A DNA stretch of 47,825 nt, from NCBI GenBank assembly GCA_003133545.1, contig PKYA01000122.1:9942-57766 (forward strand), in the 5' to 3' direction. Positions 1-47,825 of this stretch are shown here, in pieces. Under the pieces are notes generated by a model. It was not told the DNA's origin. It was given only the letters and a program-made list of their open reading frames with translations, and did not search any database. Both the position numbers and the translations under genes were made by a program. This DNA is from Acidimicrobiaceae bacterium (GTDB taxonomy: Bacteria; Actinomycetota; Acidimicrobiia; Acidimicrobiales; RAAP-2). Position 1 is the first letter of the stretch, and every line of letters starts with the position of its first letter.

Positions 1-402
1 ACCTACCGGGCCGACGAGAAGCTGGACCAGGCCATCATCGACAAGCGGGACATGCAATTCCTCTACCGCGACGGCTCGGACTACGTCTTTATGGACACCA
101 CTACCTACGAACAGATGCAGGCATCGCCCGACACCCTCGGGACCGCTCCCGAGTACCTCAAGGAAGGCGACGAGGCCAACCTGCAGATGTACAACGGCGA
201 GATCGTCGGCGTCGACCTTCCGGCGTCGGTCGAGTTGACGGTGACCGACACGGAGCCGGGGTTCCAAGGCGACCGCGTGTCCGGAGCCCGAAAGCCCGCC
301 ACGCTGCAAACGGGGTTGGTGGTCCAGGTACCGCTCTTCGTCAACCCCGGCGATGCCATCAAGGTCGACACCCGCACGGGCGAGTACCTGACGCGGGCGT
401 GA
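1..402 (+). CDS. efp: Elongation factor P, C-terminal part (5' end outside window)
   Basis: EF-P binds the ribosome and relieves stalling at consecutive prolines. The reading frame is open from base 1 and ends at TGA 400-402, leaving 133 visible residues of a protein that is usually about 185-190 long. The N-terminal domain carrying the modified residue is missing because the window starts inside the gene. The segment around residues 15-35, with RRDMQ-like 'KRDMQFLYRDG' followed by 'YVFMD', is the EF-P domain II signature, and the end 'VDTRTGEYLTR' is the classic domain III terminus. The stop overlaps the GTG of nusB, and efp-nusB is a common bacterial pairing. Family identity is secure. Confidence 0.96.
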   Translation, partial: TYRADEKLDQAIIDKRDMQFLYRDGSDYVFMDTTTYEQMQASPDTLGTAPEYLKEGDEANLQMYNGEIVGVDLPASVELTVTDTEPGFQGDRVSGARKPATLQTGLVVQVPLFVNPGDAIKVDTRTGEYLTRA

Positions 403-842
403 GCCCGGCCACGGTGCCGAGGGCCGGTCCGGCGGGAGCCGACGCGGGGGGTGCGCCCCGCCATCAGCAGCGGGAGCGGGCGCTGTCGCTGCTCTACGAG
501 GCCGAGCTCAAAGGTGAGAGCCCGCTGGCCGTGCTCGACGGCCTCCCCGTGCGCCCAGACGGCTACGTGTGCACGTTGCTCGAAGGGGCAGTCGCCACCC
601 GCGCCGAGGCCGACACCCGGATCAGCGCGGCCTCGGTGGGCTGGCCCCTCGAGCGCATGGCGGTCATCGACCGCCTGGTGCTGCGCCTGGCTGTCGCCGA
701 GCTGCTCGACACCGACGGCCCGCCGCTGGCCGTGGTCATCGACGAGGCGGTCCAGCTGGCCAAGACCTACTCCACGGACGACTCGGGTTCCTTCGTCAAC
801 GGGATCCTGTCCACCATCGCGGCAGAGGTCCGACCCGGCTGA
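399..842 (+). CDS. nusB: Transcription antitermination factor NusB
   Basis: NusB binds boxA RNA with NusE (S10) and supports antitermination of rRNA operons. The 147-residue product has the family pattern: an N-terminal 'QRERALSLLYEAEL' helix (residues about 24-37), a central 'ERMAVIDRLVLRLAVAEL' stretch and a C-terminal 'VVIDEAVQLAK' plus 'FVNGIL' near the end. The start is GTG 399-401, whose bases overlap the efp stop (GTGA), so the two are probably translationally coupled. The first 20 or so residues are Gly/Ala/Pro-rich and not conserved in the family, so a start further in cannot be excluded. Stop TGA 840-842. Confidence 0.94.
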   Translation: MSPATVPRAGPAGADAGGAPRHQQRERALSLLYEAELKGESPLAVLDGLPVRPDGYVCTLLEGAVATRAEADTRISAASVGWPLERMAVIDRLVLRLAVAELLDTDGPPLAVVIDEAVQLAKTYSTDDSGSFVNGILSTIAAEVRPG

Positions 843-875
843 GCTTTCCCCGGCGCGAGGTTGCTGCAGTGGTGC

Positions 876-881
876 TAGCAT
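876..881 (+). promoter_or_regulatory. Candidate -10 box for the GntR gene
   Basis: TAGCAT fits the actinobacterial TANNNT -10 consensus and ends 10 bases before ATG 892. A start site 6-8 bases downstream would leave a leader of only a few bases. No convincing -35 is visible. Confidence 0.45.
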
Positions 882-891
882 CATTGGCACC

Positions 892-1242
892 ATGGAAGGC
901 TTCCAACTCGACCGGCGAGATCAGACTCCACTGCATGAGCAGGTGGCGGCGGAGATCCGGCGGGCGATAGCCGAAGGGGAAGCCGGTCCCGGAGAGCGTC
1001 TGCCCCCGGCCCGGGATCTCGCCAAGGTCCTCGGGGTGAATGCGAACACGGTCCTTCGTTCCCTGCGACAACTTCGAGACGAGGGACTCGTCGAGTTCCG
1101 GCGGGGCCATGGGATCACGGTCACCGGGCAAGCTCCGGCGCGGAGCGCCGTTGTGACACGGGCGCAGGAGCTCGTGCGATTCGCACGGCGGCAGGGCTAT
1201 CAACCCGATGAGCTGATCCAGATAATTCAGGGTTTGCGATGA
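892..1242 (+). CDS. Small GntR-family transcriptional regulator (YtrA-like)
   Basis: This 116-residue protein is almost entirely a GntR winged-helix domain. It opens with 'TPLHEQVAAEIRRAI', followed by 'GERLPPARDLAKVLGVNANTV' split around the recognition helix, and 'GLVEFRRGHGITVT' as the wing. Only about 35 residues follow, so there is no FCD or UTRA ligand domain; the short build matches the YtrA subfamily. ATG 892 was chosen because the DNA-binding domain begins there and a -10-like box lies just upstream. The stop overlaps the next gene's ATG (ATGA). YtrA regulators usually sit with ABC transporters, but here the partner is an NHL-propeller protein. The regulated target is unknown and autoregulation is only a guess. 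Confidence 0.85.
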   Translation: MEGFQLDRRDQTPLHEQVAAEIRRAIAEGEAGPGERLPPARDLAKVLGVNANTVLRSLRQLRDEGLVEFRRGHGITVTGQAPARSAVVTRAQELVRFARRQGYQPDELIQIIQGLR

Positions 1243-2546
1243 CACTGACCGTCTCGCCACGACAATCCCGTGACCATGACGGTGCTGAAGCACTCATAAG
1301 AGAGGCACGTCGTCTGCATCGGCGCCGTCGGCGACAGTGGACCGCTCTCCTCATTGCGGTTCTCTTCGCCGCAACGGGCCTCTTCACCGGCATGCAGGGA
1401 GGAGATCCTGCCAAACCCCGGCTACCGTCCCGCACCCCCGACCCGCCGGTCCAACGGAGGGTGAACGGTCCGTCCCTCGGTCCCGCCACCTCCTATCAAT
1501 TGACGGGTCCCGCCGGCGTGGCGGTGAACCGGGAGGGAGACGTCTACTTCAGTGACGGCAACCGGGTGCTCGAGGTCGATCATGCCACTGGCCAACTCGA
1601 GGTGGTGGCCGGCACGGGAGCATTCGGCTACTCGGGCGACCGTGGCCCAGGACCGCGGGCCACGCTCTCCGGACCCGCCGGCGTGGCGGTCGCCCCGGAC
1701 GGCGACGTCTACTTCGAGGACGGCAACCGGATACGCAAGGTCTCGGCAACCTCGGGGATCATCTCGACGGTGGCCGGCAATGGTCGCACCGGTTTCCGGG
1801 CCAGCGAAAGTCCCAGCGGCAATGGGGGACCGGCGGTCCGGGCCTCGCTGATCCTGGCCACCAGCGCCGCCGGCATGGCGGGCCTCAACGATGGGCTCGC
1901 CTTCGGTCCCCACGGCTACCTCTACATCGCCGACGGCGGCAACGACGAAGTCCAGAAGGTGTCGCTGCGCAGCGGCATCATCACCAGGGTGACGGGAGGT
2001 CGGGCCCCGTGCGCTCCCGATGACGGGATCTGCACCTCGGCGGTCCCGTCGTGTCCCCCGGTGGGTCTGGCGGTCGACGGCTCCTCGGACGTCTTCGTGG
2101 CGACCGCCTGCGGTGCTATCCGCGAGGTGTCACCCGCGGGGGTGATCTCGACGATCTTCTCGACGCATCAGGCTCCAGCCCTCGCTGGGAAAGGGGGCGC
2201 GCACGATCCGGTCGGGTTGGCCGTGCTCGACGACAAGAAATTGTTGGTGACGGAGGCCTACGGTCGCAGACTCCTGGAGATTGACGTGCGCGACGGGAGG
2301 GTTGCGTTGGTGGCCGGAACGGGAGCGCAGACACTCCCTGAGCCACGCCAGACGGCCGGCGACGGGGGACCGGCATCCCGAGCGACCTTCGGGCTGGCGC
2401 TCGGGGTGGCCGTTGATCGGCAAGGCGATATCTACGTTGCCGACTTCTTCAACAACGCCATCCGGAAGATCGACGTACGCACCCGTGTGATCTCTACGGT
2501 GGCCGGACAGATCCCGACGTCACCTGCGCAGGGGCACTGCTGCTAG
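1239..2546 (+). CDS. Membrane-anchored NHL-repeat beta-propeller protein
   Basis: The product has 435 residues. A basic N-terminus ('RRLHRRRRRQW') precedes one hydrophobic segment at about residues 33-51, and the rest is predicted to lie outside the membrane. About six repeats follow, each with a 'GVAV...GDVYF/IYVAD...I.KV...G.ISTVAG' pattern typical of NHL blades, so a six-bladed propeller is likely. The clearest blades are 'GPAGVAVNREGDVYFSDG', its near copy about 55 residues later, and 'GVAVDRQGDIYVADFF' near the C-terminus. The protein ends in '...GHCC'. ATG 1239 overlaps the stop of the GntR gene, so the two are co-translated. Such propellers usually bind ligands or proteins; no catalytic residues were recognised and the function is unknown. 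Confidence 0.8.
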   Translation: MTLTVSPRQSRDHDGAEALIREARRLHRRRRRQWTALLIAVLFAATGLFTGMQGGDPAKPRLPSRTPDPPVQRRVNGPSLGPATSYQLTGPAGVAVNREGDVYFSDGNRVLEVDHATGQLEVVAGTGAFGYSGDRGPGPRATLSGPAGVAVAPDGDVYFEDGNRIRKVSATSGIISTVAGNGRTGFRASESPSGNGGPAVRASLILATSAAGMAGLNDGLAFGPHGYLYIADGGNDEVQKVSLRSGIITRVTGGRAPCAPDDGICTSAVPSCPPVGLAVDGSSDVFVATACGAIREVSPAGVISTIFSTHQAPALAGKGGAHDPVGLAVLDDKKLLVTEAYGRRLLEIDVRDGRVALVAGTGAQTLPEPRQTAGDGGPASRATFGLALGVAVDRQGDIYVADFFNNAIRKIDVRTRVISTVAGQIPTSPAQGHCC

Positions 2547-2626
2547 GCCTGGTGCGTCGAGGAACTCGATGCGAGGGACCTCGGAGCGGGCACCGGTAAC
2601 CCGTGCGACCCACCCGAGCGGCGCGA

Positions 2627-2632
2627 TAAGGT
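2627..2632 (+). promoter_or_regulatory. Candidate -10 box of the pyr operon
   Basis: TAAGGT fits TANNNT and would place transcription start near 2639, just before the PyrR-binding loop at 2643-2673. A weak -35 (TGCGAC, 2604-2609) lies 17 bases upstream. Confidence 0.5.
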
Positions 2633-2642
2633 GACGGCCTGA

Positions 2643-2673
2643 CCGTGAAGTGAGTCCCGTGAGGCTCACACGG
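2643..2673 (+). promoter_or_regulatory. PyrR-binding RNA loop in the pyr leader
   Basis: Bases 2653-2666 read AGTCCCGTGAGGCT, an exact match to the PyrR binding-loop consensus ARUCCNGNGAGGYU. The fold is also right: a lower stem CCGT 2643-2646 / ACGG 2670-2673, a purine bulge GAA 2647-2649, and an upper stem GTGAG 2650-2654 / CTCAC 2665-2669. The loop lies about 3 bases before the AGGAGGAG ribosome binding site of pyrR. No terminator/antiterminator pair follows. PyrR with UMP bound here would most simply block translation initiation, as described for mycobacteria. Confidence 0.85.
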
Positions 2674-2685
2674 ACAGGAGGAGCA

Positions 2686-3255
2686 GTGGCCGAACGCGAA
2701 CGCAGTCATACGCGACCCCTCGGGGGAGTGTTCGTGGCCCACTCCCAGGTGCTCTCGCCTTCGGACGTCCAGCGCGCCCTCACCCGCATGTCACACGAGG
2801 TGGTGGAGCGCAACGGCGGCATCGAGGACATCGTCCTGGTGGGACTGCAGACCGGCGGCGTGCCCCTGGCCGCCCGGATGGCGGAGGTGCTGGGCCAGAT
2901 CGAGGCGGCCGACGTGCCGTTGGGCACGCTCGACGTGGCCTTCTACCGCGACGACATCGGCCTGCGCCCGGTGCTGCCTGAGGCAGTGACCAACATCCCG
3001 GGTGACCTGACGGGCAAGGTGGTCGTGCTCGTCGACGACGTCCTTTTCACCGGCCGCACCATCAGGGCCGCCCTCAACGCGCTGAACGACTTCGGTCGGG
3101 CCCGTGCCGTGCAGCTGGCGGTCATGGTCGACCGGGGGCACCGGGAGCTCCCGATCCGGCCGGACTACGTGGGCAAGAACCTGCCGACCCGCCGCGAGGA
3201 GATGGTCGACGTGGGCGCCGAAGGCGTCTGGATCGGGACCTTGGAGCACAAATGA
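2686..3255 (+). CDS. pyrR: Bifunctional pyr operon regulator / uracil phosphoribosyltransferase PyrR
   Basis: PyrR senses UMP/UTP, binds pyr mRNA leaders and has weak uracil phosphoribosyltransferase activity. The 189-residue frame shows the type I PRTase pattern: 'VLVGLQTGGVPLA' near residue 50 and the PRPP loop 'VVLVDDVLFTGRTIRAAL' around residues 115-132. GTG 2686 is preferred because AGGAGGAG (2676-2683) precedes it; an in-frame GTG at 2650 lies inside the PyrR-binding loop and is rejected. It is the first gene of pyrR-pyrB-pyrC-carA-carB-pyrD-pyrF, with an ATGA overlap to pyrB. The RNA site immediately upstream indicates feedback control of the whole operon, including pyrR. Confidence 0.96.
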   Translation: MAERERSHTRPLGGVFVAHSQVLSPSDVQRALTRMSHEVVERNGGIEDIVLVGLQTGGVPLAARMAEVLGQIEAADVPLGTLDVAFYRDDIGLRPVLPEAVTNIPGDLTGKVVVLVDDVLFTGRTIRAALNALNDFGRARAVQLAVMVDRGHRELPIRPDYVGKNLPTRREEMVDVGAEGVWIGTLEHK

Positions 3256-4235
3256 AACGGCCCCAGCATCTCCTCTCGGTGTCCGACCTGGGAGTGGAAG
3301 GGATCGCAGAGGTCCTCCGGGTGGCCGAGGCGTTCGCCGAGGTCGAACGCCGCTCCATGCCGAAGGTGCCCACTTTGCGCGGCAAGGTGGTGGCCACGCT
3401 CTTCTTCGAGGAGTCCACCCGCACCCGGCTGTCCTTCGAGACGGCAGCCAAGCGCCTCTCGGCCGACGTGCTGTCGCTGGCCGTGGGCAACTCGTCGGTC
3501 AAGAAGGGGGAATCCCTGCGCGACACCGTCGAGACCGTGGAGGCCCTGGGCATCGACGCGCTGATCATCCGGCACGCCTCTTCCGGCGCACCGCACCTCG
3601 TGGCCCGCTGGACGACGAGAGCCCGCGTGATCAACGCCGGGGACGGCTGGCACGAGCATCCCACCCAGGCCCTCCTCGACTGCTTCACCGTGCGCCAGGT
3701 GCTGGCCGAGCGCAAGGGCGCCGCTCCCGAGGACTTGGGCATCGAGTGCTTCGAGGGACTCCGGGTGCTCATCGTGGGGGACATCCGCCACAGCCGGGTG
3801 GCCCGCTCCGAGGTCCTGGCTTACAGCGCCCTCGGGGCCCAGGTCACCCTGGCCGCCCCCGGCAGTCTGCTCCCGCCCTCCCTCGAGGGGTGGCCGGTGA
3901 AGGTGGCACCGGACTTCGACGCCGCGCTCGGCGACGCCGATGTGGTCTCCCTGTTGCGGCTCCAGGCCGAACGCGGGAGCGGCTCCTTCGTCCCCAGCCT
4001 GCGCGAGTACACCGCCGGCTGGGGCCTCACGGCGCGTCGGGTGGACCTGCTGCGCGACGACGCCATCGTCACGCACCCGGGCCCGATGGTGCGCGGGGTC
4101 GAGATCGCCTCGGACGTGGCCGACCTGCCGCGCACCGTGGTCACCCAGCAGGTCACCAACGGGGTGGCGGTGCGCATGGCCATCCTGTTCCTCCTCCTCG
4201 GCGGGGAGTGGTCCGGGGACGGGCCGCAGGAATGA
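3252..4235 (+). CDS. pyrB: Aspartate carbamoyltransferase catalytic subunit
   Basis: PyrB makes N-carbamoyl-L-aspartate from carbamoyl phosphate and aspartate, the committed step of pyrimidine synthesis. The 327-residue length is normal. The carbamoyl-phosphate loop 'FFEESTRTRLSFE' spans residues about 51-63, with 'STRTR' at 55-59. 'HASSGAPHLVA' and 'DGWHEHPTQALLD' supply further active-site residues, and 'ILIVGDIRHSRVARS'-type sequence ('VLIVGDIRHSRVA') marks the aspartate domain. ATG 3252 overlaps the pyrR stop by four bases. No pyrI regulatory subunit is present, as is usual where PyrR controls the operon. Confidence 0.97.
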   Translation: MKRPQHLLSVSDLGVEGIAEVLRVAEAFAEVERRSMPKVPTLRGKVVATLFFEESTRTRLSFETAAKRLSADVLSLAVGNSSVKKGESLRDTVETVEALGIDALIIRHASSGAPHLVARWTTRARVINAGDGWHEHPTQALLDCFTVRQVLAERKGAAPEDLGIECFEGLRVLIVGDIRHSRVARSEVLAYSALGAQVTLAAPGSLLPPSLEGWPVKVAPDFDAALGDADVVSLLRLQAERGSGSFVPSLREYTAGWGLTARRVDLLRDDAIVTHPGPMVRGVEIASDVADLPRTVVTQQVTNGVAVRMAILFLLLGGEWSGDGPQE

Positions 4236-4259
4236 GCGGCGCCGTCTGTGGCGAGAGCC

Positions 4260-5582
4260 ATGGCTGAGGTGACCCTGTACCTGCGCGGCGGCACCGTCGT
4301 GACACCCGAAGGCACCCGGCGCCTCGACGTGGCGGTCGGGGACGGCACCGTGGTGGCGTTGGCGGAGTCCATCGATCCCCCCACGGGTGCCCTTGTGCTC
4401 GATGCGCGCGGCTGCCTCATCGGCCCCGGCCTCGTGGACCTGCACACGCACCTGCGCCAGCCCGGGCGCGAGGAGGCCGAGACCGTCGAGAGCGGGGCAC
4501 GGGCCGCTGCGCTCGGGGGGTACACCGCCGTGCTCGCCATGCCGAACACCGAGCCGGCTATCGACTCGGCCGGCGTCGCCCGGGACGTGCTCGCCCTGGG
4601 TCGCACCGCGCCGGCCGAGGTGGCCGTGGCGGGGGCCATCACCGTGGGCCGCGCCGGCCGGGCGCTCGCCCCGCTGGGCGAGCTGGCCGAACTCGGCGTG
4701 CGCATCTTCACCGACGACGGGGCCGGTGTGCAGGACGGCGCGCTGATGCGGCGGGCGCTCGATTACGCCAAGGGCATCGGCGTCACCCTGGCACAGCACT
4801 GCGAGGACGAGAACCTGGCCGCCGGCGGGGCCATGCACGAGGGAGGCTGGTCGAGCCGGCTGGGCCTGCCCGGCATCCCGGCCGCGGCAGAGGAGTCGAT
4901 GGTGGCGCGCGACATCCAGCTCGTGCGCCTCACCGGTGCGCCGGTGCACTTCTTGCACCTTTCGACAGCCGGCTCGGTGGAGCTGGTGCGACTGGCGAAG
5001 GCGGAAGGCCTGCCGGTCACCGCCGAAGCGGCGCCGCACCACATGCTGTTGACCCACGCCGAGGTGGAGGGGTACGACCCGGTCTTCAAGGTGAACCCGC
5101 CGCTGCGCGCCGAGACCGATGTGGCGGCGGTGATCGCCGGACTGTGCGACGGGACCATCGACGCCGTGGCCACCGATCACGCGCCCCACGCCCCCGAGGC
5201 CAAGGACGTCCCGTTCGACCAGGCCCCACCGGGGATGCTCGGGCTGCAGACGGCGCTGCCCCTGGCGTGGCAGGTGCTCTCGCCGACGCTGCGGCCGGAG
5301 CGGATCTTCGCGCTCATGAGCGCGCAGCCCGCCGCCATCGCCGGTCTCACCCTCAGCGACGCGCGCCGCGCCGGGCACAGCGCGCACGGAGGGCCGGTCG
5401 AGGTCGGTGCCGCCGCCAACCTCTGCGTCTTCGATCCGTTGGCCTCGACCGTGGTGGAGGTGGCACGCCTGGCCAGCCGGAGCCGCAACACGCCCTTCGC
5501 CGGGAGGACCTTCACCGGTGCCGTGCGCCACACGATCCTGCGGGGCGAACCGGTGGTTATCGACGCCGTGGCGCAGCGATGA
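4260..5582 (+). CDS. pyrC: Dihydroorotase
   Basis: PyrC closes carbamoyl-aspartate to dihydroorotate. The product (about 440 residues) is an amidohydrolase of the long bacterial dihydroorotase class. Metal ligands are visible as 'DLHTHLRQPG' near residue 60, 'FTDDG' near 150, 'HCED' near 180, 'HLST' near 235 and 'ATDHAPH' near 305. ATG 4260 gives the usual short N-terminus; an in-frame GTG at 4248 would add four residues. It lies 24 bases after pyrB, and its TGA overlaps the ATG of carA, keeping the operon tightly coupled. Confidence 0.96.
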   Translation: MAEVTLYLRGGTVVTPEGTRRLDVAVGDGTVVALAESIDPPTGALVLDARGCLIGPGLVDLHTHLRQPGREEAETVESGARAAALGGYTAVLAMPNTEPAIDSAGVARDVLALGRTAPAEVAVAGAITVGRAGRALAPLGELAELGVRIFTDDGAGVQDGALMRRALDYAKGIGVTLAQHCEDENLAAGGAMHEGGWSSRLGLPGIPAAAEESMVARDIQLVRLTGAPVHFLHLSTAGSVELVRLAKAEGLPVTAEAAPHHMLLTHAEVEGYDPVFKVNPPLRAETDVAAVIAGLCDGTIDAVATDHAPHAPEAKDVPFDQAPPGMLGLQTALPLAWQVLSPTLRPERIFALMSAQPAAIAGLTLSDARRAGHSAHGGPVEVGAAANLCVFDPLASTVVEVARLASRSRNTPFAGRTFTGAVRHTILRGEPVVIDAVAQR

Positions 5583-6679
5583 GCCCGCCGGAGCGTGCAC
5601 CGGCCCTGTTGGTGACCGCCGATGGCGTGGTCTTCGCCGGCGAGGCGGCTGGAGCGTCGCGACCGATCGCCACGGGCGAGCTCGTCTTCAACACCGCCAT
5701 GAGCGGCTACCAGGAGGTCATCACCGACCCTTCCTACGCCGGGCAGGTCGTGGCGTTCACCAACACCCACATCGGTAACTACGGCACCAACGGCGACGAC
5801 GACGAGGCGCCGCGGCCCCGCTGCGAGGGCGTCGTCGTGCGAGATCTCACCGCCGTCCCCTCGAACTGGAGGTCGACCGAGGGACTCGAGGCCTTTCTCG
5901 TGCGCCATGGCTTGGCGGCCATCACCGGGGTCGACACGCGGCGGCTGACGCGCCACCTGCGCCGGGTCGGCGCCATTCCCTGTGCCTTCGGGACGGCGCC
6001 CGAGGCCGAGCTGCGCGCGGCGGCGGCGGCGGCGCCGACGACGGATGGCCTCGATCTGGTCTCCGGTGTCACCGCCACCACCACGTCGACGTACGGGGAC
6101 GGCCCGCTGCGGATCGTGGCGTTCGATTTCGGGGTCAAGGCCACCATGGTGCGCCGGCTGGCCGCGCTGGGCCGGGTCACGGTGGTGCCGGCCGGCACCA
6201 CGGCCGCCGAGGTGCGCGCCCTCGAGCCCGACGGGGTCTTCCTCTCCAACGGCCCCGGTGACCCGGCCGCGCTCAGCGGGCCGCGCGACACCATCGCCGA
6301 ACTGCTGGGCCGGGTCCCCATCTTCGGGATCTGCCTGGGCCATCAACTGCTGGCCGCCGCGCTGGGCGGCACCACCTACAAGCTGCCCTTCGGGCACCAC
6401 GGCGCCAACCATCCGGTGCAGCGGCTGGACACCGGGGTGGTCGAGATCACCAGCCAGAACCACAACTACGCCGTGGCCGCCGGTTCGGTGCCCGATACCG
6501 AGGTGACCCACGTCAACCTCAACGACGGTGTGATCGAGGGCATCCGCTCGCGCCGGGTGCCGGCGTTCTCGGTGCAGTACCACCCGGAGGCGGCGCCGGG
6601 CCCTCACGATGCCCGCTACCTCTTCGCTGCATTCAATGCGCTGATGCAGCGCACCGCCACGAGCGCCGGACAGCGCTGA
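5579..6679 (+). CDS. carA: Carbamoyl phosphate synthase small (glutaminase) subunit
   Basis: CarA hydrolyses glutamine and channels ammonia to CarB. The product has 366 residues. The N-terminal CPSase small-chain domain includes '[20 protein letters not shown]' (residues about 38-57), and the C-terminal class I amidotransferase domain has the nucleophile cysteine in '[16 protein letters not shown]' and the His/Glu pair in '[10 protein letters not shown]'. ATG 5579 overlaps the pyrC stop (ATGA). It is followed after 25 bases by carB. All expected catalytic residues are present. Confidence 0.97.
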
Positions 6680-6704
6680 GCGAGAGGGACACAGGGACGT
6701 CACG

Positions 6705-10033
<3,329 letters not shown>

Positions 10034-10037
<4 letters not shown>

Positions 10038-10987
10038 ACCCTGTTCCCGCCCCGGGGGCTTCCGCGCTGGCCACGCGCGTGGGTTCGGTCGATCTGCCCA
10101 ACCCGATCATGACCGCCTCGGGCACCTCGGGTCACGGGACCGAGCTGGCCGACTATGGCGACATCGCGGCGCTCGGAGCCGTCGTCGTGAAGTCGCTCTC
10201 CGTGCGGCCCTGGCCGGGCAACCCGGCGCCCCGCGTGCACGAGGTGGGGACCGGGATGCTCAACAGCGTCGGGCTGCAGGGCCCCGGATTGGCGGCGTGG
10301 CTCGAGCAGGACCTGCCGGCGCTCACGGCGCGCGGAGCCCGCGTGGTGGTGAGCATCTGGGGGCAGTCGGTGTCTGACTACGACAACGCTGCCGCCCTGC
10401 TCGCTGTGGCCGCCGCGCGCGGATCGGCGATGGTGGCGGTGGAGGTCAACGTCAGCTGCCCCAACCTGGAGGACCGGGCCCGGATGTTCGCCCACTCCGA
10501 GGCGGCGACGGAGGAGGTGCTGGCCGCCACCGAATGCGGACTGCCGAGGTGGGCCAAGTTGAGCCCCAACGTGCCCGACATCACGGCCATTGCCGGGGCG
10601 GCGCTGCGCGGCGGCGCCGAAGCGCTCACCTTGACGAACACCCTGCTCGGCCTGGCCCTCGATGTCGACACGGGGCGGCCCGTTCTCGGCGCCGGTGGCG
10701 GCGGCCTCTCCGGGGGCGTGCTGCGCCCCGTGGCGGTACGCGCCGTGTGGGAGTGCAGGGCGGCGTTCCCCCGGACGGCCATCATCGGGGTCGGCGGGGT
10801 GTCGAGAGGGGAGGATGCCGTGGAGTTCCTGCGGGCGGGCGCCGACGCGGTGCAGGTCGGCACCGCCACCTTCCGGGACCCGCGGGCGCCATGGAAGGTG
10901 CTGCGCGAGCTCAGCCGCTGGTGCACCAGGAAGGGGACGAGCGTGGCCGAGCTGCGGGCCACCACCGCCGCCACCGTTGCCAAATGA
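10034..10987 (+). CDS. pyrD: Dihydroorotate dehydrogenase, class 1 (1B-like) catalytic subunit
   Basis: PyrD oxidises dihydroorotate to orotate. The 317-residue flavoprotein has '[13 protein letters not shown]' near the N-terminus, '[12 protein letters not shown]' with a cysteine as catalytic base (the mark of class 1; class 2 uses serine), 'WAKLSPNV' and '[12 protein letters not shown]' for the FMN site. GTG 10034 overlaps the carB stop. Sequence and operon context resemble class 1B, which normally needs the FeS/FAD subunit PyrK to pass electrons to NAD+. PyrK is not in this operon, so the electron acceptor is uncertain. Confidence 0.93.
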
Positions 10988-11013
10988 GCCGCCGACACAT
11001 AACGGTCGGCGGC
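10988..11013 (+). repeat. Perfect 9-bp hairpin between pyrD and pyrF
   Basis: GCCGCCGAC (10988-10996) and GTCGGCGGC (11005-11013) form a perfect inverted repeat with the 8-base loop ACATAACG, starting right after the pyrD stop. No T-run follows, so a classical terminator is unlikely. It could be a 3'-end stabiliser or a partial attenuator within the operon. Confidence 0.6.
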
Positions 11014-11078
11014 ACAACGGCTGATGCTCGATGGCACGAGAGCACGACAACACGACAGGAAGACGGGAGGACGGAGCG

Positions 11079-11918
11079 ATGACGAAGAGCTTTGCGGTGC
11101 GGGTGGCCGGCGCGGTCGACCGCCTCGGCCCCTTGTGTGCGGGGATCGACCCCTCGGCCCAACTCCTTGGTGCGTGGGGCCTGCCCGACGACGCCGATGG
11201 CCTCCGCACCTTCTGCCGGGTCTGTGTCGATGCCTTCGAGGGGGCGGTGCCGGTCATCAAGCCGCAGGTGGCCTTTTTCGAGCGGCACGGCTCGGCCGGC
11301 ATCGCCGAGCTCGAGCGCTTGTTGGTCGACGCCCGGGCCGCCGGCCTGCTGGTCCTCGCTGACGCCAAACGCGGGGACATCGACTCGACCGCCGCCGCCT
11401 ACGGTGAAGCCTGGCTCCGCGAGGGGAGCCCGCTGGCTGCCGACGCCGTGACCGTGCACCCCTATCTCGGCCTCGCCGCCCTGGCCCCGCTCATCGTCTT
11501 GGCCGGCCGGACGGGGCGCGGGGTCATTGTGGTGGTCCGGAGCTCGAACCCCGAGGGACGGCTGCTGCAAGAGGCCGTCACCGCTGCGGGGGCCCCGGTC
11601 GAGGAGGCGATTCTGGCGGAGATCGCGGCGTGGAACGACTCGGACCAGGTTCCCGCCGGCACGGTCGGGGCCGTGATCGGGGCGACGCTGCCGCGCTCGG
11701 TCTTCTCATTGTCCCAGCTCGGAGGCGTAATTCTGGCGCCCGGAGTGGGTGCGCAGGGGGCGACGCCGCACGACGTGGCCGAGAGATTCGCCGGCTGCGC
11801 GCCCGGGAGCGTCCTGGTCAGCACCTCACGCGCGTTGCTTGCCCTGGGCCCCAATCCCTCCGATCTTCGCCTGGCGGCGACCGAGTTGGCGAAGGAGCTG
11901 GCGGACATCCTGGGCTGA
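11079..11918 (+). CDS. pyrF: Orotidine 5'-phosphate decarboxylase (long, mycobacterial type)
   Basis: PyrF converts OMP to UMP. The product has 279 residues, longer than the 230-residue E. coli type and typical of the actinobacterial subfamily. The substrate-binding start 'LCAGIDPS' is near residue 20, and the catalytic cluster 'LADAKRGDIDST' near residue 95 holds the Asp-Lys-Asp array. 'GVVIG'-like ('GAVIGATLP') and 'LAPGVGAQGA' form the phosphate site. ATG 11079 has a good site GGGAGG (11065-11070) eight bases upstream. The gene is 91 bases from pyrD, with a strong hairpin in the gap. Confidence 0.95.
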   Translation: MTKSFAVRVAGAVDRLGPLCAGIDPSAQLLGAWGLPDDADGLRTFCRVCVDAFEGAVPVIKPQVAFFERHGSAGIAELERLLVDARAAGLLVLADAKRGDIDSTAAAYGEAWLREGSPLAADAVTVHPYLGLAALAPLIVLAGRTGRGVIVVVRSSNPEGRLLQEAVTAAGAPVEEAILAEIAAWNDSDQVPAGTVGAVIGATLPRSVFSLSQLGGVILAPGVGAQGATPHDVAERFAGCAPGSVLVSTSRALLALGPNPSDLRLAATELAKELADILG

Positions 11919-11956
11919 TTAGGGCTTTTGAAGATGAACGGCTCCAACGGAGGCGC

Positions 11957-11962
11957 TATGGT
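11957..11962 (+). promoter_or_regulatory. Leaderless-type -10 box of mihF
   Basis: TATGGT ends six bases before ATG 11969, which places transcription start at or next to the start codon. No -35 is obvious. Confidence 0.6.
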
Positions 11963-11968
11963 CTCGCC

Positions 11969-12286
11969 ATGCCGCAACCTCCCGCACTCACTCCCGAGCA
12001 GCGCGCTGCTGCACTTGAAAAGGCCGCCAGGGTTCGCCGCGAGCGCGCCGTGGTGAAAGAGAAGCTCAAAATGGGCAATCTCACGCTGACGCAGCTGCTC
12101 GCCCAGGCCGACTCCGACGAGACCGTCGGCAAAATGAAAGTGGTCTCGGTTCTCGAGTCCCTTCCTGGCCTGGGCAAGGTGAAGGCACGGCGCCTCATGG
12201 AGACGGTCGGTATCAGTGACAGCCGCCGCCTTCAGGGCCTGGGCGCGAAGCAGCGCGAGTCGTTGCTCAAAGAGACTGCGCGCTGA
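11969..12286 (+). CDS. mihF: Actinobacterial integration host factor (mIHF)
   Basis: mIHF is an essential DNA-bending nucleoid protein unrelated in fold to enteric IHF. This 105-residue protein has the family layout: an N-terminal helix 'LTPEQRAAALEKAARVRRERA', then 'KEKLKMGNLTLTQLL', and the helix-two-turn-helix DNA contact region 'VLESLPGLGKVKARRLME' ending 'RRLQGLGAKQRESLL'. ATG 11969 is supported by the leaderless -10 box six bases upstream. The mihF-gmk-rpoZ order is widespread in Actinobacteria and supports both the identity and the lineage. Confidence 0.95.
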   Translation: MPQPPALTPEQRAAALEKAARVRRERAVVKEKLKMGNLTLTQLLAQADSDETVGKMKVVSVLESLPGLGKVKARRLMETVGISDSRRLQGLGAKQRESLLKETAR

Positions 12287-12299
12287 ACCACTGATCTTC

Positions 12300-12860
12300 G
12301 TGCTCATCGGCCCCGGAGGGGCCGGAAAGGGCACGCTGGCCGACGAGCTGGTTGCGGCGGACCCCACGCTCTGGCTGAGCCGGAGCTGGACCACCCGTCC
12401 CCCCCGGCCCGGCGAGCGGGAGCGGAACGCCTACGAATTCGTCGACCGGGCCACGTTCGAGGACGCGGTGGCCCGGGGCGAGTTCTTCGAATGGGCCGAG
12501 TTCCTCGGCCACCTGATGGGGACGCCCATTCCACAGCCGCCGGAGGGGGCGGACGTGCTCCTCGAGATCGACGTGCAAGGAGCGGAGCAGGTCCTGGCCA
12601 AGCGGCCCGACGCCATCGTGATCCTCCTCCTGCCGCCCTCGGCGGAGGCGCAGGCGGCCCGGCTGGCCGCCCGGGGGGACGACGAGGAGCACATCCGGCG
12701 CCGGGTGGAGAAGGGGCGCCACGAGGTGGAGCGCGGGCGCCAGGTCGCCACCGCCACCGTGGTGAACGACGACCTGCGTCAGGCCCTCGGTGAGCTGGCC
12801 GCTATAGTGGCTCGGACCCGAACGGCGCCGCCGCGTGCCGCAAACCCGGAGGACACCTGA
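12300..12860 (+). CDS. gmk: Guanylate kinase (start uncertain)
   Basis: Gmk phosphorylates GMP to GDP. The P-loop 'GPGGAGKGTLADE', 'SWTTRPPRPGERE' and 'FFEWAEFLG', followed by 'VLLEIDVQGAEQV', identify the family. Two things are odd. The segment between the GMP site and 'LLEIDVQG' is shorter than in most relatives, and the usual 'YGT' there reads 'MGT'. The start is also unclear. GTG 12300 leaves a clipped first beta-strand; the preceding in-frame codons encode hydrophobic 'LIFV', so the true start may be CTG 12291, five bases past the mihF stop, or GTG 12216 inside mihF. The stop TGA overlaps the rpoZ ATG by one base. Confidence 0.88.
   Translation: MLIGPGGAGKGTLADELVAADPTLWLSRSWTTRPPRPGERERNAYEFVDRATFEDAVARGEFFEWAEFLGHLMGTPIPQPPEGADVLLEIDVQGAEQVLAKRPDAIVILLLPPSAEAQAARLAARGDDEEHIRRRVEKGRHEVERGRQVATATVVNDDLRQALGELAAIVARTRTAPPRAANPEDT
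12803..12808 (+). promoter_or_regulatory. Candidate internal -10 box for rpoZ
   Basis: TATAGT, a strong TANNNT match inside the 3' end of gmk, would start a transcript near 12815 with a leader of about 45 bases carrying the GGAGGA site (12848-12853) of rpoZ. Confidence 0.45.
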
Positions 12861-13285
12861 TGGCCCAAGGCCGCAACACGCTCATGGACCCACCCATTGA
12901 GGACTTGTTGGACAAGGTGGATTCCAAGTTCACGCTGGTCGCGCTGGGCTCCGCCCGGGCACGGCAGGTGAACTCGTACTACAACAGCCTGGGCGAGGGT
13001 CTGGGCAAGGTGGTGCCCCCGCAGGTCGCCTCCGTCTCGGGCAAGCCGGTGTCGATCGCCTTCGAGGAGATCGCCGCCGGGAAGGCGACGTACACCCGGG
13101 CCGATCCCGAAGAGGAGGCTGCCCTGGCCGCCGCGGCCGCGGCCGCGCTCGCCGAGGCCGAGCTGGGTGTCGAGGCCACGGGTGACGAGGCCGTGGACGG
13201 TGCCGAGTCCCTCGTTGCAGCAGGGGATGCCCCGATCGAGGTCCTCGATGTCGAAGTCGAGGACGAGGATCCGACCGCGAGCTAG
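12860..13285 (+). CDS. rpoZ: RNA polymerase omega subunit with acidic C-terminal tail
   Basis: Omega helps RNA polymerase assembly by holding the beta' subunit. The first 75 residues are the omega fold: 'PPIEDLLDKVDSKFTLVALGSARARQVNSYY' covers the characteristic lysine/serine segment, and 'KPVSIAFEEIAAGK' matches the 'KPLTIALEEIAAGK' hallmark. The remaining 60 or so residues are Ala/Glu/Asp-rich with almost no basic residues; such low-complexity acidic extensions occur in high-GC Actinobacteria. Total length is 141 against about 90-110 for the family. ATG 12860 has GGAGGA seven bases upstream and overlaps the gmk stop. Confidence 0.94.
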   Translation: MAQGRNTLMDPPIEDLLDKVDSKFTLVALGSARARQVNSYYNSLGEGLGKVVPPQVASVSGKPVSIAFEEIAAGKATYTRADPEEEAALAAAAAAALAEAELGVEATGDEAVDGAESLVAAGDAPIEVLDVEVEDEDPTAS

Positions 13286-13312
13286 GCGCTCCCGGGCGCA
13301 GCGGGTCCGCCA

Positions 13313-13352
13313 GTGACCGAAGACCTGTTTGTGCCGGTCATTCCGTGACCGA
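13313..13352 (+). repeat. GTGACCGA direct repeat with an intervening inverted copy before coaBC
   Basis: GTGACCGA occurs at 13313-13320 and again at 13345-13352, where it covers the coaBC start codon. CGGTCA at 13335-13340 is the reverse complement of TGACCG at 13314-13319. The mRNA could fold at the start codon, or a protein could bind the repeats. No family was recognised. Confidence 0.4.
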
Positions 13353-14586
13353 GGAGCGCGGGCCCCGGATAGTGCTGGGCGTCTGCGGCGGCATCGCCGC
13401 CTACAAGGCCGTGGAGGTATGCCGGCTGCTGGTCGACGCCGGGGCACATGTCGTGCCGGTCCTGACCAAGGAAGCCACCCGTTTCGTCGGTGCGCTGACG
13501 TTCTCCGCCCTGGCTTCGGAGCCGGCGCAGGCCTCGCTGTGGGACGAGGACACGCCGATCCCCCATACCCGATTGGGGCAGAGCGCCGACCTGATCCTGG
13601 TGGTGCCGGCCACGGCGCACCTCATGGCTCGCTACGCCGCCGGCCTGGCCGATGACCTGTTGACGGCCACCCTGCTCGCCACGCGGGCCCCGGTGCTGCT
13701 CTGCCCCGCCATGCACACCGAGATGTGGGAGCACGCGTCGGTGCGCGAGAACCAGGCCACCCTCGAGCGCAGGGGCGTGGGGATCGTGCCGCCGGCCGTC
13801 GGGCATCTTGCCGGCGGCGATACGGGCGCGGGGCGCCTGGCCGACCCGCAGGAGATCGCATCCCGGGCGCTGGCCGTCGCCGCCCGCGGCGGCAGTCCCG
13901 CGGCGGCGCGTGACCTGGCCGGGCAGCACGTGGTGGTGAGCGCGGGAGGCACGCGGGAGGCCCTCGATCCGGTGCGCTACCTGACCAACCGGTCTTCGGG
14001 GAAGCAGGGGCACGCCCTGGCCGAGGCGGCCGCCCGGCGGGGGGCGGAGGTAAAGCTGGTGACCGCGTCCGGCCTGGCGCTGCCCGCCGACGTGCAGCCC
14101 GCCGTCACCCGCATCGACGTCGAGAGCGCGGCTGACATGGAAACCGCGCTGCACGCGCTGTCCGAGTGGGCCGACATCGTCATCATGGCCGCAGCGGTCG
14201 CCGACTTCCGGCCCAAGGTGGCCGCGACACGCAAGCTCTCCAAAGAGGACGGCCTGCCCGAGCTGGTGCTCGAGCCCACCCCGGACATCCTGCAGGGCCT
14301 CGTGGCGGGCCGGCACCCGGGTCAGGTCCTGGTCGGCTTCGCCGCCGAGACGAACGACGTCGCCGAGCGGGGCCGCGCCAAGCTGCGCCGCAAGGGAGTG
14401 GACCTCCTCGTCGTGAACGACGTCAGTGCTCCGGGGGCCGGGTTCGACCACGACACCAATGCGGTGACAATCTTCGGGGCGGACGGCAGCACCGGCGAAA
14501 TAGCCTTGACTTCCAAGGATGCCGTAGCCCATGCGGTGCTCGACAGGGTGATCGCCCACCAGAGACAGAATCGGAGCTCAAAGTGA
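13345..14586 (+). CDS. coaBC: Bifunctional phosphopantothenoylcysteine decarboxylase / phosphopantothenate-cysteine ligase
   Basis: CoaBC performs two steps of coenzyme A synthesis: ligation of cysteine to 4'-phosphopantothenate, then decarboxylation. The 413-residue product has the CoaC flavodoxin-like half first: '[13 protein letters not shown]' near residue 15, the catalytic histidine in '[12 protein letters not shown]', and '[10 protein letters not shown]' (the 'PAMN' loop with His instead of Asn). The CoaB half follows: '[19 protein letters not shown]' around residue 195, and 'VVNDVS' near 355. GTG 13345 lies 60 bases after rpoZ. Its stop overlaps the GTG of metK. Confidence 0.95.
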
Positions 14587-15773
14587 AAACGACGTTCACC
14601 TCAGAATCGGTGACCGAGGGTCACCCCGACAAGATGGCGGATCAGATCTCCGATGCCGTGCTCGACGCCATGCTCGAGGGTGATCCGAACAGCCGCGTGG
14701 CGTGCGAGACGCTACTGACCACCGGCCTGATCGTCGTGGCCGGAGAGGTCACCACGACGACCTACGTCGACATCGCCGCCCTGGCCCGCCAGACCGTGTG
14801 CGAGATCGGGTACGACAACGACGCCTGCGGGTTCAACGGGACGACGTGCGGCGTCCTGGTCTCCCTCGACGCCCAGTCGCCGGACATCGCGCAAGGGGTA
14901 GACGCCGCCTTCGAGTTCCGCACCGGCGCAGGTGGCGAGGACACCCTCAACGCCCAGGGCGCGGGGGACCAGGGGATGATGTTCGGCTATGCCTGCGACG
15001 AAACGCCGGACCTCATGCCGCTGCCCATTTGGCTGGCGCACCGCCTGTCCGAGCGCTTGGCGCAGGTTCGCCGCATCGGCGCCATTCCCTACCTACGCCC
15101 CGACGGCAAGACCCAGGTGTCCGTGGTCTACGAGGACGGCCGGCCCGTGCGCATCGACACCGTGCTCATCTCGACCCAGCACGCGCCCGGCATCGACCTC
15201 CAAGAGCAGCTGTTGGTCGACCTCACCGAGCACGTGATCAACCCGCTCCTCCCCTCCGACCTCGACACCGAGGGCGTGCGGATCCTGGCCAACCCCACCG
15301 GGATCTTCGAGCTCGGTGGACCCCATGCCGACACCGGTCTGACCGGCCGCAAAATAATCGTGGACACCTACGGGGGGATGGCCCGCCACGGTGGCGGGGC
15401 CTTCTCGGGCAAGGACCCCTCCAAGGTCGACCGTTCCGCCGCCTACGCCGCCCGCTGGGTGGCCAAGCACGTCGTGGCGGCCGGGGCGGCCACGCGCTGT
15501 GAGGTGCAGGTGGCCTACGCCATCGGCGTGGCCCACCCGGTCTCGTTGTTGGTGGAGACGTTCGGCACCGAGGTGGTCGACCCCGAGAAGATCTCCGCGG
15601 CGGTGCGCGACGTCTTCGACCTGCGCCCAGCGGCCATCGCCCGAGACCTCGACCTGCGCCGGCCGATCTACAAGAAGACGGCTGCCTATGGCCACTTCGG
15701 CCGCTCCGAGAAGGAGTTCACGTGGGAGGCCACGCCGCGGGTCGACGACCTGCGGTCCGCGTTGAGCCTCTGA
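14583..15773 (+). CDS. metK: S-adenosylmethionine synthetase
   Basis: MetK makes S-adenosylmethionine from methionine and ATP. The 396-residue product shows the family motifs in order: '[18 protein letters not shown]' at the N-terminus, '[12 protein letters not shown]' near residue 125, '[11 protein letters not shown]' near 255 and '[19 protein letters not shown]' near 270. GTG 14583 overlaps the coaBC stop (GTGA), so translation is coupled. No SAM riboswitch is possible in this arrangement because there is no leader. Confidence 0.97.
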
Positions 15774-15828
15774 GCGCCGGAGCGCGCGCCTGAGCGGGGT
15801 CACCACGTCAGCCCAGCGCTTCGTACGG

Positions 15829-17619
15829 GTGCGCACCGACGTGGCGGCACTCCCCAAGCTCTTCGACTACGCCGTCCCCGAGAGTTGGACGGACGAGGTC
15901 ACCGTGGGCACCCGGGTCCGTGTCGTGCTGCACGGCCGACGTGTCGGTGGGTGGGTGGTCGACGACGACGTGCAGCCGCCGGAGGGCGTCGAGCTCTTGC
16001 CACTGCGGCAATGGTCCGGATGGGGGCCGCCGCCCCCGCTGGTCGATCTCGCCGAGTGGGCGGCGTGGCGGTGGGCCGGCCCGCCTTCGTTCTTCCTGCG
16101 GGTGGCCTCGCCGACCGGCCCGGTGCGCGCGCTGCCGGTGGCGCCACCCGGCACCTCCGACGCCCCCGAGGAGGCAGAATCCGTTCCCCCGACGGCGACC
16201 GGCATCGCAGAGCTGGCGGCGCGGGCCGTGCGCGCCGAGGGCTCGACACTTTTGCGGCTCGCTCCCACCACTGATCTCATCGAGCTGGTGCTGGCCGTGG
16301 TCAACGACCCGGCGACCGTGGCCCGCCCCGGCGGCGTCCTCGTGCTCGTCCCGGCCGTCGGCTGGGCCGAGCGCCTCTGCACGCGCCTGGTGCGGCGAGG
16401 CTATGCCGCCACCACGGGATGGGCCGAGGCGAGGGCCGGATGGCCGATTGTGGTGGGCAGCCGGGCCGCGGCGTGGAGCCCGCTGCCCCACCTGGCGGCG
16501 GCCGTGGTCCTCGATGCGCATGACGAGTCCTACCGGGAGGAGAGCGCGCCCACCTACAGCGCGGTGGATGTCGTGACCGAGAGGGCCCGGCGAGAGGGGA
16601 GCCCGGCCATCCTCACCTCGCCCTGCCCTCCCGTCGCGGTGTGCGCCGGCCGGACGGTGATGGCGCTGCCCGCGGCCCGCGAGAAGGCCGGCTGGCCTCG
16701 CGTCGAGTGCGTGGACCGTCGCGGCGCCGACCCGCGCAGCGGCATGTTCTCCGACGAGTTTGTGCGCCTGGCCCGTTCGGTGCTCGACGACCCGGGGCTC
16801 GTGGCACAACGGGGGCCGTTGGTGTGCTTCTACGATCGCACCGGCCGGGCGCGTCTCCTGGCCTGTGCCCACTGCGGCGAGTTGGCCCAGTGCACGGCGT
16901 GTGGCGCGGCCGTCCAGCAGGACGAGTCGGGTCTGCGGTGCCCGCGCTGCGACGCGCAACGTCCGGTCATCTGCGCGGCGTGCGGACGGTTGCGCATGAA
17001 GACGCTGCGCGCCGGGGTGTCCCGTCTGCGCGAAGAGGTGGCGGCGCTCCTCGGGGTCGAAGTGGGCGAGGTGTCAGGCCCGGAAGGCGGCGCCATAGCC
17101 CAGACCCCCGTCCTGATCGGGACCGAGGCGGTGCTGCACCGGGTCCGCCGGGCCAGCGCTGTGGTGTTCCTCGATATCGACCTGCATCTCCTGGCGCCGC
17201 GGTTCAGTGCCACGGACGAGACGCTCGGTCTGCTCGTGCGGGCCTCCCGCCTGGTCGGCTCGCGCCAGACCGGCCCGGCATCGGCCCGCCTTCTGGTGCA
17301 GACCCGGGTGCCCGATCACCCGGTCCTGCGCGCGGTGCGCGCCGGGGATCCCTCGGCGGTCGCCGTGGGGGAGGAGGCGATGCGCCGCAGTGCGGGCCTC
17401 CCCCCGTTCTCGGCGCTGGCGGCCCTGTCGGGCCCGCTCGCCGATGGCTACGCGGCGGCGCTCGGAGGGGCGGGCGCCGACGTGACGGTGACCGAGCTGG
17501 CCGACGGGCGGCACCTCATCATGGCGCCTGACCACCAGGTGCTGAGCGACCTGCTGGCGGGCGTCCCTCGTCCGGCCGGGCGCGGCCTCAGGATCGAGGT
17601 GGATCCCACATCGATCTGA
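15829..17619 (+). CDS. priA: Primosomal protein N' (PriA), degenerate helicase type
   Basis: PriA restarts collapsed replication forks. The 596-residue product keeps the N-terminal DNA 3'-end-binding domain ('LFDYAVPE', 'VRVVLHGRRVGGWVV'). It also keeps the zinc module with eight cysteines in four CxxC pairs around residues 345-390 ('CAHCG', 'CTACG', 'CPRC', 'CAACG'). The helicase core is eroded: no Walker A P-loop is visible and the DEAH-type box reads 'DAHDES'. Actinobacterial PriA proteins commonly show this loss, so it is a lineage trait rather than a pseudogene. GTG 15829 is the only usual start codon between metK and the conserved region. Confidence 0.9.
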   Translation: MRTDVAALPKLFDYAVPESWTDEVTVGTRVRVVLHGRRVGGWVVDDDVQPPEGVELLPLRQWSGWGPPPPLVDLAEWAAWRWAGPPSFFLRVASPTGPVRALPVAPPGTSDAPEEAESVPPTATGIAELAARAVRAEGSTLLRLAPTTDLIELVLAVVNDPATVARPGGVLVLVPAVGWAERLCTRLVRRGYAATTGWAEARAGWPIVVGSRAAAWSPLPHLAAAVVLDAHDESYREESAPTYSAVDVVTERARREGSPAILTSPCPPVAVCAGRTVMALPAAREKAGWPRVECVDRRGADPRSGMFSDEFVRLARSVLDDPGLVAQRGPLVCFYDRTGRARLLACAHCGELAQCTACGAAVQQDESGLRCPRCDAQRPVICAACGRLRMKTLRAGVSRLREEVAALLGVEVGEVSGPEGGAIAQTPVLIGTEAVLHRVRRASAVVFLDIDLHLLAPRFSATDETLGLLVRASRLVGSRQTGPASARLLVQTRVPDHPVLRAVRAGDPSAVAVGEEAMRRSAGLPPFSALAALSGPLADGYAAALGGAGADVTVTELADGRHLIMAPDHQVLSDLLAGVPRPAGRGLRIEVDPTSI

Positions 17620-17643
17620 GACCGGGCCGCCCGGGGTCCCCGG

Positions 17644-17649
17644 TAGAAT
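17644..17649 (+). promoter_or_regulatory. Leaderless-type -10 box of def
   Basis: TAGAAT ends six bases before ATG 17656, so the transcript would start at the start codon itself. It separates a def-fmt transcription unit from priA. Confidence 0.65.
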
Positions 17650-17655
17650 GGTGCC

Positions 17656-18189
17656 ATGCCTGGCTTGCCCATTCGCCAATTCGGGGACCCTGTCCTCAAG
17701 GAGCGCACCCGCGAGGTAGAGCAGATCGACGGGGCGGTGGCCAGCCTGGCGGCGTCGATGATCGAGACCATGTACGAGGCGCCCGGTTCCGGCCTGGCGG
17801 CCAACCAGATCGGGGTGCTGCGCCGGATCTTCGTCTACGACATCGGCGACGGCCCGCGCACGGTGATCAATCCGCGCATCGTCGAGAGCGACGGGGAGTG
17901 GACGTACGAGGAGGGATGCCTCTCCATACCCGGGCTGAGTTGGGACATCGTGCGGCCGGACGCGGTGCACCTGGTAGGGCTCGATCTCGACGGCAACGAG
18001 CTGTCCCTAGAGGCCAGCGAGCTCGAGGGCCGGGTCTTCCAGCACGAGCTCGACCACCTCGACGGGATCCTGTTGGTCGAGAGGCTGAGTCCCGAGCAAC
18101 GCAAGGAGGCGTTGCGGATCCTGCGAGGCCGGACGCTGCACCTGCCCGACGGCGATCCCGACGGGCTCTCGAGCATGCTGTCGCTCTAG
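17656..18189 (+). CDS. def: Peptide deformylase
   Basis: Def removes the formyl group from nascent N-terminal methionine. The 177-residue protein has all three metal-site motifs: 'GSGLAANQ' (residues 44-51), 'EGCLS' (86-90) with the cysteine ligand, and 'HELDH' (130-134) with two histidine ligands and the catalytic glutamate. ATG 17656 is set by the leaderless promoter signal. Next comes fmt, which adds the same formyl group to initiator tRNA, so the two work as an opposed pair. Confidence 0.97.
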   Translation: MPGLPIRQFGDPVLKERTREVEQIDGAVASLAASMIETMYEAPGSGLAANQIGVLRRIFVYDIGDGPRTVINPRIVESDGEWTYEEGCLSIPGLSWDIVRPDAVHLVGLDLDGNELSLEASELEGRVFQHELDHLDGILLVERLSPEQRKEALRILRGRTLHLPDGDPDGLSSMLSL

Positions 18190-18219
18190 CGACCTCCGGC
18201 CGCGCCGTCGCGCCTGGCC

Positions 18220-18225
18220 TACGGT
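18220..18225 (+). promoter_or_regulatory. Leaderless-type -10 box of fmt
   Basis: TACGGT ends six bases before GTG 18232. The same spacing occurs at def and mihF, supporting a separate leaderless start for fmt. Confidence 0.55.
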
Positions 18226-18231
18226 GATCCC

Positions 18232-19122
18232 GTGGCACGACTCGCATTCCTCGGGACGCCGGAAATGGCGGTGCCACCGTTGCGCGCGCTGCGCGCCGCC
18301 GGGCACGACATCGCGCTGTGCGTCACCCGCCCGGACCGGCGCCGCGGCCGCGGCACGGCCGTCACACCCAGCCCGGTCAAGCAGGCCGCGGCGGAGCTGG
18401 GCATCCCGGTCTCGCACGCGATGGACGACATCGTCGCCGCTGGTGTCGAGTTGGCCGTGGTGGTGGCGTACGGCCGCATCATCCCGGCTACGCTCCTCGA
18501 GCTGGTCCCGATGGTCAACCTGCACTTCTCCCTCCTGCCCCGTTGGCGCGGGGCGGCTCCGGTGGAGCGGGCGCTCCTGGCCGGGGACCCCGAGACCGGT
18601 GTCTGCCTCATGAAGGTGGAGGAAGGCCTTGATACCGGTCCCGTCTACGCGCGCCGGGTCGTCCCGCTCGGTGAGGAGATCTCCCTCGATGCGTTGCGCG
18701 CCGCCCTGGTCGAGGTGGCCAGCGCGCTCGTGGTGGAGTCGCTGGCCGCCGGGGTGGCCGGCCTGCCCGTTCCCGAGCCGCAGCAGGGGACCCCGACCAT
18801 CGCCCCCAAGCTCATGCCCGCAGAGCTCCAACTGCACTGGGAGCACGAGGGGGTGCAGCTGCACCGCGTCGTGCGTCTCGGGCGGGCCTGGACGACGTTC
18901 CGCGGTCGGCGCCTGGGTATCTTGCGGGCCACTCCCTTCGACCCGCCCACGCCGCGTGCGCCGGTGGAGCCACCTGGAACCCTGATGGGCACGGCGGTGG
19001 CCACGGGGGACGGCCTCTTGGGGCTCGAAGAGGTGCAGCCCGAGAGCCGAGCGGCCATGTCGGCGGACGATTGGGTCCGGGGCGTGCGGCCCTTGGTGGG
19101 CGAGCGTCTCGGCAGCGACTAG
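18232..19122 (+). CDS. fmt: Methionyl-tRNA formyltransferase
   Basis: Fmt formylates Met-tRNAi using 10-formyl-tetrahydrofolate. The 296-residue product begins 'LAFLGTPEMAVPPL' and has the folate/catalytic region 'NLHFSLLPRWRGAAPVE' near residue 95, with the Asn and His of the catalytic triad. 'KVEEGLDTGPVY' supplies the aspartate. The C-terminal tRNA-binding domain ('LHRVVRLGRAWTTFRG') is present. GTG 18232 follows the -10 box by six bases. It lies 42 bases after def and is followed after two bases by a methyltransferase gene. Confidence 0.96.
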   Translation: MARLAFLGTPEMAVPPLRALRAAGHDIALCVTRPDRRRGRGTAVTPSPVKQAAAELGIPVSHAMDDIVAAGVELAVVVAYGRIIPATLLELVPMVNLHFSLLPRWRGAAPVERALLAGDPETGVCLMKVEEGLDTGPVYARRVVPLGEEISLDALRAALVEVASALVVESLAAGVAGLPVPEPQQGTPTIAPKLMPAELQLHWEHEGVQLHRVVRLGRAWTTFRGRRLGILRATPFDPPTPRAPVEPPGTLMGTAVATGDGLLGLEEVQPESRAAMSADDWVRGVRPLVGERLGSD

Positions 19123-19124
19123 AC

Positions 19125-19931
19125 ATGGTCCCGGTGACAGTGACTCCAATTGAGGGGTGGAACCCTGATCAGTACGAGCGCTTCGCCGCCGAACGCCGCC
19201 AGCCCTTCGACGATCTGCGCGCGCTGTGTGCGCCCGTTCCCGGGGGCAAGGTCGTCGACCTCGGTTGTGGCACCGGGAACCTGACCGTGGAGCTGCACCA
19301 GGACATGCAGGCGGCGACGACGGTGGGCGTCGACTCGTCCGAGGCGATGCTCGAACGGGCTCAGGCCGATCATGGCGATGAGCCCGGTGTGTCCTTTGTG
19401 TGTGGCGACATCGCCACCTGGCTCGGTGAGGGACTGGACCTTGTCTTTGCCAATGCGTCGCTGCACTGGGTCGACGACCACCTCAATTTGTTGGCGCGCA
19501 TGCGCACCGCGCTGGGCACCGGCGGGCAGTTGGCGTTCCAGGTCCCGGCGAACTTCCGCCATCCGTCCCACGTGCTGGCGCGCCAGGTGGCCAACGAGGC
19601 CCCGTTCTTCGAGGCGCTCGACGAGGACGTGCCGCAGGACCGGGGCCGTTTCGTCCTCTCGCCCGAGATCTATGCCGACCTCCTCTACGAGCTGGGGGCG
19701 CGCAAGCAGGTGGTGCGCATGGAGGTCTACGGGCACGAGCTGTCCTCGACCGCCGACGTGGTCGAGTGGGTGATGGGGACGCTGCTCACGCCGTACCGGA
19801 CCCGGCTCAGCCCCGAGCTCTTCGGCGCCTTCGTGGAGCGCTACCGGGAGCTCCTCCTCGAGGAGCTCGGAGACCGAGAGCCCTACTTCTACGGGTTCCG
19901 CCGCATCTTGTGTTGGGCCCGCTTCAACTGA
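19125..19931 (+). CDS. SAM-dependent methyltransferase, trans-aconitate methyltransferase-like
   Basis: This is a class I methyltransferase of 268 residues. The SAM-binding motif I is 'VVDLGCGTGNLTVEL' near residue 44, followed by 'GVDSSEAML' (motif II) and 'FANASLHWVDDH' (motif IV). The layout, the 'WNPDQYERFAAER' opening and the histidine-containing 'SLHWV' resemble trans-aconitate 2-methyltransferase (Tam), but substrate specificity cannot be read from sequence. ATG 19125 is two bases after the fmt stop, so it is part of that operon. Confidence 0.82.
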   Translation: MVPVTVTPIEGWNPDQYERFAAERRQPFDDLRALCAPVPGGKVVDLGCGTGNLTVELHQDMQAATTVGVDSSEAMLERAQADHGDEPGVSFVCGDIATWLGEGLDLVFANASLHWVDDHLNLLARMRTALGTGGQLAFQVPANFRHPSHVLARQVANEAPFFEALDEDVPQDRGRFVLSPEIYADLLYELGARKQVVRMEVYGHELSSTADVVEWVMGTLLTPYRTRLSPELFGAFVERYRELLLEELGDREPYFYGFRRILCWARFN

Positions 19932-19942
19932 GCGCGCGACCG

Positions 19943-20644
19943 ATGCCCGACACAGCGCCCGCCGGCACCCCGAGACGCGACGCCGGCCGCCCCGGGACGC
20001 TGCGCATCGCCCCGTCGGTGCTCTCGGCCGACTTCGGCGCCCTGGCCGAGCAGGTGGGGGAGGTGGCCGCGTCGGCGGACTGGTTGCACGTCGACGTCAT
20101 GGACGGGCATTTCGTGCCCAACCTCACCATCGGGCCGCCGGTCGTGGCCTCCCTCCGGCGGCACACCCCCCTGTTCTTCGACTGCCATCTGATGATGACG
20201 AATCCGGGCGACTACCTGTCGGACTTCGCCGACGCCGGGGCCGACGGCTGCACGGTGCATGTGGAGATAGGCGGCACGGCCGCGTTGCTGGACCAGATGC
20301 GCCAGCTCGGGTTGCGCGCCGGCCTGGCGCTCAACCCGGACACCCCCTTCGAGGCTGTCGCCCCCTTCCTCAACGACGTGGACCTGGTGCTCTGCATGAC
20401 GGTGTTCCCGGGGTTCGGCGGCCAGTCCTTCATGGCCGAGGTCCTGGACAAGGTGCGCCAGGTCCGCCAGGCCGTCGACGCCGGCTCGCTCGCCCTCGAC
20501 ATAGAGGTGGACGGGGGCATCGACGCCGAGACCGCGCCGCGGGCGGCCGAGGCCGGGGCCAATGTCTTCGTGGCGGGGAGCGCCATTTTCAGCCACCCCC
20601 GACCGTGGGAGGCGGCCGAGCGCATCAGGGCGTCGATCGCCTGA
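19943..20644 (+). CDS. rpe: Ribulose-phosphate 3-epimerase
   Basis: Rpe interconverts ribulose 5-phosphate and xylulose 5-phosphate in the pentose phosphate pathway. The 233-residue TIM barrel shows 'IAPSVLSADFGAL', 'LHVDVMDGHFVPNLTIGP' with metal ligands His and Asp, 'DCHLMM', 'VFPGFGGQSF' and 'EVDGGID'. The first 20 or so residues are extra compared with most relatives. ATG 19943 is 12 bases past the methyltransferase. In many Actinobacteria rpe is followed by ribD; here four accessory genes intervene. Confidence 0.96.
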   Translation: MPDTAPAGTPRRDAGRPGTLRIAPSVLSADFGALAEQVGEVAASADWLHVDVMDGHFVPNLTIGPPVVASLRRHTPLFFDCHLMMTNPGDYLSDFADAGADGCTVHVEIGGTAALLDQMRQLGLRAGLALNPDTPFEAVAPFLNDVDLVLCMTVFPGFGGQSFMAEVLDKVRQVRQAVDAGSLALDIEVDGGIDAETAPRAAEAGANVFVAGSAIFSHPRPWEAAERIRASIA

Positions 20645-20673
20645 TCCCGAGGATCTCCGGCCCGGCCAGCGGC

Positions 20674-20694
20674 CCGGCCAGCCCCCCTGGCCGG
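20674..20694 (+). terminator. GC-rich hairpin downstream of rpe (possible terminator)
   Basis: CCGGCCAG (20674-20681) pairs with CTGGCCGG (20687-20694) around a loop of five C. It lies 30 bases after the rpe stop. There is no T-run, so it could end transcription only in a non-canonical way, or merely protect the 3' end. Confidence 0.4.
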
Positions 20695-20888
20695 CCACCC
20701 GGCGGCCACCGCGGGATCGATGGCGCCCGTGTGAACACCACGTGAACGTCCCGTGAAGCGCGCCGGAAATGGCGCGGGAATCGACCGCGGCGGCGCGCCA
20801 AATTCGTCGGCAATACGGGTGCGATCAGGGCGGCAGTTCGGGTTCACCGGTCGCAGTGTTACAGGCGCGCGACAGCCCCTGTTTTCGA

Positions 20889-20917
20889 TTGCCTCCGGGG
20901 CGATCCTGCCTTAGGGT
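20889..20917 (+). promoter_or_regulatory. Promoter of the dioxygenase/ATP-grasp operon
   Basis: TTGCCT (-35, 20889-20894), a 17-base spacer and TAGGGT (-10, 20912-20917). Transcription would start near 20924, leaving a leader of about 23 bases that carries GGGGG (20936-20940) six bases before ATG 20947. Confidence 0.65.
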
Positions 20918-20931
20918 GACCCCAAAGTCAC
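20916..20931 (+). promoter_or_regulatory. Inverted repeat GTGAC-N6-GTCAC at the transcription start (candidate operator)
   Basis: GTGAC 20916-20920 and GTCAC 20927-20931 are exact inverted copies spaced by six bases. They overlap the -10 end and the expected start site. The geometry suits a dimeric repressor, although a short mRNA hairpin is also possible. Confidence 0.45.
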
Positions 20932-20946
20932 AGGCGGGGGACAGCG

Positions 20947-22179
20947 ATGTCACAGGGAGTGAGCCACGCCACGGGCGAGACGCGCGCGGCGGGTGAGACG
21001 TTGACGGCGGAGGCGTTGATGGTGCCGTACGTGGACCTGGTGTCGGATGCGGCCGAGCAGGCCCCGGCGGGATGCCCCATGGCCGCGGCACCCGACGAAG
21101 TGGCCGAGGACATCCTCTATTACTGGGACTATCTCCATCTCGATGCGCTGCTCAGCGCGCAGACCCCGAAGAGCGCGGAGCGTGGCGGGCTCGTCCACGA
21201 CGAGATCTTCTTCATCACGGTGCACCAGACCTACGAGCTGTGGTTCAAGCAGATTCTGGTGGAGCTCGACTCCGTGATGACGATCATGAGCGAGGAGACG
21301 GTGGCCGAGCGCGAGCTGCGGACCGTCTTGGCCCGGCTTCAGCGCATCAACGAGATACAGCGCCTCATGGTGGCCCAGATGGGCGTGCTGGAGACCTTGA
21401 CGCCGCTCGACTTCCTCGATTTCCGGGCCCTGCTCCTTCCCGCCTCGGGTTTCCAGAGCGTGCAGTTCCGCCTGATAGAGAACAAGTTCGGCCTGCTGGA
21501 ACGGGACCGCGTGAAGGTCGAGGGGCACAACTACGCCGCCACCCTCCGAGGGGACCACGCCGCGCTCGTCTCCATGTCCGAGCGGGCGCCGTCGTTGTTC
21601 GACTACGTCGAGCGCTGGTTGGCCCGGGCGCCGTTCCTGCACGCCGACGAGTTCGACTTCATCGCCCGCTACCGCCAGGCAGCCACGGAAATGCACGCGG
21701 CCGGACGGGCCAAGATCGCGGGGAATCAGAACCTGGACGCGCAAACCCGGGACACGCAGCTGGCGGCGTTCGAGCGGAGCCTCCGTAAGTTCGAAGCCGT
21801 GTTCGACAGGGAGACCTGGGAGGAGGACGTGCGGGAGGGCACACGGCGCTTCTCCCACGAAGCCTTCACGGCGGCCCTCTTCATAAACCTCTATCGGGAT
21901 GAGCCGATGCTGCACATGCCGTTTCTCATCTTGACGGCTCTGGTCGACATCGATGAACAGTTGACGCTGTGGCGCGAGCGGCACGCACTCATGGCCCACC
22001 GCATGCTGGGCCGGCTCACCGGCACCGCCGGCAGCGGCTACGCCTACCTGGACGAGACGGCCAAGCGCTACACGCCGTTCAAGGACCTCTTCGACGTGTC
22101 CACCTACCTCCTGCCGCACTCGGCCCTCCCTCCGTTGCCGAGCGCGCTGTTCGACCGTCGCGAGCTCGCGCTCTTGTAG
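20947..22179 (+). CDS. Tryptophan 2,3-dioxygenase family protein
   Basis: The family opens the indole ring of tryptophan with O2 and haem, giving N-formylkynurenine. This 410-residue protein is closer in length to animal enzymes (about 406) than to the usual bacterial ones (about 280-300). Key residues are in place: Phe89 and His93 in 'FFITVHQTYELWFKQIL', Arg175 in 'GFQSVQFRLIENK', the proximal haem ligand His346 in 'LWRERHALMAHRMLG', and Thr360 in the 'TGTAGSGY' loop, which is about one residue shorter than the usual 'GTGGSSGY'. The first 50 residues are extra. ATG 20947 has a good site and promoter. The stop overlaps the start of an ATP-grasp ligase. No kynurenine formamidase or kynureninase is nearby, so a plain catabolic role is not indicated. 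Substrate is inferred. Confidence 0.85.
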   Translation: MSQGVSHATGETRAAGETLTAEALMVPYVDLVSDAAEQAPAGCPMAAAPDEVAEDILYYWDYLHLDALLSAQTPKSAERGGLVHDEIFFITVHQTYELWFKQILVELDSVMTIMSEETVAERELRTVLARLQRINEIQRLMVAQMGVLETLTPLDFLDFRALLLPASGFQSVQFRLIENKFGLLERDRVKVEGHNYAATLRGDHAALVSMSERAPSLFDYVERWLARAPFLHADEFDFIARYRQAATEMHAAGRAKIAGNQNLDAQTRDTQLAAFERSLRKFEAVFDRETWEEDVREGTRRFSHEAFTAALFINLYRDEPMLHMPFLILTALVDIDEQLTLWRERHALMAHRMLGRLTGTAGSGYAYLDETAKRYTPFKDLFDVSTYLLPHSALPPLPSALFDRRELALL

Positions 22180-23465
22180 TGCACAGCCTGCCCGAGACCC
22201 GCGACGACGCGGGAGAGCATCGCCCGCTCTTGGCCATCGTCTACGGAGACGGGTCGACGTCGGCGATGGTGCTCGCGGAGGCGGCCGCTCCCGTGTGCGA
22301 CATCGTGTGGGTGGTCGACTCGGACCGCACGAGCCAGAAGTGGATGCTCCGCCTGGTGCGCAAGTTGGGCCAGACGCTCGATATCGCGTCCATGTCAGAG
22401 GAGGAAGCGGCCGCGGCGCTCGGGTTGTTGCGACCCGACGGCATCGTCGCCTACGGCGAAGTACAGCTCGAAACCGCATCGGTCCTGGCGACGCGGCTGG
22501 GACTCGACTACCACAACCCCACCGTCGCCGGTCGTCTGCGCGACAAGGTGCGCCAGCGCCAGGCGCTGGCCGACGGCGGACTGCCGGTGCCGCGGTGCGT
22601 CGTCGTGCCGTCGCCGGCCCGCGAGGACGAGATCGACGCCCTGATCGACGGCGTCACCTTCCCGGTGGTGCTCAAGCCCCGCCACGGCGCGGCCAGCCGG
22701 GAGACCCACCTGGTCACCGACGGCGTGCACCTGCGGAAGCTCATCGACGAGCTGCCGAGCGGCGGCGCCGAGCCGTTCATGGTCGTCGAGGAGTACATGG
22801 CCGGCGCGACGCCTCCGCCCAGCCCGATGTTCTACGACTACGTCTCGGTCGAGAGCGTCGTCGCCCGGGGGCAGATCAGCCATGTGGCGGTGACGGGCCG
22901 GCTCCACCCGGCCGAGCCGTTCCGGGAGACGGGACTGGTCGTCCCGAGCGACTACCCCCCCTCGGTCGTGGCCGACGTGCTGCACGTGGCCAGCGAGGCC
23001 ATAGAAGCCCTCGGCGTCCGTACCGGCTGCCTGCACACCGAGATCAAGATGACCGACAAGGGCCTGCGTGTCCTCGAGGTCAACGGTCGCCTCGGCGGCT
23101 TCGTGCCCGAGGTGGTCGGCCGGGCCGCCCCCGGCGTCAACCTCTACGAGATCTCCCAGCGGGTGGCGGTGGGCGAGCAGGTGACCTTCGACGGGCCGGT
23201 CCCCACGGAGCATGTGGGCTACGTCGTAGTCCGCCAACCCCCGCAGTGGGCGCGGCGGGTGACCGGGGTCGAAGGGCTCGACCGCGTCGCCTCCTACCCC
23301 GGTGTGGATGCGGTGTCGCTCGCGCGGCCACCGGGCGAAGAGGTCGACTGGCGGCGCGGCAGCCATGAATACGTCTTCTCCGTGCTGGGCGCGGCGGCGG
23401 ACTACGAGGGCGTGCAGGCGCTGGAGGAATTCATCGACAACGAAGTCACGGTTTCCTACGAGTAG
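22179..23465 (+). CDS. ATP-grasp ligase of unknown substrate, coupled to the dioxygenase
   Basis: This 428-residue protein resembles carboxylate-amine ligases such as L-amino-acid ligases. After an N-terminal Rossmann-like part, the ATP-grasp core shows 'FPVVLKPRHGAAS' with Lys166, the adenine-site 'MVVEEYMAG' with Glu204/205, and metal ligands Glu288 ('HTEIK') and Glu300/Asn302 ('VLEVNGRLGG'). The 'NGRLGGFVPEVV' run is typical of peptide-bond-forming family members. GTG 22179 shares its first base with the TAG of the dioxygenase gene, so the pair is almost certainly co-translated. Working together, they could form and then conjugate a tryptophan-derived acid. That product is an inference and no named pathway fits. 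Confidence 0.8.
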   Translation: MHSLPETRDDAGEHRPLLAIVYGDGSTSAMVLAEAAAPVCDIVWVVDSDRTSQKWMLRLVRKLGQTLDIASMSEEEAAAALGLLRPDGIVAYGEVQLETASVLATRLGLDYHNPTVAGRLRDKVRQRQALADGGLPVPRCVVVPSPAREDEIDALIDGVTFPVVLKPRHGAASRETHLVTDGVHLRKLIDELPSGGAEPFMVVEEYMAGATPPPSPMFYDYVSVESVVARGQISHVAVTGRLHPAEPFRETGLVVPSDYPPSVVADVLHVASEAIEALGVRTGCLHTEIKMTDKGLRVLEVNGRLGGFVPEVVGRAAPGVNLYEISQRVAVGEQVTFDGPVPTEHVGYVVVRQPPQWARRVTGVEGLDRVASYPGVDAVSLARPPGEEVDWRRGSHEYVFSVLGAAADYEGVQALEEFIDNEVTVSYE

Positions 23466-23525
23466 GCGAACGCGCCCCGAACGTCATCGGACTGAGGTGT
23501 CTTCGGTGACCGGTGCGAATGATGT

Positions 23526-23531
23526 GATACT
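23526..23531 (+). promoter_or_regulatory. Leaderless-type -10 box of the FAD oxidoreductase gene
   Basis: GATACT ends six bases before GTG 23538. A weak TTCGGT (23502-23507) lies 18 bases upstream. This suggests the phosphonate pair has its own transcript. Confidence 0.5.
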
Positions 23532-23537
23532 GCGCCC

Positions 23538-24647
23538 GTGAAGCGAGCCGTTGTGGCCGGAGCGGGAGTGCTCGGAACCTGGCACGCGCTCGAGCTGTGC
23601 CGCGCCGGGTATGCCGTGCAGCACCTCGAGGCCAATGCCGCCCCTCAGGGGGCGTCGGTGCGCAACTTCGGCCTCCTCTGGGTGAGCGGACGTCGTTCGG
23701 GCGCCGAGCTCGATGCTGCACAGCGCGCCCGGCACCGCTGGGAAGAGGTCGGGAACGACATCGCCGGGATCGGGTTCCGGGCGACGGGTTCGTTGACGGT
23801 GGCGTGCACCCCCGGCGAACGCAAGGTGATGGAGGAGTTCGCCGCCCACGCCGATGCCGCGGCCCGCGGCATCACCTACGTCGAGCCCGAAGAACTGCGC
23901 GCGCGGAACCCCGCGGTGCAAGGGGACGTCACCGGCGCCCTGCACTGCGTGCACGACGCGGTGGTCGAGCCCCGCCGCGCTCTCGGCGCACTGCGCGACT
24001 ATCTCTCGGCGCGAGGCTCCTACACCTACCACCCCGGTCGCACTGTCGTCGGCATAGAGGAACGCGCCCTCATCGACGTGACGGGCACCCGCTGGGAAGC
24101 CGATCTGGTCGTTGTGGCCACCGGGTCGGCCTTCGACAGCCTCCCGGGCACCGAGCGGGTGGCGGCGCGCCTGCGCCGGGTGCGCCTCCAGATGCTCGAG
24201 ACCGAGCGGTTCGCCCGGACCGTCACCACGGCCCTGGCCGATGCCGACACCTTGCGCTACTACCCGGCCTATGCAGTGGTCCCGCTGGATGCCCTCGGCG
24301 CGCAGGGGCCGGTGGCGGCGGTCCATCACCTGCAGCTGCTTTTGGTCCAGCGGGCCGACGGCGGGCTCACCATCGGCGACACCCACGCCTACGACGAGCC
24401 GTTCGACTTCGCGTTGGACGAGCAGCCCTCCACCGAACTGCTGGCCCGCGCCGAGAGGCTGCTGGGCGTCCCCCTGCCCCCCGTCGCCCGCCGGTGGGAG
24501 GGCGTGTACGCCCAGTGCATTGACGGCGACGTGTGCGCACGGGAGGAACTGAGCCCCGGCGTATGGATGGTCACCGGGCCGGGGGGCCGGGGCATGACCT
24601 GCGCGCCGGCCATCGCGGCCGACACGTTGCGGCTCGCGGGCGCATGA
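23538..24647 (+). CDS. FAD-dependent amine oxidoreductase of the aminophosphonate type (TIGR03364/PbfD-like)
   Basis: This 369-residue DAO-family flavoprotein begins with the dinucleotide motif 'GAGVLG' (residues 8-13). The 'GASVRNFGLLWVSGR' segment near residues 35-50 and the C-terminal 'MVTGPGGRGMTCAPAIA' are typical of the FAD oxidoreductase family found next to phosphonatase-like HAD enzymes. Characterised relatives (PbfD) oxidatively remove the amine from 2-aminoethylphosphonate derivatives such as N-methyl or 1-hydroxy forms, giving phosphonoacetaldehyde-type products. The next gene is exactly such a HAD enzyme, overlapping by ATGA, which strongly supports the call. No phosphonate transporter is present in the window. 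Exact substrate is unknown. Confidence 0.85.
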   Translation: MKRAVVAGAGVLGTWHALELCRAGYAVQHLEANAAPQGASVRNFGLLWVSGRRSGAELDAAQRARHRWEEVGNDIAGIGFRATGSLTVACTPGERKVMEEFAAHADAAARGITYVEPEELRARNPAVQGDVTGALHCVHDAVVEPRRALGALRDYLSARGSYTYHPGRTVVGIEERALIDVTGTRWEADLVVVATGSAFDSLPGTERVAARLRRVRLQMLETERFARTVTTALADADTLRYYPAYAVVPLDALGAQGPVAAVHHLQLLLVQRADGGLTIGDTHAYDEPFDFALDEQPSTELLARAERLLGVPLPPVARRWEGVYAQCIDGDVCAREELSPGVWMVTGPGGRGMTCAPAIAADTLRLAGA

Positions 24648-25321
24648 TCGGCTCCTTCGCATTGGTCGTCCTCGACATGGCCGGGACCACCGTCCGTGAC
24701 GACGGCGCCGTGGACGAGGCGTTCACGGCGGCCCTCACGTCGGCCGGCGTCGCGCCGGGCAGCCCGCGCTTCGATGCCGCGCGCGTCTACGTGCGCGACA
24801 CGATGGGCCAGTCCAAGTCCGACGTCTTTGCGGCGCTGCTGGGGCCCGAAGAGGCGGGGCAGGCCACGGAGGACTTCGCGGGCGCCTACGAGCGCATCGT
24901 GGCCGAAGGGCGGGTGGCGCCGATCGACGGGGCCCTCGAGGTGTTCCGCACGCTGCGCGCCCACGGAGTCGGGGTCTGCCTGACCACCGGGTTCGCCCCG
25001 CGCACCCGTGACGCGTTGCTGGCGGCGCTGGGCTGGGGCGGCGAGATCGACCTGGCGCTCTCCCCGGCCGACTGCGGCCGCGGCCGACCGGAGCCCGACA
25101 TGATCTTCGGCGCCATGAAGGGCCTCGGCGTCGCCGACGCCGGGGCGGTGGCGGTGGTGGGGGACACCGTCAGCGACCTCGAAGCCGGGACCCGTGCCGG
25201 GGCCCGGGCCGTCGTGGGCGTGCTCAGCGGGGCCCACGACAGGGCCACCCTGCAAAGCGCGCCGCACACCGATCTCATCGACGACGTGACACAGCTGATG
25301 GGAGTTCTGACCCGCTCCTGA
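24644..25321 (+). CDS. Phosphonatase-like HAD hydrolase (PhnX-like, TIGR03351 type)
   Basis: The family cleaves the C-P bond of phosphonoacetaldehyde-like substrates. In this 225-residue protein the nucleophile motif is 'LDMAGTTV' with Asp11 (the DxAGT variant that marks phosphonatases). The cap-domain 'MGQSK' places Lys58 where PhnX has its Schiff-base lysine ('MGLLK'). 'GRGRPEPDMIF' has arginine in place of the general HAD lysine, and 'VVGDTVSDLEAG' supplies the magnesium-site aspartates. ATG 24644 overlaps the stop of the FAD oxidase. PhnW transaminase is absent, so the oxidase probably supplies the aldehyde. Confidence 0.87.
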   Translation: MIGSFALVVLDMAGTTVRDDGAVDEAFTAALTSAGVAPGSPRFDAARVYVRDTMGQSKSDVFAALLGPEEAGQATEDFAGAYERIVAEGRVAPIDGALEVFRTLRAHGVGVCLTTGFAPRTRDALLAALGWGGEIDLALSPADCGRGRPEPDMIFGAMKGLGVADAGAVAVVGDTVSDLEAGTRAGARAVVGVLSGAHDRATLQSAPHTDLIDDVTQLMGVLTRS

Positions 25322-25342
25322 CCTGCACTTGTCGACAGAAAC

Positions 25343-25356
25343 TGTAACGTGTTCTA
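25343..25356 (+). promoter_or_regulatory. Palindrome TnnAACnnGTTnnA upstream of ribD (candidate TetR-type operator)
   Basis: TGTAACGTGTTCTA matches the form TnnAACnnGTTnnA recognised by KstR-like TetR regulators in Actinobacteria. It overlaps possible -10 boxes (TAACGT 25345-25350, TATTAT 25355-25360) in an AT-richer patch about 80 bases before ribD. Only the match is seen; the regulator is unknown. Confidence 0.35.
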
Positions 25357-25436
25357 TTATTGAGGAGCGGGCGCGCACTCCTACGCCGGAACGGACAACA
25401 ACCAGCCAGATCGGCCCGCCAGATCGGACAGGACCC

Positions 25437-26444
25437 ATGGACGCAGCCACGCTGAGCGATGCGCAATGCATGGACCGGGCCTTGGCCATGGGGGAGTCGG
25501 TGCGGGGGACGACGGCACCCAATCCGTGGGTGGGCTGCGTCGTGGTGTCGGCGGAGAACCCGGCCCAGCTGTTCGAGGGGGCGACCGCGGCGCCCGGTGG
25601 CCCCCATGCCGAGATCACGGCACTCGCCCGGGCCGGCGAAGGGCCCGCCCGGGGGTCGACACTGTTCACCACCCTGGAGCCGTGCGCCCACCATGGGAGG
25701 ACGCCGCCCTGCACCGACGCCATCATCGCGGCGGGCGTCGCCCGCGTGGTCATCGGCGTAGAGGACCCCGACCCCGCCGTGGCCGGGCAGGGGATCGCGG
25801 CCCTGCGCGCCGCCGGGATAGCGGTGACCGTGGGCACGGCGGCCGACGCGGTCACCGAGCAGCTCGCCCCCTACCTCAAGCACCGCACCACCGGGCAGCC
25901 GTGGGTGGTGCTCAAGCTGGCCGCCAGCCTCGACGGGCGCACCGCGGCCCCGGACGGCACCAGCCGCTGGATCACCGGCGAGGAGGCGCGCCGCGACGTC
26001 CACCGCCTGCGGGCGCGTTCGGACGCCGTTTTGGTGGGCGCCGGCACGGTGCGGGCCGACGATCCCGAGTTGACGGTTCGTCTGGGTGACGGGCCGGCTC
26101 CCCGGCAGCCACTGCGGGTGGTGCTCGGGACGGTCCCGCCAGGGGCGCGGGTCCAGCCCGCCCTCGAGCTGTCGGGCCCGCTGGGGGAGGTGCTCAGCGA
26201 ACTGGGCCGCCGTGGGGTCCTGCAATTGCTGGTGGAGGGGGGCGCCTCGGTGGCCCACGCCTTCCACGCCGCCGGACTGGTCGACCGCTACGTGATCTAT
26301 CTCGCACCGGCTCTTTTCGGGGGCGATGATGGCCGGCCGCTTTTCGCCGGGCCGGGAGCTGGCACAATTGCAGATATGTGGAGAGGGAGGCTGGTCTCGG
26401 TGGAACAGCTGGGAGAGGATCTGCGAGTGGAGGTGGCGGCCTGA
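25437..26444 (+). CDS. ribD: Bifunctional riboflavin deaminase/reductase RibD
   Basis: RibD deaminates and reduces the pyrimidine intermediate of riboflavin synthesis. The 335-residue product has the zinc deaminase site in 'PHAEITAL' and 'EPCAHHGRTPPC' (residues about 52-85). The NADPH-dependent reductase half starts near 'VVLKLAASLDGRTA' and 'SRWITGEEARRDVH', and ends 'LLVEGGASVAHAF'. ATG 25437 fits the domain start; longer in-frame extension to TTG 25329 would run through the AT-rich promoter region. No FMN riboswitch is visible upstream. The stop overlaps the ribBA ATG. Confidence 0.95.
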   Translation: MDAATLSDAQCMDRALAMGESVRGTTAPNPWVGCVVVSAENPAQLFEGATAAPGGPHAEITALARAGEGPARGSTLFTTLEPCAHHGRTPPCTDAIIAAGVARVVIGVEDPDPAVAGQGIAALRAAGIAVTVGTAADAVTEQLAPYLKHRTTGQPWVVLKLAASLDGRTAAPDGTSRWITGEEARRDVHRLRARSDAVLVGAGTVRADDPELTVRLGDGPAPRQPLRVVLGTVPPGARVQPALELSGPLGEVLSELGRRGVLQLLVEGGASVAHAFHAAGLVDRYVIYLAPALFGGDDGRPLFAGPGAGTIADMWRGRLVSVEQLGEDLRVEVAA

Positions 26445-27664
26445 TGGGGTTCTCCGAGGTTCAGGAGGCCATCGACGCCATCGGGCGCCTGGGCATGGTC
26501 GTCGTGGTCGACGACGAGGACCGGGAGAACGAGGGGGACCTGGTGATGGCGGCCGAGGCGGCCACCCCGGAGAACATCGCCTTCTTCTTGGCGCACACTT
26601 CGGGGGTGATCTGCGTGCCCCTGCTGCCCGAGCGGGCGGACGCCCTGGACCTGCCGCTGATGGTGGTGGCCAACACTGAAGCGCAGCGCACGGCGTTCAC
26701 CGTGAGCGTCGACTTCCGGCATGGCACCACGACCGGGATCTCCGCCAGCGACCGCGCGTCGACCATCGGGGCCCTCATCGACCCCGACACCCGGCCGAGC
26801 GACCTGAACCGCCCCGGCCACATCTTCCCCTTGCGCTACCGGGCCGGCGGGGTCCTCAAGCGCGCCGGGCACACCGAGGCGACGGTCGACCTCAGCCGCG
26901 CCGCCGGCCTGTCCCCGGCCGGGGTGCTGTGCGAGATCGTCACCGACGACAAGTCCGAGATGGCGCGGCTCCCCGACCTGGAGCGGTTCGCCAAGAAGCA
27001 CGACCTGCCCATCATCTCGATCGCGGACTTGATCCGTTACCGCCGGCGCAACGAGAAGCTGGTGCGCCTGGTCTCCGAGGCGCGCATCCCCGCCCAGGAC
27101 GGCGAGTTCCGGGCCTATGTCTACGAGTCGGTGCTCGACGCCGAGCAGCACCTGGCCCTGGTCATGGGCGACGTCGCCGGCCACGAGGACGTGCTGGTCC
27201 GGGTGCACTCCGAATGCCTCACCGGCGACGTCTTCGGATCGCTGCGCTGCGACTGCGGGCCGCAGCTGCGTGCGTCGCTCGAGCGGATAGAGGACGAGGG
27301 GCGCGGCGTGCTGATCTACCTGCGCGGGCACGAGGGACGCGGCATCGGGCTCGGCCACAAGATTCGGGCCTACCAGCTGCAAGAAGAGGGGCACGACACG
27401 GTCGATGCCAATCTGCAGCAAGGACTGCCGGTCGACAGCCGCGAGTACGGCATCGGGGCACAGATGCTGGTCGACCTGGGTGTGACCACCATGCGGCTCA
27501 TGACCAACAACCCGGCCAAGTACGGCGGGCTCGAGGGGTTCGGGCTCGACATCACCGAGCGCATCCCGTTGCAGCTGTCGGCCAACCCGGAGAACATCGC
27601 CTACCTCAGGACGAAGCGCGAGCGCATGGGCCACATCTTGCACGGGCTCGACGACGTCTTGTGA
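26444..27664 (+). CDS. ribBA: Bifunctional 3,4-dihydroxy-2-butanone 4-phosphate synthase / GTP cyclohydrolase II
   Basis: RibBA starts both branches of riboflavin synthesis. The 406-residue product has the RibB half first, with 'VVVDDEDRENEGDLVMAAE' (residues about 18-36), 'HGTTTGISASDR' and 'GHIFPLRYR'. The RibA half follows from about residue 205: the zinc cysteines are in 'ECLTGDVFGSLRCDCG', the substrate loop is 'YLRGHEGRGIGL', and 'DSREYGIGAQ' is typical of the C-terminus. ATG 26444 shares one base with the ribD TGA. Riboflavin synthase (ribE), commonly between ribD and ribBA, is absent here. Confidence 0.97.
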   Translation: MGFSEVQEAIDAIGRLGMVVVVDDEDRENEGDLVMAAEAATPENIAFFLAHTSGVICVPLLPERADALDLPLMVVANTEAQRTAFTVSVDFRHGTTTGISASDRASTIGALIDPDTRPSDLNRPGHIFPLRYRAGGVLKRAGHTEATVDLSRAAGLSPAGVLCEIVTDDKSEMARLPDLERFAKKHDLPIISIADLIRYRRRNEKLVRLVSEARIPAQDGEFRAYVYESVLDAEQHLALVMGDVAGHEDVLVRVHSECLTGDVFGSLRCDCGPQLRASLERIEDEGRGVLIYLRGHEGRGIGLGHKIRAYQLQEEGHDTVDANLQQGLPVDSREYGIGAQMLVDLGVTTMRLMTNNPAKYGGLEGFGLDITERIPLQLSANPENIAYLRTKRERMGHILHGLDDVL

Positions 27665-27680
27665 GCGGCGCCGGGATCTG

Positions 27681-28214
27681 ATGGCCGGGGCGGACATCAT
27701 GGCGCTGCCCGAGGGCGCCATCGACGAGGTGGCGGCGCGGGTGGGCTCGTGCCTGCGCGGCGAGCACGACGGCACGGGCCTGCGTATCGGCATCGCCTGC
27801 GCACTGTTCAACGGCGGCATCTCGGTGCGGTTGCTCCACGGGGCGCTCGATGCCCTGTCCGCCGCGGGCACCGATCGCGAGGACGTCACGGTGGCCTGGG
27901 CTCCCGGGGCCTTCGAGCTCCCGCTCGTCGCCCGCGCCTTCGCAGCCGCCGGCAAGGTGGACGCCGTGCTGTGCATTGGCGCCGTCATCCGTGGTGAGAC
28001 CGGTCACTACGACTTCGTGGCGGGGGAGTGCGCCGCCGGGATCCAGCAGGTCCAGCTGTCCACCGGGGTGCCGGTCATCTTCGCCGTGCTCACGACGAAC
28101 ACGTTGGAGCAGGCCCTCGCCCGCTCGGAGCCCGACGATTCGAACAAGGGTCGCGAGGCGGTCCTCACGGGGATCGAGATGGTCCGCCTGCTGCGGACGG
28201 GTCCGCTCTCCTGA
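27681..28214 (+). CDS. ribH: 6,7-dimethyl-8-ribityllumazine synthase
   Basis: RibH condenses the two precursors to lumazine. The 177-residue product has 'RIGIACALFN' with a substrate aromatic residue, 'APGAFELPLVA', the catalytic 'GAVIRGETGHYDFVAG' containing the active-site histidine, and 'PVIFAVLTTNTLEQAL'. ATG 27681 is 16 bases after ribBA. The N-terminal 30 residues are longer than usual; an in-frame ATG (Met7) could be the true start. The gene ends 13 bases from the convergent SDR gene. Confidence 0.95.
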   Translation: MAGADIMALPEGAIDEVAARVGSCLRGEHDGTGLRIGIACALFNGGISVRLLHGALDALSAAGTDREDVTVAWAPGAFELPLVARAFAAAGKVDAVLCIGAVIRGETGHYDFVAGECAAGIQQVQLSTGVPVIFAVLTTNTLEQALARSEPDDSNKGREAVLTGIEMVRLLRTGPLS

Positions 28215-28227
28215 GGACCGGCCCTGC

Positions 28228-29058
28228 TCAGGGCGGGGGCTGCTCCAGGGTGGCATTGTCGGGGATCTGATCGGCGCGCATGGCGCCCAGCGCGAACTCC
28301 GCCGTGGCTCCGCCGTCGACGACGACGACCTGGCCGCTGATGTAGCTCGCCAGGTCCGAGGCGAGGAACACGGCGACCTTGGCGATCTCGTCGGGTTCCC
28401 CCATGCGCCCCAGGGGGGCGCGGCTCTCCAGGGGCAATCCGTCCTCGTTCCGACCACCGAGGCGGGCGACGACCCGCGGGGTCGCCACGGCGCCCGGGGC
28501 GACGTTGTTGACCCGGATCCCGGCGGGCGCGAGCTCGATGGCCAACGAGCGGGTGAGTGAGATGAGCCCTGCCTTGGCCGCACCGTAGGGAGCGTGGAAC
28601 GGCGCCGAGGAGAGCCCGCTCACCGAGGAGATGGACACGATACTGCCGCCCTCGCCCTGTGCCACGAGGTGGCGCCCCGCCGCCCGCCCGATGTGAAAGA
28701 ACTGCCGCAGCACCGCATCGAGGCTGTAGTCCCAGTCGGCATCGGTCAGGTCGAGCGCCCGCCCGTAGCGGATCTCGCCGATGACGTCGACCACGACGCT
28801 GAGACTCCCCAACGCCTCGATCGTCTGCGCCACTGCTGCCTCGGCCTCGGGCATGTGCCGGAGATCGCTCCGGATGCCGGTCGCCGTGCCTCCCTGTGCA
28901 CGGACCTCGCCGGCCACAGCATCAGCGCGCGCACCGTCGAAGTCGACGCAGGCGACGGCCGCACCCGCTTCGGCCAGCCCGAGCGCGCACGATCGGCCCA
29001 GGCCGGGTCCCGCGCCCGCGACGAGTGCGACCTTCCCCTCCAACCCGAACTCCAGCAT
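28228..29058 (-). CDS. Short-chain dehydrogenase/reductase (SDR family)
   Basis: This is a classical SDR of 276 residues. The cofactor motif is 'VAGAGPGLGRSCALG' near residue 12, 'VDFDGARAD' follows the second strand, the active-site serine lies in 'SIVSISSVSGLS', and the catalytic Tyr/Lys are in 'APYGAAKAGLISL'. The C-terminal 'VVVDGG' is typical of the FabG-like group. Substrate cannot be assigned. ATG 29058 is supported by a leaderless -10 box seven bases upstream on the minus strand. It faces ribH tail to tail and is divergent from the Asp-box protein gene. Confidence 0.88.
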   Translation of the reverse strand: MLEFGLEGKVALVAGAGPGLGRSCALGLAEAGAAVACVDFDGARADAVAGEVRAQGGTATGIRSDLRHMPEAEAAVAQTIEALGSLSVVVDVIGEIRYGRALDLTDADWDYSLDAVLRQFFHIGRAAGRHLVAQGEGGSIVSISSVSGLSSAPFHAPYGAAKAGLISLTRSLAIELAPAGIRVNNVAPGAVATPRVVARLGGRNEDGLPLESRAPLGRMGEPDEIAKVAVFLASDLASYISGQVVVVDGGATAEFALGAMRADQIPDNATLEQPPP

Positions 29059-29065
29059 GGAGACG

Positions 29066-29071
29066 AACCTA
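29066..29071 (-). promoter_or_regulatory. Leaderless-type -10 box of the SDR gene
   Basis: On the minus strand TAGGTT ends seven bases before ATG 29058, matching the spacing seen at other leaderless genes here. Confidence 0.5.
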
Positions 29072-29152
29072 TCCCGTCGGCCCGGGGGCAGCGAGTGCGT
29101 ACCGCGCCCCGTCGGATGCCAACCTTTTGGCGCTTCCGGGCGTGGAGCAAGT

Positions 29153-29827
29153 GTGGAAGCGCGCCAACGTACCAAAGCCGTGCTCGTCCTCACGCTCCTC
29201 TGTGTCACGCTCTGGACTCTCGGGGGTCCGGGTCGGGCTGCCGGCAGTGCGAAGGAGCGCAGCCACCACGCCGCATCCCTTCCGGCTTACCTGTCGAGAA
29301 CGATCCACGCCATCCCATTGCCGGCGTTGTTCACCTCGATACCGGACCTCCAACCAGTGGGAACGCTCGTCCCCGGGGCGGACATCACGGTGTCGGCGTC
29401 AGACGGGGGGGGCCTACGCTTCGGCCTCGCCGTCTTCCCGTCCTACCAGTCCGCGACCTACCCGGCCATCAGCGGCGATGGTGGCGCGACCTGGCGGATC
29501 GACGGTCCGTGCTTCTGGGTTGCTGCGGCCGACGGTCCCGCCGAGACGAGCAGCGTCGGGGCACTGGGGCCCGACGGCGCCTTCTTTTGGGGAGAGGGCG
29601 GCGACGTCGTCAAGATCACCACCGACGGCGGCCTGCGGTGGTCGGCGACCGGCTTCGGGGACGGCGTCTACTCGGTGCGCGCCGCGCACGGAACTCTCCG
29701 CACCGTCGCGCTGGGCAATCAGGTCAAGGGAGGGGCGGGAGGGGCCTTTGGTGCGTTCCTCTATATCTCTACGGACGCCGGCCGGACGTGGAAGCTCCAT
29801 GGCGTGCTGCCCGATGTGCGGGAGTAA
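29153..29827 (+). CDS. Secreted protein with Asp-box (BNR) repeats
   Basis: The 224-residue product begins with a signal peptide: 'MEARQRTK', then a hydrophobic run 'AVLVLTLLCVTLW' and a likely cleavage region after 'GGPGRAAGSA'. The mature part contains three Asp-box turns of the form SxDxGxTW: 'SGDGGATW', 'TTDGGLRW' and 'STDAGRTW'. Such boxes cap beta-propeller blades in sialidases and in many non-enzymatic proteins. Only part of a propeller fits in this length and no sialidase catalytic residues were seen. GTG 29153 was chosen because the signal peptide starts there and GGAG lies about six bases upstream. Function unknown. Confidence 0.72.
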   Translation: MEARQRTKAVLVLTLLCVTLWTLGGPGRAAGSAKERSHHAASLPAYLSRTIHAIPLPALFTSIPDLQPVGTLVPGADITVSASDGGGLRFGLAVFPSYQSATYPAISGDGGATWRIDGPCFWVAAADGPAETSSVGALGPDGAFFWGEGGDVVKITTDGGLRWSATGFGDGVYSVRAAHGTLRTVALGNQVKGGAGGAFGAFLYISTDAGRTWKLHGVLPDVRE

Positions 29828-29850
29828 ACCCGCTGTCTCCGCAGGTTCCC

Positions 29851-29879
29851 TTGTCCGGGGCCGTTCCCGCCGGTACAGT
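29851..29879 (+). promoter_or_regulatory. Promoter of a leaderless small-protein gene
   Basis: TTGTCC (-35, 29851-29856), exactly 17 bases, then TACAGT (-10, 29874-29879). The -10 ends six bases before GTG 29886. This is the best-formed promoter in the window together with that at 20889. Confidence 0.7.
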
Positions 29880-29885
29880 TCTGCT

Positions 29886-30152
29886 GTGCTCCGGGCGCTG
29901 CTGGCAACGCTGTGTGTCGCTCTCATCTCGTCTGTGGCGCTCACTCCCGACGCGGCACAACTCGTGGTCGTCGTCGCGTCGGTCGCGCTGGTGGCCATCG
30001 TCGTCGCGTCGTCGTGCGTCGCGATGGGTACCGCGTGGAACCTCCAGTCGGGGGTTGTCGGGGGCGTGGCCGATGCGTGGTCGGGCCCGTCCGCCACCGG
30101 CCAGGCTCATGCTGTTGTTCGCCTAGTTCTCCTGTCACAGCCTCGGCGTTGA
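29886..30152 (+). CDS. Small membrane protein (88 residues), leaderless
   Basis: The frame GTG 29886 to TGA 30150-30152 encodes 88 residues. Two hydrophobic segments stand out: about residues 3-19 ('RALLATLCVALISSVAL') and 25-47 ('LVVVVASVALVAIVVASSC'), followed by a polar Gly/Ser-rich tail ending in 'QPRR'. The strongest evidence that it is real is its promoter, with ideal -35/-10 spacing and the six-base gap to the start codon seen at other genes here. It precedes a YidC-family insertase gene by 66 bases. No family was recognised; a substrate or partner of that insertase is a reasonable guess only. Confidence 0.6.
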   Translation: MLRALLATLCVALISSVALTPDAAQLVVVVASVALVAIVVASSCVAMGTAWNLQSGVVGGVADAWSGPSATGQAHAVVRLVLLSQPRR

Positions 30153-30218
30153 GCTGAACGTCGGTCCTCCCGGGCCGCCGTTCTGACCTCAACCATTCCG
30201 AGACAACAGGAGAATTCA

Positions 30219-31067
30219 ATGTTTTCGTCGATTCTTGGCCATATCGGCCACCCCTTTTACAGCGCGTGCGCCTGGATCCTCGCGGGCTTCTTCGCACTGG
30301 TCCCCAACTTCGCCGTCGCCATCGCACTCTTGACGCTCGTCATCATGACGGTCGTCTTTCCGATCACCCTCCGTGGCACCCGGGCGATGCTGCGGCTGCA
30401 AACGCTCAGCCCCGAGATCAAGAGGTTGCGGGCCAAGTACAAGGTGCAGCCCGAGATGACGGCGGTGCAGCAACAGGAGGTGCAACAGCGGCAGCGGGTC
30501 GAACTCACCGCGTTGTACAAGGAACACGAGGTCAGCCCGGTCGGCGGGTGCCTCCCCCTGATCCTGCAGTTCCCTATCTTCGTCATTTTGTACGGGACGA
30601 TTCGTGGCCTCGTCCATCAAGTGGTGCGGCACGGCGTTCCAAGGCCGGATCCGCTGTATGTCGGACACGGGACGCGGATCTTCAAGGCCATAGGGGCGGC
30701 GCACGGCCAGCTCATCTCCTTCGGGGTGAACCTCGCCGATTCGGTGCGGACTCCGGGACTGGCGTGGGGATCGAGGGTCCCTCTGCTCGCGCTGGTGCTC
30801 GTCGCCATTGCGCTCCAGTACGTCTACATGAAGCGGATGAACGACCGGAGTCCCGCTGGCGCTGTGGCGCGCGAGCCGGCACAGTGGCTGCAGAAAGCCC
30901 TCCCGCTCCTTTTGGCCGTGATCTACATCTCGGTTCCCGCGGGAGTGACGGTGTATTTCATCGTGTCGAGCCTGTGCAGAATCGCGCAACAGCACGCGAT
31001 GTACGGGCACGACCCCCACATTCGGACCTCCGTCGAAATACTGCGGGCGCAATCCGGATCGGGGTGA
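30219..31067 (+). CDS. YidC/Oxa1-family membrane insertase paralogue
   Basis: YidC proteins insert and fold membrane proteins. The 282-residue product has the Gram-positive layout: hydrophobic start, first core segment 'FAVAIALLTLVIMTVVFP' (residues 31-48), the cytoplasmic hairpin with 'LQTLSPEIKRLRAKYK', then 'EVSPVGGCLPLILQFPIFVILYGTIR' near residues 105-130 and further membrane spans. The arginine that usually sits five or six residues before the proline closing the first core span is absent (Met43 and Ile42 occupy these places). This suggests a specialised paralogue rather than the housekeeping copy, which in Actinobacteria lies near rpmH/rnpA. ATG 30219 has AGGAG upstream. Confidence 0.83.
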   Translation: MFSSILGHIGHPFYSACAWILAGFFALVPNFAVAIALLTLVIMTVVFPITLRGTRAMLRLQTLSPEIKRLRAKYKVQPEMTAVQQQEVQQRQRVELTALYKEHEVSPVGGCLPLILQFPIFVILYGTIRGLVHQVVRHGVPRPDPLYVGHGTRIFKAIGAAHGQLISFGVNLADSVRTPGLAWGSRVPLLALVLVAIALQYVYMKRMNDRSPAGAVAREPAQWLQKALPLLLAVIYISVPAGVTVYFIVSSLCRIAQQHAMYGHDPHIRTSVEILRAQSGSG

Positions 31068-31230
31068 CCGGTACCTGGCAGCCGATAGGGTGCGCACACG
31101 GTTTGCGAGGAATCCCTACCCAGCAGTAGCTTCGGCAAACCTAATATTTGGCAACGGATACTCGACGGCGGGCTCGGCACCTGGGGTGATTCCGTACTGC
31201 CTCCGAGCAAGATGGGAAGTCGGATTCCTG

Positions 31231-32685
31231 ATGCGCGCGCCACGAATGCGCTGGTCCATTGCCTTCGGTTGCCTCACGATGTGTGTCGTGCTGGCCACAT
31301 CGAGCTCCGCATCCGTGCGGCCGATTCCGCTCGCCACCTATCACGGCGACAACGCGCGCACGGGGTTCTCCGCGGGGACTTCGATCTCGTCCGCCAATGC
31401 GGCGAGCTTGTTGCAGAAGTGGCACGACACCGTCGGTGCGTCCATATCCGATCAGCCGATCGTGGCCAATGGAGTGGTCTACTGGGGCGACTGGACGGGT
31501 CACATGCACGCAACCACGTTGGCGGGGACCTCCGTGTGGTCGACGGCGCTCGGCACGGCATCGAAGCCCAAGTCGTGCCCGTACGATTTGGCGACGCAGG
31601 GCATCGTGAGCTCTGCGGCGGTCGGTACCGTGGATGGCAAGAATCTGGTCTGGGTTGGCGGTGGGGCTGGGCAAGTTGTCGCGCTCAACGTATCGAACGG
31701 CAAGGTCGTGTGGTCGACGCGTCTTGGCACACCACCCGAATATGTCACGTGGTCCTCGCCGACGCTCTACGACGGCAGCGTGTACGAGGGGGTGGCGTCG
31801 TTCAACGACTGTCCGGTCATCAACGGGTCTTTTGACCGATTGAACGCCGCCACCGGCGCTATTGAAGCCATCAATCACCTCTCCATCCCATCGAACTGCG
31901 TCGGGCCCGGTATTTGGAGCTCGCCGGCGATCGACCCCAGCACCAACTCGATCTATGTGTCCACAAGCAACGCCAACCTGCGCAAGGGGAACGGGACATG
32001 CGAGGCTGCTCCGGATCAAGAAGCGATCCTCCGACTGGACGCCACCACGCTGGTCGTCACCGAGCGCTGGCAGGTGCCCACGTCCCAACAGGTATCTGAC
32101 TCGGACTTCGGCGGCAGCCCCATGCTCTTCACCGCCACCATCGATGGGGTGAATCGCCAACTCGTCGGAGCGGTGAACAAGAACGGCGTCTACTACGTTC
32201 TCGACCGGGACAACCTCGCCGCAGGTCCGGTGTGGACCTATACAGCCGAGAGCGCCGCGACGCTGGCCAGCTCAGCCTGTAGCGACGTCAATACCATTTC
32301 GTCATCTGCCTGGGCGGGTCCGGGCGCGCCGATCATGGTGGCCGGACTGGCGGTGAAGGGTGCCACCTGCATCGGAACGTTGGCTGCGCTCAATCCGAGC
32401 ACGGGTACCACCGAATGGCAGGTACCTCTCCAGGGTCCCGTCCTCGGCGCCGTGACTGAGGTGCCGGGACTGGTCGCGGTGGGCGCAGGCGCCCACGTTG
32501 ACGTGCTCGCCAGCTCCACCGGCGCAACCCTCTTCTCTTACGCCGAACCGAAATCGAAGCAACGCAGCAAGAAACGGGTGATTTTCGGGGCGCCTGTCGG
32601 TTGGTTTTGGAGTCCGCCGACCATTGCCGGCCAGTTCCTCTTCGCCGCGAATCAGGACGGTACTCTTCGGGCCTTCTCTCCATGA
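31231..32685 (+). CDS. Secreted PQQ-type beta-propeller protein
   Basis: The 484-residue product starts with a signal peptide ('MRAPRMRWSIAFGCLTMCVVLATSSSAS' region, cleavage near residue 28). The mature part consists of repeats such as 'QPIVANGVVYWGDWTGHMHA', 'GQVVALNVSNGKVVWST', 'SSPTLYDGSVYEG' and 'GVYYVLDRDNL', which are blades of the PQQ/quinoprotein-like propeller. Cofactor-binding residues of alcohol dehydrogenases were not recognised, so it is probably a structural or binding propeller. ATG 31231 is the only start that gives a signal peptide. The 163 bases before it hold an AT-richer patch (31140-31165) that may be a promoter. Confidence 0.8.
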   Translation: MRAPRMRWSIAFGCLTMCVVLATSSSASVRPIPLATYHGDNARTGFSAGTSISSANAASLLQKWHDTVGASISDQPIVANGVVYWGDWTGHMHATTLAGTSVWSTALGTASKPKSCPYDLATQGIVSSAAVGTVDGKNLVWVGGGAGQVVALNVSNGKVVWSTRLGTPPEYVTWSSPTLYDGSVYEGVASFNDCPVINGSFDRLNAATGAIEAINHLSIPSNCVGPGIWSSPAIDPSTNSIYVSTSNANLRKGNGTCEAAPDQEAILRLDATTLVVTERWQVPTSQQVSDSDFGGSPMLFTATIDGVNRQLVGAVNKNGVYYVLDRDNLAAGPVWTYTAESAATLASSACSDVNTISSSAWAGPGAPIMVAGLAVKGATCIGTLAALNPSTGTTEWQVPLQGPVLGAVTEVPGLVAVGAGAHVDVLASSTGATLFSYAEPKSKQRSKKRVIFGAPVGWFWSPPTIAGQFLFAANQDGTLRAFSP

Positions 32686-32702
32686 CCTGACCGATGCTTG
32701 TC

Positions 32703-32708
32703 TAGGAT
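32703..32708 (+). promoter_or_regulatory. Leaderless-type -10 box of the GT2 gene
   Basis: TAGGAT ends seven bases before GTG 32716. It sits in the 30-base gap after the PQQ-propeller gene. Confidence 0.6.
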
Positions 32709-32715
32709 CGGTCAG

Positions 32716-33564
32716 GTGATAAGCGTCATCGTGCCGGTGCGCAATGGCCTGCCGTACTTAGAGGAGCAACTCAGTGCTCTGGAAATGCAAGAGTGCACCG
32801 AGCCGTGGGAAGTGGTGGTCGCCGACAACGGCTCAACCGATGCCACCGCGTCGGTGGTGCGGGGGTGGGCCGATCGCAATGGGCTGTTCCGCCTGGTGGA
32901 CGCATCGGAGGTCAGGGGGCCAGGGGCGGCGCGCAACGCGGGGGTCCGGGCCGCCAAGGGTGACCTCTTGGTCTTCTGTGATGCCGACGATGTCGTGCAA
33001 CCCGGTTGGCTCAACGCCCACGTGGCCGCTCTGACGGAGTCGGCCATCGTCGGTGGTGTCTTCGATTCTTGGTCGCTCAATGGGCTTGCTGCGCCCTCTC
33101 CTCTGACCCACTCCATTCCCTCGGCCCTGAGCCAGTTCGGTTTCCTCCCTGCCGTCATCAGCGCGAATCTGGCGCTGCGTCGGTCCGTTTTCGAGGAGGT
33201 CGGCGGGTTCGCCGAAGACCTCATGACCGGGGAGGACATCGATCTGAGCTGGCGTTTGCAGCTCCGGGGGTACACATGCGTGGTGCGCACCGATGCAGTC
33301 GTCGCCCGGCGCGCCCGACAAGGATTCTGGGGGACATTCGGGCGGTTTACCGCCTACGGTCGATGCGGCCCCGCCCTCTATCGCCGGTACCGGGCTGAAG
33401 GCCTACAGCGCAACCTCGCGCTGGCCGCCAAGACGTGGGCCTGGTTGGCGCTGAACGCACCGAGGCTCGTCCGGACCGAGTTCCGTACAGAGTGGGCCAG
33501 CATCGCCGGCTGGAGAACGGGGCGCCTGTTGGAGTCCTGGCGACAATGGACCTTTTTCCCGTGA
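32716..33564 (+). CDS. Family 2 glycosyltransferase
   Basis: This 282-residue GT-A enzyme has 'ISVIVPVRNGLPYLEEQL' at its start, the nucleotide-sugar aspartate in 'VVADNGSTDATA', the DxD-like metal site 'LLVFCDADDVV' near residue 90, and an acceptor-side 'EDIDLSWRLQLRG' near residue 180 that carries the likely catalytic base. No membrane spans are evident. GTG 32716 is preferred over TTG 32698 because of the leaderless promoter and because the conserved strand starts directly after it. The donor sugar cannot be read from sequence; the surrounding genes point to surface glycans. Confidence 0.88.
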   Translation: MISVIVPVRNGLPYLEEQLSALEMQECTEPWEVVVADNGSTDATASVVRGWADRNGLFRLVDASEVRGPGAARNAGVRAAKGDLLVFCDADDVVQPGWLNAHVAALTESAIVGGVFDSWSLNGLAAPSPLTHSIPSALSQFGFLPAVISANLALRRSVFEEVGGFAEDLMTGEDIDLSWRLQLRGYTCVVRTDAVVARRARQGFWGTFGRFTAYGRCGPALYRRYRAEGLQRNLALAAKTWAWLALNAPRLVRTEFRTEWASIAGWRTGRLLESWRQWTFFP

Positions 33565-33589
33565 GAGATGGCGCCGGCTTCGACGGGGG

Positions 33590-34471
33590 CTACAGGTCCA
33601 TCTTCCCGTAGAGCTCGACTCCCGGGCGCCAGACATAGCGCAGCTCTCCGTCAAGGAGCCTGCGCTGGCTCACGTACGCCTCCACCGCAGCGACCTTGGC
33701 CGGCTTGGACCGCTGCACGCGCAGCAGCAGTGGACGGCGCCGCGTCAGCCGCACGACCGAGCGCGCCAACTGCGCGAGGGTCATGGCCAGGGTTGGTCGA
33801 GTCGGGTAACCATCGGGCCACAGACCTCCCGCCGGGTAGACCCGATAGGTGTAGAGCTCGGGCGCGGCGCCGTTCGTACTCTGTCCGGCCCGGGAGCCGT
33901 AGACCTCGATCACCGCGCGGCGGGCGGCTCTCGCCAAGGCCCGGTGATCGGGATGGTGGTCGTCGAGCTTGGTGACGAAAACGTGCGACGGGGACAGATC
34001 CCGGAGCAACGCGCCGAGGCGCGCCGCCACTTCTTCCTCGTGGTCCTCCAGTGTGCCGTCGGCAAAGCCGAGCTCGAATCTCCGATCGCGTGGTACCGCG
34101 AGCGCGTCAAGGGCACTCTGCCACTCACCTCGTCGCACCGTGACGACGTCGTCCACGGCAGGCCGGGGCAGGACGGAATGCCAGCCATTGCCGCCGTCGG
34201 TGGCCACGGCCACTGAGGTCGCGTGCCCTCGCTGCGCCACTTCGGCCAACAGAAGGCCACAACCGATGGTCTCGTCGTCCGGGTGTGGAGCGAGCACCAG
34301 GGCCGTCCCCCTGACAAGGGTTTCGGTCGCATTCCGGGCCAGGGCGACTTGGGCCCAACCCCACAACGCGCCGACCGGCGGGCGCGTCACATGCCGGCGC
34401 ACTACCACTGAGCCCGAATAATGCGATCGGGTGTCGACGGTGAACAAGGTTCGGTCACGTACCCGTGCCAC
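33590..34471 (-). CDS. PIG-L family deacetylase
   Basis: The family removes acetyl groups from N-acetylglucosamine-type sugars or pseudo-disaccharides. The zinc site is in 'VLAPHPDDETIGCG' (the AHPDDE motif, here APHPDDE) and in 'DDHHPDHRAL' further on. The 293-residue length is normal. The start is uncertain: GTG 34471 overlaps the upstream glycosyltransferase by 17 bases, but the first 27 residues are not conserved-looking and inner GTG codons near 34410 would keep the whole domain. Downstream of a GT2 gene on the same strand, it may trim a sugar added by that enzyme. It ends 25 bases from the convergent GT2 gene. Confidence 0.87.
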   Translation of the reverse strand: MARVRDRTLFTVDTRSHYSGSVVVRRHVTRPPVGALWGWAQVALARNATETLVRGTALVLAPHPDDETIGCGLLLAEVAQRGHATSVAVATDGGNGWHSVLPRPAVDDVVTVRRGEWQSALDALAVPRDRRFELGFADGTLEDHEEEVAARLGALLRDLSPSHVFVTKLDDHHPDHRALARAARRAVIEVYGSRAGQSTNGAAPELYTYRVYPAGGLWPDGYPTRPTLAMTLAQLARSVVRLTRRRPLLLRVQRSKPAKVAAVEAYVSQRRLLDGELRYVWRPGVELYGKMDL

Positions 34472-35282
34472 TCCCCGAGGAAAGTCGCTCGCGCATCGGT
34501 TCGACGGGATAGCGGATGCCCAGCTTTCCCCGCGCCCCGTCGGAGATCCCTCTGACCATGACCGCCAATCTTCGGAAGCGGCCGCCTTTTTCGCGCAGGA
34601 TCGCCCGTGCGAGCAGCTTGGACATGTTCAGCGGATAGCGACCAAGTCGGTGCTTCACCCGGAAGTGGACATAGAGCATGTTGCGAGTCTCGTAGTAGTA
34701 CTTCCACAACGGCACTCCGTCGCCGTGCCGAATGGGGTCGTGATCGACCACGGCATCATAGACGACCTGCATGTGGTAGCCCGCCTCCGGGATCCGCCAC
34801 TGCAGATACTCCGTGTCCTCGGCCCACCAGAACAGTTCCGCCATTGGCACCCCCACTGCCTCGACTATCTGTCGGGAAACGATGAAACCGCACCAGGACG
34901 GCCACAATCCACATGTGCCGTCTATTTGTCGCGAGATGGGGAACACGAACGCGGAGCCGGGGTCCCGCTCGGCGACCGCCCACAATCGCTCGAGGCAGGA
35001 CGCGTCGGGAATCATGTCGTCGTCGAGCACCCAGGCGTGCGCATAGCCGGAGGCGAGAAACGCGCTGAGACCCTCGGCGTACCCTCCCGCCGGCCCGGTG
35101 TTGGTCTCCGACCGCAGCACCTCGGTGGGCACCGGTGCGGCGGGTGGAACATTGAGACAGACCGGAGGCCGGCTGGCGTTGTCCACGACGAGCAGAGAGG
35201 CGGGCGGAAGGGTCTGGCCGGCAATGGCCTCGAGGCAGCGGGCAAGGGAATCGGGTGCGTTGTGCGTCAGGACGACTGCCAT
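34455..35282 (-). CDS. Family 2 glycosyltransferase (GlfT1/rhamnosyltransferase-like)
   Basis: The 275-residue product begins 'MAVVLTHNAPDSLARCLEAI', has 'LLVVDNAS', then 'NTGPAGGYAEGL' and the metal-binding 'AWVLDDDMIPD' near residue 85. 'LFWWAEDTEYLQWRI' near residue 165 carries the probable catalytic base. This arrangement, including 'NTGPAGG', is typical of GT2 galactofuranosyl and rhamnosyl transferases. ATG 35282 fits the conserved strand; upstream residues in the same frame do not look like the family. It overlaps the PIG-L gene at its 3' end and is divergent from a GT4 gene. Confidence 0.87.
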   Translation of the reverse strand: MAVVLTHNAPDSLARCLEAIAGQTLPPASLLVVDNASRPPVCLNVPPAAPVPTEVLRSETNTGPAGGYAEGLSAFLASGYAHAWVLDDDMIPDASCLERLWAVAERDPGSAFVFPISRQIDGTCGLWPSWCGFIVSRQIVEAVGVPMAELFWWAEDTEYLQWRIPEAGYHMQVVYDAVVDHDPIRHGDGVPLWKYYYETRNMLYVHFRVKHRLGRYPLNMSKLLARAILREKGGRFRRLAVMVRGISDGARGKLGIRYPVEPMRERLSSGSGTGT

Positions 35283-35499
35283 GATCCCCTGTCCGGCGCT
35301 TGCCACGTCGAATCTCCCTCTGCCCCCACGGTCGGTGGGCCATTGTGCATCAATCTGGTCGCCACTTTGGCAGGACGCCGACGATCTGCTCACCTCAAGT
35401 TCGTCCGACCCCAACTACATCCATGTCATTCCCGCGGTCGCAGCCTCGGGCACGTCTGCGCTCCGCGCCGGGATGCGGTGCCTCTGGCGTTCGCTCGGC

Positions 35500-35505
35500 T
35501 AGCCT
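35500..35505 (+). promoter_or_regulatory. Leaderless-type -10 box of the GT4 gene
   Basis: TAGCCT ends five bases before GTG 35511. It lies in the 228-base gap between the two divergent glycosyltransferase genes, in which nothing else was recognised. Confidence 0.4.
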
Positions 35506-35510
35506 TCGGC

Positions 35511-36668
35511 GTGGCCGTGACGTGGTCGATGCGTGGCCGAAGGACAGGAGCCACGCAAGAGAAGCGGGTCCTCACGATAGCCAATCATCTCGGATCGGTC
35601 GGAGGCACGGAAACTGCCCAACTCGCCATCTTCCGCGCCTTGGCCGAACGCGGATGGGCGGTGCATCTTCTCTACGTCAGCCGGGGTGACTTCTGGCCTG
35701 AGTGGGAAGCCCTGGCCGCGACGACCACGCAGATCCGAGCCAGTATTCCCACCCGTTCCTCTCCGGCCGGCTCGAGTCTCGCGACCATCGCTGGTGCGAT
35801 CGCGGGAGTGCGGGAGTCGCCATCGGTGGTCTACGTCCACAACGCCGGAGATCTACCGATCGGCCTCGCAATCGGAGCGGTGGCCCGGGCACGCGTGGTG
35901 ACCCACCTGCACCTCCCGCCTCCCTTTCGCCAACCCTCTTGGCTGAACGCTCTGCTCCGCCGCAGCAGTGCCGTCATAGTACCCTCGCCCGATACCGCCA
36001 ACAGGTGGGTTACCGCCGCCGGATTGGATCCGTCAAACGTGTCGGTCATCCCGACGGGCGTCGACACCGATCGTTTCACGCCGTTGGAGGAGAGTCGGCG
36101 TCACGGTGTACGAGATGGGATCGGTGTCGCTGGATCGGACCCGATGGTCCTGTTCGTGGGCCGACTCGAACCGAACAAGGGAGCCCATTTCCTCATCGAT
36201 GCGGTGCACCGCCTCTCGATCAGGGTCCGTGTGGTCCTCTGCGGCACGGCTGAGAGCGATGACTATCTGAAGCAGCTGCAGGAAGCTGCTGCTCCCGGAG
36301 ATCTGGTGACATTTCTCGGGCAGCGCTCTGACGTCCCCGACCTGATGGCCGCTGCGGACCTGCTCGTCGTTCCCAGCGACTGCTTCGAGACGCAGGGTCT
36401 GGTCGTGAGCGAGGCGATGGCGTGCGGGATCCCTGTCGTGGCGTCCGATATCGGAGGCCTCGCCGCCACCATGCGTGGTTTTCCCGAGCAACTCGTACCC
36501 GCCGGGGATCCAACGCGCCTCGCAGTGGCCATCGCGTCCTACGTCAGTTGGCGACACGACGATCCGGATCTCGGCAACCGTGCACGCGCCTGGGCCGTAG
36601 AGCACATGTCCTTGCGTCGGACGATCGGCGCAGTGGACGAGGCGATCACTGCGGCCCTGCCCCCGTAG
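35511..36668 (+). CDS. Family 4 glycosyltransferase
   Basis: This GT-B enzyme (about 385 residues) begins 'VLTIANHLGSVGGTETA', with the glycine-rich acceptor loop. It continues with 'VSVIPTGVDTDRFTP', 'VLFVGRLEPNKGAHFLIDAV' at the start of the C-terminal domain, and the donor-binding EX7E region 'FETQGLVVSEAMACGIPVVASDIGG'. All features of retaining GT4 enzymes are present. GTG 35511 follows a -10 box by five bases; GTG 35517 or ATG 35529 are alternatives. Probable role: assembly of a surface polysaccharide or glycolipid. Confidence 0.9.
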   Translation: MAVTWSMRGRRTGATQEKRVLTIANHLGSVGGTETAQLAIFRALAERGWAVHLLYVSRGDFWPEWEALAATTTQIRASIPTRSSPAGSSLATIAGAIAGVRESPSVVYVHNAGDLPIGLAIGAVARARVVTHLHLPPPFRQPSWLNALLRRSSAVIVPSPDTANRWVTAAGLDPSNVSVIPTGVDTDRFTPLEESRRHGVRDGIGVAGSDPMVLFVGRLEPNKGAHFLIDAVHRLSIRVRVVLCGTAESDDYLKQLQEAAAPGDLVTFLGQRSDVPDLMAAADLLVVPSDCFETQGLVVSEAMACGIPVVASDIGGLAATMRGFPEQLVPAGDPTRLAVAIASYVSWRHDDPDLGNRARAWAVEHMSLRRTIGAVDEAITAALPP

Positions 36669-36753
36669 GCGGAAATGCCCTCTAGGCACTCAATAGAGCA
36701 CGGAGCGTGCGGCAGGCACCGGGGGGTAGGGACACCTCTGGCAAACTGTCTGG

Positions 36754-37935
36754 GTGGCGACAGACACCCTGTATGACCTGCTCGGGGTTCCACGGACCGC
36801 CAATAGTGAGGAGATCCGGGCGGCCTATCGCAGACTGAGCAAGATCTACCATCCCGATCAGGGCGGCACTCCGGCATTCTTTCGCCAGCTACAGGTTGCG
36901 CACGAAACACTCACCGATCCGATCCGCCGGGCCGCATACGATCGGTCACTCAGGTCGGCCCCAGGGCCCCGGGGACAAGATCGAACCTTGAGCGCCAAGG
37001 TGCAAGGGCAAGGTTCCTCGCAATGGAGGCCCACGAGCCAAAGAAGCGGCGATGCCGGGCCAGGCTACCGGCGTCTTACTCGGACGTACCCGGGTGAGAG
37101 GGACTACCTGGCTGCAAGCAAGGGGGATCGGCGCCGGCGGGATGTGGCCGCGGTCATTTGGGTCTCATCGGTGATTCTTGCGGCAATCATCGTCGGCATC
37201 CTTCTGGAACCGACGCACGGGATCGTGCTGCTCCTCCTCGTCGTTATGGCGGGAGTCGCCTGGCGTCGTCATGAGTCGGTCACAAGGAGGTCGGCAATCC
37301 ACGACCGCGCCGCCCAAGCATCAGCCGAGATGAGTCGCACAGCCATGGAAGCGGCAGCGAGGCTCCGCGCCAGCCGGGCAGCGGCGACGGAGCACGGTCC
37401 GGCGACACGAGACGCTCGAGCGGACGATGCCGGGTCAGCGCCGGAACCGGAACGGGAAGGCCGGGATGCCTCGCCCGACGGTGCGTATGCGTCCCCCGAG
37501 GCAGAAGAGGTGATCGAGAAGCCGCTGGCGCGCCCTTCCACCGAACCATTCGGGGATCTCGACGAGATGGCGCGCATGTCGCCGGCACAATTCGAGCATG
37601 CGATGTCGACGCTCCTCCAAGTGCTCGGGATGGTGGATGTGAAGCGAGTAGGTGGTGGGGATGACCTCTCCATCGACTTGATGGCCCATGATTCTCTCGG
37701 ACGCATGGTAATGATCCGCTGCCGGCAGTGCGCGAGAAGTGAGACGATCGGTCTTCCGGACGTGCAGCAACTCATCGATGTCCTCTATCTGTTCCCGCAA
37801 GACGTCTGTGTGTTCGTCGCTTCCTCCGAGTTCACTCCCGGCGCCCGAGAGTTGGCGAGCCGCCATGACATTCAGCTGATAAAGGGATCAGAGATCGAAG
37901 AGTTGGCCCGGAGGCGCCGTGAACCGGACGGATGA
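36754..37935 (+). CDS. J-domain protein fused to a two-span membrane region and an Mrr-like nuclease domain
   Basis: The 393-residue protein has three parts. Residues about 5-66 are a J domain with HPD at 33-35 ('KIYHPDQGG'), the motif that stimulates Hsp70/DnaK. Residues about 131-150 and 154-170 are two membrane spans. After a charged, Ala/Glu-rich linker, residues about 275-385 resemble the Mrr_cat restriction-endonuclease fold: 'MSPAQFEHAMSTLLQVLG', 'DLSIDLMAHD' with Asp308, 'VMIRCRQ', 'VQQLIDVL' and 'FVASSEFTPGARELA'. The usual Q-x-K catalytic strand reads R-C-R (322-324), so nuclease activity is doubtful. GTG 36754 starts the J domain. No similar architecture is known to me; function unknown. 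Confidence 0.78.
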   Translation: MATDTLYDLLGVPRTANSEEIRAAYRRLSKIYHPDQGGTPAFFRQLQVAHETLTDPIRRAAYDRSLRSAPGPRGQDRTLSAKVQGQGSSQWRPTSQRSGDAGPGYRRLTRTYPGERDYLAASKGDRRRRDVAAVIWVSSVILAAIIVGILLEPTHGIVLLLLVVMAGVAWRRHESVTRRSAIHDRAAQASAEMSRTAMEAAARLRASRAAATEHGPATRDARADDAGSAPEPEREGRDASPDGAYASPEAEEVIEKPLARPSTEPFGDLDEMARMSPAQFEHAMSTLLQVLGMVDVKRVGGGDDLSIDLMAHDSLGRMVMIRCRQCARSETIGLPDVQQLIDVLYLFPQDVCVFVASSEFTPGARELASRHDIQLIKGSEIEELARRRREPDG

Positions 37936-37947
37936 GAGGGCACCCCA

Positions 37948-39543
37948 CTAGCGGTTGTGCGCATTCAGCTTCGCCTCGGACAAGTCGTAGAGCAGAAGCG
38001 ATACGCCGGTGAACTGCTTGTCTTCTGAAAGCACATAGCCTTCCCGGTCAAGGACCCGCTCGAAGTTCGCGATTCCAGGCACACTGCCGTCCGTCACGAG
38101 CCACACGCGGCGGGGAAGGGAATCGGAGAATGCCGGGTGCAGCGATAGGTCGAAACCCTCGACGAAGCGTTGACGAACCCCTAGCTGGGGCCAATGCGGA
38201 ATGGGTCGAGCCTCGCCTGCCAGGTAGGAGTCAACGGCGGCGGTAATGGCGTGATCGGGTAACGCGATGACGTCCCCATTCTGCACGTGCTGGGCCGCGT
38301 AACGCGCGGGGCTCTGAAGGTCTTCCTGAAGTGCGGCGGCCGAGTTCAGGTACCCAATTGTAAGGACGACGGCCGCGACGACGCCGAAGAGTCCCACGAC
38401 ACGGTTCAGTGCTCGTCTATTCGACGTCGGTCCGGCAGAGTGGCGTGGATCAAGGATCGCGGGGAATGCCCGCACACATATGAAGGCCACCAATAGGGCG
38501 GCACCGGGCGCCGATGCAGCGACATAGCGATTCGCATAGATCGGGTGGATGAATGACGCGATTGAGAGAACCACAGTGGGAAGAAGTGTCCAGCCAAGTG
38601 TGACGGCAAGGATGTCCCGATCCCGGCTGAGCCGATCGGCGACGGCGCGGCGAACATCCCGATTCCACACCGCTGCCAACTTGGCCAGAATGACAACCGC
38701 GATGACAAGCAGCACGAAGTCGTACAGCACACCGATCAAAGGACCGCGCAGCTCTGACGTGAGCCTGCCATCCGCCGACCGGCCCGAGATCCAATTGACC
38801 TGACCCACTTCACCGATGCTTGCGACGATCCACGCGCCGCAGGCGACGGCGAGGAACGCGATGGGAACGAGCAGGTCACGTATGCGCTGTGCCAACAGCT
38901 TCGGGCGGACCAAGAGGACACAGAGCAGCATTGAGAAAGGAGCGAGGAGCGAGAACAATTGCATCGCCGTCGCAAGCAACGACAGAACACTGAAGGCCCA
39001 GAGCCATCGGGGACGAGGTTCTTCAAGCCACCTGAACAGTGCGATGGCTGCAAGTGTCACCAGCAGGGCGCTTAGCTCGTAAGGCCGGGCATTGAGGGAT
39101 TTGAGAACAAGGAGCGTGCTCGTTGCGGTCAAGACCGCTGCGATGATGCCGCACCATCTCCCGGCCAGGCGCAGGCCAGCTACGCCTGCCGCAACAATGG
39201 TGCCAAAGTAGGCGAGGACGGACAGCAGACGAACGAACGAGATGTCCCCCGAAATCATCGACCAGAAGTGCACCAAGACGTAGTAGGGCAAGAGGACCAG
39301 ATCAACGTGCAACGACTGGGCCCAGAGGTTCGACCACGAGAGATGGGCCGAGTAGAGGGTGGCACCCTCATCGGCGAACATCGACTTGTCGAGCCACGGC
39401 AGCAGGCCGAGGGATGCGGCAACGGCTATGCCGATGACGGCAACCGTCCCGGTGTGGTCGGCTGCGGCGGCCCGCGTTCGTCCGGATTCGGGCTTGACTG
39501 CCGAACCCACATTCACTTCGTCGACCCTGACTCCCACCGGCAC
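37948..39543 (-). CDS. Polytopic GT-C type glycosyltransferase (mannosyltransferase-like)
   Basis: The product of about 530 residues has some ten or more hydrophobic spans and a soluble C-terminal part of about 120 residues. The first extracytoplasmic loop contains 'MFADEGATLYSAHLSW', where the acidic pair is the hallmark of GT-C/GT39-like enzymes that use lipid-linked sugars. 'LLPYYVLVHFWSMISG' follows, as in related mannosyltransferases. The frame extends to TTG 39624, but GTG 39543 or the nearby GTG codons (39537, 39516, 39510) are more plausible starts. It ends 12 bases from the convergent J-domain gene. Codon use looks less GC-biased than in the left half of the window. Confidence 0.72.
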   Translation of the reverse strand: MPVGVRVDEVNVGSAVKPESGRTRAAAADHTGTVAVIGIAVAASLGLLPWLDKSMFADEGATLYSAHLSWSNLWAQSLHVDLVLLPYYVLVHFWSMISGDISFVRLLSVLAYFGTIVAAGVAGLRLAGRWCGIIAAVLTATSTLLVLKSLNARPYELSALLVTLAAIALFRWLEEPRPRWLWAFSVLSLLATAMQLFSLLAPFSMLLCVLLVRPKLLAQRIRDLLVPIAFLAVACGAWIVASIGEVGQVNWISGRSADGRLTSELRGPLIGVLYDFVLLVIAVVILAKLAAVWNRDVRRAVADRLSRDRDILAVTLGWTLLPTVVLSIASFIHPIYANRYVAASAPGAALLVAFICVRAFPAILDPRHSAGPTSNRRALNRVVGLFGVVAAVVLTIGYLNSAAALQEDLQSPARYAAQHVQNGDVIALPDHAITAAVDSYLAGEARPIPHWPQLGVRQRFVEGFDLSLHPAFSDSLPRRVWLVTDGSVPGIANFERVLDREGYVLSEDKQFTGVSLLLYDLSEAKLNAHNR

Positions 39544-39646
39544 ACCCTTGAGACGATTCCGGTCACAAGCTACGCGACATCTCTCACAGGGGTGAAATGG
39601 ATTCCAGGCGCCGTCCGTCGCCAAAGGACCTCGGCGGTCCCAAAGC

Positions 39647-42025
39647 TCAGGAACCCGCCGGCTTGATGCTTATTCCACTCAGGATCAAGAGACGGCGGTG
39701 CGCACTGGCGTTTGCCGCGGTGGCCAAACCGATCTGATTGATCCCGCGGTGAAGATGCAGTTCCACCGCAATGGTGTCATGGCGGACGGTCGTACGAATG
39801 TCGTGTCCATTTGATTGCGTCAAGGTCAGGGTTGATTGCGGGACCTTCGGAACCTCCTGAAGCCGGAGTTGGACGGGTTGTGCAGCCGTGGTGAACAGGT
39901 AGAGGGACCCGGTGTTGCGGAGAAAGGGAACATCACCGTAAGCGTCGGTGCTCCACCCACCTCCGGGCAGGACACTTACTCCGGGCACCGAACTCTCGAA
40001 CCTGGGTGGGTCAACCCGGATGGTTGTGGCATAGCGCGGTTGGATCGAGAGGACCATGTTGCTCTGCTGGACGTTGACCATCCCATCGTTGGGCGAGGTG
40101 TAGCTCGTTCCCCGTTGCGTGATGGAGGCACACGGACGATAGGAGGGAACGAGTTTACTGGTGGCGTTGTCGACGTTGAAGTCGTTGAGCACCCCTTTGT
40201 AGTGTTCGTGCTGCAAGCCGACCCACAGGGGATATTCGATGTAGACCCAATTGCCCAATGCGGCCTGGGTGCACGTCGACTGCGCCAACATTGTGGTCAC
40301 CGTCTGATAGGCCGGCGCTTCCTGTGATCCCGGCGGATTGCTCGAACCTCCGAAATAGGAGGTCAGATAGGAACCATGAAAGTGCAACGGGGGGACGAGC
40401 GGCGTTTCGGTGTTGTCCAGCAACTGTGGAAGGCAGGAGACGACCAGCCCGGCCAGCACGAGGGTCGTGAGTCGACGAGGGAAGAGGCTCAGGGCGACGG
40501 CGATGGGCACAGATACGGCCACAAAAAACGGGAGTTGGTACCGGACGTTGTAGGGGGCCCACTTGTCGATGCCCGTGAACAGAATGAATCCGCAGCCCAA
40601 AGTGAGCGCCCACAAGAGCGGCACCCGCAGATGGCGACGGCCGCGGGCGACAGCGAAGAGCAATACGAGGGCCGCCGCCACCGCCAGGAGGATGTTCCAA
40701 GGATTCGCCCCGTACTCGGGGGCGCGTTGGTAGACCCTCCAGTCACCCAGGAGGAAGGGATTGACGTTCTGCTCGGTCCCATACGTGTAATGCTGATTGG
40801 TGAAGGAAACACCGAAGATCGAGTAGACATGCCGTAATGCGCCCAGCACGATCTTGCTGACATAGGTCTGAATGCCTGCGACACCGTCGCCGATCTGGAA
40901 GTTGGCGGCTGTGGCCCGGTCGACATTTGCTCCAAAGCCGGAGATGGTGAGAGGCGAACTGATCAGGCTCTTCGTCGTGGGACCGACGAAGGTGCCGAAG
41001 AGCTGATCGGTTTGGGCGAGAAAGACCCCAACGATTGCCAGGGCGCTTCCGCCGATGATCAGAACCTGTGCCATTCCATTTTGCAGGGCCTCTCGCAGAT
41101 CCCCTGTCCTTACCTGTCGGTAGACGGCTAGCGCGAGTAACGCCACCACGGCGGGCCCTATGATGGCGGTCATCGTGGATTTCGCCATGAAGATGAGGCC
41201 CACCGTGGCGCCGAAGGCCATGGCGCTGTACACCCATTTGCTCCGGATCGAAAATGTTGTCGTGATGATCAACAGGCCGATGCCGGTCGCCGCCGCAAAG
41301 AAATCATTGTCGGTATTCGCACTCAGCAGAATTCCTGTGGGAATGGTGGCGCAGAGGACCGAAGCCGTGATCTGCGTCGAACGCGATGCACCGAGGAGTC
41401 GAGCCAATTCGGAGACGCCGATGATGCAGACAACTGCAGAGAAAAGCTCCATACAGTTGTCGAATCGATCGGTCCCGGCGAGAAGGTGCAGGTGGGCAAG
41501 GTTGTACTCGGAAAGCGGTGAGAACTCGACCTGGGCCAGATAGTGGGTGGCGAAGGGAGTAACCGACCGGTCCTGGATCCAGTGTTCGACCCGAACGAGG
41601 TGGTACACCATGGAATCGCCATAGGAAGGCCGATAGAGGAATGCCGTGATGACGAGTACGACGAATATCAGCGAGATGACGGCGAGCCAGATGAGATCTT
41701 CAGCGCTCCATCGCCGGGCGTGATCCCGCAGTTTGAGCTGGCCGCGACGATAGGTCCTCGCTCGCTGCACGAAAAGGGCGATCTGTGACCTCGTCAAGAA
41801 CAGCAGGACGACGACGACGATGGACCAGGCGACTTCCACAGTGCCGGCCGTGAAATGGTGGCCGGCGCTGCTCAGCTCGGTAATGAGCAGCAGCAGCACC
41901 TCGAACGCGAGGAACGCCAGAACGAACGTGCCCCGGATCGACAGACTGTCGAAACCGAGGCGGGCACGGTAGGCCGAGAGCACCAGCCACAGGAGGCCGA
42001 GCGATGCGATCAGGAGCAAGAGCAC
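39647..42025 (-). CDS. Large GT-C type membrane glycosyltransferase with C-terminal soluble domain
   Basis: The 792-residue protein has about a dozen hydrophobic spans over its first 530 residues. The loop after the fourth span reads 'YGDSMVYHLVRVEHWIQDRSV', a pattern common to bacterial GT-C membrane proteins ('D..YHL.R..HW.Q'). 'NLAHLHLL' and 'ANTDNDFFAAA' follow. The last 250 residues are mostly beta-strand-like and probably extracytoplasmic. GTG 42025 starts the first span. Acceptor and donor are unknown; with its neighbour it is likely to act on a lipid-linked or cell-wall glycan. Confidence 0.75.
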   Translation of the reverse strand: MLLLLIASLGLLWLVLSAYRARLGFDSLSIRGTFVLAFLAFEVLLLLITELSSAGHHFTAGTVEVAWSIVVVVLLFLTRSQIALFVQRARTYRRGQLKLRDHARRWSAEDLIWLAVISLIFVVLVITAFLYRPSYGDSMVYHLVRVEHWIQDRSVTPFATHYLAQVEFSPLSEYNLAHLHLLAGTDRFDNCMELFSAVVCIIGVSELARLLGASRSTQITASVLCATIPTGILLSANTDNDFFAAATGIGLLIITTTFSIRSKWVYSAMAFGATVGLIFMAKSTMTAIIGPAVVALLALAVYRQVRTGDLREALQNGMAQVLIIGGSALAIVGVFLAQTDQLFGTFVGPTTKSLISSPLTISGFGANVDRATAANFQIGDGVAGIQTYVSKIVLGALRHVYSIFGVSFTNQHYTYGTEQNVNPFLLGDWRVYQRAPEYGANPWNILLAVAAALVLLFAVARGRRHLRVPLLWALTLGCGFILFTGIDKWAPYNVRYQLPFFVAVSVPIAVALSLFPRRLTTLVLAGLVVSCLPQLLDNTETPLVPPLHFHGSYLTSYFGGSSNPPGSQEAPAYQTVTTMLAQSTCTQAALGNWVYIEYPLWVGLQHEHYKGVLNDFNVDNATSKLVPSYRPCASITQRGTSYTSPNDGMVNVQQSNMVLSIQPRYATTIRVDPPRFESSVPGVSVLPGGGWSTDAYGDVPFLRNTGSLYLFTTAAQPVQLRLQEVPKVPQSTLTLTQSNGHDIRTTVRHDTIAVELHLHRGINQIGLATAANASAHRRLLILSGISIKPAGS

Positions 42026-42134
42026 GAGAAGTGCTTATCTGAACGTCAGGCGCAGCGAGAGTAACCGCCAGCCTACGCACCCAATCCCGGCGGCCTGGAC
42101 ACCGTGCACGTTACGTACTCCCCCCTCCAGCCTA

Positions 42135-42160
42135 CGAGACTGAATCTTTGCACAGTCTCG
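42135..42160 (-). terminator. Perfect 8-bp hairpin downstream of the minus-strand sugar operon
   Basis: CGAGACTG (42135-42142) and CAGTCTCG (42153-42160) enclose a 10-base loop. It lies in the 265-base gap between two minus-strand genes, where it could end the transcript of the operon on its right. No T-run follows on the minus strand. Nothing else convincing was seen in this gap. Confidence 0.4.
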
Positions 42161-42290
42161 TTCCCACACCGTCATGGTTGACGGCACCATCGGGACCAAA
42201 CAGTCATAGTGCAGGAAGGCTGCCGTGTCGACCCGGATGATGGGGCAAGCGATGGTCACGGCGTGCGCGTGAGCGATGGGGGCCGCGGAC

Positions 42291-43346
42291 TCAATTGCTC
42301 GACGGGTGAGGGCGCGCTTCGGATCCCGGTGCCGTCACCAGAGTCGCTACCTCCGCCATGGTCAGAGACTGCATGCCCTCGGAAGTGGCAAGCCGGTCGA
42401 ACTCGTCCAGCAGTTGCCCGAGCATGGAGAAATTCTCCGCATGGTGCTGCGAAAAGTTGTGCGGGTGCCACCACATATGGAAGATGCGGCCATGACGCGC
42501 CGCGTGGCGCAGTCCGGACACCAGGCGCGCCCGGCGCAACGGTTCGAGTCGCTTCCGGCTCGGGTCGAACGGCCGCATGAAGGCGCTGGCCGGAATATCG
42601 CAGAGCCCCGACGGCCCGAGCACCTGGTTCCATGCTGTCGTGGGTGGGGGGGCGGTCCCGAAATAGGCTTCCGCCAGCCGGGCACCGCGGCGCACCATAC
42701 TGCGGTCGCGTCCACCGCCCCGGGATTGATGGCTCCACGTGCGCTGTGGGCCGCGGATGCTGCGGAACCCGAGGTCGAGGACTGTCTGCGCGTAGGCGGG
42801 GTTCCACTGATTGCGAGGGAGGACCAGGCTTGTGAGCTCGAGGCCGCGCCATCGGGCGATGGATTGCGCTGCGGCCAAGTCCGCTCGGAACGTGGTCTCG
42901 CTTTGGCCTGGCTCGAGACAGTAGTAGTGCGAGAACGTGTGGGACCCCACCTCCTGTCCGGCGGTGGTGGCGATCACTTCGACGAGCGAGCCGGCCAGGT
43001 GCTCAGGGTCGTGTTCCTCGTCGGGGCCGATGGGCTCCGCGTACGGATCGAGATCGACGCGCGCGTAGGCGGGCCGTTCGGTGGGCATATGGGCCTCAAC
43101 GTCCTGGCGTTCGGAGGCAAACAGGAATCCGACGGTGGCCCAGGTGGCGTGGATGTCGCGCGCCGCGAACATACCGGTCAGATCCACGACGGCCCGCCGG
43201 GCCTCGGTGAGGCGGCGATAGAGGGCGTCTTCGCGCCGGACGTGATCGCGTAGTCCCCAGTGCAGCTCAAAATCGAGCGAAATGACCATGGCTCCGGGCT
43301 GGTTGGGCACCCTGTTCGCCTGTGCTCCTTCGTGGCCTCGCTTCAT
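42291..43346 (-). CDS. Polysaccharide deacetylase (NodB-like)
   Basis: The 351-residue product has the NodB hallmarks: 'MVISLDFELHWG' with the catalytic/metal aspartate, and 'GSHTFSHYYC' giving the HxxxH metal pair. 'TWATVGFLF' matches the 'ATFFV' strand and 'HMWWHPHNF' the later histidine motif. It resembles the variant found in capsule or lipid-linked sugar clusters rather than peptidoglycan deacetylases. ATG 43346 overlaps the stop of the formyltransferase gene (ATGA). The last gene of the minus-strand sugar operon. Confidence 0.88.
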   Translation of the reverse strand: MKRGHEGAQANRVPNQPGAMVISLDFELHWGLRDHVRREDALYRRLTEARRAVVDLTGMFAARDIHATWATVGFLFASERQDVEAHMPTERPAYARVDLDPYAEPIGPDEEHDPEHLAGSLVEVIATTAGQEVGSHTFSHYYCLEPGQSETTFRADLAAAQSIARWRGLELTSLVLPRNQWNPAYAQTVLDLGFRSIRGPQRTWSHQSRGGGRDRSMVRRGARLAEAYFGTAPPPTTAWNQVLGPSGLCDIPASAFMRPFDPSRKRLEPLRRARLVSGLRHAARHGRIFHMWWHPHNFSQHHAENFSMLGQLLDEFDRLATSEGMQSLTMAEVATLVTAPGSEARPHPSSN

Positions 43347-44140
43347 CTGACCCCCTGGCGCCACCGGCGCCACAGGTAGCCCCACAAGGTGGGATGGTAG
43401 TAGAGGCCCGAACCGGAAGCTATGCCCTCCCTCGGTTGTCCGAGAGGTGCGCCCGCCATCACATTGTCGACCTGGGCACCGAGCAACGGCAGGCCGTGGA
43501 CGAGTTGCAAGTAGGGGTAGGTGGACAACGAGTCATCGGCTGTCACGTCGAAGGTCGTCTGGGCCAAGATCCCACCGGTGTCGATGCCAGGATCAACCAG
43601 GTGCACGGTTGTCCCCACCCATTCGGGGTGACCTTCCGCCAATGCCCAGTAGCCCCCGTGCACCCCCCGGTAGCGGGGGGTGATGCCGGCGTGCACGTTG
43701 ACGACCGGGCACCCGGCGGCCTCGAGCACACGACTGGCGATGATCCGAGTCCCATTGACAATAACCATGGCGGGTTGCAGCGCGAGAAGGAGAGCTACCA
43801 CGTGCTCGCCGTTCACCGATGGCACGCGGTGCTGGGGTTCCCAGGGGGTGTCATCGAGCGATGCGGCGTGGAGAATGGCCTCCCGGCGCCGCGCTCCGTG
43901 ACGGTGGAGGACCGGTTGCAACAAGGTGACGAAGATGACCTGGCCGGCGGCGGCCACCCACCCCACGCGCCGCGCGCGCCGCAAGGTCAGACGGAGGCGC
44001 GACGGCGGATCCTCCATCACCATGACCAGGTCGGCGACCTTGGAGGACAGGTAGTTGGCGACGATGTTGGTGCTGTCACCCGGGCCGGCCAGCAGGACCA
44101 GTCGCGGCGTGCTGGGTGCGCAGTTCTCCGTGTCCCGCAT
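43343..44140 (-). CDS. Formyltransferase family protein (sugar N-formyltransferase-like)
   Basis: The 265-residue product has the folate-dependent formyl transfer core: 'MVIVNGTRII' (Asn), 'VNVHAGITPRYRGVHGGYW' (His) and 'LVDPGIDTGGIL' (Asp), the Asn-His-Asp triad shared with Fmt. It lacks the tRNA-binding domain of Fmt, and a bona fide fmt exists at 18232. It is therefore probably a sugar or amine formyltransferase acting on an amino-sugar nucleotide. ATG 44140 has GAGGAG six bases upstream; ATG 44146 would overlap the PAP2 stop. The operon setting supports a glycan role. Confidence 0.82.
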   Translation of the reverse strand: MRDTENCAPSTPRLVLLAGPGDSTNIVANYLSSKVADLVMVMEDPPSRLRLTLRRARRVGWVAAAGQVIFVTLLQPVLHRHGARRREAILHAASLDDTPWEPQHRVPSVNGEHVVALLLALQPAMVIVNGTRIIASRVLEAAGCPVVNVHAGITPRYRGVHGGYWALAEGHPEWVGTTVHLVDPGIDTGGILAQTTFDVTADDSLSTYPYLQLVHGLPLLGAQVDNVMAGAPLGQPREGIASGSGLYYHPTLWGYLWRRWRQGVR

Positions 44141-44142
44141 TG

Positions 44143-44841
44143 TCATCTCCTCGAGATGGGGGCTTGCGTCGTGACCGACCTCGGGCGCAGGGCGCGGCCA
44201 GGCCGGGAGGCGCCGAACTGCCGGTTCGGGAGAAAGCCGGCGGCACCGTCGATCACCAATACCATGCCGATGGCGAACGGTACCCCGATGAGGGCATCCG
44301 TCGGGTAGTGCCAGCGCATCACTACGACCGCGACGATCATCAGGGCGACGGCAAGTGATCCCAAAAGCGCCATAAGTGGGCGAATGCTGCGAGGCACCGC
44401 CAGCACCCACGCGGTGCTGACACCGGCGATCACGACGACAGAGCCCGAGGCAAAGCTGAGCTCGCCTACATACAGGCGATGCACTACGGGCTTCATCAGG
44501 AGGCCGTTGACGGCAGCTGCGGCCGCGGGACCGACAAGACAGGCCAGCGCCCGCGCGTGCAGCCGTTGTCCCCTGAACAGGGCAATCATCGCGGCACCGA
44601 TGGAGCCGAGCGCCAGCGCGGCGATGGTGCCCAGCCAGGCAACCACACGGAAGAACGGCGAGTTGGGCGACGGCGCGAGTAGAGAGAAGCCCCAGCGATC
44701 GATCGCGGTGGGACCGGGATGAACATGTACGTACGCGGCAACGGTCGCAGTGACCGCCAGGCCTGCCGCGCCGACGGTCAACGCGACCAGAGCCCCAGCA
44801 GTGCGGTGCCGCGTGGGGTGGGGTTGGGCGCGCACCGTCAC
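44143..44841 (-). CDS. PAP2-family membrane phosphatase-like protein
   Basis: The 232-residue protein has about six hydrophobic spans. It aligns with lipid phosphatases that recycle isoprenoid diphosphate carriers: 'MKPVVHR' near residue 116 (first motif), 'FASGS' at 130-134 where the family has 'PSGH', and 'RWHYPTDALIG' at 176-186 with the His and Asp of the third motif. The histidine of the PSGH motif is replaced by serine, so activity may be changed or lost. GTG 44841 overlaps the epimerase stop (GTGA). Confidence 0.82.
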   Translation of the reverse strand: MTVRAQPHPTRHRTAGALVALTVGAAGLAVTATVAAYVHVHPGPTAIDRWGFSLLAPSPNSPFFRVVAWLGTIAALALGSIGAAMIALFRGQRLHARALACLVGPAAAAAVNGLLMKPVVHRLYVGELSFASGSVVVIAGVSTAWVLAVPRSIRPLMALLGSLAVALMIVAVVVMRWHYPTDALIGVPFAIGMVLVIDGAAGFLPNRQFGASRPGRALRPRSVTTQAPISRR

Positions 44842-45773
44842 TGCAACTGCTGGAACCAGGCCACAGTGGCGCGCAATCCATCGAGCAGCGCAATGGGATG
44901 GACTTCGGGGAACAGCCGCTGCAATCGGGTCTGGTCGGCCTGCGAGTGCGGTACGTCGCCGGCCCGCGGCGCCAGGTGGTCGCAGAGGAGCGGATGCCCG
45001 ACGACTTCCTCCAGGAGCGCGATCACCTCCAGGAGGGAGACGCGCGAGCCGTAGGCCAGATTCACGGGCTCGGCATCGGTCACCCGGCGGCGAATGGCGT
45101 CGCTCAGCACGGATACCACAGTGCCGACGAAGGTGAAGTCGCGGGTCTGGGTGCCGTCCCCGTGGACGGGGAGGGCGCGCCCGGACAGGGCGCACGAGAC
45201 GAAGGTCGGCACCACTGCGGCGTACGCGTGGTCGGCCGGCTGGAGGGGGCCGAAGACATTGAAGAACCGAAAAGCCAGCACCGGGAGCTCGAACGAGTGC
45301 CCGTAGGAGAGTGCGTAGGCCTCGGTGGCGAGCTTGCTGGCGGCATACGGGCTGACCGGCCGCGGCGCCATGTCCTCCCGCTTGGGGAGAGCCGGATTGG
45401 CGCCGTACACGGACGAGGAAGACGCCACGACGACATGGGGTATCCCGTGGCGCCGCGCCGCCTCCAACACCATGACGGTTCCGGTTGCGTTGACATGATG
45501 GGTGGCCAAGGGGTCCGCAAGCGAGCGGGGCACCGACGGCCGGGCGGCCAGGTGCACAATGGCCTGTGCTCCCACCATGGCACCGTCCAGATCCTCCGCG
45601 GTCAAGATTGAGCCCCTCTTGAGCTCGACGGATGGTGAACCGGCAAGGTTCTCGGGCGACCCGGTCGAGAGGTCGTCGAGAGCCACGACGTGATCGACGA
45701 AGTCCGCTTCGTCGAGCGTCCGACACAGATGTGCTCCGATGAATCCGGCGCCGCCGGTGACGACGACTTTCAC
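44838..45773 (-). CDS. NAD-dependent sugar-nucleotide epimerase/dehydratase (extended SDR)
   Basis: The 311-residue product begins with 'VVVTGGAGFIGAHLC' for NAD binding, 'DDLSTGSPENL' as in UDP-glucose 4-epimerases, the active-site serines in 'VVASSSSVYGANP', and the Tyr/Lys pair in 'SPYAASKLATEAYA'. 'FRFFNVFGPLQ' and 'TRDFTFV' complete the GalE/UDP-GlcNAc 4-epimerase pattern. GTG 45773 starts the first strand directly. Exact sugar cannot be assigned. It lies 45 bases after the WbpM-like gene and probably acts on a related UDP-sugar. Confidence 0.88.
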   Translation of the reverse strand: MKVVVTGGAGFIGAHLCRTLDEADFVDHVVALDDLSTGSPENLAGSPSVELKRGSILTAEDLDGAMVGAQAIVHLAARPSVPRSLADPLATHHVNATGTVMVLEAARRHGIPHVVVASSSSVYGANPALPKREDMAPRPVSPYAASKLATEAYALSYGHSFELPVLAFRFFNVFGPLQPADHAYAAVVPTFVSCALSGRALPVHGDGTQTRDFTFVGTVVSVLSDAIRRRVTDAEPVNLAYGSRVSLLEVIALLEEVVGHPLLCDHLAPRAGDVPHSQADQTRLQRLFPEVHPIALLDGLRATVAWFQQLQ

Positions 45774-45818
45774 CCCGGGATGGAACCGGTCACACTCGAC
45801 GCGATCGCGCCCCTTCGG

Positions 45819-47822
45819 TCAACCCTCGACTTGGCCACTGGGCGCCAGTTGCTTTGGAGCCGAAGCCCGGGGGCTCGCGACTGAGATGAGCGGGGACGGT
45901 GGCCCCTCGAGCCTGGTGCCGGCAATGGCGAAGAGGAGCCGTCGCACCTCATCGCCGTCGCCTCGATGGGTGGCCGCGGTGAGATCGCCCATACACGACT
46001 CGAACCATTCGGAGGGCGCGGAGATGGGGATGAGCCGGGCGATGAACGGGTGCTCGGTGCCGAGGACCTCTTCCTCGGGCTCCCGCAGGTCCTCTTGCAG
46101 CTTCTCACCCGGACGGATGCCGACGACCTTGATCGGGATGTCCACGTCGACCCGGGCGCCCGACAGCTCAATCATCCGGCGGGCGAGATGCATGATCGAC
46201 ACGGGTTCGCCCATCTCCAGCATGAAGATGTCGCCACCCTTGGAGAGGAGGGCTGCCTGCAGCACCAGCTGGACGGCCTCCTGCACGCTCATGAAGAACC
46301 GCGTCATCCTGGGGTCGGTCACGGTGACCGGGCCACCGGCAGCGATCTGCCGGGTGAAGGTCGGGATCACGCTGCCCCGGCTGCCGAGGACGTTCCCGAA
46401 CCTCACCGCGCAGTAGGCGTTGTCGGCCGGAGCCTTGCTCAAGAGCAGCTGTTCCGCTGCCCGCTTGGAAGCGCCCATGACGTTCGAGGGCCACACGGCC
46501 TTGTCGGTGGAGATCAGCACGAACTGGCGGACTCCTACAGCGGCCGAGGCTTCGATCACGTTGAGGGTGCCGAACACGTTCGTCCTGGCCGCCTCGACGG
46601 GATGGGCTTCGAGGACGGGCACATGCTTGTGGGCCGCCGAGTGCAGGACCACGTCCGGCCGGTACTGCTCGAACGCCGCGAAGAGGGCGTTGCGGTCGGT
46701 GATGTCGACCAGGGACTGTTGGCACGGCCCATCGAGCGAAGCGGCCGCATCGTGAATGTGCGTCTCGTCATGGTCGAGGAGGACGAGGAGCGCGGGATTG
46801 AAGCCGGCGACTTGCCGGCAGATCTCCGAACCAATCGATCCACCCGCACCGGTGACCAGCACTCGGTGACCCTCGAGCGACCGGCGCACGCCCTCCAGGT
46901 CGGTGGCGACCGGGGTCCGCCCCAAGAGGTCTTCTATGGTCGGCTCGCGGGCCCGTCGGATGGCGAACATCCCCGTGGGTCCCTTGGTCACGTCGCGCAT
47001 GGTGGGCAGCACCTTCATGGTGATGCCCGCTGCCTCCGCCGACGTCAAGACGTTGGCGATCACCTCCGGCGACGGGTTTGGCATGGCCAGGAGTACTTCT
47101 TGGATCATGTACCTGCTGACAGAGTCAGGAATATCGGCGATGCCCCCGACGACCGGGACCCCGACGAGCGACATGCCGTGCACGGAGGTGTCATCCTCGA
47201 AGATGGCCACGGGGACCAGGCCGGCACCAGGAGATCGCAGCATCTCGCGGATGGCCGCTGCCGCGGCATCTCTGCTTCCGACGATCGCGACCCGTAGGCC
47301 ACTTCCCCTTGAGCCCCGTTGCCAGGCGAAAATGCGCGAGTGGAAGCGGATCACGCTCATGCCGATGGATGCGAACAGCAGCCCGATCAACACCACCTCG
47401 GGATGCACCAACTGATAGCCGGCGATTCTGATGAGCGGATAGATGATGAGCAGGGCCAGGGCCACCGCGGCGGTCGAGAACACCAATTGGCGCGCTTCTT
47501 CGAGGCCGGCGTGACGCCAGATCCGACCGTACAATCCGAATATCTGGTTGGACGCCAGGGTGACGACCAATACGAGCAGTACGAAAACGGCGAAGTGCCA
47601 TCCGTACGCGGCCGGGGCGACGTGACGCCAGTAGAAGACCTCTGAGGCACCGTAGGCTGCCACGACGCAGGCGGTGTCGAGCACTATGAAGAGCAGCCTC
47701 GCCCGAACCCTGCTCGCCAGGACCGCTATCCGTTGTCCGAAGTCCTCGGACCACCGCGTCGCTTGTAAGGCCGGTGCAGCGTCCGGCTCTGAAGGATCCC
47801 GCTCGGATTCCGCCGCGGTCAC
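45819..47822 (-). CDS. WbpM/CapD-like membrane-bound UDP-sugar 4,6-dehydratase (start near window edge)
   Basis: The enzyme makes 4-keto-6-deoxy UDP-N-acetylhexosamines, precursors of rare surface sugars. The visible frame has 667 residues, about the length of WbpM (665). Four membrane spans lie between about residues 40 and 165. A first Rossmann-like domain ('VAIVGSRDAAAAAI') is followed by the catalytic domain with 'VTGAGGSIGSEICRQ', 'HSAAHKHVPVLEAHP' and 'ISTDKAVWPSNVMGASKRAAE', giving the Ser-Met-Lys triad of this group instead of Ser-Tyr-Lys. GTG 47822 is a plausible start, but only three more bases are visible upstream, so the gene may begin outside the window. Confidence 0.92.
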   Translation of the reverse strand: MTAAESERDPSEPDAAPALQATRWSEDFGQRIAVLASRVRARLLFIVLDTACVVAAYGASEVFYWRHVAPAAYGWHFAVFVLLVLVVTLASNQIFGLYGRIWRHAGLEEARQLVFSTAAVALALLIIYPLIRIAGYQLVHPEVVLIGLLFASIGMSVIRFHSRIFAWQRGSRGSGLRVAIVGSRDAAAAAIREMLRSPGAGLVPVAIFEDDTSVHGMSLVGVPVVGGIADIPDSVSRYMIQEVLLAMPNPSPEVIANVLTSAEAAGITMKVLPTMRDVTKGPTGMFAIRRAREPTIEDLLGRTPVATDLEGVRRSLEGHRVLVTGAGGSIGSEICRQVAGFNPALLVLLDHDETHIHDAAASLDGPCQQSLVDITDRNALFAAFEQYRPDVVLHSAAHKHVPVLEAHPVEAARTNVFGTLNVIEASAAVGVRQFVLISTDKAVWPSNVMGASKRAAEQLLLSKAPADNAYCAVRFGNVLGSRGSVIPTFTRQIAAGGPVTVTDPRMTRFFMSVQEAVQLVLQAALLSKGGDIFMLEMGEPVSIMHLARRMIELSGARVDVDIPIKVVGIRPGEKLQEDLREPEEEVLGTEHPFIARLIPISAPSEWFESCMGDLTAATHRGDGDEVRRLLFAIAGTRLEGPPSPLISVASPRASAPKQLAPSGQVEG

Positions 47823-47825
47823 TTC

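Follow-up and report, generated by a model that had tools for sequence, protein, structure and literature searches.

A tryptophan 2,3-dioxygenase gene overlapping an ATP-grasp ligase gene in Acidimicrobiaceae and a possible route to kynurenine amides

Tryptophan 2,3-dioxygenases (TDOs) encoded in NRPS clusters supply kynurenine, as does DptJ of daptomycin. SerRS-like amino-acid:[carrier-protein] ligase systems are said to have been described by Mocibob et al. in 2010, and we found no description of the biological products of these ligases in the literature searched. In human TDO the active site is covered by the JK loop, of which a threonine binds the ammonium group of the substrate (PMC5071832), and a study of MarE (PMC11904535) linked the choice between mono- and dioxygenation to differences in the JK loop and in the PASG/DATG loop. 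BacD/YwfE, BL00235 and RizA are ligases that couple free amino acids (reviewed in PMC6920838). The literature searched gave nothing relevant on biosynthetic clusters that connect ATP-grasp ligases with a TDO or with kynurenine. Here we describe a TDO gene overlapping an ATP-grasp ligase gene in a stretch of 47,825 nucleotides (the window) from the genome of a soil actinobacterium of the Acidimicrobiaceae.

The gene pair, its genomic sites and its distribution

The features of the locus are given in Table 1. A preliminary description had the two genes sharing base 22179, and the sequence confirms this: the same G belongs to the TAG stop of the TDO and to the GTG start of the ligase. The single strong promoter it proposed for the pair could not be upheld, as a promoter scan reported no sigma-70-like site upstream of the TDO; the table lists a possible weak promoter that falls short of the scan's threshold. 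Rfam gave no match anywhere in the window.

Table 1. Features at the TDO-ligase locus (window coordinates)
Feature	Position	Strand	Description
Possible weak promoter	20889..20917	+	TTGCCT-N17-TAGGGT; 7/12 consensus bases, below scan threshold and unsupported by scan
TDO ORF	20947..22179	+	410 aa; tryptophan 2,3-dioxygenase, long (eukaryote-like) type; PF03301 310 bits
JK-loop codons	22021..22038	+	G359-T360-A361-G362-S363-G364; GTGG-[ST]-x-G changed to GTAG-S-G, one residue shorter
TDO/ligase stop/start overlap	22177..22181	+	TAGTG, from sequence; translational coupling
Ligase ORF	22179..23465	+	428 aa, GTG start; ATP-grasp L-amino-acid-ligase type; ATP-grasp_3, weak LAL_C2
HpnW-like FAD-dependent oxidoreductase	23538..24647	+	TIGR03364, 294.6 bits (cut-off 285.1); 72 nt downstream of ligase
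PhnX-like HAD hydrolase	24644..25321	+	TIGR03351, 216.0 bits, just under cut-off 218.9; ATGA overlap with HpnW-like gene

We found a long TDO in 3 of 150 genomes of the family: the window's own genome (G000), one of the same genus (G045, 73%) and one of another genus (G107, ~60%). The remaining TDO matches in this sample were of the short type where inspected. Among 397 genomes of the order a long TDO at E <= 1e-50 was seen in the own genome and in none of the others. TDO matches on plasmids came to nine records, all below 60% identity, and the record that we inspected (Sagittula) is an ordinary TDO-kynureninase degradation operon. A contig scan with the ligase alignment gave 78 loci, and a TDO stood beside the ligase in the G107 record alone. 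There both genes are intact and overlap by 16 nt, which makes two intact pairs (G000 and G107), all data on the pair coming from draft metagenome-assembled genomes. In G045 most of the ligase is deleted and the TDO reads in frame into its last ~80 residues; the fusion lies at positions 4411-5904 of locus L066, after a deletion of ~1 kb. A search for co-occurrence had been proposed as a check on the preliminary description, and its outcome did not go against that description: the pair recurs, again overlapping, at a different locus in a second genus, which argues for more than chance, but it is very rare and one of its three carriers has lost most of the ligase.

In the TDO tree the three ligase-linked enzymes form one clade with a long stem (support 100/100). 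The ligase tree joins the two intact ligases as sisters (99/95) and places the two ligases of genome G386 next to them (100/100). The two gene trees are congruent and indicate shared inheritance.

The genes rpe and ribD are contiguous in 28 sampled genomes of the family. In G000 the TDO, the ligase, the HpnW-like oxidase and the PhnX-like hydrolase are inserted between them, in G045 the fusion of TDO and ligase tail occupies this place, and in G005, of the same genus, a truncated PhnX-like remnant is found there alone. The HpnW-like and PhnX-like genes (23538-25321) constitute a predicted phosphonate-catabolism pair. Just before ribD, at 25332-25360, lies a sigma-70-like promoter (TCGACA-N17-TATTAT), and a similar sequence can be seen upstream of ribD in G005 and G045. 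The pair of G107 is at an unrelated site, after an SDR gene and adjoining ACP and PPTase genes. At locus L110 an SDR 62% identical to that of G107 precedes a related ligase without any TDO, which would fit a later addition of the TDO to an older SDR-ligase unit.

Active site of the dioxygenase and fold of the ligase

The window TDO belongs to Pfam family PF03301 (Trp_dioxygenase; 310.1 bits, curated cut-off 34.9) and lies outside the short bacterial equivalog TIGR03036, against which it reaches 143 bits where the cut-off is 390.7. Its top PDB matches are eukaryotic TDOs, with human TDO as the best (279 bits). Residues Y59, Y62, F89, H93, F156, R160, H346 and T360 align with human Y42, Y45, F72, H76, F140, R144, H328 and T342, of which R144 is the arginine that binds the substrate carboxylate. 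The haem ligand and the main substrate residues are kept in this alignment. The preliminary description had listed as conserved every haem and substrate residue it could check. This stands for Phe89, His93, His346 and Thr360; its Arg175, however, aligns with human R159, the substrate arginine being Arg160, which is conserved, and the GTGG motif is altered directly after Thr360. Position 175 is histidine in the TDO of G045 (R175H) and is invariant otherwise.

The altered loop, GTAG-S-G, is common to all three ligase-linked TDOs and differs by a Gly-to-Ala change and a deletion of one residue. The pattern GTGG-x-x-G is present in 20/20 other long actinobacterial TDOs and in 27/27 short ones (47/47 in all), although this motif, highly conserved as it is in TDOs, is not a curated family criterion; the human loop reads GTGGSSG. 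Judged from the alignment, the GTAG loop is a derived change confined to the ligase-linked clade, and since both genera have it the change would predate their split or a transfer between them. The PASG loop and Thr360 are both kept, so we would take the loop change to affect how the substrate is handled, not to abolish dioxygenation. The enzyme is a natural TDO with a change in the GTGG loop, the element linked to the difference between MarE and TDO in mono- and dioxygenation.

Structure prediction, proposed earlier for both proteins, succeeded for the ligase, whose AF2 model is confident (pLDDT 93.7, 54 homologues), but not for the TDO, where a two-sequence model was poor (pLDDT 54) and was left unused for the loop. 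The ligase matches ATP-grasp_3 above the Pfam cut-off and LAL_C2 weakly (23.4 bits, E 7e-5; Pfam cut-off 29.4). The nearest PDB fold to its model is that of BacD/YwfE (TMq 0.83), followed by BL00235 and RizA; the top five PDB chains are all BacD and BL00235, and an LAL-like domain order with the ATP-grasp fold is present. Residues K123, K166, E204, E225, E288, K290, E300, N302, G303 and R304 are invariant across the 54 homologues. The predicted fold, nearest to those dipeptide ligases, supports the earlier suggestion that the ligase has a peptide-bond-forming look. We considered a call on specificity from F308, at the position of BacD W332, and gave it up because phenylalanine occurs there in 8 of the 54 homologues and is not specific to the pair. 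On sequence grounds the ligase is a member of an undescribed actinobacterial subfamily.

Neighbourhoods of the ligase and kynurenine metabolism

Many relatives of the ligase, and its sister ligases (57%), sit with genes for an ACP, a PPTase or an amino-acid:[ACP] ligase. We split the ligase loci 51/27 by their neighbourhood, a grouping made in this analysis with flanks of up to 10 kb: on the branch comprising acidimicrobial, mycobacterial and related ligases at least one of these three genes was on the same stretch in 27/51 loci, and at the Streptomyces-like loci in 0/27. Frequent neighbours are genes for MetA-like, O-acetylhomoserine-sulfhydrylase-like, NAD_binding_9, luciferase-like monooxygenase and exosortase-type hydrolase proteins, and several relatives stand beside genes for amino-acid-forming or amino-acid-modifying enzymes (MetA-like, O-acetylhomoserine-sulfhydrylase-like, threonine-dehydratase-like). 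One cluster, of the ATP-grasp ligase with MetA-like, O-acetylhomoserine-sulfhydrylase-like and NAD_binding_9 genes, is common to mycobacteria and Acidimicrobiia, with an ACP and mostly a PPTase nearby; it is seen in Mycobacterium (L074-L077, L079, L101, L119) and on contig C148 of the window genome (L054). Another recurrent cluster brings together the ATP-grasp ligase, an NF005480-type ACP, an AcpS-like PPTase and an NF005479 protein (L087, L096, L098, L100, L106, L107, L109, L111, L116 and others), in L087 with acyl-CoA-dehydrogenase-like genes as well. From its gene content this cluster might be a system, not described so far, that assembles amino acids without an NRPS. An uncharacterised ligase subfamily stands beside amino-acid:[carrier-protein] ligases in acidimicrobia and mycobacteria.

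The ACP that adjoins the pair in G107 is of NF005480 type (100.5 bits, cut-off 72). Around the pair in the window no carrier-protein gene was recognised; contig C148 of the same genome encodes another two paralogues of the ligase, one of them with an ACP and a PPTase. The amino-acid:[ACP] ligase NF005479 is present in G386 and G045; neither G000 (84% complete) nor G107 yielded a match.

Formamidase, kynureninase and transporter genes had been noted as absent, and for the neighbourhood of the pair this is right. Genome-wide, no kynureninase was found in G000 or in G045, and a candidate alpha/beta-hydrolase formamidase of G000 is encoded on another contig. It is a 49% homologue of an alpha/beta hydrolase whose gene converges on the pair in G107; this G107 hydrolase resembles hydrolases beside TDO in the actinobacterial loci L168 and L170 (L170 appears to have a kynureninase too) and is a candidate arylformamidase. 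G107 does have a kynureninase. In 27/27 of its relatives checked a short TDO overlaps the kynureninase gene; in G107 this TDO is deleted except for its last codons, which overlap the kynureninase start (L197, 7160-7242). We did not accept this loss as proof that the ligase-linked TDO feeds the kynureninase, as several relatives keep a kynureninase with no TDO adjacent.

Possible functions of the pair and comparison with known systems

The reading that we favour, with a probability of roughly 0.4, is that the pair might be a co-translated two-enzyme route in which tryptophan is converted to N-formylkynurenine or kynurenine and the ligase then forms an amide from it. It draws on the intact overlapping pair in two genera at unrelated sites, on the agreement of the two gene trees, on the predicted ligase fold nearest to BacD, BL00235 and RizA, and on the finding of no kynureninase in the window genome at its 84% completeness. 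Judged by the family it belongs to and by its conserved active-site residues, the haem TDO would oxidise L-Trp or a close derivative to N-formylkynurenine under its shortened GTAG loop, and a hydrolase, unlinked or adjacent such as the candidate beside the G107 pair or its homologue in G000, may then deformylate the product to kynurenine. The ligase, to go by fold and family, would activate a carboxylate as acyl phosphate for coupling with an amine, and the product would be an aminoacyl-kynurenine or a dipeptide that contains kynurenine; in its relatives, and perhaps in G000, the partner may be an amino acid held on a small carrier protein. It counts against this route that the intact pairs are only two, that the other 77 of the 78 scanned ligase loci have no TDO nearby and that NF005479 is missing from what was found in G000 and G107. 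The altered JK loop could also mean a changed or weakened TDO activity, and in G107 the kynureninase may simply degrade the kynurenine.

That last point leads to the most serious competitor, in which the two genes are linked but passenger-like, the ligase using unrelated substrates and the TDO serving ordinary Trp catabolism. Ligase relatives occur in many contexts without a TDO, and in G107, which lost the short TDO and kept the kynureninase, the ligase-linked TDO could serve catabolism. We nevertheless think it improbable: no kynureninase was found in G000 or G045, and without a shared role for the two enzymes there is no easy account of intact, overlapping genes that recur at two unrelated loci and have trees that agree. 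The order of the enzymes might also be reversed, with the TDO acting on a Trp peptide from the ligase or on Trp tethered to a carrier protein. The JK loop, which lies over the active site and touches the amino group, is shorter in the ligase-linked TDOs alone, and carrier-protein genes adjoin the pair in G107; but the TDO retains Thr360, Arg160, His93 and Phe89, whose human counterparts contact free Trp, peptides are not known to enter the buried TDO pocket and the surroundings of the pair in the window hold no recognised carrier-protein gene. We give this order of events a rather small chance.

Two further explanations start from the island between rpe and ribD, and we regard both as distinctly unlikely, the second marginally more so. 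A horizontally acquired pair that is losing its function would fit the degenerate TDO loop, the contiguity of rpe and ribD elsewhere in the family, the R175H change in G045 and the decay seen in two sister species, G045 with its deleted ligase and G005 with its remnant. Yet both frames are intact in G000 and G107 with invariant catalytic residues, the loop change is common to both genera and so older than their split or a transfer, and the TDO is under purifying selection between G000 and G045 (dN 0.22, dS 0.95, dN/dS ~0.23). Faster TDO evolution in G045 after the loss of the ligase was also considered and dropped, as a relative-rate test did not separate the TDO from the control gene ribD. 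Alternatively, TDO, ligase, HpnW-like oxidase and PhnX-like hydrolase could form a four-gene pathway in G000, acting for example on an aminophosphonate conjugate. They lie closely spaced on the same strand in a single island, and the PhnX-like remnant of G005 is at the same site, but neither G107 nor G045 has HpnW-like or PhnX-like genes next to the pair, and TIGR03364 with TIGR03351 is a recognised pair of its own. The HpnW-like gene shares the island with the pair and probably has a function of its own.

The route to kynurenine amides, if true, would connect kynurenine chemistry with peptide ligation by a free-standing enzyme. A broader proposal, which we put forward only tentatively and consider doubtful, is an NRPS-independent acidimicrobial pathway in which a loop-remodelled TDO feeds an ATP-grasp ligase to give kynurenine amides from amino acids that are possibly carrier-bound, as one member of a wider undescribed family, common with mycobacteria, of amino-acid-making enzyme, ATP-grasp ligase and carrier protein. 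The parts are each of a known kind; the literature searched gave no account of their pairing, of the loop or of the ligase's association with carrier-protein genes.

The closest relative of the window TDO among described enzymes is the human or eukaryotic-type TDO (EC 1.13.11.11), to which it is homologous over its full length and with which it has the haem ligand and main Trp contacts in common, whereas its GTAG loop is one residue shorter than GTGG and its gene is coupled to a ligase and not to a kynureninase. MarE, which forms a 2-oxindole in maremycin biosynthesis, likewise belongs to the TDO superfamily, has a changed JK loop and works in a biosynthetic context. However, MarE has SLGGR and DATG loops and the window TDO keeps PASG, Thr360 and Arg160, so dioxygenation is the safer guess for the latter. 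With BacD/YwfE, BL00235 and RizA the ligase shares the fold and the order of ATP-grasp elements (TMq 0.71-0.83) as well as the catalytic-type E288, E300, N302 and R304, but at 16-18% identity it stands apart in its actinobacterial subfamily. Its relatives resemble the amino-acid:[carrier-protein] ligase systems in their co-location with NF005479, the NF005480 ACP and an AcpS-type PPTase; the difference is the addition of an ATP-grasp ligase and of enzymes that make amino acids, and in G000 the ACP and PPTase are on another contig, with no match to NF005479. Finally, TDOs of NRPS clusters such as DptJ offer an analogy for a TDO that might supply kynurenine as a peptide building block, with an NRPS there and a free-standing ATP-grasp ligase here.
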